In this document: in pieces, positions 1 through 64,000 of the stretch | How positions within the stretch are numbered: the first letter of the stretch is position 1 | Layout of the letters: each line of letters begins with the position of its first letter | DNA from: Thermoflexus sp. | GTDB lineage: Bacteria; Chloroflexota; Anaerolineae; Aggregatilineales; Aggregatilineaceae | Reading direction: 5' to 3' | DNA: 64,000 bases | NCBI GenBank assembly: GCA_020724465.1 | Contig: DYGX01000007.1 | Span: forward strand, 1-64,000 | Notes under the pieces: generated by a model | Databases searched by the model: none | What the model was told of the DNA's origin: nothing | What the model saw: only the letters and a program-made list of their open reading frames with translations | Made by a program: the position numbers and the translations under genes

Positions 1-99
1 GCATTCGCGTTCGCCAACTCGACCGTTTCGCCGCTTAAATTGGCGAAGGTATTGTTATTGTAGGTGGGCAACCTTTCGGAAACCCAACAAAGGCCGCGC

Positions 100-2247
100 T
101 TAGCTATCAGGCGGCCGATCTGCTGGATCGGGCACAAAGCCGATGCGCTCCAACGCGGGTACGATCTCCGGATTCGACATAAACAGGCGCCAGGGCAGCC
201 CGGTCCGGTAATTCTCGATCATGACCACGATGGGCGCCTGGTTCAGCCCCATGAAGATGCTTGAGACGTAGTTCTTCGTCGGGTTGAACGCGTCGCGGAA
301 GCCGTAGATGCCCCAGAGCTGTTCCCCGCGCGCGTAGTAGAAATGCTTCAGGGCGCGCATCGACTCTTCGGGCGTGTAGGGGAAGGCGCTGAGGGCAGCC
401 GTCGGCGTGATCGTGCCGTTGTCCTGGCTGGAGCGCGGCTCGTGCGCCATATACCCGGTGTGATCGTCGCTGGCGGTCAGACCCCAGCAGTCCTCGCCAT
501 ATCCCCGGTAGCCGCCGGGATTGGCGACGCAGTAGCGGTAGTTGATCAGCGTGATGCGCCGGTTGTTCTCAAAGTAGTTGGTGAAGCGGTCGCGCCAGCC
601 GCGCGGATCGAAGCCCAGGAATGAATAGTGCGTGAAAAACAGCGGCCCGCCCGGCCCCACGCCGACCGGCAGCTCCACCCCGAAGTAGCTCCGCCCGTTG
701 GCATAGTGGTCCCCGGCGGTGGTCCGGCCCCAGTTCTGCCGGTACCGCTGCGCCCGCTTGGACTGCGACGCCCAGCCGGTGTCATACAGCGACGCCGGAA
801 CGGGGTGCGTCGGCGAGGCGATCGCCAGCAGATAGGCGATCATCGTCTCGTTCCAACCGATCAGCGGGTGGTCGATGTGAAAGCCGTCCGTGGGCGACCA
901 GTGCCAGTACAGATAGTCCGGGTCCGCCGGGTTGCGGTACCAGTCCCACTCGACTTCTTCCCACAGGCGCGTGATCCGCGCCCGGAGCGCGCGCTCCGCC
1001 GGGGTGTGGCGGTCGAAGTACTGGCGAGCGGTCAGCAGCCCCTGCATCAGGAACGCCGTCTCGACCAGATCGCCACCGTTGTCGTATTGCCCGAAATACG
1101 GCACGACCGACCCGTCGCGCCCGTCGAGGAAATGCGGCCAGACGCCGTGAAAGCGTTCAGCGCGTTCCAGAAAGCGCAGGATCTTGTCCAGGCGCTCGAG
1201 CGCCGCACCCCGCGTGACGAAACCGCGCTCGACCGCGACCGGCAGCGCGCTGATGCCGAACCCCGACGCGCCGAGCGCGACCAGATGCTCGTCACCCGGC
1301 ACGCACTCCAGCGCCATGCCCGCGTCCGGATGCGCTCGCTCCCAGTAGTAGCGAAAACACGCTTCCTGCACCATCGTCAGCAGGGCGTCGTCATCCAGCG
1401 GGGCCGTCTGCGCCGCCACCGTCTCCGAGGGTGGGGACGCGCGGTAGGCGCGGCTGACGGCACGAACCCGGTAATGAACCCTGGCCCCGGCCCGCCCCAC
1501 GTAATCGGTGTAGCGGTCGAACGCGGGGTTCTGGATGCCGACCGGCGCGAACGTCTCGCCGTCTTCGGAGCGTTCGATCAGCACGTACTCCAGCGCGGGA
1601 TCGGGCGGCAGCTCCCAGCGCAGATCGACGTGGCGGTCGTAGGCGCGCGCTTCCAACCGGGCCGGGGGTGTGACCGGCGTGTTGGTCGCGGCAAAGCGCA
1701 CTTTGATCTCGTCCAGGTAGAGCGTGTGCGGCAGATCGTCGTCAATCGACTGGGTGAAGACGATCCGCGCCGTCCGGCTGAAGTCGATCGCGGTCGTGAT
1801 GGGCGCGAAATCCGCAAATGGAATCTCAACGTACACCCACTGGCCGGCGGGCAGATCGCCCACCCGATCGTCCAGCCGGAGCGGGAGCGTCGACAGCCCG
1901 GTATCCAGCACAAGCTGGAGCATCGGCAGATGTTCGGCGTGGATCGGTGTTTCGGCGCAACACCAGAAAGCCAGCCGGTCACCTGTGAGACGCTGCGCGC
2001 GCCCCCGCCAGCGTTCCAGATGCACCGCGGCGTGCCAGTCTCCACCGGAGCCGGAGCGCCAGCTCAGCTTGAGGCTGTTGGGCGGGCTGACGAACTGCTC
2101 GCGGCTGACCGGCAGCTTGCCGTCCACCAGCTCCAGCGCGCTCGGCGCGATAGCGCGCCCGCTGCTGAAGTGGTAGGCGCCTTCCGTCAGGCTGTTGTCG
2201 AAAACCAGGTGGCGGTAGTAGCTGTCTTGCTCGGGCGGCAGAACCAT
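100..2247 (-). CDS. PF10091-type (GH144-like) beta-glucanase, no signal peptide
   Basis: The 715-residue product has three parts. Residues 1 to about 195 form a beta-rich domain resembling a carbohydrate-binding or jelly-roll module. Residues about 195-285 look like fibronectin type III. The rest resembles the (alpha/alpha)6 'glycoamylase' domain PF10091 found in GH144 endo-beta-1,2-glucanases and in cyclic beta-1,2-glucan synthases. Family-like motifs seen are GWNETM followed by SPTHP, and WGLTASDD followed by DNGTITP. No signal peptide or membrane segment is visible, so the enzyme is probably cytoplasmic, unlike its neighbour. The ATG at 2247 has GGAG nine bases upstream; the in-frame ATG at 2262 has no ribosome site. 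Substrate is inferred only from family and from the GH94 gene in the same locus. Confidence 0.75.
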
Positions 2248-2282
2248 CGCTTCAGTCTCCATCGTTGGGTGGCGTGCGCTGG

Positions 2283-2312
2283 AAAAGGGGCGGCTCGCGA
2301 TCCGGCCGCCCC
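2283..2312 (-). terminator. Rho-independent terminator after the secreted glucanase gene
   Basis: On the minus strand a perfect 8-bp stem GGGGCGGC/GCCGCCCC (2305-2312 with 2287-2294) is followed directly by TTTT. It lies 33 bases past the stop codon of the 808-residue glucanase gene and before the next glucanase gene, so the latter probably needs read-through or its own promoter. Confidence 0.6.
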
Positions 2313-2345
2313 TCGCAAAAACCCGGCAGCAGGCGCGCCGCGCGC

Positions 2346-4772
2346 CTAGCCGCCCTTCACTTCTTCAAGATAGGCGGGCGTGACCGCGTAGTCGCCCGCG
2401 CTCTCGACAAAACCCATCGCCTCAAGCGCCTGCTGGACCGGCTCAAGCTGCATGAACAGGTCCCAGACGAAGCCGTCCTGATAGTTGGTGATCATCAGCA
2501 GAATGTCGCCCTGGTCGATCCCGATATGTTCGACGGAGTACCAGTCTTCGGCGGCGTTGATCGCGCTGACAAACCCGTATTCGCGCCAGACCTTCGGGCC
2601 GTATTCGCGCAGCATGGCGCGCATCCCCTCAAGCGCCGCGTCCGGCGTGAAGGGCAGGCAGGCGATCGAGGCGTAGGGTGCGATCGTGCCGTCGTGATTG
2701 CCGCCGTTCGCGCCATAGGCCCGGTAGCCGCGCGGCCCATCCGACGCGCTGATGCCCCACACGCCGTTCTGATAGGTGGCGTAGATGTCGGCGTTGGCCT
2801 CGCTGAAGGCGCGGTTACGCTCGCACGCCATCCGCGTGTTGTTGAAGTAGTTGGCGTAGGCGTCTTCCTTGCCCGCCAGGTTCAGGAACGCCAGCGGATA
2901 CTGGTAGACGAACAGCGGCTCCGAGGGCAGGTAGATGTAGCCTTCCTGGGTGTTGACCGGGCGCTTCCACCGATCCCACGTCTCCGCCGGGATGGGGTGC
3001 GTCGGCGAGCCGATCGCCAGCACATACAGCAGCAGGCTCTCGTCGAAGTGATCCCACGTGGCGCTCAGGAAGCCGAGGTCCGGCTTCCAGCCCATCGAGA
3101 CCATGTTGGTGTTCGCCATCATCCACTGCCAGTCCATCTGCTCGTAGAGCTGGCGGGCCAGCGCCTCGACCTCGGTGCCCTGGAAGTACTGGCCGGCGGT
3201 CAGCGCCCCGGCAATGAACAGCGCGCTGTCAATCGACGAAACCTCGCTGCTCCACACGCGCTCGCCGGTCTCCATATCGACGAAGTGATAGAAAAAGCCG
3301 TTCTGCCCCTGCACGCCGCCCTCGGCGAACGTCCGCAGCGTTACCAGCGCGCGCTCGTAGCCCTGGTTGTACGTAATCCAGCCGCGATCGATCCCGATCG
3401 GGATCGCCGCCAGCCCGAACCCTACCGCCGCGATGCTCGACGGCGAGTCCAGCGTGCTGCGGTCCTTGATCAGCCCGTTGTCCGGATTCGCCTCGTACCA
3501 GAAGTAGTCAAACGTCTCATGCGCCACTGCGTCCAGCAGCCCGACATCGTCCAGCGACAGCAGCAACGCCACCTCACGCTCGTACACCGTGTCGGCGGTC
3601 AGCGGCGCGGCTTCTCCGGCGGCCTCGGCGGGTTCTGCCTCAGGCGCGGGCGCCAGCGTGATGCTGCCCAGATAGAACGGCTCGGTCAGCACGATTTTGT
3701 TCTCGTTGGCGTCGGCGTGGAAGAACGCCAGATAGAGCAGATAGGCGCCGTTGGTGTTGATGCGCTGCATCACCGGATCGAGCACGAAGACGGCGCGCGT
3801 CCAGCCCGAGTCGCCTTCGATCTGGCCGAACAGCCCGCCGGCCCAGGTCCACTCTTCCGTGATCTCGGCCAGGCCCATAAACACCCGGTTGGGGTTGACG
3901 GCGTTCTCCGGCGGCAGGTACAGCTCCAGCTCGACCTGGCCGTGCGTGATCCAGTCTTGCAGGTTATTCCCACTCACCGGGAACGACAGCTTCGTTTCGT
4001 CCGCCGTGCCGCTGGGGATCACCTGAAGCGACTGCGCGCCGGACGGAGTCAGCACATCGGCGCTCTGGGCGAAATCGGACCCGGTGTTATCGTCGCCGAG
4101 CATGCCGGGGTTCTTCGCTTCCCACGCCGCCCAGAGGATCGGCTCGGTCGCGGCTGGCGCTCCGGTTTCGGGCGCGGCCTCTGCACCGCTAAGGACCATG
4201 CTCCCCAGATAGAACGGCTCGGTCAGCGGGGTTTTGTTATCGTTCTCGTCGGCATAGAAGAACGACAGATAGATCATGTAGCTGGCGTCCGGATCGGGGG
4301 CGCGCATGGCAGCATCCGGCGTGTAGACGACCTCGTTCCAGCCAGCTTGCGCTTGGGTTTCGCTGAACACACCGCCAACCCATGTCCATTCACCGCCGAC
4401 ATCCGCCATCCCCATGAAGAAGCGATTCGGGTTGAGCGCGTTTTCTTCCGGCAGGTACACGTCCAGCGCGACCTGCCGGTGCGTCGCCCACTCCTGCAGG
4501 TCCGCCCCGCTGACCGGAAAGGCGAGCTTGGTCTCTTCGGCGGAACCGCCCGGCGTCACCTGGAGCGTGGGCGCGCCGGACGGCGAGAGCACGTCCTCGC
4601 TGAACGCGAAGGACGAGCCGCTGTTGTCGTCGCCCAGCGTGCTTATGTCCTTATTCTCCCACGCAGCCCAGACGATCCCCTCGTCCTGCGCGATGGAAAC
4701 CGTGGGACGCACGCCTGCTGCCATCAGCACGACAGCCGCGATCAGCACAATTGACATCAACCGTTTGCTCAT
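2346..4772 (-). CDS. Secreted PF10091-type (GH144-like) glucanase with duplicated N-terminal module
   Basis: The 808-residue product begins with a Sec signal peptide (about residues 1-29, ending near SIAQD). Two copies of a 162-residue beta-sandwich-like module follow, at residues 33-194 and 212-373, then a short Ala/Glu/Pro linker and a C-terminal PF10091-like catalytic domain from about residue 400. Family-like motifs include SPTHPIP and [11 protein letters not shown]. The duplicated modules are probably carbohydrate-binding. The enzyme likely cuts extracellular glucan for the importer encoded across the divergent promoter. The ATG at 4772 is chosen because AAGGAG lies six bases upstream; an in-frame TTG at 4793 would place the ribosome site inside the gene. 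The operator-like sites at 4867 and 4956 lie upstream. Confidence 0.78.
3654..4676 (-). repeat. Tandem in-gene duplication of a 162-residue module
   Basis: Residues 33-194 (4191-4676) and 212-373 (3654-4139) of the secreted glucanase align without any gap at a constant offset of 179 residues. By hand count 93 of 162 positions are identical. Shared anchors are WAAWE, LGDDN, TKL.FPVSG, NPNR.FMG, EWTW and LTEPFYLGS. The copies are separated by a 17-residue Ala/Glu/Pro linker. Confidence 0.9.
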
Positions 4773-4866
4773 GATGAACTCCTTACCCCTCAATGACTAT
4801 TTGCTGCAGTGAATCAGTTGCGATGAGCTGGAGCCGGGCGCGGACAGATGGCCGGGCGGCTCGTGG

Positions 4867-4880
4867 GCAAAGCGTTTTTA
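4867..4880. promoter_or_regulatory. LacI/cre-like operator 1
   Basis: The sequence GCAAAGCGTTTTTA matches the AAAGCGTTT core shared by three sites around this LacI gene and resembles LacI/CcpA-type operators with a central CG. It lies in the divergent region between the secreted glucanase gene and the regulator gene. Confidence 0.45.
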
Positions 4881-4927
4881 CCAGGATGGCTTCATCTCTG
4901 AGCGAAAAAATCACCCCTTTCAATCTC

Positions 4928-4956
4928 TTGCGCGACAGACTGGAACCTGATACGAT
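4928..4956 (+). promoter_or_regulatory. Predicted promoter of the first lacI-type gene
   Basis: TTGCGC (4928-4933), a 17-bp spacer and TACGAT (4951-4956) form a plausible sigma-70 promoter 50 bp before the start codon. The operator-like site at 4956-4969 overlaps the end of the -10 element and the expected start, which fits autorepression. Confidence 0.4.
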
Positions 4957-4969
4957 AAAAGCGTTTACA
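4956..4969. promoter_or_regulatory. LacI/cre-like operator 2
   Basis: TAAAAGCGTTTACA is the best of the three AAAGCGTTT sites and closely resembles a CcpA-type cre or LacI-family operator. It overlaps the predicted -10/+1 of the regulator gene at 5005. Confidence 0.5.
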
Positions 4970-5004
4970 GCGCCGCATTTTCTATCGTATCACAAGATTT
5001 GCAG

Positions 5005-6018
5005 ATGGCAGCAACAATTTTTGACGTCGCCCAGCACGCAGGAGTATCTATCGGCACGGTATCGCGCGTCTTCAACAACCGCGACCGCGTCCATCCCGAG
5101 ACGCGCGAGCGCGTGCTGCGCGCCATTCGCGAGCTGAACTACCAGCCGAACGCGCTGGCGCGCGGGCTTGCCAGCCAGCAAACCGACACGCTCGGGCTGG
5201 TGATCCCCCAGGTCAACGATCCGTTTTTCTTTGAGATCGTGCGCGGCGTGGAAGATGCCGCTTCCGCGGCGGGCTATAACCTGCTGATCGCCAGCCAGCC
5301 GCGCCAGCCGGGCGAGCATTCGTACCTGCGCCTGTTCCACCGCGGCCACGTGGACGCGATGGTGCTGGTGGCGATCGATGTCCTGGCGCACGAAGTGCAG
5401 GCCATCATCGATCGCGGGGTGCCGATCGTGCTCGTGCAGCAGGACGTCGGCCGCAATATCCCGACCTTCCTGGCCGACAACTACTACGGCGCCCGCACCT
5501 TGATCGAGCACCTGGTCGATGTACACGGCTACCGGCGCGTGGCGTTCATCTCCGGCACCGACTACACGCCGGACAGCCGCGAGCGGCTGCGCGGGCTGCG
5601 CGACGTGCTGGCCGAGCGCGGCCTGGATCTGCCCGCCGCCTATATCACACACGGCGACTATCTGCGCGGCAGCGGCTACCGCGCCATGCAGAAGCTGCTC
5701 GACCTGCCCGCGCGTCCGGAAGCCGTCTTTGCCGCCAACGACCAGATGGCCGCCGACGCGATCATCGCGGCGCAGGCGCGCGGCCTGAGCGTCCCGGATG
5801 ATGTCGCCGTGGTGGGCTTCGACGACGTGCCGATGGCCAGTTACGTCAGCCCACCGCTGACTACCGTCAGCCAGCCGGTCTATGAGTTGGGGTGGCAGGC
5901 CGCCCGTCTGGCGCTCGAAGCCAGCCGCGAGGACGCCGGCGCCCGGCCCATCACGCCGCGCATGGTCCAACTGCCGACGACGCTGGTCGTTCGCCGCTCG
6001 TGCGGCTGCGCCGGCTAG
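5005..6018 (+). CDS. LacI-family transcriptional regulator of the glucan locus
   Basis: The 337-residue protein has an N-terminal LacI helix-turn-helix (DVAQHAGVSIGTVSRVFN), a hinge helix around QPNALARGL and a C-terminal periplasmic-binding-protein fold for a sugar effector, with the usual VGFDD motif near the end. It is transcribed away from the glucanase genes and toward the importer and GH94 genes, so it probably represses both until an oligosaccharide is present. The C-terminus ends in a CGC motif. ATG 5005 is preferred; a TTG two codons upstream is possible. Operator-like sites at 4867, 4956 and 6061 flank the gene. Confidence 0.9.
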   Translation: MAATIFDVAQHAGVSIGTVSRVFNNRDRVHPETRERVLRAIRELNYQPNALARGLASQQTDTLGLVIPQVNDPFFFEIVRGVEDAASAAGYNLLIASQPRQPGEHSYLRLFHRGHVDAMVLVAIDVLAHEVQAIIDRGVPIVLVQQDVGRNIPTFLADNYYGARTLIEHLVDVHGYRRVAFISGTDYTPDSRERLRGLRDVLAERGLDLPAAYITHGDYLRGSGYRAMQKLLDLPARPEAVFAANDQMAADAIIAAQARGLSVPDDVAVVGFDDVPMASYVSPPLTTVSQPVYELGWQAARLALEASREDAGARPITPRMVQLPTTLVVRRSCGCAG

Positions 6019-6060
6019 GGCAAGCCGTCCCGCAAGGGCAGCTCTTTCTTATCCGGCGTG

Positions 6061-6074
6061 TAAAAGCGTTTTAA
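6061..6074. promoter_or_regulatory. LacI/cre-like operator 3
   Basis: TAAAAGCGTTTTAA lies between the regulator gene and the binding-protein gene. It shares the AAAAGCGTTT core with the 4956 site, so the importer operon is probably controlled by the same repressor. Confidence 0.5.
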
Positions 6075-6167
6075 TCAAGGATGTGAAGTATCACGGTGAG
6101 CAGCACAACCGGCTCACCGGCCCCAGTCGAAAAGTCCGGTTTTCGGTTTGCAGAAGGAGAATTGTTC

Positions 6168-7466
6168 ATGTTTGCTCCACACACTCTCTCTCGTCGGATC
6201 CCATTTGTTTTCATTCTGATCGTTGTGCTGCTGGCCGGGGCTGTCGCCAGCGCGCAGGAGCCGCCCATGGCCAATTCGATCCGCGTCTCGGTCGTGGCCG
6301 GCGCCATGCAAGACACCATGACCAAGCTGGTCAACGCCTACCAGGCAGCCAATCCGGGCGTGACCGTCACGCTGGAACTGGAGCCGGAAGGCGGCGCGTT
6401 CCAGGCGCTGATCGCGGCGGGCAACCAGCCCGACCTGATCATCACCTCGTTCGGCCCGCAGCTTGGCACCCTCGCCGAGCAGGGCGCGGCGGTGGCGCTG
6501 GAAGAGCTGCCCGGCGCGGACGAGCTGTTCGCCCGGCTGGAGCCGGCGTCGGTCCAGCGGCTCTACGGTCACAACTATTACGTCCCGGTTGGGGCGGATG
6601 TCACGCTCATGATCTACAACAAGGCGCTGTTCGAAGAAGCCGGCCTGGATCCCGACAACCCGCCCAAGACCTGGGACGAATTCCTGGCGGCGATCGAGGC
6701 GATCGACGCGCTCCCGCCGCGTGAGAACGGCGACGACGTCTACGGGACTGTCTTCTGGAACGAGGCGCTGCAATGGGGCGGCTGGTACTGGAACATGCTC
6801 CAGCCGATCTACCTCAACGCCAATCAGGGGCGGTGCCAGCTTTTGAACAACCTGGCGACCGACATCATCTTCGACCGCGAGGAATGCGCGCTGGATAAGT
6901 TCTTCGAGTTCACGCGCGCCGCCCAGCAGTTCGCCCCGCCGACCATGGAGAAGAACTTCTTCAGCCGCACCATCGGCACGTGGCTGCAGTACGGCTACTC
7001 GTGGGAGCCGAACCTGCAATCCGCGGCGGGCGAGCCGATGGTGATTGGCGAGGATGTCGGCGTGGCGCCGGTGCCCGTGCCCGAAGAGGGCGACACGTCC
7101 TTCACGACCTTCGGTGGCCGCGCGGCCATGATCTTGAAGACCACGCCGGAGCGTGAGGCTCGCGCCTGGCACTTCCTCAACTTCCTGATGGAAGACGAGA
7201 ACAACTACCTGTTCATCACCGAGCTGGGCTATCTGCCGGTGGTGACCGCACTGCGCGACGATCCCTACTTCCAGGAAGAAGCGCGCCGGCCGTTCGTCGA
7301 GCTGTTGGAGCATGGCTATATCCCCGAGCAGTTCGCCACGGCTGAGCGTGTGGCGGCGGCCCTGCAGGGGGTCTACCAGCAGGTTGTCGTCGAGGGGTCG
7401 GTTCCGCTTGAAGATGCGGTGGCCCTCGCAGCCGAAAAGGCCCGCGAAGCCATCCAGGCGCCGTAA
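6168..7466 (+). CDS. CUT1 sugar ABC importer, substrate-binding protein
   Basis: The 432-residue protein is a family-1 extracellular solute-binding protein. It has a signal peptide ending near AVASAQE, then a MalE-like fold. Diagnostic stretches are the N-terminal NAYQAANPGVTVTLE and the YNKALFEEAGLDPDNPPKTWDEF segment common to this family. No lipobox cysteine is seen at the cleavage site. ATG 6168 follows AGAAGGAGAA; the longer in-frame extension to 6096 would bury that ribosome site. Two permease genes follow after a hairpin. The ligand is probably a beta-gluco-oligosaccharide, judged from the neighbouring glucanases and GH94 enzyme; the sequence itself does not show it. Confidence 0.88.
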   Translation: MFAPHTLSRRIPFVFILIVVLLAGAVASAQEPPMANSIRVSVVAGAMQDTMTKLVNAYQAANPGVTVTLELEPEGGAFQALIAAGNQPDLIITSFGPQLGTLAEQGAAVALEELPGADELFARLEPASVQRLYGHNYYVPVGADVTLMIYNKALFEEAGLDPDNPPKTWDEFLAAIEAIDALPPRENGDDVYGTVFWNEALQWGGWYWNMLQPIYLNANQGRCQLLNNLATDIIFDREECALDKFFEFTRAAQQFAPPTMEKNFFSRTIGTWLQYGYSWEPNLQSAAGEPMVIGEDVGVAPVPVPEEGDTSFTTFGGRAAMILKTTPEREARAWHFLNFLMEDENNYLFITELGYLPVVTALRDDPYFQEEARRPFVELLEHGYIPEQFATAERVAAALQGVYQQVVVEGSVPLEDAVALAAEKAREAIQAP

Positions 7467-7481
7467 GCAGCTTGGAGCTGT

Positions 7482-7515
7482 GGCTGGCGGTGCAGGGCAG
7501 CCTGTGCCGCCAGCC
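7482..7515 (+). terminator. Intercistronic hairpin between binding-protein and permease genes
   Basis: GGCTGGCGG (7482-7490) pairs perfectly with CCGCCAGCC (7507-7515), and CAGG/CCTG pair inside the loop. There is no T-tract, so it is more likely a partial terminator or mRNA-stabilising stem than a full stop. Confidence 0.6.
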
Positions 7516-7559
7516 GTTTCATCACCCGGCCTGTAGGGCTTGTGACTGAGGATGGTGCC

Positions 7560-8492
7560 ATGACCTCACTTCAGGCCACCCGCGCCATGCCGCAGGGGAC
7601 GCCCTTGTGGCTCCGCATCCGGCGCAACGCCTGGGGCTATGTCTTCGTTTCGCCCTGGGTTGTGCTGTATATGATCTTCGGGCTGTACCCGCTGATCCTC
7701 TCGTTCTACCTGACGTTCTTCACCTACTCCTTTGTCACGCCGGAAAACCGGGCCTTTGTGGGCGTGGGCAACTGGGTCGGCGGCGCGACCGATCCGCTGT
7801 TTTGGAAGGCACTCTACAACATCGTTCTGAACCAGGCCGTCTTCATCACGCTCAAGAACGGAATCGGGCTGCTGACCGCGGCGCTGCTGTTCCGCATCAC
7901 CTGGGGCGCACGCTTCTTCCGCACCATCTACTTCTTGCCCGTCATCACCTCTACCGTGGTCCTGATGACCATCGGCGACAACCTCGCCAGCCCCGGCGGC
8001 CCGATCCAGCGCTGGATGATCAACGCCGGCATCCTGTCGGGGCCGTCGTTCTGGAAGTCGGACAACACGCTTCCCATGATCGTGATCGCGCTGATCAACA
8101 CCTGGAAGTGGTTCGGCATCAGCACTGTGATCCTGCTGGCAGGCATGTACGGCATCGATCCTCGCCTCTACGAAGCCGCCGCCGTCGACGGAGCGCGGGG
8201 ATGGGATATGTTCCGCCGGATCACGCTGCCGCTGCTGCGCCCGCAGTTGTTCTTCCTGCTGGTGGTCGATGTGATCAACGGGCTGCAAATGTTCACCGAA
8301 GTCTTCAGCATCGGGTTCAACGTCTACGGCGGCATCAACAACCAGGCGCTGACGCCGGTGCTGTACCTCTACGCGCAGGCCTTCGACCGGTCGAATGTGG
8401 GCTACGCGTCCACGCTGGGGCTGCTGCTGGCGTTCATCATTGCCGGGCTGACCGCCATCCAGTTTAGGTTCATCCGCTCCGAAGCGGACTAG
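7560..8492 (+). CDS. CUT1 sugar ABC importer, permease (MalF type)
   Basis: The 310-residue integral membrane protein has about six transmembrane helices. The cytoplasmic EAA loop is seen as EAAAVDGARGWDMFRRITLPLL near residue 210. It pairs with the MalG-type protein encoded 9 bp downstream to form the channel. ATG 7560 follows GAGGA at good spacing; a GTG six codons upstream is the alternative. The predicted N-terminal region is short and lacks the large periplasmic loop of enterobacterial MalF. Confidence 0.9.
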   Translation: MTSLQATRAMPQGTPLWLRIRRNAWGYVFVSPWVVLYMIFGLYPLILSFYLTFFTYSFVTPENRAFVGVGNWVGGATDPLFWKALYNIVLNQAVFITLKNGIGLLTAALLFRITWGARFFRTIYFLPVITSTVVLMTIGDNLASPGGPIQRWMINAGILSGPSFWKSDNTLPMIVIALINTWKWFGISTVILLAGMYGIDPRLYEAAAVDGARGWDMFRRITLPLLRPQLFFLLVVDVINGLQMFTEVFSIGFNVYGGINNQALTPVLYLYAQAFDRSNVGYASTLGLLLAFIIAGLTAIQFRFIRSEAD

Positions 8493-8501
8493 GAGAGCGC
8501 C

Positions 8502-9335
8502 ATGAACCAGCTCAAGCGCGTTTCGCTCTCCCAACTGCTCATCTACGCGGTGCTGACGATCGGCGCGGTGGTCGTCGTCTACCCGTTCTTCTTTATGGTC
8601 AACAACTCGTTCAAGACGGGCCGCGAGATCATGCACTCGCCCGCCGCGCTGCCTACAGAGATCACGCTGCGGGGCTATACCGGGGTGTTCGAGGAGCTGA
8701 ACGTCCTGCTGCTGTTTAAAAACTCGCTGATTCTGGCCGTCTCGATCACGCTCCTCAATGCGCTCCTGAGCGCGCTGGCCGGCTATGCCTTCGCTAAGAT
8801 CCCGTTTCCCGGCCGGGGCCGGATCTTCGGCTTTATGCTGCTCACCATGATGATCCCCGGCGTTCTGTTCCTGATTCCGACCTACGTCTTCATCTACAAC
8901 CTTGGCTGGGTGGGGCGCTACGAAGCGCTGATCGTGCCGTCGGCGGTGTCGGTCTTCAATATCTTTCTGGTGCGCCAGTTCATGCTCGGCATCCCAGACG
9001 AGCTGGTCGAGGCGGCGCGCATCGACGGCGCGGGCGAGATCACGATCTTCACGCGCATCATCCTGCCGCTGGCACGCCCCGCTCTGGCGACGGTCGCCAT
9101 CCTGACCTTTATGGGAAGCTGGAACGACTTCTTCGGACCGCTGCTCTATCTCAACCGGCCGGACCGCTGGACGCTCCAGCTTGGGCTGCTGCAGTTTCGC
9201 GGCACCGTCCCCGGCGAGAACTCCGAGCAGATCTGGGCGCTGACCACCCTGATCACCCTGCCGATCGTCGTGGTCTACTTCTTTATTCAGGAGCAGTTTG
9301 TCAAAGCGTTCGCCAACGTATCGCTGAGCAAGTAA
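8502..9335 (+). CDS. CUT1 sugar ABC importer, permease (MalG type)
   Basis: The 277-residue protein has six predicted membrane helices and a clear EAA loop (EAARIDGAGEITIFTRIILPLARP). The length is typical of MalG-type permeases. AGGAG precedes the ATG. No ATPase gene follows, so an MsmX/MalK-like ATPase encoded elsewhere must energise the transporter. Confidence 0.92.
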   Translation: MNQLKRVSLSQLLIYAVLTIGAVVVVYPFFFMVNNSFKTGREIMHSPAALPTEITLRGYTGVFEELNVLLLFKNSLILAVSITLLNALLSALAGYAFAKIPFPGRGRIFGFMLLTMMIPGVLFLIPTYVFIYNLGWVGRYEALIVPSAVSVFNIFLVRQFMLGIPDELVEAARIDGAGEITIFTRIILPLARPALATVAILTFMGSWNDFFGPLLYLNRPDRWTLQLGLLQFRGTVPGENSEQIWALTTLITLPIVVVYFFIQEQFVKAFANVSLSK

Positions 9336-9339
9336 GCTG

Positions 9340-9930
9340 ATGGCCGAAATGACGCTCCCGACAACTCCCACACCCGCCCCGGTTCGCGCCCGGCCTTCGC
9401 GCGCGCTGCTGCTGATCGGCGGCGCGATCCTGATCTTCGCGGCGACGTATGTGCTCGCCTGGTGGGATGCGTATCGCCTGACCAGCGCCTATATCCAGGA
9501 CGCGGACCGCAGCTACGAGGAAGGCCGCTATCTCGACGCCCTGACCGGCTACGAAGCGTTCGACCAGACCACCCGCAAGTATGTGCCCTACGGCGGCTAT
9601 CTCCAGGTCGAGCGGATCTGGTCGAACCCGTACGCCTTCCCCGTGCCGGACGCCGTCGAGAAAGCGCGTGCGCGGATCGACGACATTATCTACACGCGCC
9701 TGACACTGGAAGATGCCGAGACGTTTGTGCAGCGAAACATTGGACGCAGCAACCCCGCGATGGGGTTGATCTACCTGCGCCTAGGCGAGCTGTACGAGGA
9801 AGCAGGCGAGCTGCGCGACGCCGAAGATATCTACGAGTCGATCCCCGATCTGTTCCCCAACGACGAGGAACTGATCGCGCGGGCGCGCGCCGATCTCGAA
9901 CGGCTTCGCCAGACACTCGCGGATGGCTAA
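9340..9930 (+). CDS. Membrane-anchored TPR-like protein
   Basis: The 196-residue product has a Thr/Pro-rich N-terminus, one transmembrane helix at about residues 24-42, and a helical C-terminal part with TPR-like pairs (YEEGRYLDALTGYE near residue 60 and LGELYEEAGELRDAEDIYE near residue 148). It starts four bases after the MalG-type gene and is followed at once by the GH94 gene, so it belongs to the operon. I do not recognise a named family. It could scaffold the importer or a secreted enzyme, but that is a guess. The ribosome site is weak. Confidence 0.7.
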   Translation: MAEMTLPTTPTPAPVRARPSRALLLIGGAILIFAATYVLAWWDAYRLTSAYIQDADRSYEEGRYLDALTGYEAFDQTTRKYVPYGGYLQVERIWSNPYAFPVPDAVEKARARIDDIIYTRLTLEDAETFVQRNIGRSNPAMGLIYLRLGELYEEAGELRDAEDIYESIPDLFPNDEELIARARADLERLRQTLADG

Positions 9931-9952
9931 CTTTAGGGACGAACAAACAACG

Positions 9953-12319
9953 ATGGCTCAGTTGCAGACCAAGTACGGGTATTTCAGCGACGATGGGCGC
10001 GAGTATGTGATCACCCGCGCCGACACCCCCATGCCCTGGATCAACGTGTTGACCAATGGCGATTACGGCCTGGTGCTGTCTCAGGCCGGCAGCGGCTATA
10101 GCTGGCGCGCACACGCCAGCCTCAACCGCCTGACGCGCTGGGACCAGGATTTGATCCGCGACAACTGGGGCAAATACCTCTACTTGCGCGACGCTGACAC
10201 CGGCGCGTTCTGGTCGCCCACCTGGCAGCCATGCGGCGCGTCGCTTGAAGGCTACCGGGTTCGTCACGGAATGGGCTACTCGGTGATCGACGGGCAGCAC
10301 GACGGGATCCGCTCCACGTTGACCGTCTTCGTGCCTCAGGATGCCCCCTGCGAGATCTGGCTGCTGCGCCTGGAGAACACCGGCGAGCGGGCCCGCTCGC
10401 TGCAGATCATCAGCTACTTCGAGTGGCTGCTGGGCGCCGCGCCGGACTGGCACCGCGAGTTCCACCGCACCTTCATCACCACCGAGTATGACGACCGTTG
10501 GGGCGCGCTGCTGGCGACCAAGGTGCTGTGGGATCTGCCGGTCGAGAGCAAAACACACTGGAACCGTTCCTGGCCGTACGTCGGCTTTCACAGCGCCTCG
10601 CTTATGCCGGACGGCTTCGACAGCGACAAGCGCGACTTTCTGGGCCGGCATGGTGACCTGCACCGGCCCCAGGCGGTTGTCGAAGGGCGGGCGATCTGCC
10701 GCGTGGGTCGCTGGGGTGACCCGATCGGCAGTCTGCAGGTTGCCGTCACGCTGGCGCCGGGCGAGGCACGTGAGATCGCCTTCACGCTCGGCATGGCGGA
10801 TGACCGCGAGCAGGCGGGGGCGGTCATCACGCGCTTCCGCGCGCTGGATGAAGTGCACGCCGCGTTGGGTAGCACGCGCGCTTTCTGGCAGGAGATCGCC
10901 GGGCGCCTGACGGTCGAAACGCCCGATCCGGCGGTCAACGTGCTGGCGAATGGCTGGCTGCAAGTCCAGGCCATCGCCGGACGGCTGATGGGCCGCACCG
11001 CCTACTACCAGACCGGCGGCGCCTACGGCTACCGCGACCAGCTTCAAGACAGCCTGATCTGGCTGCTGCTCGGCCTGCCGGAGCGAACCCTGGATCAGAT
11101 CAAGCTGCACGCCGCGCACCAGTATCAGGACGGCGTGGTGCTGCACTGGTGGCACCCGCTGGCGGAAACCGGCCTGCGCTCCGAGTACAGCGACGACCTG
11201 CTCTGGCTGCCGTTTGTCCTGCTGCACTACCTGCGCGAAACGGATGACTTCTCGGCGCTGGACGAGGTCGTGCCCTTCTATGACGGTGGCGAGGCGACCC
11301 TGCGCGAGCACTGCCTGCGCTCGTTCGAGATGGCGCTCAGCCGGTTCAGCCCCCGCGGCTTGCCGCTGATCCTCAAGGCGGACTGGAACGACGGGCTGAA
11401 CGCCGTCGGCGCCGAGGGGCGCGGCGAAAGCGTCTGGATGGCGCACTTCCTGCACTATCTGCTGAATGCCTGGGTTGACCTGGGGCTGGCCGACGACCGC
11501 ACCGCCACCCGCTTCCGCCAGGAAGCCGAGCGCCTGCGCGCCGCTGTCAACGAACACGCCTGGGACGGCGCGTGGTACTGGCGCGCCACAACCGACGCGG
11601 GCGATCTCGTCGGCTCGCGGCACTCGCCCGAAGGCAAGATCTTCCTCAATGCGCAGACCTGGGCCGTGCTGGGCGGCACCGCGCCGGACGACCGCGCCCA
11701 CCAAGCGCTGGCTTCCGCCCGCGAGCATCTCTTTTCGGATTACGGGCCGCTGCTGCTGGCGCCCGCCTACACCACGCCCAACCCGGCCATCGGCTATCTG
11801 TCGCGCTACGCGCCCGGCACGCGCGAAAACGGCGGGGTCTATTGCCATGCCGCGTGCTGGGCCGTGCTGGCCGAGCGTCAGATGAACGGCGCGCAAGCTG
11901 CTTATGCCCTCTGGCGCAGCTTCTGCCCGCCGGCCCGCGCCAGCGTTGACCCCGACCGCTACTCCGGCGAGCCATACGTCATGCCGGGCAACGTCGCCGG
12001 GCCGCTGGCGCCCTCACCCGGCCAAGCGGGCTGGACCTGGTACACGGGTTCGGCAGCGTGGTTCTTGCGCGCGCTCGTCGATGGCGTGTTGGGGATCACC
12101 GCCCACCGCGAAGGGCTGCGCGTCCAGGGCGGCCTGCCCGACGGCTGGGATCAGTTCCGCGTCCGGCGCTGGTTCCGGGGCGCGCGCTACACGATCACCG
12201 TGCGCCGCGCCGGGCCGGGCGAGCCGCCGGGCTGCCGCGTGAACGGGGCCGCGTGGTCCGGCGAGTTTCTGCCTGTCGCCGCGCCCGGCGAGGAACCAGA
12301 GGTACTCATTACGCTGTAG
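9953..12319 (+). CDS. GH94-family glycoside phosphorylase
   Basis: The 788-residue protein matches the cellobiose/chitobiose phosphorylase family. The N-terminus (YGYFSDDGREYVITR.DTP.PWIN) is typical, and the (alpha/alpha)6 barrel carries the ADWNDGLN motif whose second Asp (residue 480) is the expected general acid. These cytoplasmic enzymes split a beta-glucoside with phosphate to give glucose-1-phosphate. The length is that of cellobiose- and chitobiose-type enzymes; the characterised 1,2-beta-oligoglucan phosphorylases are longer, so the substrate is open. ATG 9953 is chosen because it begins the conserved N-terminus and has AGGGA upstream; ATG 9923, overlapping the TPR gene, is possible. 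Confidence 0.88.
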   Translation: MAQLQTKYGYFSDDGREYVITRADTPMPWINVLTNGDYGLVLSQAGSGYSWRAHASLNRLTRWDQDLIRDNWGKYLYLRDADTGAFWSPTWQPCGASLEGYRVRHGMGYSVIDGQHDGIRSTLTVFVPQDAPCEIWLLRLENTGERARSLQIISYFEWLLGAAPDWHREFHRTFITTEYDDRWGALLATKVLWDLPVESKTHWNRSWPYVGFHSASLMPDGFDSDKRDFLGRHGDLHRPQAVVEGRAICRVGRWGDPIGSLQVAVTLAPGEAREIAFTLGMADDREQAGAVITRFRALDEVHAALGSTRAFWQEIAGRLTVETPDPAVNVLANGWLQVQAIAGRLMGRTAYYQTGGAYGYRDQLQDSLIWLLLGLPERTLDQIKLHAAHQYQDGVVLHWWHPLAETGLRSEYSDDLLWLPFVLLHYLRETDDFSALDEVVPFYDGGEATLREHCLRSFEMALSRFSPRGLPLILKADWNDGLNAVGAEGRGESVWMAHFLHYLLNAWVDLGLADDRTATRFRQEAERLRAAVNEHAWDGAWYWRATTDAGDLVGSRHSPEGKIFLNAQTWAVLGGTAPDDRAHQALASAREHLFSDYGPLLLAPAYTTPNPAIGYLSRYAPGTRENGGVYCHAACWAVLAERQMNGAQAAYALWRSFCPPARASVDPDRYSGEPYVMPGNVAGPLAPSPGQAGWTWYTGSAAWFLRALVDGVLGITAHREGLRVQGGLPDGWDQFRVRRWFRGARYTITVRRAGPGEPPGCRVNGAAWSGEFLPVAAPGEEPEVLITL

Positions 12320-12346
12320 TTCGCGCCTGCCACTTCAGCGTGATAC

Positions 12347-12377
12347 GAGGGGGCGGGTTATGGTGGGCCTGCCCCTC
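12347..12377. terminator. Weak hairpin between convergent genes
   Basis: A GC-rich imperfect inverted repeat (GAGGGGGCGGG against CCTGCCCCTC) lies in the 161-bp gap between the convergent GH94 and KduD genes. The stem has mismatches and no T-tract, so the assignment as a bidirectional terminator is tentative. Nothing else is seen in this gap. Confidence 0.25.
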
Positions 12378-12480
12378 GCCTTGCCGGGCGCTGCGATCAG
12401 GCCGGTCAATGCAAGCGGGCGCAGCCTTCCTGCTGCACCCGACGCGGTTCTTTTCTGTTTTTGTGGCCGCCTCGCTGCGC

Positions 12481-13251
12481 TCAACGCGCCAGCCAGCCGC
12501 CGTCAACCGGCAAAATCGCACCGTGCACATAGCGCGCCGCGTCCGACGCCAGATAGACAACCGCGCCCTTGAGATCGTCCGGCTCGCCCCAGCGCCCCAC
12601 CGGAATGCGGTCGAGGATCGCCCGGCTGCGCACCGGGTCGGCCCGCAGCGGCGCGGTGTTCTCGGTTGCCATGTAGCCCGGCGCGATCGCGTTGACATTG
12701 ATCCCCAGTGGCGCCCATTCGTTCGCCAGGGCGCGCGTCAGCCCGGCGACCGCGCTCTTTGAGGCGGTATAGGACGGGACGAGGATCCCCCCCTGGAACG
12801 ACAGCATCGACGCCACGTTGATGATCTTACCGCTGCCCTGCGAGGCCATCACCCGGCCCGCCGCCTGCGACAGAAAGAACACCGCCCGCAGATTGATCGC
12901 GATCACCTCGTCCCAGTCGGCCTCGGTGTAATCCAGCGCGGGCGCGCGGCGGATGATCCCGGCGTTGTTGACCAGAATATCGAGCCGGCCCAACGCCTCG
13001 ACCACCTGAGCGACGGCCCGGTTGAGATCGTCGACCGTTGCCGCCAGCAGGTCCATCGAGAGGTTGAAGTAGCGGTGGCCCAGTGCTTCCACCTGGGCGC
13101 AGGTCTCTTCGCAGTCCGGCGTGCGATCCAGCCCGGCGATATCCGCGCCCGCCTCGGCCAGGCCGACCGCCATCGCCTGGCCCAGTCCGCGGCTCGCGCC
13201 GGTGACCAGCGCCACCCGTCCATCGAGTCGAAACTGCTCCAGAATGCTCAT
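12481..13251 (-). CDS. kduD: 2-dehydro-3-deoxy-D-gluconate 5-dehydrogenase
   Basis: The 256-residue short-chain dehydrogenase is colinear with E. coli KduD and shares the characteristic stretches IINVASMLSFQGGI, VPSYTASKS and APGYMATENT, ending VDGGWLAR. It has the Rossmann TGASRGLG motif (residues 17-24), NNAG and the catalytic Ser148, Tyr161 and Lys165. It reduces 2,5-diketo-3-deoxygluconate to 2-keto-3-deoxygluconate with NAD(P)H in the cytoplasm. It is the last gene of the long pectin operon, 15 bp after KduI, the enzyme that supplies its substrate. Confidence 0.93.
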   Translation of the reverse strand: MSILEQFRLDGRVALVTGASRGLGQAMAVGLAEAGADIAGLDRTPDCEETCAQVEALGHRYFNLSMDLLAATVDDLNRAVAQVVEALGRLDILVNNAGIIRRAPALDYTEADWDEVIAINLRAVFFLSQAAGRVMASQGSGKIINVASMLSFQGGILVPSYTASKSAVAGLTRALANEWAPLGINVNAIAPGYMATENTAPLRADPVRSRAILDRIPVGRWGEPDDLKGAVVYLASDAARYVHGAILPVDGGWLAR

Positions 13252-13266
13252 GGCTGCCTGCCTTCG

Positions 13267-14100
13267 CTAGCGCAGGGTCGCCATCGCGACCGGGTCCATA
13301 TCGCTGAACGTCTGGTTTTCGCCAGCCATCGCCCAGATGAAGCTGTAATTGCCGGTTCCCATCCCGGCGTGGATCGACCAGCTCGGCGAGATGACCGCCT
13401 GCTGGTTGCGCACCACCAGATGGCGCGTTTCGTGCGGCTCGCCCATCAGATGAAAGACGACGTTGTCATCCGCCAGGTCGAAATAGAAATACACTTCCAT
13501 GCGGCGGATGTGCGTGTGTGCGGGCATGGTGTTCCACATATTGTTCGGCTCGAGCAGGGTCACGCCCATCACAAGCTGGCAGCTTTTCACGCCGTCCGGG
13601 TGGATGTACTTGTAGATCGTGCGCTTGTTCGAGTGCGCCAGATCGCCCAGGTGCTGTGGCGTGGCGTCGCTGAGCGGGATGTGCGCCGTCGGATAGCTTG
13701 CATGCGCCGGGGTGCTGCTGAAGTAGAAACGCGCCGGGTTGGCCGGGTCGTCGCTGGCGAAGCGCACCTCGCGCGCGCCGCGCCCGATGTACAACCCGTC
13801 GAGCTTCTGCATCGGGAAGGTCTGTCCGTCGACCGTGATCCGGCCCGGCCCCGCGATGCTGACGATGCCCATCTCGCGCCGCTCCAGGAAGAACTCCGCG
13901 CCGAGCGACTTCGAATCGCCGGCCAGCGCCACCGGCGCCTCGACCGGAGCCGCGCCGCCGGTGATGATGCGGTCGATGTGGCTGTAAACCATCTCGACCG
14001 CGCCGGGCGTGAACAGATTTTCGATCAGGAAATGCCGCCGCAGTTGCTCCGTCGTAAAGGTCTTTACCTCGTCCGGGTGAGCAGGATAGCGCTGTTCCAT
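13267..14100 (-). CDS. kduI: 5-dehydro-4-deoxy-D-glucuronate isomerase
   Basis: The 277-residue cupin enzyme matches KduI in length and sequence. The zinc ligands are visible as the HTHIRRME motif (His195, His197, Glu202) and His244 in SWSIHAG. It converts 5-keto-4-deoxyuronate, formed by oligogalacturonate lyase, into 2,5-diketo-3-deoxygluconate for KduD. The ATG at 14100 has AAGGAG ten bases upstream; the ATG three codons earlier is too close to that site. The gene lies 14 bp after the uxaE gene in the same operon. Confidence 0.93.
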   Translation of the reverse strand: MEQRYPAHPDEVKTFTTEQLRRHFLIENLFTPGAVEMVYSHIDRIITGGAAPVEAPVALAGDSKSLGAEFFLERREMGIVSIAGPGRITVDGQTFPMQKLDGLYIGRGAREVRFASDDPANPARFYFSSTPAHASYPTAHIPLSDATPQHLGDLAHSNKRTIYKYIHPDGVKSCQLVMGVTLLEPNNMWNTMPAHTHIRRMEVYFYFDLADDNVVFHLMGEPHETRHLVVRNQQAVISPSWSIHAGMGTGNYSFIWAMAGENQTFSDMDPVAMATLR

Positions 14101-14114
14101 CCGAGTCATACTCC

Positions 14115-15554
14115 TTAGTTGGTGGTGCGAAACGGTTCAAGATGCCGCGCGAAGTGGCGCGCCAGCAGGTCGTGATAGCGGTCTTCGTGCGCGCGCAGCA
14201 CGGCGCGCAGACGCTCGCCGTAGCGGTCCAGGACCGAGCCGAACGTCACATGCAGCACCTGCCGCGCCGCGAACTGGTCGAGCAGCTCCGGCAGGGCCGC
14301 GTCATCCAGTGTACCGGACGCGGGCACAGCGTGCAGATCGGCGGAGACGTGATAGGTCGCGCGGTCGGTCTCGTAGCGCGCGCGGGCGAAATCAAGCACC
14401 TCGCGGAAGGTCGCCGGCTCGACCTCAGCCCAGACGCGCAGCGCCTCGAGATAGCTCGTCCCCGCCGTTTTGAGGTGGACCAGCCCGTGCGTGTGGCGTG
14501 CCGCCAGCGGGTAGACGGAGAACTTGTCCGAGCCGGAGTGCAGGCTGAGCTTGTAGCCGCCGATGGTGCGCATCACGGCGGCGTGCCCGGCCAGGTCGCG
14601 CTCCAGCACGTCCAGCTCGCCGAGGTAGTCCACGCCTTTCTCGAAGCGCCCGACAAAGCGCGGCGCCAGGCTGACCCACCCAATGCCCAGGCGGCGCATC
14701 TCGGCCGCCAGGAAGTAATGCTCGTGGACGGTCGTTGGCGTTTCGGTTTCGTCGACAGACACCTCGAAATCGAACGGCCGGTCGCCCATGTGCGCGCGCA
14801 GAGTCCGGTACATGGTCACGATGTGCGCCAGCGCCCGGCCATATTTGGCGGCGGCTCGCAGCAGCCTGGTTTCGTCAAAGAGCAACGCGCGCCCGTCCAG
14901 GGAAACGGCACGGCCCAGGTAGCGTCGTTCCAGGTCAGGCAGGCTGGATTCCAGCTCCATCCAGGGCAGCACCGCGACTTTCGCCCGCAGCGCCGCCAGC
15001 GAGTCTGCTTCCGCCTGGCGATCCACATGCTCGCCGGGGTCGACCGTGTAGAACGAATAGCCCGCCTCGGCAAACGGCGCGATCGCCTCGGGCGTCTTCA
15101 GGTGGTCGGCGTCCGCACCCCACGCGCCGCGCCAGCCCGCCTGAAACACCCCCCAGCGCGCATCGTCCAGCACCTGGCGCGGCGTCCGGCCGGTGCGTGC
15201 GTTCTCGCGCACCGACTGCTGGGCGAAGATCGGCGCGATCCCCGTACCCTCTACCGCCCGCACATGGCCCGGCGTCGCCAGGCCGAGCCGGTCGCCAAAC
15301 CCGGCGGACGTCCGCAAGCCGAGCGCAACCGGGTTGAGCCAGGGCAGGCGAGCGCTCAGGGCGGCGGCGTTTTCGGGCATCAGCGGGCAGAGCAGGGTGT
15401 CTCCCGTGCGCTCGCCGCGAAAGCCCGTCGCGTCGCCCTGCACGCCGAGCCGCTTCTCGCCGGCGCGGTCCCGCGCCAGAAAGTAGCTCGCGCCTTCGTG
15501 GTGGACGACCGAGCTGGCATAGACTTCCAGCTCGCCAAACGACCCCAGTGTCAT
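14115..15554 (-). CDS. uxaE: Tagaturonate/fructuronate epimerase (UxaE family)
   Basis: The 479-residue protein resembles the UxaE family (Thermotoga TM0440 type), a metal-dependent TIM-barrel enzyme that epimerises D-tagaturonate to D-fructuronate. This joins the galacturonate and glucuronate branches and removes the need for UxaB and UxaA. Recognisable stretches include YSFYTVDPGEHVD and KLSLHSGSDKFSVYP. The start at 15554 follows GAGAGGG; a longer in-frame extension upstream has no family similarity. It lies directly after uxaC in the operon, consistent with acting on the UxaC product. Confidence 0.85.
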   Translation of the reverse strand: MTLGSFGELEVYASSVVHHEGASYFLARDRAGEKRLGVQGDATGFRGERTGDTLLCPLMPENAAALSARLPWLNPVALGLRTSAGFGDRLGLATPGHVRAVEGTGIAPIFAQQSVRENARTGRTPRQVLDDARWGVFQAGWRGAWGADADHLKTPEAIAPFAEAGYSFYTVDPGEHVDRQAEADSLAALRAKVAVLPWMELESSLPDLERRYLGRAVSLDGRALLFDETRLLRAAAKYGRALAHIVTMYRTLRAHMGDRPFDFEVSVDETETPTTVHEHYFLAAEMRRLGIGWVSLAPRFVGRFEKGVDYLGELDVLERDLAGHAAVMRTIGGYKLSLHSGSDKFSVYPLAARHTHGLVHLKTAGTSYLEALRVWAEVEPATFREVLDFARARYETDRATYHVSADLHAVPASGTLDDAALPELLDQFAARQVLHVTFGSVLDRYGERLRAVLRAHEDRYHDLLARHFARHLEPFRTTN

Positions 15555-15591
15555 CGGTCCCTCTCGGTATACGTGCCCGCCACGTTCACGC

Positions 15592-17004
15592 TCACAGCTT
15601 GTAGGCGCGCTTCGCCAGCCCATAGGCCAGCTCGCCCATCATCTCGTGCGCGTCGGCCAGGTCGATCACGTGCCGCACAACCAGGCCCGCCAGCCAGTTC
15701 GCGCTGGCCCGCCGCCAGACGTCGTGCCGCGCCGGGATCGACAGAAAGGCACGGGTATCATCGTTGAAACCGGCCGTATTGTAGATCCCCGCCGTCTCCA
15801 TTACCTGGTCAAAGAAGCGCTGCATCCCGTTCCAGCTATCGTGAAACCACCAGGGCGGACCCAGGCGCAGCGCCGGGTAGTGCCCGGCCAGCGGCGCCAG
15901 CTCGCGGGAATAGGTCGTCTCGTCGAGCGTGAACAGGATCAGCGTCAGGTGCGGGTCGTTGCCGTAAGCGTCCAGCAGCGGGCGCAGATTGCGCGTGAAC
16001 TCGGTTGCGATCGGGATATCCGCCCCTTTGTCGCGCCCGAAGCGAACGTAAATGAGCGGGTTGTGGTTGCGCCACGCGCCGACGTGAAGCTGCATCACCA
16101 GCCCGTCTTCGGTGCTCATGCGCGCCAGTTCGATGAGCATATGGCCGGTGAAGGCGCGGGCGTCGTCCGCCGAGGCTTCGCCGCGCAGCGCACGCTCGAA
16201 AATGGCGCTCGCCTCGCGCCCGGTCAGCGGCGCGGTGTACGGCGTCAGCGCGGCGTGATCGGTCGCCACCGCGCCGAGCGACTTGAAGAACGATCGCCGC
16301 TGTTCCAGCGCGTCGATGAAGGCCGGGTAGCCGGTGATCGCGATTCCGGACACTTCGCTCAGCCGGTCGATCTCCTCGCGCCAGCCGGGCGTGTCCAGGT
16401 TGACAACCGCATCCGGGCGAAAGGTCGGGCGGATATCGCCACCCCAGCCGGACGCGCGAAGCGCCTGGTGGTGCGCCAGGGTGTCGGTTGCCGCGTCGGT
16501 GGTGCACAGCACTTCGATGTGAAAACGCTCGTAGAGGCGGCGCGGGCGCATCTCCGGCGTTTCCAGCGCGGCGGCGATCCGGTCGTAGATCGCCTGCGCG
16601 CTCGCGCCATCCAAGCGCTGCTGCACGCCGAAGACCTCGGCCAGTTCTTGCTCCAGCCACATCCCGGTTGGCGTGCCGCGAAACAGGTAGAAGCGCTCGG
16701 CGAAGGTCTGCCAGATTTTGCGGTGATCCGTCTCAACCGGCGCGCCATCCGCGCGCGGGATGCCCAGGTCTTCGAGCGGCACGCCCTGCGAGTACAGCAT
16801 GCGAAAGATGTAGTGATCCGGGATCAGCAGCAGATCGACCGGCGTGCCGAACGAGTAATCCGGATCGGCGAACAGGCGCGGGTCGACATGGCCGTGCGGG
16901 CAGACCAGCGGCAGGTCTTTCGCCCCGCGATACAGCTCCCGCGCGACCTCGATCTGGCGTGCGTCCGGCCCGAAATAGCGATCCTCGTGCAGAATCAGCG
17001 TCAT
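15592..17004 (-). CDS. uxaC: Glucuronate/galacturonate isomerase
   Basis: The 470-residue protein is the exact length of E. coli UxaC and carries its hallmarks: the N-terminal VCPHGHVDP metal-binding motif, TDHRKIWQTFAERF, HVGAWRNHN and GPPWWFHDS. It isomerises D-galacturonate to D-tagaturonate and D-glucuronate to D-fructuronate in the cytoplasm. The ATG at 17004 overlaps the stop codon of the preceding gene (ATGA), indicating translational coupling. A much longer in-frame reading region upstream belongs to another gene's antisense frame and is not part of the protein. Confidence 0.95.
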   Translation of the reverse strand: MTLILHEDRYFGPDARQIEVARELYRGAKDLPLVCPHGHVDPRLFADPDYSFGTPVDLLLIPDHYIFRMLYSQGVPLEDLGIPRADGAPVETDHRKIWQTFAERFYLFRGTPTGMWLEQELAEVFGVQQRLDGASAQAIYDRIAAALETPEMRPRRLYERFHIEVLCTTDAATDTLAHHQALRASGWGGDIRPTFRPDAVVNLDTPGWREEIDRLSEVSGIAITGYPAFIDALEQRRSFFKSLGAVATDHAALTPYTAPLTGREASAIFERALRGEASADDARAFTGHMLIELARMSTEDGLVMQLHVGAWRNHNPLIYVRFGRDKGADIPIATEFTRNLRPLLDAYGNDPHLTLILFTLDETTYSRELAPLAGHYPALRLGPPWWFHDSWNGMQRFFDQVMETAGIYNTAGFNDDTRAFLSIPARHDVWRRASANWLAGLVVRHVIDLADAHEMMGELAYGLAKRAYKL

Positions 17005-18044
17005 CGCCCTTGCTCCCAGTCGCGAGCAGCGCGCAACAGCGCGTCGATATTGTCCGGCGGCGTGTCCGGCGCCACCCCCCCGCCAAACGACAGGATCATG
17101 CCGCCGCCGGGCGCGGCTTTGTCCAGGCACTCCCACGCCGCCTGGTAGACCTGCTCCGGCGTCCCGCGCACGCCCAGATCGAGCGGCGCGACGTTGCCCA
17201 TCAGCGCGACGCGGTGCCCCATCACCCGCTTGACCTCGGCGATGTCCGTCTCGTGGCTGAAGTTGAAAACATCGAAATTCGCCTCGGCCAGAGCGGAGAG
17301 CAGGTGCGGGCAGGGTGTGTCGTTGTGATAGACGCGGATCAGCCCCTCGAAGGCGTCGAAGATGCGGCGCAGGTGCGGCTCGATGATCGCCTGATAGTGG
17401 CGCTTCGACACCATCCCGACCAGATCGTCCAGCACCATGATCGCTTCGGGGGCGTGCACCGCGTCGAGCTGGGCTTGCAGCCAGCGGATGATCGACGCGC
17501 TGATCACATCCAGCACGTGGCCCACCCCGTCCGGGTCGAGCGCCAGCCCCTCCATCAGCGGCATGACGCCCATCAGGTACGAGGCGATCGTCATCGGCCC
17601 GCGCGAGCAGACCATCCGCACCCCCAGCCCCTCGGCCCGCAGCCGCTCGTCGAGCACTTCGTACAGGCGCACGACGAGCGGCATCAGCCCATCCTCGCGC
17701 GGATTGGCGGGCTTGATCGCGCGCACCCAGAAGTCCAGATCGCTCACCACCGGCTCGATCGAGGGCGGGCGATCGGCGTAGAAACGCGGCTTGGCGCCGA
17801 ACGCAGACGGCTCGGTCGCCATGCCATACTCGATCCACCAGCCGGGGATCCACACCACATCAGGGTAGCGATCCAGCAGGCCGCGGTTGATCGCCAGCCA
17901 TTGATCGGGGAACAGATAGTAATCGCGTGTGTCGATCCCGGCATAGCCCGGCAGCCAGGGGCTGTCGACGATCAGCGCGACCGGGACCCGGTCCGGCTCG
18001 CCGCGCCGCGCCGCCAGGACGAAACGCTCCCAGGGGGTGGTCAC
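17001..18044 (-). CDS. URO-D superfamily protein with degenerate metal site
   Basis: The 347-residue protein belongs to the uroporphyrinogen decarboxylase / cobamide methyltransferase (MtaA/HemE) superfamily, shown by the N-terminal ERFVLAARRGEPDRVPV, LMGNVAPLDL and the C-terminal TPPDNIDALL. In methyltransferase members zinc is held by HxC and a later Cys in GCG. Here these read His240-Asn-Asp and GGG (321-323), so both cysteines are gone. It is unlikely to make haem, given its sugar-operon context. Translation begins at GTG 18044 after GAGGAG and overlaps the previous stop (GTGA). The function in pectin use is unknown. Confidence 0.8.
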   Translation of the reverse strand: MTTPWERFVLAARRGEPDRVPVALIVDSPWLPGYAGIDTRDYYLFPDQWLAINRGLLDRYPDVVWIPGWWIEYGMATEPSAFGAKPRFYADRPPSIEPVVSDLDFWVRAIKPANPREDGLMPLVVRLYEVLDERLRAEGLGVRMVCSRGPMTIASYLMGVMPLMEGLALDPDGVGHVLDVISASIIRWLQAQLDAVHAPEAIMVLDDLVGMVSKRHYQAIIEPHLRRIFDAFEGLIRVYHNDTPCPHLLSALAEANFDVFNFSHETDIAEVKRVMGHRVALMGNVAPLDLGVRGTPEQVYQAAWECLDKAAPGGGMILSFGGGVAPDTPPDNIDALLRAARDWEQGR

Positions 18045-19207
18045 AGCGCACTCCTCTCCCCACCGCCAAACTCGCGCAGCGCCTGCCACATGGCGAGGAT
18101 ATTGGCGGGCGGCACATCGGCCTGGATGTTGTGCACGGCGCAAAAGACATAGCCGCCGCCGGGTGACAGCGCCTCGATGTTGCGCCGCACGTCGTCGCGC
18201 ACGTCCTGCGGCGTGCCGTGCGGCAGGACATCCTGCGTATCCACACCCCCGCCCCAGAACGCGATATCCGCGCCGAAATCGCGCTTGAGCGCCACCGGAT
18301 CCATGCCGCGCGCGCGGATATGGACCGGGTTGAGCACCTCGGCGCCGATCTCGATGTAGTCCGGAATCAGGGGGCGGACATTGCCGCAAGAATGGAAGAA
18401 CTGCTTCGTGTGCGGCGCAAGCTGCTTGATACGCTCGAACAGGGCGCGCACGCGCGGCTTGAGCTGGTGGCGGAACATAGCCGGCGAGATCAACTGCGAT
18501 TGCTGCGTCCCATAGTCGTCGTTGTAGGTCACCACGTCGACCACATCGCCCAGCCGGGGCAGCGCCATCTCCCAGAAGTCGAGCTTCAGCGCCAGCAGCT
18601 TGTCGAACAGCACGCCCGCCAGCGCCTCGTCGGTCGCCATCATGATCAGCAGTTCCTGCATCCCGACGATGCGCTGCGCCATCTCGAAGATGCCCGCGAA
18701 CGGGTCTTTGAGCACGACGGCGTAGCCCTGCTCGCGGCAGCGGAGCGCCTGCTCGCGCAGCCCCGCGATCCGCTGCGGATCGCCCATGTCCGGCCAGGGG
18801 TGGTTGCGGATGTCCGACGCGGAGATCTCCGGCCCTTCCAACGGGACGCGCACAATGCTGTAGTACAGGCCGTCCGGGCGCGGGCGGTGATGCGTGATGC
18901 CCCATTCGTCGCGGTAGCGCCAGTAATCCCCATCCGGCTCCTCGCGCACCCCCCAGTTGTGGCTGTTGAGCGGGAACAGCCCGCGCGTATCGACTTCCAG
19001 CCGCGCCAGCAGGTCCTCTTCGGGCAGCGCAAGCTGTTGGATGGCGTCGCACAGCACCGGCTCGACAGGCGGCAGATCAAGCGCGGCTCGCAGCCCGCGC
19101 GCCGCCACGACGTGAATCCCGGTCACCTGCGTGCTGCCCAGGTCAAAGGGGATGCGGTCCGGCTCCTGGTGATTGAGCGCCGCCAGCACGCGCTCGCGTG
19201 CGTTCAT
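18041..19207 (-). CDS. URO-D superfamily protein with intact HxCG motif
   Basis: The 388-residue protein belongs to the same superfamily as the next gene but to a different subgroup. It starts MNARERVLAALNHQEPDRIPFD and ends with HNIQADVPPANILAM. It keeps the HSCG motif (His272, Cys274) that binds zinc in MtaA-type corrinoid methyltransferases; Cys356 is a possible third ligand. Such 'uroporphyrinogen decarboxylase family' proteins recur in bacterial sugar-acid clusters without a proven role. A methyl-transfer reaction on methylated sugars or methanol from pectin is conceivable but unproven. It follows the cupin gene by 3 bp and overlaps the next gene by 4 bp. Confidence 0.82.
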   Translation of the reverse strand: MNARERVLAALNHQEPDRIPFDLGSTQVTGIHVVAARGLRAALDLPPVEPVLCDAIQQLALPEEDLLARLEVDTRGLFPLNSHNWGVREEPDGDYWRYRDEWGITHHRPRPDGLYYSIVRVPLEGPEISASDIRNHPWPDMGDPQRIAGLREQALRCREQGYAVVLKDPFAGIFEMAQRIVGMQELLIMMATDEALAGVLFDKLLALKLDFWEMALPRLGDVVDVVTYNDDYGTQQSQLISPAMFRHQLKPRVRALFERIKQLAPHTKQFFHSCGNVRPLIPDYIEIGAEVLNPVHIRARGMDPVALKRDFGADIAFWGGGVDTQDVLPHGTPQDVRDDVRRNIEALSPGGGYVFCAVHNIQADVPPANILAMWQALREFGGGERSAL

Positions 19208-19210
19208 CGC

Positions 19211-19552
19211 TCACCCCGAGCGCAGGAATTCAGCGCGCACCGGCGTGAAGGTATCGACCAGCCGCGCGCGCCGGGAGCGGAGCTGGATCGTGTGCGGCAC
19301 ACCCCCTGGAACCGTGATCAGATCGCCCGGCCCCAGCGCGTGCGGCTCCCCGTCAACAAAGAACAGCAGTTCCCCTTCGGCCACATAGGTGATCTGCTGG
19401 TGCGGGTGGTCGTGCGGCGGATCGGGTTCGGCGTGTGGGCCGTCCTCGAAGTCGATCACGACCACCATCAAATCGTCGGTGTGCGCCAGATAGCGGGTGC
19501 GCCCCGGCGCGATGATCTCAGGCGTGGTATCCGCCCAGTGGACGACGGTCAT
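19211..19552 (-). CDS. Small cupin-domain protein
   Basis: The 113-residue single-domain cupin shows the first cupin motif as HDHPHQQITYVAEGE and the second as PGGVPHTI, giving a likely metal site of three His and one Glu. Related single cupins in pectin-degradation loci (KdgF type) help linearise or ring-open 5-keto-4-deoxyuronate, which fits its place next to oligogalacturonate lyase; the similarity is general, so KdgF is a suggestion only. ATG 19552 follows GAGGAG; the gene lies 10 bp after the lyase gene. Confidence 0.8.
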   Translation of the reverse strand: MTVVHWADTTPEIIAPGRTRYLAHTDDLMVVVIDFEDGPHAEPDPPHDHPHQQITYVAEGELLFFVDGEPHALGPGDLITVPGGVPHTIQLRSRRARLVDTFTPVRAEFLRSG

Positions 19553-19562
19553 GCTCCGCTCC

Positions 19563-20741
19563 TCACAGCTCAATCAGATACAACTGCACCCGGCCACCCT
19601 TGTCCGAGGCGTAGAGAATCCGGCTGCCGTCCCAGCTCCATGTGGGGTGGCAATGGCTGCTCTGCGTGTGCCACGATGTCCCGTGCGTGCAGAGCGTCTC
19701 CAGCCGTGCTTCGTCGCCGCTGATGTCGATCAGCACCAGGTCGTCCACGTCGTCCCCGACCAGCACGGTGTTGTCCGGGTTGGCGTGGTAGTGGTTGCAG
19801 TAGAACGGCATGTCGATTTTGCGGACCAGCCTGCCCGTCCGGTCGATCAGGCCAACGAAGGGTGTCATCACGGTCTGTTTCACCGGCACGTCGGTGACGA
19901 CCGCCTGCGTGCGGTGCGAGGTGATGGTGCCGTCGTGGCCGGGTCCGCGGTCGTCGAAGAAGATCAGGCCGTCTTGCGTCCAGAATTCGTGACCGACGGT
20001 GTCGTGCTCGCCCTGGCGGAAGCACGGCCTGGCCTGGCGCGAGATGAAGTCCAGGAACCAGATGCGCTGCTGAACCAGGTTCCACGGCCCTTCGTGACAG
20101 AACATCCCCAGCGTGGGGTCATCCGGCGAGAACTGGAAGTGCCCAAGCTGGTGCGTGTCCTGAAAGACGTCGTGCCAGCCGGAGCCATCGGCATAGGCGA
20201 CGGTGATGCGCCCGTCCTTGATCATGTAGAAGCGTTCTTTGAACCCGGCGTAGTTCGCGCCCCGGTAGTGGATGTGCTCGTCGGTGACCTCGTTGCGGCA
20301 GAACGCGACGTAGCGCCGGTTGGACGCGATCGACGGCACGCTGCCCAGCTCGAAACCCGGCTGCCGCTCGTAGAGCGTCGTGACCGCGCCACTCTGCATG
20401 TCCAGCAGCCGGACGCGTTCGTCCGCCGTCCGGTAGGCGATCAGCGTGCTGTCCGGCGTTTTGGTGGCGGAGCCGGAGCCGTGCAGCACGTCGTCCGACA
20501 GCCGCTCCATCTCGCCCGTGTCCAGGCTCATGCGATAGATGCTGTAGCTGGGGTCTTCATGCGGCGCGCGGTCCTCGCCCGAATCCCGGTCAGAGAGGAA
20601 GTAGATCGCGTTGCGGTCGCGGTCAAAGGAATTCTCGGTGAAATAGAAATGAACGTTATTGCCGGTCGACGTCAACTGTGTGATCGTCCGCCCCGTCTTC
20701 TCGTCGCGGAAGGTGCGGAACTCGGAAGGCCAGTGGCTCAT
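19563..20741 (-). CDS. ogl: Oligogalacturonate lyase (PL22)
   Basis: The 392-residue seven-bladed beta-propeller protein matches PL22. The N-terminus (FRDEKTGRTITQLTS..NNVHFYFTENSF) is typical. The metal-binding set is seen as Gln360, His363 and His365 (QSSHCHP), plus His317/His319 in CNHYHA. It cleaves unsaturated and saturated oligogalacturonates in the cytoplasm to 5-keto-4-deoxyuronate, the substrate of KduI. There is no signal peptide, which agrees with an intracellular role after import by the Opp-type transporter. The ATG overlaps the previous stop codon (ATGA). Confidence 0.93.
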   Translation of the reverse strand: MSHWPSEFRTFRDEKTGRTITQLTSTGNNVHFYFTENSFDRDRNAIYFLSDRDSGEDRAPHEDPSYSIYRMSLDTGEMERLSDDVLHGSGSATKTPDSTLIAYRTADERVRLLDMQSGAVTTLYERQPGFELGSVPSIASNRRYVAFCRNEVTDEHIHYRGANYAGFKERFYMIKDGRITVAYADGSGWHDVFQDTHQLGHFQFSPDDPTLGMFCHEGPWNLVQQRIWFLDFISRQARPCFRQGEHDTVGHEFWTQDGLIFFDDRGPGHDGTITSHRTQAVVTDVPVKQTVMTPFVGLIDRTGRLVRKIDMPFYCNHYHANPDNTVLVGDDVDDLVLIDISGDEARLETLCTHGTSWHTQSSHCHPTWSWDGSRILYASDKGGRVQLYLIEL

Positions 20742-22663
20742 CGGGCATCCTTTGGCTGTGGCGTGATACGAAGCGCAAAGCGAGTCGCGCCGGCGGGCAG
20801 AGCCGCCGCCAGCCGCAGCAGCGTGCCGTCGATCGCGTTCTCGCGGCACGCCTGCTCGAGCGACTCCAGTGTGAACGCCGCCCCCGCCGGCTCGACGATC
20901 TCCAGGTCCAGTGCGGCTCGCTCGCCGGTGATCCGCGCGCGGCTGCCGCGGACTTCGACCTGCGACCAGGTGGTGAAGGCTTCCTCGATCGGCAGCGGCT
21001 CGCCGTCGAAGGTGAACTCGTCCGCGAGCAGGATCGCGCCGGTCCGCGTATCCAGTTCTAGCGTGCGGCGCGCCCGGCGCAGCGCCGGCAGGTCGTAGGC
21101 GGCGTGGAAGTCAATCATCGCGTATTTCACCGCGCCGCGCTGCCCGTGATCGACGATGGTGCCGTGGAACTGCCCGCGCCCGCCGAATTCCGGCCCTGGC
21201 GCCTGCAACTGGCCGCCGATGCGCGGCACGCTGTGGCTGTAGGAATTGTTGAAGACGTTCTGGTAGCGTGCCTGCCGGAAATAGTCCTTGCTGTAATAGC
21301 CGCGCCCCGGATCGGGCAGCAGGCTCTCGCCGTCCACGTTGACGATCACGGTTCCCACGTCGGTGTGGCTGTGGTGGCCGTCGTTGTGGCCCGCCTTGGT
21401 GACCAGGATCACGGTCTGATCCCGCCCGGTGCGCGCCACCAGCTTGATCACGCCGGTGTCCGGCAGGATGAAATCGCGCTGCTCCAGCGGCGGGACTGGC
21501 TGCGTGCAATCCCACCAGGCGGCGGAACGCATGATGATGGGCAGCTTCGAGTAGAAGTTGTAGCCGAAGCGTTTGGCGAAATCCGGCGCGATGTACGCCC
21601 CGCCCTCCGAGGTCGCCGCGCCGCCGCCCAGCGGCGCCAGCAGCGCGCGCAGCTCGCCCACGCCGGTGCGCTCGGCCAGCCGCGTGACCACGCCCGCCGA
21701 GAGCGTCTGCGTCTCGGTCGAGTCGCCAAAGTTGATAAAGCGGTTGGGCGCGGCCAGCGCCATACCGGGCGGGTAGGCAGCGATGGCCTTCAGGCGCGGC
21801 AGGGCCAGCAGGTCCAGCTCGCCCCGCGAGATCTCGCGCAGCAGCTCCGCCACGGTGATGAAGTACATCAGGCCATAGTTCCAGTAGCCCACGCCCTCAA
21901 TCGAGCCGCCGTCGGCCTCGAAGCCGGTCGCCAGATAGGCTTCGAACCCTTCCAGCACCAGCGCCAGCGCCTGGACCAGCGTCGGGCGGTCCTGCTCCAG
22001 CCGCAAGAACGCCAGCCCCACCGCGCCGTTGCAGACCCCGTTCCAGTTGAGCGGCCCCTTGAACCACCAGTGATCGCGCGCGCGGGCCAGATAGGGGCGG
22101 AAGATGTGCCGCTCGACTTCCTGCCGGATGCGCTGCCGCACTTCGGGCGCCATCCGGTCGCCGATCAGATACACCGCCTCGGCCAGAGCGGCGCCTGTCT
22201 CGGCGGCGAAGAGATCGATTGAGTCCGGCTCGCGGGTGAGCATTGTGTGCGCGCCAAGCGGCTCGGTGCGCACAAACGGCGGGTGGATCTCCCAGTAATC
22301 CGGCCCCTGTTCCTCGTGCGCGGGCAGGACCCACGTCGTCTCCTCGCAAATGCTCCACGCCAGGTCCTGAACGGGGTCCAGCGCGGAGTCGTCGCCGGCC
22401 AGCAGCTCAAGGACGCCGCGAGTCAGCCGGGCGCGCTTGAGAAAGTAGGGGTTCTCGTACGGGCCGCGCGTGCCTTCATGCTCGAAGGTCCGGTAGAGCG
22501 TGTAGGTCAGGGCCGGGATCGCGCCCCGGTCGGGGATTTCCGCCCGGATGGCGTCCAGCAGGTGCGGCGTGGTCGCAGACCGGCGGATCTGCGCGCGCAA
22601 ATCGCTGACCGGGCCGGGATCCGCCAGCCAGCGGGCAAGCTGCTCTTTCGATGCGAACGTCAC
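20738..22663 (-). CDS. Heparinase II/III-like polysaccharide lyase, probably cytoplasmic
   Basis: The 641-residue protein has an N-terminal all-helical toroid (to about residue 340) and a C-terminal beta-sandwich typical of heparinase II/III-type lyases (PF07940). Motifs such as WWFKGPLNWNGVCNGAV, GGSIEGVGYWNYG and NDGHHSHTDVGTVIVNVDGE are characteristic of uronic-acid lyases of this fold. It has no signal peptide, so it probably attacks imported oligouronides. The GTG start at 22663 is three bases from the stop of the ATPase gene. The position before oligogalacturonate lyase suggests a second uronide substrate such as rhamnogalacturonan or a glucuronan, which the sequence cannot settle. Confidence 0.8.
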   Translation of the reverse strand: MTFASKEQLARWLADPGPVSDLRAQIRRSATTPHLLDAIRAEIPDRGAIPALTYTLYRTFEHEGTRGPYENPYFLKRARLTRGVLELLAGDDSALDPVQDLAWSICEETTWVLPAHEEQGPDYWEIHPPFVRTEPLGAHTMLTREPDSIDLFAAETGAALAEAVYLIGDRMAPEVRQRIRQEVERHIFRPYLARARDHWWFKGPLNWNGVCNGAVGLAFLRLEQDRPTLVQALALVLEGFEAYLATGFEADGGSIEGVGYWNYGLMYFITVAELLREISRGELDLLALPRLKAIAAYPPGMALAAPNRFINFGDSTETQTLSAGVVTRLAERTGVGELRALLAPLGGGAATSEGGAYIAPDFAKRFGYNFYSKLPIIMRSAAWWDCTQPVPPLEQRDFILPDTGVIKLVARTGRDQTVILVTKAGHNDGHHSHTDVGTVIVNVDGESLLPDPGRGYYSKDYFRQARYQNVFNNSYSHSVPRIGGQLQAPGPEFGGRGQFHGTIVDHGQRGAVKYAMIDFHAAYDLPALRRARRTLELDTRTGAILLADEFTFDGEPLPIEEAFTTWSQVEVRGSRARITGERAALDLEIVEPAGAAFTLESLEQACRENAIDGTLLRLAAALPAGATRFALRITPQPKDAR

Positions 22664-22665
22664 GG

Positions 22666-23733
22666 TTAACTGACTCCCACCAGATTGAGTTGATCGGCGA
22701 AATGGCAGGCGACGCCATGCTCCGGGGCCAGCTCGCGCCAGGGCGGCACCTGCTGGCGGCAGATGTCCTGGGCGTAGCGGCAGCGGGGGTGAAAGGCACA
22801 GCCCGGCGGCGGATTGGCCGGGTTCGGCACGTCGCCGGTCAGGATGATCCGCTCGCGGCTGATGTCCGGGTTGGTCGAGGGGACGGCCGAGAGCAGCGCC
22901 TCGGTGTAGGGGTGCAGCGGCTGGCGATAGAGCACTTTCGACGGGGCCAGCTCGACCACGCGCCCCAGATACATCACGGCCACGCGATCGCTGATGTGCT
23001 GCACAACCGACAGGTCGTGCGCGATGAACAGGTACGTCAGGCCCAGCTCCGCCTGCAAGTCCTGGAGCAGATTGACCACCTGCGCCTGAACTGACACGTC
23101 CAGCGCGGACACTGGTTCGTCGCAGACGATCAGCTTGGGGCGCAACGCGAGCGCCCGCGCGATCCCGATCCGCTGGCGCTGCCCGCCGCTGAAGGCGTTC
23201 GGATAGCGGTTCATATGCTCCGGGCGCAGGCCCACCCGGCGCAGCAGGTCGCCCACCTCGGCTTTAAGCGCGTTGCCGCGCAGGCGCGTATGGATGATCA
23301 GCGGTTCGGCCACGATATCCAGCACTGTCATGCGCGGGTTGAGCGACGAGTAAGGGTCCTGGAAGATCATCTGGATCTCGTGCCGGTACGGGCGCATCTC
23401 GCGCTGGCTGAGCCGGGCGAAGTCGACAGGGGCGCCGCCGTCGGCAGACGCGCCGTCTCCGGGGTAGTAGAGGATCTCGCCCGCAGTTGGCTGATAGGCG
23501 CGCACCACGCAGCGCCCCAGCGTCGTTTTGCCGCACCCGCTCTCGCCCACCAGACCGAGCGTCTCGCCGCGATAGATCGAAAAGCTAACCCCATCCACCG
23601 CCCGCACATAGCCGACGGTGCGCTTCAGCATCCCGCGCCGGATGGGAAAGTACATCTTGAGGTCTTGGATGGCGACCAGGGTTGGCCGCGTCACCGGCTG
23701 CACCGGCGGGGTGGTGTGTGTCGCTGTCTGCAT
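22666..23733 (-). CDS. Oligopeptide/oligosaccharide ABC importer ATPase (OppF type)
   Basis: The 355-residue ATPase has a Walker A motif (GESGCGKTT), the signature [17 protein letters not shown], Walker B ([12 protein letters not shown]) and the C-terminal Cys-containing extension of Opp/Dpp ATPases ([15 protein letters not shown]). It forms a heterodimer with the OppD-type protein encoded just upstream. Opp-type importers in Thermotoga and related bacteria often carry oligosaccharides, and the operon of lyases and uronate enzymes indicates oligogalacturonides here. Confidence 0.92.
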
Positions 23734-23735
23734 CG

Positions 23736-24746
<1,011 letters not shown>

Positions 24747-24754
24747 GGCGCCCT

Positions 24755-25981
24755 CTAAATCGTGAACGGATCGGCGGCGTCGCGCAAGCCGTCGCCGAGG
24801 AAACTAAAGGCCAGGATGACGATCACGATCACGATCGCAGGGATGAACACCCACGGGTAGAGCGCCAGCGATTGGAGATTTTGCGACTCCTGCAGCAGCA
24901 CGCCCCAACTGGTGATCGGCGGGCGCAGCCCCAGCCCGAGGAAGCTCAGCGACGTCTCCGCGATGATCATGGCCGGCAGCGAGAGCGTCGCCACAACGAT
25001 GATCTGCCCCAGCGTAGCCGGGAACAGATGTTTGAAGATAATCCGCGCGTCGCTGGCCCCGGCCAGCCGCGCCGCCATCACGTAATCGCTCTGCCGCAGC
25101 GCCAGCACCTGGCCCCGAAGCTGCCGCGCCAGCCAGGTCCACCCGATCAGCGACAGGATCACCGTCACGGCGAAATACGTCTTGGTCTGCGACCACCCCG
25201 GCGGGACCGCCGCCGAGAGCGCCATCCACAGCGGGATAGACGGGAAGGCGCGCACAACCTCGATCAGACGCTGGATGATCTCATCGATCAGGCCGCCGTA
25301 GTATCCGGAAGCGATACCGAGCACCGCTCCGAAAACCAGGCTGAGCGCCACGCCGAACAGCCCGATGAAAAGCGAGATCTGGCTGCCCAGCACGATCCGC
25401 GAAAACATATCGCGTCCCTGCCGGTCTGTGCCCAGAAGGCTCACCAGGCCGCCGTCTTCTGCCCCAAAAAGGTGAAGGTCCGAATCAAACAGACCGAAGA
25501 CGTCATAGCGGTCGCCCCGGACGAAGAGCTTCAGATAGACCTTCTCGTCCGTCTGGATATGGACTTTCCTGAGCGTCACCGGGTCGCGGCCCGATTCGAT
25601 CTTGTAGACGTACGGCTTGAGCTTTCCCTCGTCGAACAGGTGCACGCGCTGGGGCGGCAGATAGGCCTGCTCGACGAAGCGCGTTTCAAGGGCAAACGGG
25701 GCGATGAAATCTCCGGCAAGGGCGACCAGATAATAGATCAGCACAATGACGCCGCCGATGATCGCAGCCCGGTTGCGCCGGAAGCGCCGCCAGATGATCG
25801 ACCACTGCGACGCGGCGAACTTGGCTTCGGCAGCGGTCAGCTCGCTGATTCTCCCGTTTAGCTCGCGCCCTTCCTGTTCCTCGGCCAGCGCGTAATACAG
25901 GCCGCGCAGCATTTCGGAGCGCTGCGCGATCGAGCTGGCGCCCGGTTCGTTCGATGCAGGGTTTGGCGGTGTGTCGATCAT
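24755..25981 (-). CDS. Opp-type ABC permease (OppC type) with extra periplasmic segment
   Basis: The 408-residue permease is about 100 residues longer than classical OppC. The extra length is an insertion between the first membrane helix (about 72-96) and the core, running to about residue 205 and rich in charged residues; the core then starts with LLGTDRQGRDMFSRIVLG. The EAA-type loop is seen as MAARLAGASDARIIFKHLFP. Insert-bearing OppC proteins are common in oligosaccharide-type Opp systems. The start overlaps the OppB-type stop by 4 bp. Confidence 0.9.
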   Translation of the reverse strand: MIDTPPNPASNEPGASSIAQRSEMLRGLYYALAEEQEGRELNGRISELTAAEAKFAASQWSIIWRRFRRNRAAIIGGVIVLIYYLVALAGDFIAPFALETRFVEQAYLPPQRVHLFDEGKLKPYVYKIESGRDPVTLRKVHIQTDEKVYLKLFVRGDRYDVFGLFDSDLHLFGAEDGGLVSLLGTDRQGRDMFSRIVLGSQISLFIGLFGVALSLVFGAVLGIASGYYGGLIDEIIQRLIEVVRAFPSIPLWMALSAAVPPGWSQTKTYFAVTVILSLIGWTWLARQLRGQVLALRQSDYVMAARLAGASDARIIFKHLFPATLGQIIVVATLSLPAMIIAETSLSFLGLGLRPPITSWGVLLQESQNLQSLALYPWVFIPAIVIVIVILAFSFLGDGLRDAADPFTI

Positions 25982-26961
25982 GTGTACACGATCCGTGGGT
26001 CCAGCCAGCCCAAAATCAGGTCCGCGATGAGGTTCGCCACCAGCAGCATCACCGACATCACCATCAGCAGCGTGCCGGCCACGTACATATCCTGGCTACG
26101 CAGCGCGCTCAAGAAGGTCGGCCCGGTGGTGGGAACCGACATCACGACCCCGATCAGAATAGACGACGAGATAATCTTGGGCACTTCCATCGCCATCACG
26201 CTCACGACAGGGTTGATTGCCGCGCGAACCGCGTAGCGGTTGATCACGGTGCGCTCTTTCAGCCCCTTGGCGCGCGCGGTGGTGATGTACTGCTCGCTCA
26301 TAGCCTCAAGCATGCCATTGCGCATGATGCGCATCAGTTGCGCGGTGCTCGCCAGCCCCAGGATGATCGCCGGCGGCCAGAGATGCAGGAAATAATCCCA
26401 GGCTTTCGCCAGCGTCCAGGGCTGGTTGATGTACTGCTTGGATTGGTCACCCATGATATCCAGGCCGAGCAGGATGCCGCCGACGTAGAGCCAGATCAGC
26501 GCCAGCAGAAAGCCCGGAATCGACAGCCCCAGAAACGCAAACGCCGACAGCACCGTATCCCCGATTGAGTATTGGTGCGTGGCAGAGTAGATGCCGATGG
26601 GGATCGCCAGCACAAACATCACAAGCAGCGAGCAGAAGCCCAGCAGCAATGTGTAACCGATTCGATCGTCGATCAGGTTCCAGACCGAGGTGTTCCATTC
26701 GAACGAATAGCCGAAGTCGCCCCGGGGAAAGCCGGACAGCCACTTGCCATACTGCACCAGCAGTGGCTCGTCCAGGCCATAGCGCCGGCGCAGCAGCTCG
26801 GCCTGATCGTTGGTCATGCCGCCGCCGCTGGAACCTTGCACGGCCTGCATGGTGTGGAGAAAGTCACCCGGGGGAAGCTGGATGATCACAAACGAAATGA
26901 ATGAGATCACCACCAACATCGGGATCATCGTCAGAACACGGCGGACAATGTAGTTCAGCAT
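25978..26961 (-). CDS. Opp-type ABC permease (OppB type)
   Basis: The 327-residue permease begins with the characteristic YIVRRVLTMIPMLVVISFISF membrane segment. It has the PGDF periplasmic motif and the cytoplasmic loop TARAKGLKERTVINRYAVRAA. Six membrane helices are predicted. It pairs with the OppC-type protein. The gene is separated from the binding-protein gene by 72 bp containing a strong hairpin. Confidence 0.92.
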   Translation of the reverse strand: MLNYIVRRVLTMIPMLVVISFISFVIIQLPPGDFLHTMQAVQGSSGGGMTNDQAELLRRRYGLDEPLLVQYGKWLSGFPRGDFGYSFEWNTSVWNLIDDRIGYTLLLGFCSLLVMFVLAIPIGIYSATHQYSIGDTVLSAFAFLGLSIPGFLLALIWLYVGGILLGLDIMGDQSKQYINQPWTLAKAWDYFLHLWPPAIILGLASTAQLMRIMRNGMLEAMSEQYITTARAKGLKERTVINRYAVRAAINPVVSVMAMEVPKIISSSILIGVVMSVPTTGPTFLSALRSQDMYVAGTLLMVMSVMLLVANLIADLILGWLDPRIVYT

Positions 26962-26988
26962 AGCAGGGTCTCCGGCATCGTGCGGTGA

Positions 26989-27018
26989 CGACCGGGCGCC
27001 GCGCAGGGCGCCCGGTCG
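26989..27018 (-). terminator. Intercistronic hairpin between Opp binding-protein and permease genes
   Basis: A perfect 12-bp stem, CGACCGGGCGCC (26989-27000) with GGCGCCCGGTCG (27007-27018), closes a six-base loop directly after the binding-protein stop codon. No T-run follows, so partial termination or protection of the upstream mRNA is more likely than a complete stop. Confidence 0.65.
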
Positions 27019-27033
27019 CGGGGGTGTCGATAC

Positions 27034-28929
27034 TTACTGGCCGGCGTCCGCGAAGTAGTAGTGCGCGGGATCCTGCGTGCCGGGAGTCATGATGATCCAG
27101 TCGGCGGTGTGCTCGGTGGCGACGTTCATGAAGTTGTTCTTCACCACAACCGGCGTGGGAACCAGGCCGACCGTGCCGATGGCCCACAGCTTCTCGGTCG
27201 CCATCTTGACCAGCTCTTTACCGATCTCAAGCTGGCGAGCCGGGTCGGTCGTGACCTTGTACTCGTCGTAGAGCGCCATCGCCGCCTTGAACTCGTCGGT
27301 CGGCTCTTCGCCCTGCGTGCCGCCGGACTTGTACCACATGCCGAAGGCAGGCGCCATCCACGACCGCTCGTCAAACGGGAACTGGTAGATCGGGTCCACC
27401 ATCGGGAACAGGCCGCGGTCGGTCGTCCAGGTTGCGACCATCACCTCGTTCGCGCCGGCCCGGTTCCAGAACACCTCGCGGGTCTCCTGAACCAGCTCGG
27501 TCTTGACGCCGATCGCGTTCCACCACTCGGTGATCAATTCGTAGGAGTCCAGCTCGCCCGCGCCCGTGCCCGACGTCTCGATCACGATCAGCAGCTCCGA
27601 GCCATCCGGGAAGGTGCGGAAGCCGTCCGGGCCTCTCGTCAGCCCCAGACCATCGAGCAGCGCCTCGGCGGTTGCCGGGTCGTATTCCGCGTTGAGCGCT
27701 TCAAGCTCCGGCTGATAATACGGCGAAGCCGGAACCACCGTCTCGGTGCGCGGCACGCCCTGGCCCAGGAAGGCGATCTCGTTCTGGGCATTGCGGTCGA
27801 TGGCCAGGGAAAGTGCGCGGCGGAAGTCGAAGTTCTGGAACAGCTCGCGATACTTCGGATCGGGGTAGCTCTGGTTGATGAAGAGCGTGGCGTTCGAGGC
27901 CATCGCCTGCGGCCAGAGCAGCATGTGGTAGCCGTTCGCCTCGGAGTTCTCGATGTAGACGGGGTAATCCGCCAGGCTGATCGCGCGCGCCTGCATGTCC
28001 AGTTGGCCCGCGATGCCCATCGCGTTCACGCCTGCCACATCTTCGACCAGGTGGAAGTAGATGTAGTCGATGTAGGGAAGCTGGTTGCCCTCAATGTCAA
28101 CCGCCCAGTAGTACGGGTTGCGCTCGGCGATCATCAGCGTCGCGCCTGGATCGTACTGCGTGATCTTCCAGGCCGTCATCACCGGGCGCTCGACGTTGTA
28201 GTCGAAGGCCTTTTCCTCGAACAGCTCGTAGGTGCCGGTGTCGCTGTAGGCCGGGTGGAACTGCTCCAGATAGTGCTTCGGCGCGTAGAAGCCAAAGCGC
28301 TCGAAGCCGAGCGGCCACTGATTGCCATGGAAAGCCAGGCCCACCGTCTCGGCCAGACCGTTCGGCTGCGAGAAGCGGAGCGTGATCGTGCTGTCGTCAA
28401 CCTTGATCAACTCTTCCAGCGACTTCCACTCGGTGTGGATCGCCGCGGTGACGTTTGGATCCGTCTCGATGGCTTCCCACCAGAAGATGACGTCATCGAC
28501 CGTGAAGGGCACGCCATCCGACCACTTCAGCCCCTTGCGGAAGTAGAGCGTCAGCTCGGTGCCGTCTTCGTTCCACTCCCAGCGCTCGGCCAGGCCGGGC
28601 TGAATCGGATCCGCCGGGTCGCGCGGCCAGCGCAGCACCGGATCGTAGACCAGACGCCCGAAGCAGTGGAAGTCGTTGACGCCGCGCCAGGCCCGGTTCC
28701 AGATCCCGCCGTAGACGCCCACGCTGTCGATCGGCTCGACGACACGCGGGTTTTCGGGCAGGCGCTCCTCGACCGGCGGCAGCTCGCCCGCGGCGACCTT
28801 CTCCGCCAGCATGGGCGCCTCGCCGTATTGCCGGCCTTCCTGGGCGCTGACCCGCGGCAGGCTGGGCACAACAAAAGCAGCGACGAGTAGCAGGGTAACA
28901 AGAGAAAGGAGAACGCGTTTGCTTGCCAT
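27034..28929 (-). CDS. Family-5 solute-binding protein of the Opp-type importer
   Basis: The 631-residue protein has a signal peptide (about residues 1-29, ending near VSAQE) and the SBP_bac_5 fold. Typical features are WEWNEDGTELTLYFRKGLKWSDGVPFTVDDV, NPYYWAVD.EGNQLPYID and RRALSLAIDRNA. Proteins of this length and type in Thermotogales and Chloroflexota bind oligosaccharides. No lipobox is evident. It is the first gene of the 14-gene operon; the predicted promoter and operators lie upstream at 29152-29257. Confidence 0.9.
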   Translation of the reverse strand: MASKRVLLSLVTLLLVAAFVVPSLPRVSAQEGRQYGEAPMLAEKVAAGELPPVEERLPENPRVVEPIDSVGVYGGIWNRAWRGVNDFHCFGRLVYDPVLRWPRDPADPIQPGLAERWEWNEDGTELTLYFRKGLKWSDGVPFTVDDVIFWWEAIETDPNVTAAIHTEWKSLEELIKVDDSTITLRFSQPNGLAETVGLAFHGNQWPLGFERFGFYAPKHYLEQFHPAYSDTGTYELFEEKAFDYNVERPVMTAWKITQYDPGATLMIAERNPYYWAVDIEGNQLPYIDYIYFHLVEDVAGVNAMGIAGQLDMQARAISLADYPVYIENSEANGYHMLLWPQAMASNATLFINQSYPDPKYRELFQNFDFRRALSLAIDRNAQNEIAFLGQGVPRTETVVPASPYYQPELEALNAEYDPATAEALLDGLGLTRGPDGFRTFPDGSELLIVIETSGTGAGELDSYELITEWWNAIGVKTELVQETREVFWNRAGANEVMVATWTTDRGLFPMVDPIYQFPFDERSWMAPAFGMWYKSGGTQGEEPTDEFKAAMALYDEYKVTTDPARQLEIGKELVKMATEKLWAIGTVGLVPTPVVVKNNFMNVATEHTADWIIMTPGTQDPAHYYFADAGQ

Positions 28930-29107
28930 CTTGTGCTCCTAAATATTGCGTAACTGTCTAAGCGAAAAACACAGAAGGTGTGGGCTGGTCCTGGGTGTGA
29001 GCCTCCTTTCCCGGCTGGCGGTTGGCTGTGCGGGCACGCTGGTGAGAACAAGCGGCGGGCGTTAACCGCAGCAGCGCGGCCTGACAGGTCGTTAGGCGGG
29101 CAAGCAG

Positions 29108-29136
29108 TTGCCTCAAAAGAAGATGCGGTATATAAT
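29108..29136 (+). promoter_or_regulatory. Predicted promoter for the second lacI-type gene
   Basis: TTGCCT (29108-29113), a 17-bp spacer and a perfect TATAAT (29131-29136). Transcription would start near 29143, and the operator at 29152-29163 lies just downstream, giving a leader of about 130 bases before the regulator start codon. Confidence 0.5.
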
Positions 29137-29151
29137 GAGCGAGAAATAAGA

Positions 29152-29163
29152 GTTAGCGCTAAC
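29152..29163. promoter_or_regulatory. LacI-family operator O1 of the pectin regulon
   Basis: GTTAGCGCTAAC is a perfect 12-bp palindrome with a central CG step, typical of LacI-family operators. A near-identical copy lies 55 bp away at 29207. It sits just downstream of the predicted plus-strand promoter. Confidence 0.75.
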
Positions 29164-29206
29164 CTGTAGAATAGCCCCTCGGTTTACGCGCTGATCTGAG
29201 TCAAGA

Positions 29207-29218
29207 GTTAGCGTTAAC
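29207..29218. promoter_or_regulatory. LacI-family operator O2 of the pectin regulon
   Basis: GTTAGCGTTAAC differs from O1 at one position. The 55-bp centre-to-centre spacing is close to five helical turns, which would suit binding of a tetramer or two dimers with looping. It lies just downstream of the predicted start for the minus-strand operon. Confidence 0.75.
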
Positions 29219-29228
29219 CCTTGCACTC

Positions 29229-29257
29229 AGTGTACGCCGATTTGAACAGGGTGTCAA
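29229..29257 (-). promoter_or_regulatory. Predicted promoter of the 14-gene pectin operon
   Basis: On the minus strand a perfect TTGACA (29252-29257), a 17-bp spacer and TACACT (29229-29234) predict a start near 29222. Operator O2 lies at about +4 to +15. The leader to the binding-protein start is about 290 bases and overlaps the regulator's leader on the opposite strand. Apart from the promoters and operators I see nothing else in the 343-bp gap 28930-29272. Confidence 0.55.
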
Positions 29258-29272
29258 CCAGGTCACCCTCTC

Positions 29273-30277
29273 ATGCCCACCAAACGCAAACGCGTCACGC
29301 TCGAAGACGTCGCGCGCGCGGCGGGGGTCTCGGCCATGACCGTGTCCCGCGTGATCAACCATACGGGCCGCATCAGCCCCGCCACCCGCCAGCACGTCTC
29401 CGAAGTCATTGAGCAGCTTGGCTACCGGCCCAGCCGCGCCGCGCGCACGCTGGTGACGGCCAAAACGGGGATGATCGGCGTCGTCGTGCCAGACATCACC
29501 AACCCCTACTTCGCAGAGATCGTGCACGGCATCGAAGATGTGGCGTGGGAAGCCGAATACAGCGTGCTGCTCGCCAACACCAACGAGAACCCGGCGCGCG
29601 AAGCCGCCGTCCTCAGCCAGCTTGACGATGCCGCGGTCGATGGCCTGATCCCGGTCAGCTCGCGCCTGCCCGACGAGACTCTGCTTCCCCTGCTCAAACA
29701 GCACCGCGCCGTGGTGACCATCAACCGCCAGTTCCCGCGTGTCGCAAGCTGTGTGCGCCCGCGCCACGGTTACGGGTTTCGCGCCTATCAATCCGCGCTG
29801 TATCTGGCACACGCCGGCCACGAGCGTATCGGGTACATTAACCTCCAGCGCAGCCTGATCAACATGCAGATTGAGACGCTGATCGAGCGAATGGCCGAGC
29901 ACAACATCACCATCCGTCGCGAGTGGTGCGCCACCTGCCTGCCCACCTGGGAAGCAGGCTACCAAACCGGGCACGTGCTGCTGGCCGAGCACCCGGAACT
30001 GACGGCGATCATAGCCGGCAACGATCTGGTCGCGCTGGGCGTCATGCGCGCGGCCATCGAGCTTGGGCGACGGATCCCGCACGACCTGGCGCTAATCGGC
30101 GGCGACGACATTCTGCTCGCCAGCCAGGTCACCCCCCCGCTCACCACCTTTCGCGTGCCGAAATATGAGATCGGTGCCAGCGCCGCGCGGCTGCTCTTCG
30201 CACGCATGGACGGCGACCTGAGCTATCAGGAATATCTCTACGAAGAAGAATTCATCCCGCGCGGCAGCGCCCCCTAG
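29273..30277 (+). CDS. LacI-family regulator of the pectin/uronate regulon
   Basis: The 334-residue protein has a LacI helix-turn-helix (TLEDVARAAGVSAMTVSRVIN), hinge helix (RPSRAARTL) and effector-binding domain (IGVVVPDITNPYFAEIVHGIEDVAWE, later IGGDDILLASQVTPPLTTF). It is divergent from the pectin operon and precedes a sugar-acid kinase gene. Two near-identical GTTAGCG(C/T)TAAC operators in the intergenic region are its likely targets, so it should control itself, the kinase and the 14-gene operon. The effector is probably an uronate or keto-deoxy sugar acid. Confidence 0.9.
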   Translation: MPTKRKRVTLEDVARAAGVSAMTVSRVINHTGRISPATRQHVSEVIEQLGYRPSRAARTLVTAKTGMIGVVVPDITNPYFAEIVHGIEDVAWEAEYSVLLANTNENPAREAAVLSQLDDAAVDGLIPVSSRLPDETLLPLLKQHRAVVTINRQFPRVASCVRPRHGYGFRAYQSALYLAHAGHERIGYINLQRSLINMQIETLIERMAEHNITIRREWCATCLPTWEAGYQTGHVLLAEHPELTAIIAGNDLVALGVMRAAIELGRRIPHDLALIGGDDILLASQVTPPLTTFRVPKYEIGASAARLLFARMDGDLSYQEYLYEEEFIPRGSAP

Positions 30278-30333
30278 CGCCGCTGTGGGACCGGGATCAG
30301 CCCCACAAGATCACTTGCGAAAGGATGCGCAAC

Positions 30334-31365
30334 ATGAAGAAAGTCGTTACGTTTGGTGAGATCATGCTCCGCCTGTCGCCGCCGGGGATGCTCCGCTTCG
30401 GGCAGGCGCGTTCGTTCGATGCGATTTACGGCGGGGGCGAATCGAACGTTGCGGTGTCGCTGGCGAATTACGGGATGCCGGTCGAGTTCGTGACACGCCT
30501 GCCAGCCAACGACCTGGGCGATGCCTGCCTGCAATTTCTGCGCCAGTACGGCGTGGACGTCGGGCATGTGGTGCGTGGGGGCGAGCGCCTGGGCATCTAC
30601 TTTCTGGAGATGGGCGCGGTGCAGCGCGGCAGCAAGGTTGTCTACGACCGCGCGCACTCGTCGATGGCAACCATCGAGCCGGGGATGATCGACTGGACGG
30701 CGGTCTTCGACGGCGCCGATTGGTTCCACTGGACCGGGATCACGCCCGCGATCTCCGCGGGCGCAGCGGCGGCCTGCCTGGAGGCGGTGCAGATCGCCAA
30801 GTCTCACGGACTGACCGTCTCGTGCGATCTGAACTATCGCAAGAACCTGTGGAAGTGGGGCAAGAAGGCCGGCGAGGTCATGCCCGAACTGGTCTCACAC
30901 TGCGATGTGGCAGTGGGCAACGAAGAAGACGCGGCCCAGGTGTTCGGCATCCACGCGCCGGATACCGACGTCATCGCGGGCAAGGTCGAGGCGGACAAGT
31001 ACCGCCACGTCTGCGAGGCGCTGCACGAGCGCTTCCCAAACCTGCGCACCATCGCCATCACGCTGCGCGGCTCGATCTCCGCCAGCCACAACACCTGGTC
31101 CGGCGTGCTGTGGCGCGAGGGCACCTTCTACACCGGGGCACAGTACGACATCACGCATATCGTGGACCGGGTCGGCGGCGGCGATGCCTTTGTCGGCGGG
31201 CTGATTTACGGCCTGCGCACCTACGACAATCCGCAGACCGCCCTGGAGTTCGCCATCGCGGCGTCGTGCCTGAAGCACACGATTTTCGGGGATTTCAACC
31301 TGGTCAGCGTGGGCGAGGTTGAGAAGTTGATGGGCGGGGATGTATCGGGGCGTGTCTCCCGCTGA
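30334..31365 (+). CDS. kdgK: PfkB-family sugar kinase, probable 2-keto-3-deoxygluconate kinase
   Basis: The 343-residue ribokinase-like protein has the N-terminal TFGEIMLRLSPPG and GGGESNVAVSLANYG motifs and the C-terminal catalytic motif DRVGGGDAFVGGLIYGL with its Asp base. The N-terminal sequence is typical of KDG kinases. It phosphorylates 2-keto-3-deoxygluconate to KDPG, the step after KduD. It is downstream of the LacI gene on the same strand. ATG 30334 follows AAAGGA at ten bases; the ATG three codons earlier has no usable site. No KDPG aldolase is present in the window. Confidence 0.85.
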   Translation: MKKVVTFGEIMLRLSPPGMLRFGQARSFDAIYGGGESNVAVSLANYGMPVEFVTRLPANDLGDACLQFLRQYGVDVGHVVRGGERLGIYFLEMGAVQRGSKVVYDRAHSSMATIEPGMIDWTAVFDGADWFHWTGITPAISAGAAAACLEAVQIAKSHGLTVSCDLNYRKNLWKWGKKAGEVMPELVSHCDVAVGNEEDAAQVFGIHAPDTDVIAGKVEADKYRHVCEALHERFPNLRTIAITLRGSISASHNTWSGVLWREGTFYTGAQYDITHIVDRVGGGDAFVGGLIYGLRTYDNPQTALEFAIAASCLKHTIFGDFNLVSVGEVEKLMGGDVSGRVSR

Positions 31366-31378
31366 GGCCGCGCGGCGA

Positions 31379-32020
31379 TCACGAGGGCGTCTCACGCTTG
31401 CGCTCTAGGGCACGCTTGGTCAGCTTGAGCCGGAAGTGATCGGCGTGCTCGCGCTCGGCGAGCACCATCTCGATATAGTCGCGCTCCTGTTCCAGGCGCG
31501 GGATCAGGACGTATTTCAGCGCGTTGGCCCGGCGTGTGGCACGCTGAAGCTCCACTGCCAGCCGCCGCAGACGCAGCTCGCTTTCCGCCAGCCGGATGAT
31601 CGCCTCGACCTCGACCTCGAACGCCGCTGCTGCCTCGTCAATGGTGGTCGAGGTGCCCACGATGGCGTAGCCGCGATCGATCATCGAGCGCGCCACCCGC
31701 ACAGGCTCGATGATCGGCACCCGGACACCCATCACGTTCAGGCTGGTGACGTCCAGCAGCAGTTCATCGCGGCTGGCAAGCGCTGTCGACCGGACCGCCT
31801 CGGCGCCGGCAGTGGCCTCGGCCCGTGCCAGCGCCCGGTGTGCGTTGGCCGCCGCTTCTTCCAGCGTGTGCGTCTCTTCCATCACGGCGTGCGCCGCGCG
31901 CAGCAGCTCGTCGAGCAGCGCAACGCGCTTTTGCTCTAGCAGCTCGAACCCCTCGTGCGCCAGTTCGATCTGCTCTTTGCGCGCCAGCAGCTCCATGCGT
32001 GTGCTGATGATCGTCTTCAT
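31379..32020 (-). CDS. atpD: V/A-type ATPase subunit D
   Basis: The 213-residue protein is the central-stalk subunit D of an archaeal/bacterial V-type ATPase. It has the expected long N- and C-terminal helices and the conserved C-terminal [35 protein letters not shown]. It rotates inside the A3B3 head. It is the last gene of the operon; its ATG overlaps the stop of subunit B (ATGA). The convergent kinase gene ends 13 bp away. Confidence 0.93.
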
Positions 32021-33449
32021 CGGGCGCGCTCCGTGTCGTCCGGCTCGGCCCACACGCGCTGCTGTAGCATCCGCTCCGGGATGCGCGTCAGCAGATCGCG
32101 GGGCAGCATTGCCATCAGCTCCCAGGCCAGGTCCAGCGTCTCGTCAATGGTTCGGTTGGTCTGGCCCTGCCCGACAAACTCCCGCTCGAACCGGTCGGCG
32201 AAGTCCAGGATCAAGCGATCTTCGTCCGAGAGCGCCGCCTCGCCAATGATCGCGATCAGGCGGCGCAGGTCGCGCCCGCGTGCGTACAGGGCATACAGTT
32301 CCGCAGCAACCGGCGCGTGATCGGCGCGGGTTTTGCCCTCGCCGATGCCCGCCTTCATCTGGCGCGAGAGCGAAGGCAGGACGTCAATCGGCGGGTAGAC
32401 GCCTTTGCGGTGCAGGTCGCGGCTGAGCACGATCTGCCCCTCGGTGATGTACCCGGTCAGGTCCGGGATCGGATGGGTGATGTCGTCGTCGGGCATGGTC
32501 AGGATCACAAGCTGCGTGATCGACCCCCGCCGCCCGCGAATCCGCCCGGCCCGCTCGTAGAGGCTCGCCAGGTCGCTGTAGAGATAGCCCGGATAGCCCC
32601 GGCGTCCCGGCACTTCCTCGCGCGCGGCGGCGACCTCGCGCAGCGCCTCGCAGTAGTTTGTCATATCGGTCATGATGACCAGGACGTGCTGATCGTGGAC
32701 GAACGCCAGATATTCCGCCGTCGTCAGCGCGGCGCGCGCCGTATACAGGCGCATGATCGAGGGGTCGTCGGCGCGGTTAATGAACACAACCGTGCGCTCG
32801 GCCGTTCCGCTGGCCTGAAACGCTTCCGTGAAAAAGGTCACCTCGCGGTGCGTGATGCCTATGGCCGCAAAGACCACGGCGAATGGTTCCGTCTCGGCCT
32901 GCCCGGATGGGCCACTGACCCGCGCCTGGGCCGCGATCTGCGCCGCCAGCTCGTTCGCCGGCAGGCCCGAAAGCGTGAAGATCGGCAGCTTTTGGCCGCG
33001 CGTCAACGTGTTCAGCCCGTCGATGGCCGAGATCCCGGTCTGGATAAATTCGCTGGGATGCGCGCGCACCGCCGGATTGATCGGCGAGCCGTTAATATCA
33101 AGCGAAGCCGCCGGAACGATCGGCGGCCCGCCGTCCAGCGGCTGCCCGGCGCCGTCCAGCACCCGCCCCAGCATCGCCGGAGAAACATCCAGCCGGGCGA
33201 CATCGCCCATAAAACGCACGCGGGTGCGCTTCAGGTCCAGCCCGGCCGTGCCGATAAAGACCTGGATGACGCCGTGGTTGCCGCTCACTTCGAGCACACG
33301 ACCCAGGCGCATCACGCCATCCGGATCGGTGATGCGGACGACTTCCTGATAGGCGATGCCCGCCGCGCGGTTGAGGAAGATCAGCGGGCCGCGGATCTCG
33401 GACAGCGTCCGGTATTCCTTGAGAACCAGGCTCGGGCGCGACTCGGCCA

Positions 33450-33450
<1 letters not shown>
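32017..33450 (-). CDS. atpB: V/A-type ATPase subunit B
   Basis: The 477-residue non-catalytic nucleotide-binding subunit shows the typical order: an N-terminal beta barrel ([17 protein letters not shown]), [32 protein letters not shown] in place of a P-loop, and the conserved [22 protein letters not shown] near the C-terminus. It alternates with subunit A in the head. The start overlaps the stop codon of subunit A by one base. Confidence 0.96.
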
Positions 33451-35208
<1,758 letters not shown>

Positions 35209-35219
<11 letters not shown>

Positions 35220-35565
35220 CAGCGCTCCCCTCAGGCTCGGTCCCAAAACTGATCTGCACACCAATCGTCCGCCGCAGCAGCCGCGCGATCCGCGCTCTGC
35301 GCGTCACCGCTACCTCACCCGCCAGCGCCCCCGGAATCGCCAGATAGAGCACGGTCTCAGACGCTTCCAGCCGGCGCAGCAGGCCGGGACTGAGCGCCGC
35401 CAACAGACCGTCCTCGATGGCGACCAGGGCGGCTTCGCGCTCGTCCAGCCACGTCTCAAGCAGCGTCTCCGCCGCCTCGACGTCCTGGACCCCGTGCGCT
35501 TCGACTCCGGCCAGATGAAAGCCTGTCACGACGTCTGGGCTGGCGATCACCCGCAGACGGCTCAT
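35209..35565 (-). CDS. atpF: V/A-type ATPase subunit F
   Basis: The 118-residue protein fits subunit F of the central stalk in size, position and fold: a short alpha/beta protein beginning RLRVIASPDVVTGFHLAGVEAH. Sequence conservation in this family is low, so the operon position between C and A is the main evidence. The ATG at 35565 overlaps the stop of subunit C (ATGA). Confidence 0.85.
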
Positions 35566-36638
35566 GCGACCCACTCCACTTCGGCCAGGATCGCGTCCGC
35601 GGCCAGCCGGGCGCGCACGCCGCGCGCGATCCAGCGCAGGTTGCCGATCTCGTTCACCTTCAGCGCGAGATAGCCCAGCGGCACCCCGGTGCCCAGCGGA
35701 TCGCGGGCGATCAGACCGGCGCGCCAGCGCAGCCGCCAGCGTTTCAGGCTGCGCTCGACATCGCTCAGCCGTCCGGAGCGCCGCGCCGCCTCGACCCCGG
35801 CGCGCAGCGGGACGGCGTAAATCGACTGGCGCAGCACGTCCGCCACGCCCGCGAGAGCCGGCTCCGCGACCGCGCTTTCCAGCAGCGCGAACGGCAGCCG
35901 CCCCGGCCCGACGAACAGCGCGCGCCAGCCGCCCGGCTCGATCCGCCGCTGGAGCGCGGCCCGCTCGCCGGGCGCGTGGACGAGACGCAGCACGGTGAGC
36001 AGGTTGGTAAGGTCAGCGTCCACGGCCAGCGCCTCGCGCAGCGACGCGGCTTCGCCGCGCCCCGCCTGCGCTTGCTGCATGGCCGTCTCGAAATACCAGC
36101 GCTCCAGCGCCAGCTCGAGGTCCGACAGGATAGCGTCGGTCCGGCCCGCCTGCGCCGCCGTCAGCGCCGCGGCCTGTGGCAGCCGCAGCGTGGCGATCCG
36201 GTCGATGGCAGCGCGTAGCGACGGCATCTGCACCAGATCGTCCAGCAGCGCTTCCGTCAGATCGCCGATGGGCAGCAGCAATGCGCGGATCTCGTCAGGC
36301 GCCGCGCCGCGCTCCACCCCGCGCAGAATAGTTTTGAGGTTGTGCACATCATAGCTGCGCAGGATGATGGCGAGCATGTGCTGAGCAGGCGGCTCGTAAA
36401 AGGCGCGGATGCGGCGGGCGGTGGCGATCAAATCCTGGCTGAGCGCGTAGCTGATGGCTTCCGGCTCGCCCACCCGCACCAGCGCCGCTTCGACCGCCCG
36501 CCGGTACGCGGTCCGCGTCAGTGCGCCGATCAGATCGTCCAGGCTTTCCGACCGGGCCAAAACGCGGTAATCGGCCTCGGAAAGCAAGCGCGATTTCATT
36601 GCCCGCAGGCGCGCGTTTCCGTACTCGTAGCCGCTCAT
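35562..36638 (-). CDS. atpC: V/A-type ATPase subunit C
   Basis: The 358-residue all-helical protein starts YEYGNARLRAMKSRLLSEADYRVLA, typical of the d/C subunit that links the membrane ring to the central stalk. It contains the YDVHNLKTILRG motif conserved in the family. The ATG overlaps the stop of subunit E (ATGA). Confidence 0.9.
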   Translation of the reverse strand: MSGYEYGNARLRAMKSRLLSEADYRVLARSESLDDLIGALTRTAYRRAVEAALVRVGEPEAISYALSQDLIATARRIRAFYEPPAQHMLAIILRSYDVHNLKTILRGVERGAAPDEIRALLLPIGDLTEALLDDLVQMPSLRAAIDRIATLRLPQAAALTAAQAGRTDAILSDLELALERWYFETAMQQAQAGRGEAASLREALAVDADLTNLLTVLRLVHAPGERAALQRRIEPGGWRALFVGPGRLPFALLESAVAEPALAGVADVLRQSIYAVPLRAGVEAARRSGRLSDVERSLKRWRLRWRAGLIARDPLGTGVPLGYLALKVNEIGNLRWIARGVRARLAADAILAEVEWVA

Positions 36639-37294
36639 GGTTCTACCGGAGCCGTATCCCCTGGCACACTGCCCCCCGCGAGCGGCTCGCCTCGCGGGAT
36701 CGCTTCGAGCCGGGCGAGCATCCTCTGGCGCAAATACGGGGCCGCGCAGGCCAGCCGGCTTTCCAGGGTGTTATCGGCCACGATGGCCCCGTCTGCGCTG
36801 GTCGCCGTCACGCCACCCCACGTCTCGATCTCGTAGCTCACCGACCACGCGGCGCCGCGCTCGCGGCGGATCGCTTCCAGCCATCCCCGGTCGCGCGGAT
36901 CGGCCAGCAGGCGCGGCTCTTCGCCCTCGGCCAGCGACGGCAGCACCGCCGCCAGCGCCTCGTCGACCAGCGCCGCCAGCAGCGCGGGATAATCTCCCCG
37001 GCTGCGTGCGCAGGCCAGCCGCTCGCGCAGCCGATCCAGCACACCCGCGATGACCGCTTCCTGGCCGTCGTACACGATGCGCATGGCCTCCAGCCGGGCG
37101 CGGTGCAGCGTGCGCGCCCGCTCCCAGGCTGTCGCCTGGAGCGCGACAGCGTGCGCCCGATGGTAGATCGCCTCGGCTTCCGCTTCAGCACCGGCCAGGA
37201 TGCGCGCCGCCTCGGCCTCGCTCGCCGCCTGGATCTGGGCGGCGCGCGCCTGACCTGCGTCGCGAATCGCGCTCAGAATACCCTCCAGGCTCAT
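36635..37294 (-). CDS. atpE: V/A-type ATPase peripheral-stalk subunit E
   Basis: The 219-residue protein has a long, Ala/Glu-rich N-terminal coiled coil (to about residue 80) and a mixed C-terminal domain, as in V-type subunit E. Start 37294 gives the classical MSLEGILSAIRDAG N-terminus; an extended reading region upstream overlaps the proteolipid gene and has no similarity. It pairs with the G/H-like coiled coil encoded at the start of the operon to form the stator. Confidence 0.88.
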   Translation of the reverse strand: MSLEGILSAIRDAGQARAAQIQAASEAEAARILAGAEAEAEAIYHRAHAVALQATAWERARTLHRARLEAMRIVYDGQEAVIAGVLDRLRERLACARSRGDYPALLAALVDEALAAVLPSLAEGEEPRLLADPRDRGWLEAIRRERGAAWSVSYEIETWGGVTATSADGAIVADNTLESRLACAAPYLRQRMLARLEAIPRGEPLAGGSVPGDTAPVEP

Positions 37295-37299
37295 CAGGA

Positions 37300-37518
37300 T
37301 CAGCCCAACAGCAGAATCATCGCCGCCGTTGCGAACCCGAGAATCACAACCGTCTCCGGAATCGCGATCAAGAGGATGATCGCACCCAGCAGATCGGGTT
37401 TTTCGGCCAGAGCACCGGCGCCCGCCGCGCCAATGCGAGACTGCGCCAGCCCGGTTCCCAACGCGGCGAGTCCGATCGCCAGTCCGGCCCCAATCGCCAT
37501 CAGCCCGGTTTCCATCAT
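37300..37518 (-). CDS. atpK: V/A-type ATPase proteolipid (c/K) subunit
   Basis: The 72-residue protein is a two-helix hairpin with a polar loop AEKPDL at 38-43 and the ion-carrying Glu55 in IPETVVILGF. This is the short, unduplicated ring subunit. Gln26 is in the first helix, but I cannot decide from sequence alone whether the ring carries H+ or Na+. AAGGAGG stands before the paired ATGATG start, which overlaps the stop of subunit I. Confidence 0.93.
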   Translation of the reverse strand: MMETGLMAIGAGLAIGLAALGTGLAQSRIGAAGAGALAEKPDLLGAIILLIAIPETVVILGFATAAMILLLG

Positions 37519-39437
37519 GACGCCTCCTTACCCTGTTCGTGAACGTGCGGCAGCCGGAACGCCAGCGGCTGGTACGGCCGACCACCACCTTCGTAGAAGT
37601 TGCGGAAGAATTCAACGTAGTGCAGGCGCAAGCTCTGAATCGTCGGGCTGAACGCGCCCAGCACCAGGTTCAGCGCGTGCAGCAGCGCCGCGATGATCAC
37701 GCCGACGACCACACTGCCCACGGTGCCCGCGATCTCCCCGGCCACCAGCGCCAGATAGACTGACGACAGCCCAATCGCCGCGATACGGAGATAGGACAGC
37801 ACGTTGCCCACCAGCCCGATCATCTCAATCGGCGCCATTAACACGCCGATGCGCCCCAACGACGCGCCAAGCAGCACGGTCCCGATCACCAGCAGCGCCG
37901 CCGCCGGGGTGATCAGGCCATCCGGCAGCACTTCGACCAGCGCGCCGACTAGCAGAAAGAGCGCGATCAGCCCCAACAGGCGCCCGCCGCGCTCAAGGAG
38001 ATGGTGGCGGCTGCGCTGCCTGGCGCCTTCCCACAGCCCCAGAAGCAGCCCAAGCACCAGATGCATGCCCCCCACGCCGACCGACAGAGCGAGCAGGTCG
38101 AGCAGGTGATCTTCGCTCGCGCGGTCGAACAGAATGGCGTGCAGTCCGAAGGATTCCCCCAGCCTGCCGAAGAACTCGCCGAACAGCACGCCGAAGACAA
38201 TCGCCCATCCCGCGCCGTACGCCAGGACCGTCGTCAGGCTGTGCATCATCCCCGGCTTCAGGCGGCGGCGTACCAGAAACACCAGACCCAGCAACAGCGC
38301 CCCATAGCCGATATCGCCCAGCATCATCCCGAAAAAGATCGGCATGAACAGCGCCATCAGCCGCGATGGATCGAGCACATCGTAGCCGGGCAGACCGTAG
38401 AGCCGGACCAGCGCCTCGAAGGGACGAACCGGCGCAGGATTCGCCAGCAGGACCGGCGCGTGCCTGCGTTCCTCGGGCGTAACCGGCAACCGGATGATCT
38501 CGACGGCGTCACCCGCTCGCTCGTAAAGCGCGCGCTGCACCCGTTCAACTTCATCTTCAGGGGTCCAGCCCAGCAGCACGAAGGTCATGCCCGTCTCGCC
38601 CGCCGAGGCGATGACCTCGTAGGCGTCCAGCTCGTCTTGCAACCGGTCGCTCCACAGCAGCAGCCTGTCTTCCCAGCGCTGGGCCAGCGCCGCGAGGTCC
38701 TGCTCCACCTGGGCCAGACGCCCCGGCAGGGCGTTCAACTGCCGGCGCAATGCGGCGATCGCCGCATCCGGCGAGTCGGTGCTAAACTCGCGCGGGAGCC
38801 GCAGGCGCGAGACATCCTCGCGATCCAGCAGCGCATTGACCGGGTCGGCATAGGCGCGCGGAACCACGATCAGCATCGCGCAGAGTGCCTCGCCGACCGC
38901 AGCCGTCGCTGTTTCGGCGCGACCCTGCGTGATCCGGCCCACCTCGGACGCGATTAGAGTCAGCACGTCAGCGTGGCTGCGGCTGACGAGCAGCCCGAAC
39001 GACACGCTGTCGGGCTGGCGCGCCATGGGCGGAAAAACCGGCAGAAGCTGGCGCATGGTATCCTCAAAACGCGCCAGCAGCTCGCGTTCGGCGCGCAGGG
39101 CGTCCTGCTGGGCCTTCAGCACCCGAACCTGGGGAACCAGCTCCGCGATCCGGGCATAGATCACGTCCAGCGGTTCGACCGTCATCCCGGCAGGCGGGGC
39201 AGCCCGCCGCGCGATACCCAGCATATCGAGCAGCCCCTTGACCTGGGCGAAATGGCGGCTGATCTCTTCCTGCGCGCGGATCAGCGCGGCATCCACGCTC
39301 AGCGGTTGCAGCAGCAGTTCCGGCGCGTCGGCGGCGCGGTCGAGATGGACACATCCCAGCTCGCCCAGCGCCCGGATGACCGGCAACAGCGCCGGCTTGA
39401 GGCCGATGATCTGCACGCGCGCCATCTCACGGCTCAT
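37515..39437 (-). CDS. atpI: V/A-type ATPase subunit I (a)
   Basis: The 640-residue protein has a large cytoplasmic N-terminal half with coiled coils and a C-terminal half with about seven to eight membrane helices. It contains the MPIFFGMMLGDIGYG segment and the SYLRIAAIGLSSVYLALV helix whose Arg faces the ring glutamate. It forms the ion path at the ring interface. ATG 39437 is chosen; MARVQII at 39425 is an alternative. The N-terminus overlaps the coiled-coil gene by 11 bp. Confidence 0.93.
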   Translation of the reverse strand: MSREMARVQIIGLKPALLPVIRALGELGCVHLDRAADAPELLLQPLSVDAALIRAQEEISRHFAQVKGLLDMLGIARRAAPPAGMTVEPLDVIYARIAELVPQVRVLKAQQDALRAERELLARFEDTMRQLLPVFPPMARQPDSVSFGLLVSRSHADVLTLIASEVGRITQGRAETATAAVGEALCAMLIVVPRAYADPVNALLDREDVSRLRLPREFSTDSPDAAIAALRRQLNALPGRLAQVEQDLAALAQRWEDRLLLWSDRLQDELDAYEVIASAGETGMTFVLLGWTPEDEVERVQRALYERAGDAVEIIRLPVTPEERRHAPVLLANPAPVRPFEALVRLYGLPGYDVLDPSRLMALFMPIFFGMMLGDIGYGALLLGLVFLVRRRLKPGMMHSLTTVLAYGAGWAIVFGVLFGEFFGRLGESFGLHAILFDRASEDHLLDLLALSVGVGGMHLVLGLLLGLWEGARQRSRHHLLERGGRLLGLIALFLLVGALVEVLPDGLITPAAALLVIGTVLLGASLGRIGVLMAPIEMIGLVGNVLSYLRIAAIGLSSVYLALVAGEIAGTVGSVVVGVIIAALLHALNLVLGAFSPTIQSLRLHYVEFFRNFYEGGGRPYQPLAFRLPHVHEQGKEAS

Positions 39438-39783
39438 GAGCGCCCCCTTCCGGCGGCGGGGCGAGGACATAGCGCAGCGCGTCGTCGAGCATGTCCTGCG
39501 CGGACTGCTCCCATACCGGTCGCATCCGGGCGGTCAGTTCGCGCGCCCGCGCCACGATCTGCTGTGCCTCGGCCTCAGCATCGGCCAGCCGGGCTTGCGC
39601 CTCGGCGTCCCCATCCCGCCGCCCTCGCTCTGCCGCCTCGGCGCGGATCTGCTCGGCTCGCAAGCGCGCCTGGGCCACGCGCTGCGCGGCAGCCTCTTCC
39701 GCCGCACGGATCAACTCGGCCATCTCGCGCTCGGCACGGCGCACCTGCTCCAGCGCCGCCACACGCTCCGCTCTACCCTGCAC
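39427..39783 (-). CDS. V/A-type ATPase peripheral-stalk coiled coil (G/H-like)
   Basis: The 118-residue product is an almost continuous Ala/Glu/Arg-rich coiled coil from residue 5 to 95, as expected for the G/H partner of subunit E. It is the first clear ATPase gene, as in the Thermus-type order G-I-L-E-C-F-A-B-D. GTG 39783 follows GAGAGGA; a longer upstream frame has no coiled coil and is doubtful. Confidence 0.75.
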   Translation of the reverse strand: MQGRAERVAALEQVRRAEREMAELIRAAEEAAAQRVAQARLRAEQIRAEAAERGRRDGDAEAQARLADAEAEAQQIVARARELTARMRPVWEQSAQDMLDDALRYVLAPPPEGGAHEP

Positions 39784-40030
39784 GGCTGCATCCTCTCCCG
39801 GCCGGCCAGCACGGCCCCGCAGCGCACCCCAGCGCCGCACCGCCAGCAGAAACAACCCGGGCGCTGCGCACCGGAGGATCCGGCACGAGCGCCCGGGCAA
39901 AGATATCCCTGATCACCACATCATCCGGCACACGGCGATAGCGTGGACCATCGCACGGCAGTACAGTTCCCTCGTCGCACCGCAAGAGCGCGCCCGGAAA
40001 TCCCGCACGGGTCACGATATACCTGTCCAT
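39773..40030 (-). CDS. Hypothetical small protein before the ATPase operon
   Basis: An 85-residue frame begins MDRYIVTRAGFPGALLRCDEG and ends overlapping the coiled-coil gene by 11 bp. The first 50 residues look protein-like; the last 30 are Ala/Gly/Pro-rich. No family is recognised and the ribosome site is weak, so it may not be translated. Confidence 0.3.
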   Translation of the reverse strand: MDRYIVTRAGFPGALLRCDEGTVLPCDGPRYRRVPDDVVIRDIFARALVPDPPVRSARVVSAGGAALGCAAGPCWPAGRGCSRAG

Positions 40031-40213
40031 CACGCCACCGAGATCGTCACCGGACGATACGCGCACACACAGTAGGCTCCGGTTGGTCCCGGCGGTACAG
40101 TTTGTAATAAGAACCATGCACTCGCCGGACCAGCCGACTGTATTCAGTATACTATAGGTCACCGGCCCCGCGCTTGATTTTCGGCAAGCACACCCCTCAC
40201 CCCGGCGCCACAC

Positions 40214-40256
40214 TTGACAAAAGTCAAAGACTAGCCCCCGGCGCTCGTGATAAATT
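40214..40256 (+). promoter_or_regulatory. CRP/FNR-type promoter of the octahaem cytochrome operon
   Basis: A perfect 14-bp dyad TTGAC-AAAA-GTCAA (40214-40227) is followed 23 bp later by the -10-like TAAATT (40251-40256). The predicted start near 40263 puts the dyad centre at about -42, the class II position for FNR-type activators. There is no good -35 hexamer, as expected for an activated promoter. The rest of the gap 40031-40432 holds a TATACT on the minus strand (40146-40151), possibly part of the ATPase promoter, and nothing else I can support. Confidence 0.6.
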
Positions 40257-40432
40257 TCATTAAACGCAGGGGGCTGGCTCTGTCGTTATGCCAGCACACC
40301 TGCCGAGAGTATGCCGCGCGCACGATGGACAAAGCCTGCCAGCGCAAGCCGGCCAAAGAGCGGGGGACACCGTGCGAGCGCCGTGTACATGGTTTTCTTC
40401 GCGCGAGATCACTTGAATTTGAGGAGAAGCGC

Positions 40433-41368
40433 ATGCGCAAACTAAAGTGGCCACCCTGGCTGAAACTGCTGATGTGTGCCGCCATAGTCCTGGGTACGGC
40501 GCTGGCAGTTAACGCCGGCAGACCGGCTCAGGCTCAAGGGCCGGACGACATGCGGCCCATTACGGACTTCCCCGAAGTCATGGAAGCCTGGGCAGGCAGT
40601 CCGCACGGCAACACCTACGACCTGGGCAAGGGACCAAACACGTACTGCTCGCGCTGCCATTCGCCCCAAAACTGGGACCCGGCCGCGCGGCCCGGCCCGC
40701 CGCCCAACTGCGTCACCTGCAAGTTCCCGCAGGACCCTGAGCTGCGCATCGCCCCAACAATGGACTTCGTGGAAGAGGACGACTGGGTGGGCATCACCTG
40801 CTCGACCTGCCATGTGGTCGAGGGCGAGCTGATCGACACGACGTCGAACGCCTGGCTCAACCCGATCGCCATGGAATACGAGCCGGTCGCGCGGGCTAAC
40901 GACCTGTGCGGCAAGTGCCATACCAACTCGACCGGCGTGTCCGAGACCGGCGGGCGCGGCGTGAATCACGAGATCGTCCTGGGCGGCAGCGCTCACCGCA
41001 ACTGGGCCGCGACTATCGGTGTCCGTCGCCCTGACACCTGCACCGACTGCCACGACCCGCACACCCAGCAGCCGATGGGCTGCGTGGACTGCCACAGCGA
41101 TGTGCTCGACCTGGAGCCGCACGTCATTCACGGCCAGGCTGTGAGTTGCATCGCCTGCCACGACGCTTCGGGCGCAGATGTCGGTCCGCATCCGGACACC
41201 GGCATCTGGACCACCATCCTGACCGAAATGAGCCGGTCCGGCGAAATGACAACAACCGCGATCGTCTCGCACAGCGTCCAGTGGCTCGTCAACTGCGACA
41301 GATGCCACTTCGAGGGCAACCCGGCCGGCCTGACGGTGCGCGACGCGTCTGGCAACCCGGTCGAATAG
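40433..41368 (+). CDS. Secreted eight-haem c-type cytochrome with one CxxCK site
   Basis: The 311-residue protein has a signal peptide (cleavage near PAQAQ, residue 35) and eight haem motifs: CSRCH 72, CVTCK 93, CSTCH 123, CGKCH 159, CTDCH 203, CVDCH 217, CIACH 239 and CDRCH 288. Seven are CxxCH; the second ends in Lys. A Lys-ligated haem marks the active site of nitrite reductase NrfA and related octahaem enzymes, but this protein is shorter than characterised octahaem reductases (about 450-550 residues), and I do not recognise it as any of them. It acts outside the membrane. ATG 40433 follows GAGGAG. It is the first gene of a three-gene plus-strand group under the TTGAC-N4-GTCAA site. Confidence 0.88.
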   Translation: MRKLKWPPWLKLLMCAAIVLGTALAVNAGRPAQAQGPDDMRPITDFPEVMEAWAGSPHGNTYDLGKGPNTYCSRCHSPQNWDPAARPGPPPNCVTCKFPQDPELRIAPTMDFVEEDDWVGITCSTCHVVEGELIDTTSNAWLNPIAMEYEPVARANDLCGKCHTNSTGVSETGGRGVNHEIVLGGSAHRNWAATIGVRRPDTCTDCHDPHTQQPMGCVDCHSDVLDLEPHVIHGQAVSCIACHDASGADVGPHPDTGIWTTILTEMSRSGEMTTTAIVSHSVQWLVNCDRCHFEGNPAGLTVRDASGNPVE

Positions 41369-41438
41369 GCGGGCGCGCCGTGCTCACGACACGGTCTACC
41401 GCGCACGCTGCGCGCCAGACACAACGATGAACCTGGCG

Positions 41439-41468
41439 GTATGGTGAGAGTCGTCCCTCTCACCATAC
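41439..41468 (+). terminator. Perfect hairpin between the two octahaem cytochrome genes
   Basis: GTATGGTGAGAG (41439-41450) and CTCTCACCATAC (41457-41468) form a perfect 12-bp stem with a six-base loop. The flank TGTTCC is only weakly T-rich. It may be a partial terminator, a processing site or a stabilising stem that sets different levels of the two cytochromes. Confidence 0.6.
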
Positions 41469-41533
41469 TGTTCCAGACGGTTTGAGCAGTCCGGAAAAGT
41501 TCTGTTTCAGGCGAGCTAGATACAGAGAAACCA

Positions 41534-42451
41534 ATGAACCAGACTGAGCGCCAATCCACGGCAGCGGACCGCCTCGGCCCGATCCGCGATGCCGTGATCG
41601 CGATCGTCTTGATCGCACTGGGCTTCGCCATCGTCGCCCTCTACCAGATCGAGGCTGCCAACACCGAGCCGGTCAGCATCAGCCAGAATACCGGCGGCGC
41701 TGCGTCCCAACTGGTGCGCGGCGCGAGCGAGCAGGCGGACACAGAGGCAGCGCTCCCCGATACTCCGCTGGATAAGTGGCTGGCCGGGCCGCACGCTGAT
41801 ACATACGTGGTCGCCGACGACGGAACAAACAGCACCTGCAATCGGTGCCACGACCCGATCAACTATGTGCCTTCGATGGCCGACATGCCCGCAAGCTGCA
41901 CCGTCTGCAAGTTCGAGGTCAAGCCCCCGCCGCCGTTGATCGAGCAGGCCAACGCGCACTCGGTCGACTGCAAAGTCTGTCATCGCGTCGATCGCAGCGG
42001 GACTGTGCTGGCCGACGTGGTGTGGCTGGAAGTGGCGGCCATCGAGCAGTACGCCGACGTGTCGTCGGTTAACCAGCTATGCCAGTACTGCCATGCTGGC
42101 GCTGGGGTCCAGGGACACGCCGACATCCAGCTTGGCGGCGCGCACGCAGACCTGACCTGCACCGACTGTCACGACGCGCATATGATGACCGCCTCGTGCG
42201 GCGCGTCCGGCTGCCACGAGACGCTTGGCGAGACACCCGGCCACGACGCCGATCATGCCGGTGTCCACTGCGTCGCCTGTCACGACGCCAGCGGGATGGA
42301 CGTGGGACCGGATGAGTCGCGCGGGGGGCAGTGGGTGACCTTCGCCAGGGGCGATGCTGAAGACCCGTTCCCGCACCTGTCGCACATGCTGGCGCGCGAG
42401 GTGGCCTGCGACCGCTGCCATGTCGAAGGTCTTCCGGAGACAGACGAGTGA
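41534..42451 (+). CDS. Membrane-anchored eight-haem c-type cytochrome with one CxxCK site
   Basis: The 305-residue protein has an uncleaved N-terminal anchor helix (about 19-38) and eight haem motifs: CNRCH 102, CTVCK 122, CKVCH 146, CQYCH 183, CTDCH 209, CGASGCH 222 (a Cx4CH), CVACH 246 and CDRCH 292. The order, the Lys in motif 2 and the spacing parallel the preceding protein, and both share CHDASG.DVGP after haem 7 and CDRCH.EG at the C-terminus, so the two are paralogues. As the anchored partner it could pass electrons from the membrane to the soluble one. A weak AGAGAAA precedes the ATG. Confidence 0.85.
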   Translation: MNQTERQSTAADRLGPIRDAVIAIVLIALGFAIVALYQIEAANTEPVSISQNTGGAASQLVRGASEQADTEAALPDTPLDKWLAGPHADTYVVADDGTNSTCNRCHDPINYVPSMADMPASCTVCKFEVKPPPPLIEQANAHSVDCKVCHRVDRSGTVLADVVWLEVAAIEQYADVSSVNQLCQYCHAGAGVQGHADIQLGGAHADLTCTDCHDAHMMTASCGASGCHETLGETPGHDADHAGVHCVACHDASGMDVGPDESRGGQWVTFARGDAEDPFPHLSHMLAREVACDRCHVEGLPETDE

Positions 42452-42503
42452 GCAGGCAATCCCTCGCGTTTTTTGAAGCTGAAGAGTGTTGGAGCAGCGT
42501 CTC

Positions 42504-43193
42504 ATGAGTGTTAAATCAGCCCGCATCCTGTGGATCGTTGCCGTGGTGGCGATGGGCATGACGGCCGCGATGAACCTGTTCGGCGGCATCGGCACGGTCT
42601 GCGCGGCGTTCCTGACGGAGAACTTCCCGCCGATGCTCGTCCTGCTGGACTATCAGTGGCTCTACCAGCGCATGATGCTGATCACCATCGCGATCGGCAT
42701 CGCCGGTGTGTCGGCAACCTTCGCGCTGTTCCGGGGCGGGACCAACGCCTACCGTAACGCCGTGCTGGTTCTGATCGCCGGCGCGGTGCTGGGCGAGCTG
42801 CACGCCCGCGCCTCGCTGGAGCTGCGCGGCAAGATGGTCCCGGCCAACGTCAAGTTCTATCTGAACCTCTTTACGCTGATTCTGTTCCTGATCCTGGGCC
42901 TGCCGACGATCCGTCGCAAAATCGCGTTCTCGCAGCCGCGCGGCCGGGCCGAAGTCACCGCCGCCGGTGGAATGGCCGCTCTGATCGTCGGCCTGATGAT
43001 GCTGACCCTGCCGCTGTGGGTCGGGGATTCGCACACGCACGCGGGCACCGACTGGACCGACGTGCTCCAGCCGGGTCTGAGTCTGGTCGGGCTGGCGTTT
43101 GCGGCGGGCGGACTGGGCGTGTTCTTCAAGGCGGCGCTGACCGTGCTGCGCCGGCCGGACCCGGCTGCCACGCGCCAGCCGGCAGCGTCTTGA
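42504..43193 (+). CDS. Uncharacterised membrane protein of the haem module
   Basis: The 229-residue protein has about six hydrophobic segments (roughly 8-30, 45-70, 84-100, 118-135, 152-170 and 190-208), with one His in a loop (LGELHARASLE) and a His pair (DSHTHAGTD) between the last segments. No family is recognised. GGAGC precedes the ATG at 42504. It is 52 bp after the anchored cytochrome and the last gene before a strong convergent hairpin, so it is probably the membrane partner of the cytochromes. Confidence 0.75.
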   Translation: MSVKSARILWIVAVVAMGMTAAMNLFGGIGTVCAAFLTENFPPMLVLLDYQWLYQRMMLITIAIGIAGVSATFALFRGGTNAYRNAVLVLIAGAVLGELHARASLELRGKMVPANVKFYLNLFTLILFLILGLPTIRRKIAFSQPRGRAEVTAAGGMAALIVGLMMLTLPLWVGDSHTHAGTDWTDVLQPGLSLVGLAFAAGGLGVFFKAALTVLRRPDPAATRQPAAS

Positions 43194-43224
43194 CGCGCGC
43201 CGTCGCTCTCCGAACACACAAAGA

Positions 43225-43258
43225 CAGCCCGCCGGATTGAGTGTCGCCCGGCGGGCTG
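43225..43258. terminator. Bidirectional terminator-like hairpin
   Basis: CAGCCCGCCGG (43225-43235) and CCGGCGGGCTG (43248-43258) form a perfect 11-bp stem with a 12-base loop in the 90-bp gap between convergent genes. There is no T-tract on either side. Confidence 0.55.
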
Positions 43259-43283
43259 CTGGTTGCGCGTGTCGTGGCCCGGC

Positions 43284-44192
43284 TCAGGCGCCGAGGATGA
43301 TCAGGAGCATCGCCGTCAGCATATAGATCGACGCGAACTTGAAGATGCCGAAATTCAGCCGAGGCGAAGGGTACACCACACTCAGCGCGGTCAGCCCGGC
43401 CAGCGCCAACCCCAGACTGACGGTCGCGTACATGCAGTGCGCCTTTAGCTCGATGAGCCAGGCGGCGCACGCCATCGTCAGCACGGCCAGGATGGTTGAG
43501 ACGCTGATGATCAGCCGCGTGACGCGCTCCCCGTAGCGATTGGCGAAGGTGGGAACTCCCGCCCGCCGGTAGTCGGCAGCGTGCTTGATGCCATAGGTCA
43601 TGATGTGCGTGGGGATCCACAGCAGAACGGCCAGTGCCATCAGCAGGCCGATGTGCTCAATCTGGCCGGTGCCCAGCGTGCGCCCGGCCAGAATCGGCAT
43701 GCCGCCCGCGATCCCTCCCCAGATGATCGACCACGGCGTGCGCCGCTTGAGCCAGATGGTGTAGACCATGACGTCAAACGTCAGGCCGGCGCCCACCACC
43801 AGCCCGTACCAGGGCGCCAGCACCAACGCGCCGCCCACACCCAGCACGGACAGAGTCAGCCCGACCACCAGGGCTTCCCCAGGGGCAATGGCGCCTGAGG
43901 GCAGCGGGCGGCGCGCAGTGCGCTCCATCCGCGCGTCGATATCCCGGTCGTACACCATGTTCAGCACGGTGCTGCCGCTGATCGCCAGAAAGAGCGTGAC
44001 CAGCATCCCGATCAGAGTCGACCAGCGCTGCACCGGGCAGCACACACTGGCGAAGCCAGCCAGCCCGGTGATCAGCAGCAGCCCGGTCTGCAGGCTCTTG
44101 ATGAGCTGCCAGTAAAGCCGCAGCTTGATCCAAACCCTGGCTGGCGAGCTGTTCACATCGAGCTGCTCCACAACCACGCGTGTCCCTTGCAT
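43284..44192 (-). CDS. ctaB: Protohaem IX farnesyltransferase-like protein (CtaB family)
   Basis: The 302-residue UbiA-superfamily membrane prenyltransferase has the first Asp-rich motif NMVYDRDIDARMERTARRPLP (starting about residue 88) and the second region HAADYRRAGVPTFANRYG, both typical of haem O synthase. Eight to nine membrane helices are predicted. It would attach farnesyl to haem B to make haem O. No CtaA or cytochrome oxidase gene is present; the partner at 45116 may use haem O. The start codon directly abuts the stop of the SUMF1-like gene. Confidence 0.85.
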   Translation of the reverse strand: MQGTRVVVEQLDVNSSPARVWIKLRLYWQLIKSLQTGLLLITGLAGFASVCCPVQRWSTLIGMLVTLFLAISGSTVLNMVYDRDIDARMERTARRPLPSGAIAPGEALVVGLTLSVLGVGGALVLAPWYGLVVGAGLTFDVMVYTIWLKRRTPWSIIWGGIAGGMPILAGRTLGTGQIEHIGLLMALAVLLWIPTHIMTYGIKHAADYRRAGVPTFANRYGERVTRLIISVSTILAVLTMACAAWLIELKAHCMYATVSLGLALAGLTALSVVYPSPRLNFGIFKFASIYMLTAMLLIILGA

Positions 44193-45119
44193 TTAGTCAC
44201 CTGGCGCGGCGTCACGCGCGCAGCGGAAGCCGACGTTGGGGCTGGCATACTGTGGCGCGGCGTTGTTGCTGGCCCACACGCGCAGATAATGCTCGTATTC
44301 CGCCCGGCTGCCGCCACGCATATAGCGGTAGTGCTGCTTGTCTTTCACGTCGCCGGTCCATTCCCAGACGTTGCCGGCCATGTCGTACACGCCGTAGGGG
44401 CTGGGCGAATCCAGCGTCTCGTAGCCCTCGTAAGTTTTGCCGTTATAGAACCCGACCGGCGTCGTGTCGCCGTATTTGCCAAATATCTTTTCGAACAGAT
44501 CGCGGCTGCTGTAGTAGTTCGCGTTGTTGCGCGCGAGTTCGTAGCCCCACGGGAAGGGACGGCCATCGGTGCCGCGCGCCGCCTTCTCCCACTCGACCTC
44601 GGACGGCAGGCGCCAGCCGTAGTATTCGCAATATGCCCGCGCCCCGAACCACGTCACGTACACCGCCGGGTGATTGTGATAGCCCTCTTTGACGGTGAAT
44701 GTCTCGCCGTCGAAGCTCAGCCGCGTGCCGTCTTCATCCAGCGGGAACAGCGGCCAGTCGCCGGCGTCGATGCGCTCCTCGTGCCGGTAGCCATGGAACT
44801 CGTCGCCCGGGTAGTAGCCGACCAGGTCGGTGCCGTCCTCGCTGATGCGGATCGTGCCGTCGGACAGCGCCGCGTTGAGGAAATCCGCGAACTGCGCGTT
44901 GGTCACGTTGGTCACCATGATCTCGTAGTCATAGTCAACCGCCGTCACGTGCTCGTGCTGGCCCATCAAGAACTCGCCCGCGGGAACCAGTGCCCAGGCG
45001 TCCGGGTCAATGCCCGTCTCGACGACCAGCAACTCCGCCGCCTCTTGGCCGGAACAGGACGCCAGCAGCACCGCCGCCAGTGCCATCAGCAGCCCGATCA
45101 GGAAGCGTTTCGCCTTCAT
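44193..45119 (-). CDS. SUMF1/FGE-fold lipoprotein
   Basis: The 308-residue protein starts with a lipoprotein signal (LLASC; lipid Cys near residue 22). A formylglycine-generating-enzyme-like domain follows (ALVPAGEFLMGQ, WRLPSEVEWEKAARGTDGRPFPWG, GVYDMAGNVWEWTGD, RGGSR, SPNVGFRCARD). The paired cysteines that follow RGGS in true FGE are absent, so it is probably a binding or assembly factor, not a sulfatase activator. NirV proteins beside nitrite reductases share this fold, an interesting parallel. Its ATG overlaps the stop of the upstream membrane protein (ATGA). Confidence 0.85.
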   Translation of the reverse strand: MKAKRFLIGLLMALAAVLLASCSGQEAAELLVVETGIDPDAWALVPAGEFLMGQHEHVTAVDYDYEIMVTNVTNAQFADFLNAALSDGTIRISEDGTDLVGYYPGDEFHGYRHEERIDAGDWPLFPLDEDGTRLSFDGETFTVKEGYHNHPAVYVTWFGARAYCEYYGWRLPSEVEWEKAARGTDGRPFPWGYELARNNANYYSSRDLFEKIFGKYGDTTPVGFYNGKTYEGYETLDSPSPYGVYDMAGNVWEWTGDVKDKQHYRYMRGGSRAEYEHYLRVWASNNAAPQYASPNVGFRCARDAAPGD

Positions 45120-46636
45120 TTCGACATCTCCTGCGCGGACGTCAAGACCTCGCCAACTTCGACGCGTTGGGCATCCAATCCCGCCTCGCGATATTCCCGG
45201 CGCCACAGCCCGTCGCCATCAAACAGATCTACCAGCCGCCAGATCATCAGCCCGGCCAGCGCCAGCAGCACCACTACGATCCCTGCGTCAGCCAGCAGCA
45301 TCGTCCAGTCCACAACCGGCTGCTGGTTGGCTTCCGAGACGAACAACCGCTTCATCTCGAAAACCGTCACCGCACCAAAGGCCAAGTCCGAGCCGAGAAT
45401 GACCGCCCACCCGAACCACTGCCGCACCCGCCCGCGCAGGTCGATCATATCGGCGTAGTAGAGCAAGATGATGGTGGCGATGATGCCGGACAGGATGTGC
45501 CAGTGACCGGTCAGGATCAGGCGTTCGTCACGCAGCGGCCAGACTCGGAAGATCTCGGTCAGCTTGACCGCGACGAAGATGCCGACGAAGCTGACGGTGA
45601 AGTTCATGAAGACCATCTGCCACAGCGCGCCAAAGCGCAGCGGGTCGTGCAGCAGAGCACGCAGCCCCTGCCCAAAGCTCGCCCGTTCGATGCCCCGTTC
45701 TGCCAGGCGATCCCGGATAATCTTGCGGAAACCGAAAATCACCAGAAACAGCGCCGCCGTCAGAACGAACACCGACCCCACGTAAATGATGGTGTGCGCC
45801 GAGCCGCCGTGCATGGGCACCACCGACCACGTCCCGATCGTCATGACGATGGTGCCGAGGATCATCAGCGGCATAGAGATCTTGTGGAGAATGCCTCTAA
45901 AGCGGAACCAGACGCCCACCACCAGCGCCAGCGCGATGGCGATCAGCGCCAGCATGATGTGCAGGTGCCCGATGATGGCGTACTGCAGAGTTGTTTTGTC
46001 GGGCGAGCGGATGATGTCCTCGGCCAGAAATGTTTCGTGGCCCTGGCCCCAGTAAGAGCCGGTGATCGCGCCGAGCACCGCCGACCCAAGCGCCGCGACG
46101 GCCATCGTGAAGAAGGCTGTCCGCTCCAGGTCGAGGCCGCGCAGATGCGCCCTCTCGGCGTCCTGGACGTAGTATTCCTTACGCCACGGGAACAGCGCCG
46201 CCGCCAGCAGCAGCCCGGCGAAAAACACCAGCGACAGCCCGAACAGATAGAGGCCGTGGAGCAGCCACTCGTGCCCAAAATAGGCGAAGCCGAGGCCGCA
46301 GAACATCGACACCAGGTAGCCCAGCGTCACGGTGGCGTTGATCGTCGTCTGCTGGTGTTTCTTCATCGGCACGACGTCCGTGATCAGGTAGACCATGATC
46401 GCCACGACCGCCATCGCGATGACGTGATAGAGGATGACGATGCGGCCTTCGCGCTCGGCGGGCTGAAGGTCGAACCCCAGCAAGCGGACGGTCACATCCC
46501 GCACGCCCCATTCCACCATCGGGCCGGAGAGCGTCCCCCAGATCGCGGTCACCAGCGCGATCAAGGCGATGGCAACCAGCACCAGCCCTTTGGTAGACTG
46601 AAAAAGATATCTGAACCGTGCCTGAATAGCCTGCAT
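45116..46636 (-). CDS. Polytopic membrane protein with paired HxH motifs, possibly haem-binding
   Basis: The 506-residue protein has 12-14 predicted membrane helices and many intramembrane or interfacial histidines: His71 (ILYHVIAM), His122 and His127, His224/His226 (IIGHLHIMLALI), His251, His276 and His281, and His378/His380 (LTGHWHILSGII). The two HxH helices and the regions after them resemble each other and, weakly, helix X of haem-copper oxidases (HFHYV). It lacks the HLW.E and HH motifs of NO reductase and the HPEVY and HH motifs of oxidases, so it is not an ordinary member of either. ATG 46636 with GGAG upstream is preferred; GTG 46657 is possible. It heads an operon with the SUMF1-like and CtaB-like genes. 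Confidence 0.7.
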   Translation of the reverse strand: MQAIQARFRYLFQSTKGLVLVAIALIALVTAIWGTLSGPMVEWGVRDVTVRLLGFDLQPAEREGRIVILYHVIAMAVVAIMVYLITDVVPMKKHQQTTINATVTLGYLVSMFCGLGFAYFGHEWLLHGLYLFGLSLVFFAGLLLAAALFPWRKEYYVQDAERAHLRGLDLERTAFFTMAVAALGSAVLGAITGSYWGQGHETFLAEDIIRSPDKTTLQYAIIGHLHIMLALIAIALALVVGVWFRFRGILHKISMPLMILGTIVMTIGTWSVVPMHGGSAHTIIYVGSVFVLTAALFLVIFGFRKIIRDRLAERGIERASFGQGLRALLHDPLRFGALWQMVFMNFTVSFVGIFVAVKLTEIFRVWPLRDERLILTGHWHILSGIIATIILLYYADMIDLRGRVRQWFGWAVILGSDLAFGAVTVFEMKRLFVSEANQQPVVDWTMLLADAGIVVVLLALAGLMIWRLVDLFDGDGLWRREYREAGLDAQRVEVGEVLTSAQEMSK

Positions 46637-46774
46637 CAAACCTGATTCTCCTGACACGTCGAAGCCGGATCAACAGAATAATGCTCCAGCGCGGTCATAC
46701 AAATGCTGCGTCTGCCGGGCGCGCGGCTGATGCCAACCAGCGCCGCGCCCGTCAGGCGCGAGCCTTCTCGTTTC

Positions 46775-46816
46775 ATGGTAGCATGCGAGGAAAAAGGGGT
46801 CTTTGACTTTCGTCAA
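46775..46816 (-). promoter_or_regulatory. CRP/FNR-type promoter of the membrane-protein/ctaB operon
   Basis: A perfect dyad, read on the plus strand as TTGAC-TTTC-GTCAA (46803-46816), stands 22 bp upstream of the minus-strand -10-like TACCAT (46775-46780). A start near 46768 would place the dyad centre at -41.5. The geometry matches that of the cytochrome promoter at 40214. Confidence 0.6.
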
Positions 46817-46881
46817 ATCCGCCTGCAAACCGGCGGAGCGTCGCCTGCCAGATTTATCCCTGCCCAGGCGCGTGGAACCGG

Positions 46882-47589
46882 TCAGCGACAGCCGCGCTCG
46901 GGCAGGCTATCGAGCTGGGCCAGTTCGGCCAGCCTGTCCGGATCGCAAATCACGATCGTCGTGCGCGAAGGGCAAACCACGCCTTCATCCCGCAGGTAGC
47001 GCAGCGCGCGGCTGACCGCTTCCGGGGCGGTCGAGATCTGCGCTGCCATCTTCTGAATGGGGTGGTCCTGCCGGGAGATCGGCAGGCGTCCCTGATCGCT
47101 CAGATCGAGCAGCAGCTTCGCCGTCCGCGCCCGCACCGATCGGAAGCAAATGTCGGTCACCATCGCGACCAGCACACGCGTCCGCTTCGCGACCACAGGC
47201 AGGAAGCCCAGCGCCACCTGCGGGTAACGCTCGGCCAACACCAGCAGAGCAGGGTAATCGGCGTGCCACACGCGGCTGGGTCGGGCGGCGATAACCGTCA
47301 TGGGGTTGGGGCCGCCGTCGAGGATCGCGATTTCGTTGAACATCGTCACCGGCGTCAGCTCATCGATCAGCACGGCCTGCCCGTCCGGACTCATCCGGTA
47401 CAGATGCACCATGCCCGACAGCAACACAAACATCCCCGCGCAGGGGGTGTCTTCGATGACGATCACCTCGCCTTCGGCGAACGAGCGAATATGCCCCGCG
47501 CGGATGATAGCCGTGATGTCCCCCGGCGAAAGTCCCTTGAAAAAGCGCAGACGGCTCATTCGCTCGGCAAGGTTAGCGATATTGACCAT
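46882..47589 (-). CDS. CRP/FNR-family transcriptional regulator
   Basis: The 235-residue protein has an N-terminal cyclic-nucleotide-binding-like beta roll (residues about 15-130) and a C-terminal winged helix. The recognition helix reads APEAVSRALRYLRDEG; the E..SR pattern is the one FNR uses to read TTGA half sites, matching the TTGAC-N4-GTCAA dyads nearby. FNR's cluster of N-terminal cysteines is missing, so it is more like DNR/NNR-type sensors that detect NO or another signal. AGAGGA precedes ATG 47589. The 396-bp region upstream (47590-47985) has a TTGACA at 47846 with no convincing -10 and nothing else I can support. Confidence 0.88.
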   Translation of the reverse strand: MVNIANLAERMSRLRFFKGLSPGDITAIIRAGHIRSFAEGEVIVIEDTPCAGMFVLLSGMVHLYRMSPDGQAVLIDELTPVTMFNEIAILDGGPNPMTVIAARPSRVWHADYPALLVLAERYPQVALGFLPVVAKRTRVLVAMVTDICFRSVRARTAKLLLDLSDQGRLPISRQDHPIQKMAAQISTAPEAVSRALRYLRDEGVVCPSRTTIVICDPDRLAELAQLDSLPERGCR

Positions 47590-47985
47590 GCCTGAATTCC
47601 TCTGCCGGCCGTGAGCACAACGTAACACGGGCGGCTGCACTCTCAGGATGCCGCTTGCCCGTCGCAGTATCCGGCCGGGCCGAGCGGCGACAAGCGTGTT
47701 TCTTAGCCGAACTCCGTACTGTCATCCTACCATGAAAGCTGCCTGCTAACAACCGGCAGGATAACGTTTTCCAGCGTGACGAAGATCAGTTCAGGCGGCT
47801 CGTCCCCGCGCTCGCCAGGGCGTACGGCAGGCCAAAGCCGCCGTATTGACAAGGCCGTGCGATCATTGTAGCCTTAATATGCTGCCTTATAGCTCGAATA
47901 AGACATATTTTCAGCCTCGCGCAACTCAAGCTCAGGTCGTGTGGCGGCGAACCGCGCTCGTAGCAATGTGTCGGAGGAGACATTT

Positions 47986-49002
47986 GTGACCCCGGTTGGA
48001 ATTGGAGTCATCGGTTTGGGGCGGATGGGCCGGGTCTACGCCCTGCACACCGCGCGGCAGATCGACGGCGCCGCGCTCGTCGCTGCCGCCGATCCCAACC
48101 CCGACGTGCGCGCGCAGCTTTCCGCCCACCTCCCCGGTGTTCAGATGTTCGCCGATTACCGCGATCTTCTCGCCCTGCCGCAGGTTGAAGGCGTCATCAT
48201 CGCCAGCCCGACCAGCACGCACCGGGACGTCGCCATCGACGCGGCCCGCGCCGGAAAAGCCATCTTCTGCGAGAAACCCATCGCTCTCACCCTGGCCGCC
48301 ACCGATGAGGTTATCGCCGCGGTGGAACAGGCCGGTGTGCTGTTCCAGGTCGGCTTCATGCGCCGCTTTGACCGCGGCTATGTCGAGGCCAAGCGTAAGA
48401 TCGACGCGGGGGTGATTGGCGACCCGGTCACGATCCGCTCTGTCGGGCGGGACCCGCACCGCACCAGCCTGGAGTTCGCCAACCCGGCGGTGAGCGGCGG
48501 CCTGATCGTGGATATGGCGATCCACGATTTTGACTGCGTTCGCTGGTTGATGGGCGACGACATCTGGCGCGTGTACGCCGAATCCGCCGCGCTGGTCTAC
48601 CCGGAACTGCTCGGCGTGGGTGACGTGGACACCGCGCTGATCACCGTTCGCTTCCGACGTGGAGGCCTGGGCAACATCGAGGTCAGCCGCACCGCGGCCT
48701 ACGGCTACGACATCCGCTGCGAGGTGATCGGCTCCAAAGGGACGATCGAGATCGGCTATCTGCGCGAAACTCCGATCACTGTGCTGACGCGCGAGGGCGT
48801 GACGCATGACGTCATCCCGCACTTCCCCCAGCGCTTCGGCCCGGCCTACACCGCGCAGATCGAGCATTTCGTGGACTGCCTGTTACACGACCGGCCGCCC
48901 GCCATCGCGCCTGCGGACGCGCGCGCCGCGCTGCAAGCCTGCCTGGCCGCCACGCTTTCGCAGCAGGAAGGGCGCGTCGTCGAGGTCGGCGAGATCCACT
49001 AA
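47986..49002 (+). CDS. Gfo/Idh/MocA-family dehydrogenase, inositol 2-dehydrogenase-like
   Basis: The 338-residue protein has an N-terminal Rossmann fold (GVIGLGRMGRVYA), the EKP motif with its catalytic Lys, and SGGLIVDMAIHDFDCVRWL with the Asp and His of inositol dehydrogenase. It is an NAD(P)-dependent oxidoreductase of a polyol or sugar. GTG 47986 follows GGAGGAG at seven bases and is the best start. It precedes a ribose-type ABC importer on the same strand, so it probably oxidises the imported compound; myo-inositol is the leading candidate, not proven. Confidence 0.85.
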   Translation: MTPVGIGVIGLGRMGRVYALHTARQIDGAALVAAADPNPDVRAQLSAHLPGVQMFADYRDLLALPQVEGVIIASPTSTHRDVAIDAARAGKAIFCEKPIALTLAATDEVIAAVEQAGVLFQVGFMRRFDRGYVEAKRKIDAGVIGDPVTIRSVGRDPHRTSLEFANPAVSGGLIVDMAIHDFDCVRWLMGDDIWRVYAESAALVYPELLGVGDVDTALITVRFRRGGLGNIEVSRTAAYGYDIRCEVIGSKGTIEIGYLRETPITVLTREGVTHDVIPHFPQRFGPAYTAQIEHFVDCLLHDRPPAIAPADARAALQACLAATLSQQEGRVVEVGEIH

Positions 49003-49122
49003 CCGGCAGGCAAACGGCGTTTAGCAGCCAGAAAGGGGGTGACGCAGCCCGCAAACCCTGGTGACCGCACCAAGTTTCACGGCATAATTCGTCGAAAACG
49101 GAGAGCAGAGGAGATTTGACAG

Positions 49123-50082
49123 ATGAAACGCTTTATTGCCCTTTTACTGGTCGTTTTGCTGTCCGTCGCCGCGGTCGGGACCGCAGCGGCGCAGGGCGAG
49201 CCGCGCCCGTACCGGATCGTCGTGGTGACGCACGGGCAGGCGGCGGACCCGTTCTGGTCGGTCGTCAAGAACGGCGTGGATCAGGCGGCGGTCGATCTGC
49301 GCGTGACCGTCGAGTATCAGGCGCCCAGCACGTTCGACATGGTCGCCATGGCACAGTTGATCGACGCTGTCGTCGCGACCGATCCCGATGGGCTGGTCGT
49401 CTCCATCCCCGACTACGACGCGCTCGGCCCCTCGATCCGGGCTGCCATCGAGGCGGGGATTCCCGTGATCTCGATTAACTCCGGCAGCGACGTGGCCGAA
49501 GAACTGGGCGTGCTGGCGCACATCGGGCAGACCGAGTACGAAGCGGGCTATGGCGGCGGGCAGCGGCTGGCCGCAGCCGGCGCAACCAAGGCGTACTGCG
49601 TCAACCATGAGGTCGGCAACGTGGGGCTGGACCTGCGCTGCCAGGGCTTCGCCGACGCGATGGCCGAGGCAGGGGGAACGGTGGATGTCCTGGCCGTGGA
49701 CCTGGCCGATCCGACCGGGAGCGCCAACCGCATCTCGGCGGCGCTGACCGCGGATGAGACTTACGACGCTCTGCTGACGCTCGGCCCCGGCAGCGCGCTG
49801 CCGGCGCTCCAGGCGCTGGAGTCCGAAGGGCTGCTCGGCGAAGTGCTGCTGGCGACCTTTGACCTGTCGCCGGAAGTGCTGGAAGCGATCCGCGACGGGA
49901 ATATGCTGTTCGCCATCGATCAGCAACAGTATCTCCAGGGCTATCTGCCGATCGTCTATCTGACGCTCTATCTGGAGAACCTCAACACACCCGGCAGCAT
50001 CCTGGTTCCGACGGGGCCCGGCTTCGTGACGCAGGAAACTGCCGCGCAGGTGATCGAATTTGCCGCTCGTGGCACGCGCTAA
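49123..50082 (+). CDS. Ribose/inositol-type substrate-binding protein
   Basis: The 319-residue protein has a Sec signal peptide (cleavage near TAAAQ, residue 24) and the type I periplasmic-binding fold of the RbsB/FrcB group ([51 protein letters not shown]). GAGGAG precedes the ATG. The ligand is likely the monosaccharide or polyol handled by the upstream dehydrogenase. Confidence 0.9.
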
Positions 50083-50093
50083 ATAATCGCAGT

Positions 50094-50128
50094 GGAGAGG
50101 GCGGGCGGCGAGGCCCCTCGCCCTCTCC
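50094..50128 (+). terminator. Intercistronic hairpin between binding-protein and permease genes
   Basis: GGAGAGGGCG (50094-50103) pairs perfectly with CGCCCTCTCC (50119-50128) across a 15-base loop, 12 bp after the binding-protein stop codon. No T-tract follows. Confidence 0.6.
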
Positions 50129-50191
50129 TGACCGGCTGGCAGAAAACCGGTTCGCCTGACCTGCTGGCTCGACTCAAGACGGAAGGTTGTC

Positions 50192-51268
50192 ATGGTTACC
50201 CGGATACAAACCGAGGCGCCGCGCGACGAGCGCATGCTGCGAGAAAACCTGATCGGCAAGCTGCTGCGGCGTCCGGAGTTGGGCGCGGTTGGCGGTGCGC
50301 TTCTGGTCTGGATCTTGTTTGCGCTGGTCGCGGGCGATCGTGGCTTTCTGAGCCTGCGCGGCACGGCCAACTACCTGGAAGTCGCCTCGCAGCTAGGCAT
50401 CCTGGCGGTCGCGGTGGCGCTGCTGATGATCGGCGGCGAGTTTGATTTGTCGGTCGGCTCGATCATCGGCGCAGCAGGGATGGCGATTGCCATTCTCAGC
50501 GTAGAATACGGTTGGCACATCTGGGCCGCGATCGGCGTCTCACTGGCTTTCTCGTTGCTCGTCGGGGCGCTCAACGGCATTCTGGTCGTGCGCACCCGCC
50601 TGCCCTCGTTCATCATCACACTCGGCAGCCTGTTTATCATCCGGGGCGCCACCATCGGCCTGACGCGCCTCATCACCGGGCGGACGCAGGTCGGCGGGGT
50701 GAAAGGCACGCTCGGCTACGACTCGGCAGCGTCCGTTTTTGCCAGCACCCTCAGTATTCCGGACCCGGCCTCGCAACGCGGGCTGTCGGCAGAGTTTTCG
50801 ATCTCGATTTTCTGGTGGCTGCTGATCGCCGCCATCGCGACCTACATCCTGCTGCGCACGCGCCCCGGCAACTGGATTTTCGGCATCGGGGGCGATGCGA
50901 ATGCCGCGCGCAACGTCGGCGTGCCGGTAAACCGGATGAAGGTCATCCTGTTCATGGCGACCGCAGCGTCGGCGTGGTTGGTGGCCACCATCCAGGTGCT
51001 TTCGGCTGGCGGGGCAGACACCCTGCGCGGCGAGCAGCGCGAGTTCTACGCTATCATCGCGGTCGTGATCGGCGGGACACTGCTGACCGGCGGCTATGGC
51101 TCGGCAATCGGCGCGGTGTTCGGCGCGCTGACGGTCGGTATGGTTCAGCAGGGCATCATCTACACCGGGATCGACTCGGACTGGTTCAAGGTCTTCCTGG
51201 GTGCCATGCTGATTGTGGCGGTGCTGGTCAACAACTTTATTCGCAAGCGGGCTTCGGAAGCGAAATAG
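50192..51268 (+). CDS. Ribose/fructose-type ABC permease
   Basis: The 358-residue permease belongs to the BPD_transp_2 (RbsC/FrcC) family, shown by [28 protein letters not shown] and [25 protein letters not shown]. Eight to ten membrane helices are predicted. It forms a homodimeric channel with the ATPase encoded two bases downstream. Confidence 0.92.
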
Positions 51269-51270
51269 CC

Positions 51271-52095
<825 letters not shown>

Positions 52096-52114
52096 CGGGC
52101 GCAGGAAGCGCCCG
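52096..52114 (+). terminator. Hairpin after the FrcA-like gene
   Basis: CGGGCGC/GCGCCCG forms a perfect 7-bp stem with a five-base loop, directly after the stop codon and followed by TT. It likely ends the dehydrogenase/importer operon. Confidence 0.5.
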
Positions 52115-52162
52115 TTCGGCCGCCGGAGCCGGATGCCGGCAACATTTGAGGGCACGGCAGGT

Positions 52163-52168
52163 TATAAT
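52163..52168 (+). promoter_or_regulatory. -10 element of the SH3/CARDB gene
   Basis: A perfect TATAAT lies 95 bp before the start codon of the next gene. No recognisable -35 is found at 16-18 bp. Confidence 0.35.
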
Positions 52169-52262
52169 GATGATAGAGGGATGGTAGAGCCGGCGCTCGA
52201 CCAGGCACCGGCTTTGTATGACTGCGCTTGGGGCAAGATATCACCGGAGAAAGGAACAACGC

Positions 52263-53423
52263 ATGAAGCGTTCATGGGTGCACGTGTTCGTGCTGGTGCT
52301 GACGGTGATCGGGGCGGTGTGGGCGCCAGGCCCGGCGCGCGCGCAGGTAGGTCCCGAGGTCAATCCGGACGCCCACATTAGCTGGCCGCCGCCGGTGTAT
52401 GTGCTGCGCGGCACCGTCAACATTCGCGGGACTGCCAACCTGCCCAACCTGCGCAATTACTTTATCAGTGTCCGGCCGCTCAACGACGATCTGACGCCCG
52501 CCAGCCCGGATTTTCTGCCGGTTGTGCTCCCGTCGACGCGGGCCGTGCGCGACGGAATCCTGGGGACGTGGGACACTACCGCGGTCGATGACGGGCTGTA
52601 CGAGATGCGCCTGTCGGTTTATGTGCGGGGCGGCCAACCCGTCACGCACCTCGTCAGCCCGCTGCGGGTCGAGAATTTCCCGCCGCCGTTCGTGGACATC
52701 GATCTGACGCCAACACCGACGCCCACGCCGCTGCCGCCGACGCCGACCGCCACGCCACAACCGACCTTCGATCCCACACCGCGGGCGACGGTGCGGACCG
52801 CCGGCGCCAACGTCCGCACGGGCGACAGCACGCAGTTCTCGATCATCACGTCGCTGCCTCAGGGCACGCCAGTTCTGCTGCTGGGGATCAGCAACCGGGG
52901 CACCGGCTGGTACATGGTACGCCTGCCGGATGGGCGGATCGGGTGGATGGCGCCGAGCGTTATCGACGTGGCCGGCAACCTGAGCCTGCTGCCGCTCGTC
53001 CCGCCGCCGCCGCTCCCGGCGACGCCGACGCCGCTGCCCACACCCACCCCGCCGAGTGGCGCGAATCTGGTAGCGGGCGTCGTCGTCTTCGACCCGCCAT
53101 CGCCAACGTGCGGGGAGACGTTCGTCGTGGGCCTGGATGTGGCCAACCTGGGCACGCAACAGACCCTCGCGCCGGGGACAGTGCTGCTGACCGACACGCG
53201 CGCCGCCGACGGCACGGTCCAGGCGACGACGCTGGGCGGCTTCCCGATGCTGATGCCGGGCCAGACCTTCCGGGTTAACATGCCGCTGACGGTCACCACC
53301 TGGTACAATGAGGTACACCGCATCACACTCACCATCGACCCAGGCAACAACATCCCCGAATCGAACGAGGACGACAACGTGCGCGTGGTGGAGTACGTGC
53401 TGCAGAAAGGCGGCTGCCCATAG
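52263..53423 (+). CDS. Secreted protein with bacterial SH3 and CARDB-like domains
   Basis: The 386-residue protein has a signal peptide (cleavage near ARAQV, residue 28). An N-terminal beta domain to about residue 140 is followed by a Thr-Pro-rich linker, a bacterial SH3-like domain (about 177-235: VRTAGANVRTGDSTQFSII and GRIGWMAPSVI), a second Pro/Thr linker, and a C-terminal CARDB-like beta sandwich (from about 270; IDPGNNIPESNEDDN). Such linker-and-adhesion architectures are common in Chloroflexota surface proteins. It likely acts at the cell surface; no catalytic domain is seen. GGAGAAAGGA precedes the ATG. Confidence 0.8.
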   Translation: MKRSWVHVFVLVLTVIGAVWAPGPARAQVGPEVNPDAHISWPPPVYVLRGTVNIRGTANLPNLRNYFISVRPLNDDLTPASPDFLPVVLPSTRAVRDGILGTWDTTAVDDGLYEMRLSVYVRGGQPVTHLVSPLRVENFPPPFVDIDLTPTPTPTPLPPTPTATPQPTFDPTPRATVRTAGANVRTGDSTQFSIITSLPQGTPVLLLGISNRGTGWYMVRLPDGRIGWMAPSVIDVAGNLSLLPLVPPPPLPATPTPLPTPTPPSGANLVAGVVVFDPPSPTCGETFVVGLDVANLGTQQTLAPGTVLLTDTRAADGTVQATTLGGFPMLMPGQTFRVNMPLTVTTWYNEVHRITLTIDPGNNIPESNEDDNVRVVEYVLQKGGCP

Positions 53424-53452
53424 GTTCAACCCACGTCGCCTGAACCCAAGCT

Positions 53453-53484
53453 GGCGCGGGGCGCACGCCGGTGTGCCCCGCGCC
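53453..53484 (+). terminator. Strong hairpin after the SH3/CARDB gene
   Basis: A 14-bp stem with one G-T pair, 53453-53466 with 53471-53484, and a GCCG tetraloop. It is 30 bp past the stop codon. A short TTTT comes nine bases later, so termination is likely but not textbook. Confidence 0.6.
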
Positions 53485-53568
53485 CTACAACGCTTTTGCG
53501 CTGGCCGCTGGCCCCTGCGCTCGACCGGCTCAGGATAATTCGCCCGGAAAGAGCATTAGGAGACGACC

Positions 53569-54432
53569 ATGCGCCCCCGAATCGCGATTTTAATGTGTGC
53601 GGCGCTACTGGTAGCGGGCTGTGACCAGGACACGCCCGCCATCGACACGCTTCCTTTCGAACCCTCGTCGACGCCCGCGACCACATCTGACCTATCCACC
53701 CCCATCGCGTCCGATCCTACGCCCACGCCGACCTTCCGCCCGACCGAGCTCGCCCCCACGCCGGCCTCGCTGGATCGCGAACTTGAAGACAGCCCCACCC
53801 AGCGCGCACGACGCCAGCAGTTGATCGCCGGGCCGGTGAGCAGTGCCGTCTCAGACGCGCGGGTACTGGCTGCGATGTCGGCGGTCCCGCGCCACGCTTT
53901 CGTGCCCACGCGCTACCTGGATCAGGCGTACAACGATTACCCGCTCCCTATCGGCCACGGCCAGACGATCTCGCAGCCGTCGCTGGTCGGGATGATGACC
54001 GAGATGCTCGATCTGGCCCCCGGCGAGCGCGTGCTGGAGATCGGGACCGGCTCCGGTTATCAGGCGGCTATCCTCGCCGAACTCACCGACCAGGTATACA
54101 CCATCGAGATCATCCCGGAACTGGCCGGGACTGCGCGCCGGATCCTGGACGAGCTGGGCTACACCGACGTGCACACGTTGCGCGCCGACGGGTACTATGG
54201 CTGGTGGGAGCATGCCCCCTTCGACGCGATCATCGTGACCGCCGCGCCCGATCATCTACCCGCGCCGCTGGTGGCACAGCTCAGCCCGGACGGTGGGCGG
54301 ATGGTGATCCCGATTGGGCCGGTCGGGGGCTATCAAAGTTTGTGGCTCGTCGAGCGCAACGGGGACGCGATCGATATGCAGCGCGTGCTGGATGTTCGCT
54401 TCGTGCCCTTCACGCGCGAATCGGGCGACTGA
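53569..54432 (+). CDS. Lipoprotein isoaspartyl (PCMT-type) methyltransferase
   Basis: The 287-residue protein begins with a lipoprotein signal (LLVAGC, lipid Cys18) and a Thr/Pro linker to about residue 65. A complete PCMT-type domain follows: VPRHAFVP, IGHGQTISQP, the SAM-binding motif VLEIGTGSGYQAA and the post-motif DAIIVTAAPDHLP. Known PCMT enzymes repair isoaspartate in the cytoplasm with SAM. The signal predicts an extracytoplasmic enzyme, where SAM is not normally available. AGGAG precedes the ATG. Its last 23 bp overlap the convergent next gene. Confidence 0.85.
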   Translation: MRPRIAILMCAALLVAGCDQDTPAIDTLPFEPSSTPATTSDLSTPIASDPTPTPTFRPTELAPTPASLDRELEDSPTQRARRQQLIAGPVSSAVSDARVLAAMSAVPRHAFVPTRYLDQAYNDYPLPIGHGQTISQPSLVGMMTEMLDLAPGERVLEIGTGSGYQAAILAELTDQVYTIEIIPELAGTARRILDELGYTDVHTLRADGYYGWWEHAPFDAIIVTAAPDHLPAPLVAQLSPDGGRMVIPIGPVGGYQSLWLVERNGDAIDMQRVLDVRFVPFTRESGD

Positions 54433-56785
54433 GCCACGCCAGCGCGTACAGCGCGCCGCCGGCCCACAGCACCCACGCGAACCCGAAAGACAGCGCCAGG
54501 AGGGCGGCGGCCACCGCGCTGATTACGGACGCGCTGCCGTTGATCGCCCACGCCCAGGGGACCAGATCCGGCAGGGGGCGGATGGCGTCCAGCCCCCGCG
54601 CAAAAGGCACGCCCATCAGCAGGCCGAGCGGCGCCAGCGCCAGCACGCACAGCACCAGCCGCGCGCCGAGCGGCAGCGGCAGTGCCAGGCTCGAGAGCGC
54701 CGGGAACAGGCGCGGCCAGATGAACAGCAGGATCACCAGCACCCCCAGCGCGCCGCGCCACGGTAGCCGCGCCGAGAGCAGGCTGCCCACCCCCGAGAAC
54801 AGCAACACCGTCGCCAGCACGGTCGTGATCGCCAGCGTCGGCTGTCCGAGCAGCAGGACCGCCTGCTGCATGGCAGATACCTCGATCAACAGGTAGGCCA
54901 GCCCCAGGCTTCCGAAGTAGACCGCGATCCGCAGGGCGTGCCGGGGCTGCGCCTGGGCCAGGGCGCGCCGGAAGCGGCGGCGCAGCCCGACCGGCAGCAG
55001 GATGAACACCAGCGCCGCCAGCAGCGCAAAGGCCAGCAGCGCCACCAGCACAAAATAGCCGCTGCCACCGAACGGCTGCCACGTCCGCCCCAGGCTTTCC
55101 AGGATGGTGGGTGTTTGGCGCCATTTGAAGAAGTGGAAGAAGAAGGGGCGATTGTCGGTTGGCGGGCGCACGTCGAAGACATAGGCGCGGTAGAAGGCGT
55201 CCCGGTCGCTCGCGCGCAGCAGGTCAACATAAGTCTCGTGATAGATCGGCGTTTCCAGCCGCGCAAAGCGGTTGACCGACTCCGCCGGGACATCGGGCGG
55301 CAGCACCATGTCGTAGGCCCGCTCGCCCGCCGCCGCGACCAGTTGCGCCAGTTCGTCCGCGCTGAAGGGACGCGCCCTGACCAGGAAGGTCATCGTCTGG
55401 AACGAGCGGAAAGCCACGATTTGCCGCGCCGGATCGCCGCCGCGCCGCTCCAGCGCCTCGACGATCAGCGCCAGCGTGCGCAGGTCTTCGCTGGGCGGGT
55501 TTTGCAACCAGCGCGTGACGATCAGCACCCCGTCCGGCGTAAGCAGATCGAGATAGTCCGCGAAGCCTTCGACCGTGTGGCGGTAATCTTCGGTGAGCGT
55601 AAACGCGCCGGACGTCACCGGGCGGTACGTGTCGTTGAGCGCAAGCTGCACCACGTCGAAGCGACGCCCGGCCTGGCGCGCATAGGCGCGCAACTCAGCG
55701 TGAATCAGCGTCACGCGCGGATCCGCCAGCCCGGCCCAGTCGCGCAGCTCGCCCTGCAACACATCCGCGATCAGGCTGTTCGGCTCCACCACGGTCACGG
55801 ACCGCGCGCCGAGCGCCAGCGCGATCGCGGCGTCCATCCCGCCGCCCAGAATCAACACGTCGGGCGCGGAGGTCTGCGCAAACGCCAGCGCCGCCGGCAG
55901 CGCCTGCGCAAAGGCCGGCGTAACCGCCTCACCCTGCGGGACCGCGATCAGATTGTCGCCGTCGATCAGCAGGCCCACCTGCGGCGGAAGCTCCCCCAGA
56001 TAGGTCATGCTCAGGCCGGGCGCGGAGTGGATCGTCGGGCTGCGCACCAGGTCGAGGCGCGAGGTGGCGTTGTAGCGCGGCCCGGCCAGGGTGGCGTCCG
56101 GCGTGCGCTGGAAATGGCTCAGCGTCTTGTAGGGCGACGGGCGCACCGTGAGGAAATCGGGCGGGGCCAGCGCGCCCGCTGCTCCGGCGGCGATCACCGC
56201 GCTGCCCAGGGCCGCGATCAGGCGCGGACGGCGCGCGCCATCCGCCAGCAGGATCGCCGCGCCCCCGGCCAGCACCGCGCACGCCAGGATGCTGCGCACG
56301 TCGCCCAACCAGGCCAGCAGCAGCGGCGCCGCACCGGCTCCCAACGCCGAGCCGATCAGATTCACGCCGTACACCCGCCCGGCGGTGTATGCCGGGTCTC
56401 CCAACGCCGACCCCAGCACCGCGCCAGCCAGCGTGAACGGGACCGCCAGCACCAGCAGATTGCCCAGCAGACGCCACACCTGCGTCCGGTCCCAGGCGAT
56501 GGTGTAGGAATCAAACGGCCAGACATTGAGCACAGTGTAGGCCAGCACAACCGCCGGCCCCAGCGCCAGCGTGAAGAGCGGGCGCCAGCCACGCCCGCGC
56601 AGACCGGGCCAGATCGCCAGCAGCGTTCCGCTGGCTCCAAAGCCCAGCAGCGCCAGGCTGACGACCAGAAAAGCAAAGTGATAGAACTGGGCAACCGAGA
56701 AAACGCGGGTCAGCGAGACTTGAAACAGCAGCGCCACAGCCGAAAGCAGTCCGATTCCCGCCAGCGCGCGCATGCTGCCGCCCAT
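54410..56785 (-). CDS. Membrane-bound spermidine-synthase-like methyltransferase-fold protein
   Basis: The 791-residue protein has about six N-terminal membrane helices, a cytoplasmic Rossmann domain (about 200-520; VLILGGGMDAAIALALG, VVEPN, FDVVQLALND) and about seven C-terminal helices. This is the polytopic spermidine-synthase-like architecture found in many environmental bacteria, whose substrate is unknown. It lacks the full polyamine-binding signature, so polyamine synthesis should not be assumed. It follows the LacI gene by 18 bp on the same strand. The start at 56785 is one option; ATG 56773 is another. Confidence 0.75.
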   Translation of the reverse strand: MGGSMRALAGIGLLSAVALLFQVSLTRVFSVAQFYHFAFLVVSLALLGFGASGTLLAIWPGLRGRGWRPLFTLALGPAVVLAYTVLNVWPFDSYTIAWDRTQVWRLLGNLLVLAVPFTLAGAVLGSALGDPAYTAGRVYGVNLIGSALGAGAAPLLLAWLGDVRSILACAVLAGGAAILLADGARRPRLIAALGSAVIAAGAAGALAPPDFLTVRPSPYKTLSHFQRTPDATLAGPRYNATSRLDLVRSPTIHSAPGLSMTYLGELPPQVGLLIDGDNLIAVPQGEAVTPAFAQALPAALAFAQTSAPDVLILGGGMDAAIALALGARSVTVVEPNSLIADVLQGELRDWAGLADPRVTLIHAELRAYARQAGRRFDVVQLALNDTYRPVTSGAFTLTEDYRHTVEGFADYLDLLTPDGVLIVTRWLQNPPSEDLRTLALIVEALERRGGDPARQIVAFRSFQTMTFLVRARPFSADELAQLVAAAGERAYDMVLPPDVPAESVNRFARLETPIYHETYVDLLRASDRDAFYRAYVFDVRPPTDNRPFFFHFFKWRQTPTILESLGRTWQPFGGSGYFVLVALLAFALLAALVFILLPVGLRRRFRRALAQAQPRHALRIAVYFGSLGLAYLLIEVSAMQQAVLLLGQPTLAITTVLATVLLFSGVGSLLSARLPWRGALGVLVILLFIWPRLFPALSSLALPLPLGARLVLCVLALAPLGLLMGVPFARGLDAIRPLPDLVPWAWAINGSASVISAVAAALLALSFGFAWVLWAGGALYALAWLSRPIRA

Positions 56786-56803
56786 CCAACGTGACGCCCG
56801 GCG

Positions 56804-57844
56804 TCACCCCGGCCAGTGGCCGTCTTCGCCCGGCACGCGGACGCTGCTGGCGCGGACGACCAGGTGCGGCCTGATCAATACCTGGCGGGTTTCTGCCGCC
56901 GTACCCTGAAGAATATCGAGCAGCATCGTCATTAACTGGTGCCCGATGGTGTCGAGCGGCTGGTGCACCGAGGTCAGGGCCGGGGTAAAATGTTCGGCGG
57001 CGGGGATGTTGTCAAAGCCGGTCACCGCCACCTCGCGCCCGATCGCCAGCCCCATCTCGCGCAGCGCGTGCATCACGCCGATCGCGACCACATCGCTGAC
57101 ACAGGCAATCGCCGTCGGGCGTGCGTCCGGCGGCTGCGCCATCAGCTTTTGCGCGGCGATCCGACCGTCCGCCGGTGTGTTCTCGGCTTCGATCAGCCAG
57201 CGCTCGTCGATCGGCAGCCCCAGTTCGGCCATCGCGTCGCAATAGCCCTGATAGCGGTGGTTGCCCGCCAGCGACAGCGGCGGCCAGCGCACAAACGCGA
57301 TCCGCTCGTGCCCCTGCTCCGCCAGGTGCCGGACGACCTGCCGCATCCCATCGGCGCCATCGACGTCCACGTACGAGAAATCCCAGGCGTCGTTAGCGCG
57401 GCCAAACGACACAAACGGGATGCCCAGGTCCAGCAACTGCCGGATGCGCGGATCGTCCACCACTGTGTTCGCCAGCACGAAGCCGTCTACGCGCTGCATC
57501 TCGGCCAGTGTCACATAGGCGGCAGCGGGATCGGCGGGATCGGCGATGAACGTCAGCACGTGGTAGCCGGCTTCCTCCGCGGATTTGGACATATTGTAGA
57601 GGAACTGCTGCATGATGGGCGTCCATTCGCCGGGCCGCTCCACATGCCAGGCGTAGCCAATGATCCGGCTCTCGCCGCTGCGCAGGTTCTGCGCCGTGAT
57701 GCTGGGGCGATAGTTGAGGCGGCGCGCGACGTCGAGGACACGCTGGCGGGTGGCCTCGCTCACCCGGCCGGAGTTGTTCAGCACATACGAGACGGTCGCC
57801 GACGTCACCCCCGCCTCGCGCGCGACATCCTTGATCGTGGCCAT
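56804..57844 (-). CDS. LacI-family regulator of the GH65/CUT1 locus
   Basis: The 346-residue protein has a LacI helix-turn-helix (TIKDVAREAGVTSATVSYVLN), hinge (RPSITAQNLRSG) and sugar-binding domain (VTGFDNIPAAEHFTPALTSVHQP). It lies downstream of and in line with the GH65, binding-protein, permease and DUF624-like genes, so it probably regulates them. No clear operator palindrome was found in the 167 bp upstream. Confidence 0.9.
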   Translation of the reverse strand: MATIKDVAREAGVTSATVSYVLNNSGRVSEATRQRVLDVARRLNYRPSITAQNLRSGESRIIGYAWHVERPGEWTPIMQQFLYNMSKSAEEAGYHVLTFIADPADPAAAYVTLAEMQRVDGFVLANTVVDDPRIRQLLDLGIPFVSFGRANDAWDFSYVDVDGADGMRQVVRHLAEQGHERIAFVRWPPLSLAGNHRYQGYCDAMAELGLPIDERWLIEAENTPADGRIAAQKLMAQPPDARPTAIACVSDVVAIGVMHALREMGLAIGREVAVTGFDNIPAAEHFTPALTSVHQPLDTIGHQLMTMLLDILQGTAAETRQVLIRPHLVVRASSVRVPGEDGHWPG

Positions 57845-58011
57845 CCGAACGCCAAACCTACCTTGAGCTCACTGCACGGCGGACATGTGCGACAGACACG
57901 CGGTGCGGTCTCGTTAATCCCGGCGGAAATGCCGGCGAGAGAGCGACCAGCGCGCGATCAAAGTGTAGACCATACCGGGAGCAGGACCGCCTGTCAAGAG
58001 CGCGGCCCGGG

Positions 58012-58635
58012 TCATGAAGCGGCGTGGCGCCCGGTATAGGCTTCCACCCGATCGCGCACCGCCGCGCTGCTTATCGCCGCGAATGCGCTCCAGGTGAGCA
58101 GCAGCCAGGCAGCGATCAGCAGCGTGCTGATCACGGCCAGCACCGCCAATACCGCCAGCAGCGTGAGCATCATCAGCGGATTGCGCAACACCATCACCAC
58201 CGCGTTGCGTGTCGCACCCCATACACTCGGCGCTGCCATCGTGTAGTACATCGGCCAGGTGAACAGCAGCACGCCCAGCCAGACGATCCCCGCTACAAAC
58301 CAGACCGCCATCAGCCCGGTAACCCACAGGCTGTCCACACGTGCATAGGCGATCAGATTGCTCACGTTCACGAACCCGAACAGCGCGTTGCCGACCCCCC
58401 AGGGCAGCGCCCGCCACAGATTGTGGCGGAACGCCTGCCAGAACGCGCTCAGGTCTGCTTCGGATGGATCGGTATGCGCGAGATACCCCACGCGGCACAG
58501 CGCGCTCCAGGCAGCGGGCGCGGTGATCACCGGCAGACACAGCACGACAAACGCCAGGTTGGTCCAGATGTAAGCGTAGCCGTTGTAGCGCAGGTTCTCC
58601 AACCCGCGCCATGTCACGCGCAGCCCATCGATCAT
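58012..58635 (-). CDS. DUF624/YesL-like membrane protein
   Basis: The 207-residue protein has five to six membrane helices and resembles DUF624 (YesL), whose genes accompany CUT1 sugar importers. Features include the N-terminal ENLRYNGYAYIWTNLAFVVLCLPVIT and an NPLMMLTLL segment. Its role in transport is unknown. It follows the MalG-type gene by 12 bp. Confidence 0.8.
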   Translation of the reverse strand: MIDGLRVTWRGLENLRYNGYAYIWTNLAFVVLCLPVITAPAAWSALCRVGYLAHTDPSEADLSAFWQAFRHNLWRALPWGVGNALFGFVNVSNLIAYARVDSLWVTGLMAVWFVAGIVWLGVLLFTWPMYYTMAAPSVWGATRNAVVMVLRNPLMMLTLLAVLAVLAVISTLLIAAWLLLTWSAFAAISSAAVRDRVEAYTGRHAAS

Positions 58636-58647
58636 CGCCTTGCGCGG

Positions 58648-59607
58648 CTATCCTTTCAGCCCGCTGTAGCTGATTCCCTCCACAAAATAACGCTGGAAGT
58701 AAAAGAAAATCAAGGCCAGGGGCAGCGTCGTCAGCACCGAGCCGGCCAGAAACGCGTGCCAGCGCAACGTCTCGCCGTACGCGCCGCGCAGGAAACTCAG
58801 GCCCAGCGGCAAAGTCCACAGGTCGCTCTTGCCCGACAGGATGATCAACGGCATCAGAAAGTCGTTCCAGGTCCCCTGAAAGCTGAAAATCGCCAGGGCC
58901 GTCAGGGCGGGGGTCGCCATCGGCAGGACGACGCGCAGGAACATCGTGAAGCGGCTGGCGCCGTCCACCATGGCGGCCTCTTCGATCTCGCCCGGCACCG
59001 ACTCGAAGAACTGCTTCATCAAGAAGATGCCAAACGCATCGACCGCCAGCGGGACGATCAGCCCCTGATAGGTGTTCAGCATGGCGAGGTGTTTCAGGAT
59101 GATGAAACGCGGGATGAGCAGCACCACTGGCGGAACCATCATGGTGCCCAGAATGCTATAGAACAGCAGGCGGTTGCCGGGGAAACGTATCCGCGCCAGC
59201 GCATAGCCCGCCATCGAGTCAAACACCAGGCGCAGCACCGTGATCACCACTGCGAAAAAGGTCGTGTTGGCGAACCAACGCGGCAGCTTGGCGTCGAAGA
59301 TCTCTTCGTAGCCTTGCAAAGTCGGGTTGAAGGTGGTCGGCGTCGACACCGCGCGGGCTGGCAGCGGCGCCCCCTCCTCGCTGACACACGACACCCCAAA
59401 GGGCGGCACGGGGATGAGGGCGCGCGGATAGCTCTGGACCGCCGGCAAGCACTTGAACGAGTTCGCCACCGTGAAGGCAAAGGGCAGAATCTCGATCAGA
59501 GCAAAGGCGATCAGCACCGTCCAGCCGAGTGTCGCCAGGGCCAACCGCCCCACCGACCGGCGCCGCGCTGCGGTGACGACTCCCTGTGATTGAATTGCCG
59601 TAGCCAT
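58648..59607 (-). CDS. CUT1 sugar ABC importer, permease (MalG type)
   Basis: The 319-residue protein has six membrane helices. A periplasmic segment after helix 1 contains two Cys (LPAVQS... to ...VSCVSEEG), longer than usual. The EAA loop is EEAAMVDGASRFTMFLRVVLPMATP. It follows the MalF-type gene by 18 bp. As in the first locus, no ATPase gene is present. Confidence 0.92.
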   Translation of the reverse strand: MATAIQSQGVVTAARRRSVGRLALATLGWTVLIAFALIEILPFAFTVANSFKCLPAVQSYPRALIPVPPFGVSCVSEEGAPLPARAVSTPTTFNPTLQGYEEIFDAKLPRWFANTTFFAVVITVLRLVFDSMAGYALARIRFPGNRLLFYSILGTMMVPPVVLLIPRFIILKHLAMLNTYQGLIVPLAVDAFGIFLMKQFFESVPGEIEEAAMVDGASRFTMFLRVVLPMATPALTALAIFSFQGTWNDFLMPLIILSGKSDLWTLPLGLSFLRGAYGETLRWHAFLAGSVLTTLPLALIFFYFQRYFVEGISYSGLKG

Positions 59608-59625
59608 GACGTTCCTCCGTCCGCG

Positions 59626-60735
59626 CTAGACCGCCGCGCGCTCGCGCACGACCACCCGCTGCAAGATAGTGAAGACGAAGATAATCACAAACAGCACGAT
59701 CGCGGTCGCCGAGGCCAACCCCATCGCCGAGCGGTCGAAGCCGTTCTGATAAACCATGTAGGCGACCGTCAGGGTTGTCTTGGCCGGGCCGCCGCTGGAA
59801 ATAACGTATACCTGATCGAACACCTGGAAAGTGCCGATCAGCCCCAGCGTGACCACAAAGAAGATCGTCGGGCGCAGCAGCGGAACGGTGATCCGGCGAA
59901 AGATCTGGAAGGCGTTCGCGCCGTCAATCTCGGCGGCTTCGTAGACATGTCCCGGAATGTCCTGCAGCGCGGCGAGGAAGATGACCATCATCGTCCCGAT
60001 CGTGGTCCAGATATTGAGCATCATGATCGTCAGCAGCGTCACGCTTGGCCCGCTGATCCACTCCCAACCGGTCAGACCCAGGACGCGCTGACCGGCCCAC
60101 GCGCCAGCCGATTCGCGTGTCAGCCCGAACTGCCCGAAGATCAGATGCAGCACGCCGCGCGGGTCATCCAGCCAGTTGACGTAGTTCCCGCTGCCATAAC
60201 CGGGCACGACGCTCGCCAGCGCCTGGTTAACCAGCCCGCCGCGGGTGAACATGAACATGAAGATCAGCGAGATAACGACCGACGACGTGATCGACGGGAA
60301 GTAGAACGCCGTCCGGAAGAAGCCTTTGGCTTTCAGCCAGCGCTGGTTCACGATCACGGCCAGCAACAACGCCAGGGTCGTCTGAACGGGGACCACGCCG
60401 ATGACGTAGTAAAAGGTGTTTTTGAGCGCGATAAAGAAGTCCCGCTGGCGAATGGACGCCGCCACGACCCGATCGCCGTCCACGTGATAGCCGCGCAGCA
60501 GATCGCTATAGTTGGCCGTGCCGATGTAGTTGTAGGCCCCTTCTTCGAACACAGGGGAGATTCCGTTCCAGTCGGTAAAACTAATATAGACCGCCGCGCC
60601 GATCGGGATGATCAAGAAGATGAGAAAGATAATCAGCGCCGGAACCATAAAGCTCAGGCCGGCCAGCGCCTCTTGCCGGCGCTTGGCTGACATGGTTGTG
60701 ACTTGCCGCCGCACGGCAGGCGCTGCGGTAGCCAT
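59626..60735 (-). CDS. CUT1 sugar ABC importer, permease (MalF type)
   Basis: The 369-residue permease has a Lys/Arg-containing N-terminal tail, six or more membrane helices and the EAA loop [25 protein letters not shown] roughly 60-residue extracytoplasmic insertion is seen after helix 3 (about 150-215). ATG 60735 follows AAAGGA; a longer upstream extension has no similarity. Confidence 0.9.
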
Positions 60736-60772
60736 CGGGCACCATCCTTTCGTGGCACTCACCAGAAGAGCG

Positions 60773-60798
60773 GCGCTCCCCAACAACGTGGGGAGCGC
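60773..60798 (-). terminator. Intercistronic hairpin between binding-protein and permease genes
   Basis: GCGCTCCCC (60773-60781) pairs perfectly with GGGGAGCGC (60790-60798) across an eight-base loop. It is located between the binding-protein stop codon and the permease start. Confidence 0.6.
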
Positions 60799-60818
60799 GC
60801 GCCACACTGACGACCCGG

Positions 60819-62057
60819 CTAGCGGCTGAGAACCTCTTCCGCCGCCGCCGCCGTCTCGAAGATCACGTCTTCCGGCAGAGCCTGGCCCTCAAAAGCGAGC
60901 TGCAGGCCGGCGTTGAATGTGTCGATGACATCCCCGAAGCCGACCGGGAACTGCCACTTGTGCGCCACCTCGGCCACATCGATGAAGGGCTTGAACTCCT
61001 CACCCCGTGCGGCCAGCCAGGCATCGGCCAGCGCCACACGCGGCGGCATGACGCCGAAGCCCTCTTCGGCCACCATACGCGCGCCTTCCTCGCTGGTCAG
61101 ATAGTTCGCCAGCGTCCAGGCAGCGTCCTGGTTATCGCTATCCGCCGCCACACCGTAGCAGACGGTGAAGGCCATGGTCGCCTCGCCGCCGCTCGGATGC
61201 GCGGGCAGCTCAGTGACACCCCAGTTGAGATCCGGATAGCCGTTGAGCAGGAAGGTGATCACCCAGTTGCCTTCCATCGCCATCGCGACGCGGCCCTCGC
61301 CGAACGCCTCACCGCCCCAGCCAGCGTCCACTGCCGACGGCGGGCCGGCGAAACCATCGCGCACCAGGCCGACATAGAATTCCAGCGCCTCGCGCGCCTC
61401 GTCGCTGTCGAGGGTTACCTCGGTCCAGTCCTCGTTGAGGACCGAGCCGCCAGCCTGATACAGGAATGGCAGCCAGCGCTCGAAGTTCGGCGGGGTCACC
61501 AGGCCCAGCACAGTCTGCCCCTGGTCGTTCGTGCCGGTCAGCGCTTCGGCCGCCGCGCGCAGATCGTCCCAGGTCCAGTCCGCGGTCGGATAGTCCAGCC
61601 CGGCGGCGTCGAACATATCCTTGTTGTACTGGAGCGTCATGGTCGAGAAGTCCTTCGGCGGGCAGTAGAACTCGCCGTTGTAGGTGAAGACCTCGACCAG
61701 CGACTGATAGAACCCATCGGGGTCCTCGATCTTCTCCGTGCCAACATCCAGCACGCCCGCCTCAGCCCAGTCCGGCAGCTTGGAGCTGTCGACATAGAAG
61801 ACATCGGGCGGGTCACCGCTGGCGAAGGCAGCCTGGATCGTCGTGTCATAGTCCGGCACCAGGTTGACCTCAACCTCGATATCCGGATAGGCTTCCATAA
61901 AGGCTTCCACCTGCCGGTTCAGGGCGTTGTTCTCCTCGGGCGAGGACGACCATCCCATCAGAACCAGCGAAGTGGTCTGCCGTGCGAAAGCCGCGCCCGC
62001 GCCTGAAACCACCAGGGCGAGCAACGCCGCCAGTGTCAAGAAGTGTACCTTACGCAT
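60819..62057 (-). CDS. CUT1 sugar ABC importer, substrate-binding protein
   Basis: The 412-residue family-1 binding protein has a signal peptide (cleavage near AFARQ, residue 26), the N-terminal [15 protein letters not shown] and the [23 protein letters not shown] signature. The ligand is probably a disaccharide or oligosaccharide attacked by the GH65 phosphorylase encoded 46 bp upstream. GAGGA precedes the ATG. Confidence 0.9.
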
Positions 62058-62103
62058 TTTCCTCTCCTAATCCACTCATAGAGATAGCGATTTGGACAAG
62101 CTA

Positions 62104-64000
62104 TCAGGGTTGAGAGCGTTCGATTCGAGCCTCACCTCCTTCGACGGTAACGGTGTACCGCTCGCCACGATAGCGAACGGGGAACTGAAGACGGTTCCAT
62201 CCTGCGGGCAAGTGCGGATCAACGGCGGGGCCGTCGGCGGTCAGATGTAGCCCGGCGAAACCAAACGCCAGCGCCTGCCACAGCCCGCCACAGGCCGCGC
62301 CATGAATACCGTCGCGGCTGTTGCCTTTGTTGTCGCGCAGGTCGATCTCAGCGGCGTGCTCAAACAGCTCGCGTGCCAGGTCGAGCTTGCCCAGGCGGGC
62401 CGCTACCCAGGCATGCACCGCCGGGCTGAGCGACGATCCATGATCGCACAGCGGGTAGTACGTCTCCCAGTTGTTCAGGCGCACGTCCCGATCACCCACC
62501 TGCGCGCCGAGCAGCGCCATCAACATCACCACATCCGCCTGTTTGATAATTCGCAGATGGCGCGTTGCTTCGTAGCCGAAGACACTCTGAAGGCTGGCGA
62601 CGCGCGGCTGATAGGCCAGCACATCGACCGGCTTGAGGTCGAAAAAGCTGTCGTATTGGATGTGAATCCGGCGTTCGGCATCAAACGGGATATAGATCCG
62701 GTCGATGACGTCTTGCCAGCGGTCGAGCGCCGCCTGGTCGATGGACAGCTTGCGCCCCAGCGCGGCAGCCTGCTCCGGATGTCGCTCGTTCAGCCAGGCC
62801 CAGACCTGCCGCGCCGTCTGGAGATGCCAGCGCGCCATGGCATTGGTGAAGACGCTGTTATCAACATCCTCGTGATATTCGTCGGGGCCGATCACGTTGC
62901 GGATCTCGTAGCGCCCCTGGTCGGCATTCCACTCCACGCGCGACGCCCAGAAGCGCGCTCCGTCCAACACGATCTCCGCGCCGTAGTCCCGCATGAAGGC
63001 ATCGTCGCCGGTCCACTGCCAGTATTGGGCGATGGCATAGGCGATGTCGCTGGTGACGTGCTGTTCCAGCTCGCCGGTCCAGATCCGGATCCGTTTGCCG
63101 CTGGCGTCGGGCAGCGTCCACTGCGGCGTGACTTCTTCGCCGGTGTCCGCGCTCTCCCAGGGGAACATGGCGCCTTCGTAGCCGTTGGCCTGGGCTTTGG
63201 CGCGCGCGCCGGGCAGCCGGTGATAGCGGTACATCAGCAGGTTGCGGGCAAGCTGCGGCTGGGTGAGCGTCAGCAGCGGCACCATGAACAGCTCCGTATC
63301 CCAGAACACATGCCCCCGGTAGCCGGCACCGCTGAGCGTCTTGGCGCCGATGCTGACCTGATCGTCGCGCTGCGGCGCGGCAATCAGCACGTGGTAGATG
63401 CAGAAGCGAAGCGCCTGCTGCAAAAACGGATCGCCCTCAAGCGCAACATCAGAGTCCGCCCACAGCCGCCCCCAGTGCTTGCAGTGGGCCGCGTAGAGCG
63501 CCGCGTAGCCGGCCTGGCGCGCCCGGCTCAGCGCCGCCTGCGCGTCGGCCAGCGGATCGGCACTGTCGCGGCTGGTGAACAGCGTGACCAGCTTGGTGAT
63601 CGTAAACGCCTGGCCTTCGTCCAGCGCCGCGCTGAACTCGACCTGCGGATGCGCGCCATCTGCCAGCAGGGAAGACGTCACGTCCAGATCGGTTGCGAGC
63701 GCCGCCGCCATCGCCAGCGCGTAGCCGCTTTGTGTGGTCTGGCTGCGCGCCCAGACCGAGTCCGGCCCGATGCTGCCCGTCGTCCACGGCTGCCAGTGGT
63801 TGTAGCCGGACGGCAACGAGACGCGAGTCTCGATCCCGCCGCACACCCGCAGGCGCGGCGCGCCGTGCAGCACCCGGCCCGACACGCGCAGCGCCAGCAG
63901 GTGCTCGTCGGCGGCGCTGGCGAAGCGCTCGAAAGTCAGCCGCACCACATCGCCCGCCGGCGACTGCCACAGCACCCGCCGGGTCAGGGTGGCAGAGCGT
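62104..64000 (-). CDS. GH65-family disaccharide phosphorylase (partial)
   Basis: The 632 visible C-terminal codons match the maltose/trehalose/kojibiose/nigerose phosphorylase family: SATLTRRVLWQSPAG, GHVFWDTELFMVP, the catalytic motif GPDEYHED (acid Glu codon 62878-62880), HIQYDSFF, KQADVV and the C-terminal LPAGWNRLQFPVRYRG. The frame is open to the window end, so the N-terminal domain and true start lie outside. These cytoplasmic enzymes split alpha-glucosides with phosphate to give beta-glucose-1-phosphate. Which disaccharide is used cannot be read from the sequence. It heads the CUT1 operon. Confidence 0.9.
   Translation of the reverse strand, partial: RSATLTRRVLWQSPAGDVVRLTFERFASAADEHLLALRVSGRVLHGAPRLRVCGGIETRVSLPSGYNHWQPWTTGSIGPDSVWARSQTTQSGYALAMAAALATDLDVTSSLLADGAHPQVEFSAALDEGQAFTITKLVTLFTSRDSADPLADAQAALSRARQAGYAALYAAHCKHWGRLWADSDVALEGDPFLQQALRFCIYHVLIAAPQRDDQVSIGAKTLSGAGYRGHVFWDTELFMVPLLTLTQPQLARNLLMYRYHRLPGARAKAQANGYEGAMFPWESADTGEEVTPQWTLPDASGKRIRIWTGELEQHVTSDIAYAIAQYWQWTGDDAFMRDYGAEIVLDGARFWASRVEWNADQGRYEIRNVIGPDEYHEDVDNSVFTNAMARWHLQTARQVWAWLNERHPEQAAALGRKLSIDQAALDRWQDVIDRIYIPFDAERRIHIQYDSFFDLKPVDVLAYQPRVASLQSVFGYEATRHLRIIKQADVVMLMALLGAQVGDRDVRLNNWETYYPLCDHGSSLSPAVHAWVAARLGKLDLARELFEHAAEIDLRDNKGNSRDGIHGAACGGLWQALAFGFAGLHLTADGPAVDPHLPAGWNRLQFPVRYRGERYTVTVEGGEARIERSQP

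Follow-up and report, generated by a model that had tools for sequence, protein, structure and literature searches.

What kind of chemistry could join two multihaem cytochromes to a membrane-protein operon is the question raised by a seven-gene locus in the window, the whole 64,000-nucleotide stretch of DNA analysed here. All seven open reading frames placed at this locus by a preliminary description were found where it put them, from 40433 to 43193 on the + strand and from 43284 to 47589 on the − strand, with CYT1, CYT2 and MEM3 converging on the other four genes. The features of the locus, including two operators, are:

40214 to 40228, + strand: operator TTGACAAAAGTCAAA, a CRP/FNR box of the HcpR1 type, upstream of CYT1
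40433 to 41368, + strand: CYT1, octahaem c-type cytochrome with an N-terminal signal peptide, seven CXXCH motifs and one CXXCK (the second motif)
41534 to 42451, + strand: CYT2, paralogous octahaem cytochrome with six CXXCH, one CX4CH and one CXXCK
42504 to 43193, + strand: MEM3, small polytopic membrane protein
43284 to 44192, − strand: CtaB-like haem O synthase paralogue (UbiA/haem O synthase, TIGR01473)
44193 to 45119, − strand: SUMF1/FGE-fold lipoprotein (PF03781, E 2.6e-40)
45116 to 46639, − strand: POLY, membrane protein of 507 aa and about 12 predicted TM helices, resembling a haem-copper oxidase (HCO) catalytic subunit in its predicted fold
46802 to 46816, − strand: operator TTGACGAAAGTCAAA, upstream of the POLY operon
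46882 to 47589, − strand: CRP/FNR regulator (PF00027 and PF13545) with the HTH segment TAPEAVSRALR

The same layout of all seven genes was found in three other genomes (G002, G006 and G016), and in a fourth (G001) it is spread across two contigs. Because the order is kept in G002, G006 and G016, the objection that the homologues might be scattered, with no conserved neighbourhood, is excluded. The membrane-linked, reductase-type module that had been proposed is upheld, and it is conserved. The sequence TTGACNAAANTCAAA occurs exactly twice per genome in five genomes, once before POLY and once before CYT1 or a CYT1 fragment, and the reversed control of this sequence gave 0 occurrences; the copy before CYT1 is kept in G001, G002, G006 and G016. 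As this palindromic operator is found exactly twice per genome, once before each of the converging operons, the seven genes of this Chloroflexota genome are one co-regulated unit.

The preliminary description had taken two eight-haem cytochromes as the defining element of the module. Motif counting bears out eight haem motifs in each of CYT1 and CYT2, which share about 32% identity; CYT1 gives matches to PF14522/PF22113, and CYT2 starts with a hydrophobic segment that is probably an anchor. As the defining element, however, they do not stand, since the family is rare (2 of 400 genomes of the phylum) and most POLY operons lack octahaem cytochromes, whereas the operon of POLY, the SUMF1 lipoprotein and a dedicated haem O synthase paralogue is present in about 10 phyla, with Chloroflexota, Calditrichota, Aminicenantes and Neomarinimicrobiota (Fidelibacterota) among the lineages. 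The core of the module is POLY-SUMF1-CtaB, to which this lineage has added the cytochrome pair.

Alternatively, catalysis might lie with the cytochromes, which like NrfA, ONR or OTR would form ammonium from nitrite, hydroxylamine or NO, while POLY gives electrons or clears escaping NO. The second haem motif, CXXCK (C93-x-x-C96-K97), is invariant in 17 of 17 relatives and corresponds to the motif that supplies the proximal Lys in the active sites of NrfA and ONR (PMC8840924), a likeness that adds to the shared multihaem character. On the other hand, this motif is the second among eight, CYT1 and CYT2 are about 300 aa long as opposed to about 520 aa for ONR, neither matched the NrfA, ONR or OTR family profiles of Pfam and NCBIfam, and comparison with the PDB returned scattered, weak multihaem matches. 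The AF2 model of CYT1 is of poor quality (pLDDT 46). Distant relatives elsewhere adjoin a molybdopterin-oxidoreductase operon, a setting that suits an electron carrier. Together with the absence of the cytochromes from most POLY operons, this makes catalysis by the pair rather improbable.

Regarding the other members of the core, the lipoprotein has the SUMF1 fold assigned to it before. In FGE, the catalytic Cys pair is located after RGGS; the RGGS segment of the lipoprotein, MRGGSRAEYEHY, contains no Cys, and the sole conserved Cys is C329 in a C-terminal GFRC segment. The CtaB-like gene product, also correctly named in the preliminary description, scores 198 bits with TIGR01473, below the equivalog cut-off of 210.3, and carries PTHIMT where CtaB proteins from other loci of this genome or of related ones have P-x-HFWAL/SL. 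We regard it as a borderline haem O synthase because its orthologues in G105 (212.6) and G212 (215.6) pass the cut-off. MEM3 has no Pfam or NCBIfam family match; in many other genomes, its relatives close the POLY operon at its 3' end. No module combining SUMF1 with an HCO/NOR was found in the largely open-access literature searched, which is weak evidence of novelty.

POLY had been described as a polytopic, His-rich membrane protein, which it is, in a module with no known reductase type. Sequence searches gave no family for it: no Pfam or NCBIfam entry was matched by hmmscan at E 0.1, PF00115 (COX1) included, no HCO similarity was detected in the PDB by phmmer or profile hmmsearch, and HHalign was not significant against 7 COX1 or against 17 NorB/cbb3 proteins (NorB and FixN of S. 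meliloti pSymA were identified among its ORFs by sequence). In contrast, all 50 structural matches listed for the AF2 model of POLY (pLDDT 79, pTM 0.85) are HCOs, the best among them being cbb3 6xkw with Z 23.4 over 412 residues; cNOR 4xyd gave Z 22.9. With Foldseek, the TMq of the model was 0.35-0.58 against HCOs and 0.12-0.20 against unrelated membrane proteins. Since every sequence route failed, POLY is linked to the HCOs through fold comparison only, and this single predicted model points to the catalytic-subunit fold of the HCO/NO-reductase superfamily, with an approximate ligand layout and too remote for Pfam and NCBIfam profiles to detect. The claim that no known reductase type is present has to be revised; the HCO fold lay beyond what the earlier reader could see.

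The conserved residues of POLY (numbered from a GTG at position 46657) agree with the predicted fold in part. H78, H134, H231, H233, H288, H385, H387 and M235 are invariant in the 82 homologues aligned, the His being placed on TM2, TM6, the TM7/8 junction and TM10 (HxH). The haem-ligand pattern of HCOs, a His on TM2 (H78) and H-x-H on TM10 (H385, H387), is present in 82 of 82, which marks these residues as putative haem ligands on the model. The canonical CuB/FeB pattern of one His on helix VI and two adjacent His after helix VII is absent: helix VI carries H-L-H-I-M (H231-L-H233, M235) in the 82 homologues, and the TM7/8 junction has A287-H288, with a single His in place of the HH. Three invariant His are present, in a non-canonical arrangement. 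The FeB-site Glu of cNOR and qNOR, at helix VI His+4, is Met235 in all 82 homologues, and the same Met occupies the nearest equivalent of the position diagnostic for eNOR (Q), sNOR and CuANOR/bNOR (N) and gNOR (D) (Table A4, PMC8756737).

Such a protein could be non-catalytic, binding haem in the membrane for haem maturation, transport or sensing, and both its position beside a haem O synthase paralogue and the incomplete binuclear site would agree with this. Nevertheless, 82 of 82 homologues retain all six His of haem/metal type together with the helix layout of HCOs, and electron flow is implied by the dedicated operator and the cytochromes, so we judge such a role to be quite improbable.

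POLY could also be an unusual oxygen reductase, oxidising quinol or a cytochrome and scavenging O2 when anaerobes come under oxygen stress, with control by a regulator that senses redox state or oxygen. Its model is nearest to cbb3 by Z, yet cNOR is among the matches that tie to within 1 Z unit; an O-type haem, as the dedicated CtaB would provide, is typical for oxidases, and many POLY hosts, judged by title, belong to anaerobic lineages. A Tyr at His+4 is the mark of oxygen reductases (PMC8756737), and Tyr292 lies four residues past His288, but it is found in 77 of 82 homologues and is not invariant. By sequence position, His231+4 is Met235 and no conserved Tyr stands at His233+4. The single helix-VII His, the aa3 and cbb3 oxidases (cbb3: L154) already encoded in the same genome, and an operator and neighbours of the NO-response type also argue against oxygen reduction, which we consider unlikely, if less so than catalysis by the cytochromes.

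The local regulator is a CRP/FNR protein, as the preliminary description had recognised. The HcpR1 box has the consensus wyTTGACnnnnGTCAArw, an HcpR-type operator precedes norB in Synechocystis, and in the HTH of HcpR Arg180 is replaced by Ser or Pro while Glu181 is kept, Pro-Glu being described for HcpR1 (PMC1274295). The HcpR box TTGACnnnnGTCAA was found before both operons, and the local CRP has Pro-Glu at the equivalents of CRP 180/181 (R180 to Pro), which suggests, from sequence, HcpR1-type DNA specificity and makes the operator TTGACRAAARTCAA its putative target. Operator type mostly tracks residue 180. The closest PDB chains to the local CRP are other CRP/FNR proteins, DNR included. The FNR/DNR box TTGATnnnnATCAA occurs at 5 loci at one mismatch, some of these hits coinciding with HcpR box sites, and many POLY homologue loci have TetR regulators and lack the HcpR-type box.

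NO-response genes lie beside some POLY homologues (YgbA_NO at 3 loci, Rrf2 at 3, ScdA_N at 1, hemerythrin at 1), as do DUF2249/DUF1858 at 2 loci; neighbours of the N-oxide type occur in a minority of POLY loci, and these counts carry no background rate. Of the two substrate classes suggested earlier, the HcpR-type operator and the NO-response neighbours make a nitrogen compound the likeliest, whereas no evidence was found for sulfur. Reduction of tetrathionate or another sulfur compound would draw on a general resemblance between an octahaem cytochrome with a Lys-type motif and octahaem tetrathionate reductase, and is very improbable given the NO-type regulation and neighbours, the missing OTR match and neighbourhood scans in which no sulfur gene was prominent.

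A complete denitrification pathway accompanying POLY is unsupported, because neither NosZ nor NorB is associated with it: among the 400 phylum genomes searched, 17 have POLY, and NosZ was found in 1 of these 17 compared to 27 of the 400, while homologues of S. meliloti NorB were found in 0 of the 17. In the genome of the window, NosZ was not found and no homologue of S. meliloti-type NorB appeared at E 1e-10, which leaves it with no classical NorB (cNOR/qNOR) found.

The altered metal site of POLY and the NO-type control signals suggest an inducible module for NO reduction (NO detoxification), with POLY as an undescribed NO reductase of the HCO fold, to which we give about an even chance. POLY would be a membrane-embedded haem/non-haem-metal reductase in which His78 and His387 hold a low-spin haem and His385 a high-spin haem, probably of the O type and made by the dedicated CtaB paralogue. 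A second metal at His231/His233/His288, perhaps with Met235, may couple two NO to N2O. The quinol pool would supply the electrons, which in most lineages probably pass via the operon's membrane proteins of about 205 residues. These proteins are absent in five cytochrome-bearing genomes and present in four others, and here the two octahaem cytochromes, presumably exported, may replace them. The SUMF1 lipoprotein and MEM3 could help in assembly or be additional subunits at the outer face, and NO sensed by the local CRP would switch on both operons. We infer the metal, the haem type, the electron path, and NO as both signal and substrate. The broader proposal falls somewhat short of even: POLY would represent an HCO family unrecognised by profiles, with an H-x-H-x-M plus one His metal site and with a haem O synthase and a SUMF1 partner of its own, reducing NO in anaerobes of about 10 phyla and here taking electrons from an octahaem c pair in place of small membrane subunits. 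If true, an entire branch of the superfamily escapes surveys that use HCO profiles to chart NO reduction and aerobic respiration, and for anoxic sediments the tally of NO sinks and N2O sources is too low. The altered site also informs which HCO active-site residues NO or O2 chemistry needs, and the apparent exchange of small membrane proteins for octahaem cytochromes would be a testable change of a reductase's electron donor.

Compared to known systems, the module shares with HcpR regulons the box, the change of Arg180 to Pro with Glu181 kept, and few genomic sites, but the local CRP putatively controls the POLY module and not hcp or norB. With CcoN of cbb3, the best structural match listed, POLY shares a similar ligand spacing; it differs in having no evident cross-link Tyr, in lacking one CuB His, and in an operon free of CcoO/CcoP genes, the genuine cbb3 of this genome being separate. 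The HCO NO reductases (cNOR, qNOR, eNOR, bNOR, sNOR, gNOR and nNOR) resemble POLY in predicted fold, in about 12 helices, in the His on TM2, TM6 and TM7/8 with H-x-H on TM10, and in an operator like that before Synechocystis norB (PMC1274295). In the tests run, POLY had no sequence or profile similarity to them; they have H-x3-E/Q/N/D and HH after helix VII, whereas POLY has H-x3-M, an additional helix VI His and a single His after helix VII, and while they pair with NorC/NorQD or a cupredoxin subunit, POLY is accompanied by its own CtaB and a SUMF1 partner.

An open-reading-frame search of the window bore out the positions of the seven genes listed in the preliminary description.

Genes of the module, two converging operons at 40433-47589
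40433-41368, plus strand: CYT1, octahaem cytochrome (CSRCH, CVTCK, CSTCH, CGKCH, CTDCH, CVDCH, CIACH, CDRCH)
41534-42451, plus strand: CYT2, octahaem cytochrome (CNRCH, CTVCK, CKVCH, CQYCH, CTDCH, CGASGCH, CVACH, CDRCH)
plus strand: MEM3, small membrane protein
minus strand: UbiA/haem O synthase, CtaB-like (profile search)
minus strand: SUMF1-fold lipoprotein (profile search)
minus strand: POLY, polytopic, 507 residues (no profile match)
minus strand: CRP/FNR protein (profile search)

The layout of all seven genes is kept in G002, G006 and G016, and in G001 it is spread across two contigs. The pattern TTGACRAAARTCAAA precedes both POLY and CYT1, and genome searches found exactly two copies in each of the five module-bearing genomes, upstream of these same genes (in G001, of a CYT1 fragment at a contig end). 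The pattern read backwards gave no match in these five genomes, and by our own calculation its 13 fixed bases would occur by chance about 0.1 times per 4.4 Mb genome. The module is thus almost certainly one co-regulated unit.

According to Rodionov et al. (PMC1274295), the NO-response regulator HcpR1 recognizes the box wyTTGACnnnnGTCAArw, this specificity goes with a Ser or Pro where CRP has Arg180, and in two cyanobacteria the sole HcpR1-type sites precede hcp and norB. The CRP of the window contains TAPEAVSR, the Pro and Glu of which align with CRP Arg180 and Glu181. In other genomes, CRPs encoded next to POLY pair with TTGACnnnnGTCAA if they have the Pro and with TTGTGAnnnnnnTCACAx if they have Arg, in five loci each, with exceptions such as L150. 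Allowing one mismatch, the two boxes were found upstream of POLY in 12 and 10 of 79 loci, respectively, with no occurrence in control windows within the gene, and most of the 79 loci have neither. Of 78 upstream proteins scanned near POLY operons, 15 are TetR regulators whose C-terminal domain is YsiA-like (L092, L105, L076 and L114 among the loci), a possible alternative control in place of CRP.

Scanning a single genome for each species yielded 325 stretches encoding POLY relatives. The best 80 of these, mainly from MAGs, belong to Chloroflexota, Neomarinimicrobiota (Fidelibacterota), Aminicenantes, Calditrichota, KSB1, Bacteroidota, Chlorobiota/Ignavibacteria, Desulfuromonadia, a Myxococcota-labelled bin, Eisenbacteria and a Symbiobacterium bin. 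POLY, SUMF1 and CtaB are contiguous in most of 79 loci, with SUMF1 detected in about 70 and CtaB in 66 by a simple gene caller that misses some; small membrane proteins of ~205 residues flank the trio on both sides, and MEM3 relatives close the operon. Because the operon CtaB is a second copy, the window's own genome having another on contig C4 with the motif HFWAL, and because the operon copies of the various genomes read PTH(I/T)(M/L)T, a dedicated O-type haem, or a variant of it, is likely. The SUMF1 protein lacks the Cys residues that an active formylglycine-generating enzyme carries. Three further genes come after CtaB in the Desulfuromonadia-type loci L092, L095 and L105: they encode a ~325-residue protein, a ~400-460-residue protein (resembling FadL/TodX-type porins in L105) and a ~90-residue cytochrome with two haems.

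POLY matched neither a Pfam or NCBIfam model nor any PDB sequence, and HHalign comparisons with the COX1 and NorB/cbb3 sets were not significant. An AlphaFold2 model built from 23 homologues (pLDDT 79, pTM 0.85) matched, in VIA-align searches of the PDB, cbb3 oxidase (Z 23.4, 412 residues, 4.1 A) and cNOR (Z 22.9), and haem-copper oxidases (HCOs) made up all 50 listed matches. Foldseek gave no E-value below 0.001, and in its list HCOs scored TM 0.35-0.58 versus 0.12-0.20 for unrelated membrane proteins. POLY very probably adopts the HCO fold, an assignment to the superfamily, not to a named HCO family, that draws on the predicted fold and ligand order.

The eight haems first read in each cytochrome were confirmed by motif counts; the proposal of a membrane-linked reductase stands in part, the object of interest being the putative HCO-fold protein and not the cytochromes. 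CXXCK is the second motif in all 17 aligned cytochrome relatives, and a catalytic haem is possible from this invariance. Within the phylum the pair is rare, at 2 of 400 genomes (E 1e-20); besides the window's clade, it accompanies POLY in L085 and L150. The ~205-residue protein is absent genome-wide from the five genomes with the window-type layout (E 0.01); it is present in G021, G047, G105 and G212, where no cytochrome pair adjoins POLY, and L085 retains both. The simplest reading is that the pair, a lineage-specific addition, took over electron delivery. Distant relatives in G037 and G020 adjoin a molybdopterin oxidoreductase/ferredoxin/NrfD operon (types judged by sequence without profile search), a neighbourhood that suits a general electron carrier. 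In the distant octahaem relatives at L053 (3109-11323), L055 (6762-14048) and L052 (6126-12949), CXXCK forms motifs 1 and 2, and the neighbours are an apparent operon of this type and a ~610-residue protein with a carboxypeptidase-regulatory-like domain. V-type ATPase genes adjoin the octahaem cytochrome genes in both the window (37515-39900) and G020 (L052, 130-6091), the cytochromes being only distantly related and the remaining neighbours unlike.

Among the proteins encoded near POLY homologues, YgbA_NO (immediately before the operon) and Rrf2 regulators each occur in three loci; ScdA_N, hemerythrin and DUF2249/DUF1858 are present as well, along with a borderline match to NnrS. In enterobacteria, ygbA is part of the NsrR/NO response. 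Near the operon in L127 (6910-8130), a 407-aa membrane protein weakly matches NnrS (E 1.7e-4) and COX1 (E 0.0065), possibly another missing link around the HCO fold. The window's genome encodes one aa3 and one cbb3 oxidase, with no homolog of S. meliloti NorB and no NosZ. eNOR and similar B-family NO reductases (NORs) are expected to match COX1, and the only COX1 matches in this genome are aa3, cbb3 and two short C4 fragments. These fragments (L155, 139921-140702) are tandem small membrane ORFs with open frames of 169-177 aa, whose COX1 matches (39 and 23 bits) cover the initial ~130-145 positions; possibly they are half-size HCO-like or NnrS-like proteins, and comparable short COX1 fragments occur in several relatives. 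The operator, the NO-type neighbours, the genome's own aa3 and cbb3 oxidases, and the absence from it of an S. meliloti-type NorB, of NosZ and of further COX1 matches favor NO over O2, and we give NO an even chance of being the substrate. As NosZ occurrence does not track POLY, detoxification fits better than denitrification.

Numbered from the GTG at 46657, H78, H134, H231, H233, M235, H288, H385 and H387 are invariant in 82 POLY homologues. The model places H78 in TM2, H231 and H233 in TM6, H288 at the TM7/8 junction and H385-W-H387 in TM10, so that the predicted ligand order along the helices is that of HCOs. H134-G135, at the start of TM4, holds the seventh invariant His of POLY (window 45116-46657), for which we know of no counterpart among HCO haem or metal ligands. 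At the helix VI position matching His231+4, POLY has Met, whereas oxygen reductases have Tyr, cNOR and qNOR Glu, eNOR Gln, sNOR and CuANOR Asn, and gNOR Asp (Table A4, PMC8756737). The additional His in helix VI and the lone His after helix VII likewise set POLY apart from the HCO types compared, and, judged by sequence, its putative active-site pattern is unlike that of each described type checked.

Follow-up and report, generated by a model that had tools for sequence, protein, structure and literature searches.

Paired octahaem cytochromes with an invariant CxxCK motif lie beside a predicted haem-copper-oxidase-fold protein in an Anaerolineae genome

Two neighbouring genes in the window, by which we mean the whole 64,000-nucleotide stretch analysed, encode OctA and OctB, octahaem c-type cytochromes that carry CxxCK as their second haem motif and belong to an uncharacterised family of the Anaerolineae. 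The motif occupies this position in every full-length relative of both paralogue types, in 28 of 28 sequences and then, after genomes were added, in 44 of 44. Because the lysine is invariant throughout, the pattern is far beyond chance, and the alignments mark the site as real and strongly constrained. OctA and OctB, each with one predicted Lys-ligated haem, are probably paired, extracytoplasmic, membrane-attached cytochromes that transfer electrons for an adjacent respiratory enzyme, a reading that we hold with modest confidence.

OctA (40433..41368, + strand) is a protein of 311 amino acids with an N-terminal signal peptide, in whose translation seven CxxCH motifs and one CxxCK were found (CSRCH72, CVTCK93, CSTCH123, CGKCH159, CTDCH203, CVDCH217, CIACH239 and CDRCH288). 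OctB (41534..42451, + strand; 305 amino acids) has an N-terminal membrane anchor and was assigned from its translation, its motifs (CNRCH102, CTVCK122, CKVCH146, CQYCH183, CTDCH209, CGASGCH222, CVACH246 and CDRCH292) and its paralogy to OctA. As judged by their alignment, the two are paralogues (33% identity over 253 residues, E 8e-33), and their CxxCK sites are superposed in it. The CxxCK codons are TGCGTCACCTGCAAG in OctA (C93-K97; 40709..40723, + strand) and TGCACCGTCTGCAAG in OctB (C122-K126; 41897..41911, + strand). A first-pass annotation of this DNA had placed CxxCK as the second haem motif of both paralogues, at residues 93 and 122 and within 40709-41914, which the codon coordinates confirm. 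It had also counted seven CxxCH-type motifs plus one CxxCK in each protein; the count is right for OctA, whereas OctB has six strict CxxCH motifs, the CxxCK and, at the sixth site, a Cx4CH (CGASGCH; 42197..42217, + strand) that is present in OctB orthologues too.

OctA matches Pfam Cytochrome_C7 (4.4e-14). Against known families the two proteins give weak generic cytochrome matches only, so that the earlier idea of a new class stands in so far as it means an uncharacterised family; the DmsE decahaem model bears a weak resemblance to the octahaem protein (18.3 bits). Scanning a single genome for each species returned 48 loci, the close ones all from Chloroflexota (Anaerolineae/Anaerolineales), and the 44 family members recovered are likewise all from this phylum. 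The family is rare: a profile search of 396 sampled genomes of the class found it in 11, and a strict single-sequence search in 1 of 301 genomes across the phylum. A search for plasmid and viral relatives found none. Phylogenetically, 12 orthologues of OctA group in one clade and 12 of OctB in a second (100/99 in each case), and further relatives of the OctA and OctB types surround both; thus, the pair is old. The first paralogue of type 2 loci carries CxxCK twice, as motif 1 and as motif 2, and in most cases a ninth motif as well. Two adjacent CxxCK motifs were seen in the first paralogue at L076, L077, L078, L082, L084, L014/L085 and L015, and most of these loci adjoin DmsABC-type genes.

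Haem is expected at all eight sites of OctA and OctB; each protein would hold seven His-type haems and, at CxxCK, one haem whose iron is ligated by the lysine. Among the His columns that lie outside the motifs, those at OctA positions 58, 188, 210 and 280 are 98-100% conserved, those at 179 and 233 reach 73% and 84% (with Met in the remainder of 233), and one near position 230 reaches 55%. The conserved non-motif His columns are at most seven, which equals the number of His-type haems and leaves the CxxCK haem without one. The distal side of the Lys haem may be open or weakly ligated, an open side being consistent with, though not proved by, this counting of columns. The AlphaFold2 model of OctA (44-row alignment, mean pLDDT 77) is poorest at residues 90-92, directly before the CxxCK, and at 165-178, and so cannot settle the ligand geometry.

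Foldseek with the OctA model gave no significant match. A second structure aligner placed OTR (PDB 1SP3) at the top (Z 6.5, 218 residues, rmsd 5.1), followed by ONR, NrfA, HAO and MccA at Z 3.4-4.7, all of them weak matches by the threshold of Z < 8. Nearly all the proteins in the match list belong to one superfamily, and nearly all are enzymes. Comparison at the profile level, against 20 OTR sequences of the class, gave a probability of 97.5% with motifs 3-7 in register. The score of 94.6 exceeded those of all 40 column shuffles that preserved the motifs (mean 55.5, maximum 77.1); however, a nine-haem protein from the same genome, which is unrelated, scores 80.3 against the family, and we therefore claim no specific descent from OTR. 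In this profile alignment OctA motif 1, not the CxxCK, lies on OTR motif 2. Deleting motif 1 breaks the register, and removing the CxxCK stretch, which acts as an insertion, barely lowers the score, to 88.2. These excisions disfavour equating CxxCK with OTR haem 2, since motif 1 takes that place, but a weak NrfA profile match gives the other register, with the CxxCK of OctA on that of NrfA. OctA and OctB are probably related to the NrfA/OTR/HAO multihaem superfamily in its broad sense, and they qualify as members of no named family.

Membership of the OTR family (TIGR04315) was rejected, OctA scoring 12.2 bits against a curated cut-off of 375 and OctB giving no match. The lysine of the invariant VKHGDL of OTR, which, judging by residue numbering, is probably the haem ligand there, aligns with N, D, T or E in OctA-type proteins. 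OTR resembles OctA and OctB in having eight haem motifs and a Lys-type haem and is the best structural match; however, it has about 437 residues, all its motifs are CxxCH and its Lys ligand comes from elsewhere in the chain (PMC12285233). Both window proteins depart from the all-CxxCH pattern at motif 2 and lack the long stretch of OTR between motifs 7 and 8. Elsewhere the same genome does encode a genuine member of the OTR family (contig C37; L087, L088), an octahaem protein that scores 580 bits and has eight CxxCH. Its gene is followed by one for a 914-aa protein with seven CxxCH motifs and an apparent membrane cytochrome b part.

ONR (TvNiR) shares with OctA the content of seven CxxCH and one CxxCK and is a weak structural match (Z 4.7), but its CxxCK is haem 4, it has about 500-525 residues and it carries three extra haems at the N-terminus (PMC12285233). 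In the window proteins CxxCK is motif 2, not a haem 4 that follows an N-terminal trihaem part. NrfA also has a CxxCK, as OctA does, but differs in having five haems, the special one first, 440-480 residues and conserved active-site Arg, Tyr, His and Gln; in the 44-row alignment no Arg or Tyr column is conserved at 90% or above. Membership of NrfA (PF02335) was rejected because there is no Pfam match, the profile comparison is weak, the motifs number eight and the CxxCK is second. In 19 of 20 sampled Anaerolineae NrfA sequences (L111-L130), the motif of the active-site haem is CxxCH instead of CxxCK. OcwA, an NrfA-related nonahaem surface reductase of the Gram-positive Thermincola, has two special haems in one chain, a parallel to the possible case in the two-CxxCK paralogues; however, its open haems use CxxCH (PMC6703420), and it is absent from the matches in the present analysis.

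OctA and OctB are followed on the + strand by a polytopic membrane protein of unassigned family (42486..43193; no Pfam match), which is kept both beside the octahaem genes and in the core module without them. Four genes on the - strand come next: a UbiA-family prenyltransferase (43284..44192) whose closest family is haem O synthase (CyoE/CtaB; 198.5 bits against a cut-off of 210.3), an FGE-sulfatase/SUMF1-domain lipoprotein (44193..45119; PF03781, 2.6e-40; likely start at 45119, inside a longer ORF), a polytopic membrane protein with a predicted haem-copper oxidase (HCO) subunit I fold (45116..46636) and a Crp/FNR-family regulator (46882..47640; cNMP_binding and HTH_Crp_2). The prenyltransferase, lipoprotein and regulator genes are conserved in the cluster: the set of HCO-fold, UbiA, FGE, Crp and membrane-protein genes stands beside octahaem genes at 10 loci, namely the window and nine others (L001, L002/L075, L003, L007, L009, L012, L079, L083 and L086). 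Just upstream of OctA, on the opposite strand, lie V-type ATPase genes, including one for an NtpI-like subunit (35562-39470, - strand); V-type ATPase genes also adjoin an OctA relative in L013.

The 45116-46636 protein has no Pfam match and no PDB sequence match, and hhalign against COX1 (PF00115) gave 1.3%, that is, no sequence match. Its predicted model resembles CcoN along its length (Z 22.4, 398 residues) and shows the COX1 fold of about 12 helices. Across 24 members seven His residues do not vary, among them H71 (helix II) and H378-x-H380 (helix X), positions that hold haem ligands in the haem-copper oxidase superfamily. Helix VII lacks its usual His-His pair, a single H251 being present. 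This HCO-fold protein occurs in 64 of 396 genomes of the class, mostly with the FGE, UbiA and membrane proteins, and of 14 further loci read, 12 have the HCO-fold/FGE/UbiA core with no octahaem genes nearby. Thus, the octahaem cytochromes are an optional add-on to the core. A literature search turned up no paper on a new haem-copper family of Chloroflexi.

At seven other loci (L076, L077, L078, L080, L081, L082 and L084), as read from ORF lists, octahaem genes stand with genes for a molybdoenzyme and for an FeS protein or a DmsC-type anchor; Pfam confirmed this set at L084 and the molybdoenzyme only at L076. A gene for a CarboxypepD_reg secreted protein accompanies the octahaem and molybdoenzyme genes, and further multihaem genes lie nearby at three type 2 loci (L077, L080 and L084). 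Octahaem proteins in operons with DMSO-reductase subunits have been mentioned for Chloroflexi RBG-9 and share phylum and operon association with the type 2 loci, a likeness drawn from their description only (PMC3971608).

We favour an electron-transfer role because the partner changes from locus to locus and the partners probably have catalytic centres of their own. The optional presence of the octahaems beside the core fits an electron donor. OctA and OctB would act as electron-transfer subunits of the neighbouring enzyme, which here is the divergent membrane protein with a haem-copper-oxidase fold and in other genomes would be a DmsABC-type molybdoenzyme; electrons most likely flow from the octahaems to the membrane enzymes. 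Attachment features that count for this reading are the anchor of OctB, the signal peptide of OctA and a lipobox-like Cys in several orthologues. The invariant CxxCK, the ceiling of seven conserved non-motif His columns and the weak DmsE resemblance count for it as well. Mature protein mass per haem is 3.72 kDa (OctA) and 3.46 kDa (OctB), assuming that signal and anchor end near residues 35 and 42, respectively. Cytochromes with less than 5 kDa per haem have been described as electron-transfer proteins (PMC7096707), so that these values fit the peptide-minimised electron-transfer class; small size, taken in the first-pass annotation as a possible sign of a compact enzyme, is no pointer to one. 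The Lys haem may tune the potential or bind a small ligand.

Several points count against the electron-transfer reading. To our knowledge, every well-characterised CxxCK haem is catalytic, and the invariance of the lysine in both paralogues would seem to exceed the need of a plain electron-relay haem. The closest folds of the predicted model are almost all enzymes, and R268, an Arg conserved in 14 of 14 OctA-type proteins, could be part of a pocket. The lysine haem may have a catalytic role.

The proteins might be compact lysine-haem reductases, in which a five-coordinate catalytic CxxCK haem, fed by the seven others, would reduce a nitrogen or sulfur compound outside the membrane. We consider this possible but rather unlikely. 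It keeps this standing because the well-studied CxxCK haems, those of NrfA and octahaem nitrite reductase, are catalytic, a point of the earlier annotation that the literature bears out (PMC12285233, PMC8840924). The invariant CxxCK, the lack of a spare His column for its haem, the structural match list and the two adjacent CxxCK motifs of some first paralogues all agree with such an enzyme, and OcwA offers a precedent for two open haems in a multihaem reductase, there with CxxCH (PMC6703420). However, the catalytic Arg and Tyr of NrfA are not conserved, the mass of 3.5-3.7 kDa per haem is below the known range for catalytic multihaem proteins (PMC7096707), the site is retained in both paralogues and the partners probably have catalytic activity of their own. 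Of the proposed compact enzyme class, the conserved lysine-type site and the uncharacterised family thus survive, whereas the argument from size does not and the missing Arg and Tyr speak against it.

An unlikely alternative to electron transfer towards the neighbouring enzyme is that OctA and OctB form surface heads that pass electrons out of the cell, to minerals, humics or other cells, with the membrane partner oxidising quinol or another donor. Chloroflexota are thought to be largely single-membraned, and surface-anchored multihaem proteins with peptide-minimised haem chains would suit this role, as would the optional place of the octahaems beside the core and the additional multihaem genes near a few type 2 loci (L077, L080 and L084). 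OcwA is again a Gram-positive precedent (PMC6703420). However, the window has no further multihaem cytochrome gene beside the pair, and the presence of the Crp regulator and of a gene resembling haem O synthase suggests instead a respiratory enzyme that contains haem.

It is also improbable, though conceivable, that the cluster encodes a new respiratory complex in which an HCO-fold enzyme with a remodelled metal site joins two octahaems whose five-coordinate Lys haem turns over a nitrogen oxide; two kinds of catalytic site would then reside in one complex. The genome (contigs C44, C19 and C23) contains NirK, and its PF00115 matches are one aa3-type and one cbb3-type oxidase, with no NorB-like protein seen among them; NO reduction is therefore a candidate task. 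Very improbable is a CxxCK that binds no haem and is merely a Cys pair in proteins with seven haems: the stretch behaves as an insertion against the OTR profile and the genome, with one CcmF-type and one CcmC-type protein, has no clear NrfE paralogue although CxxCK often needs a dedicated lyase, but a disulfide does not require the exact C-x-x-C-K seen in 44 of 44 members, and haem attachment at CxxCK apparently proceeds in Shewanella without NrfEFG (PMC12285233).

Nearly all known CxxCK haems are catalytic sites. Paired, peptide-minimised octahaem cytochromes that never lose CxxCK while swapping partners would be either a Lys-haem electron-transfer family, as we favour, or unusually small octahaem reductases. 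The core of HCO-fold, FGE, UbiA and membrane proteins, carried by roughly one sampled genome in six of the class, suggests a respiratory module not yet described, and this neighbouring module may be more novel than the octahaem pair itself.
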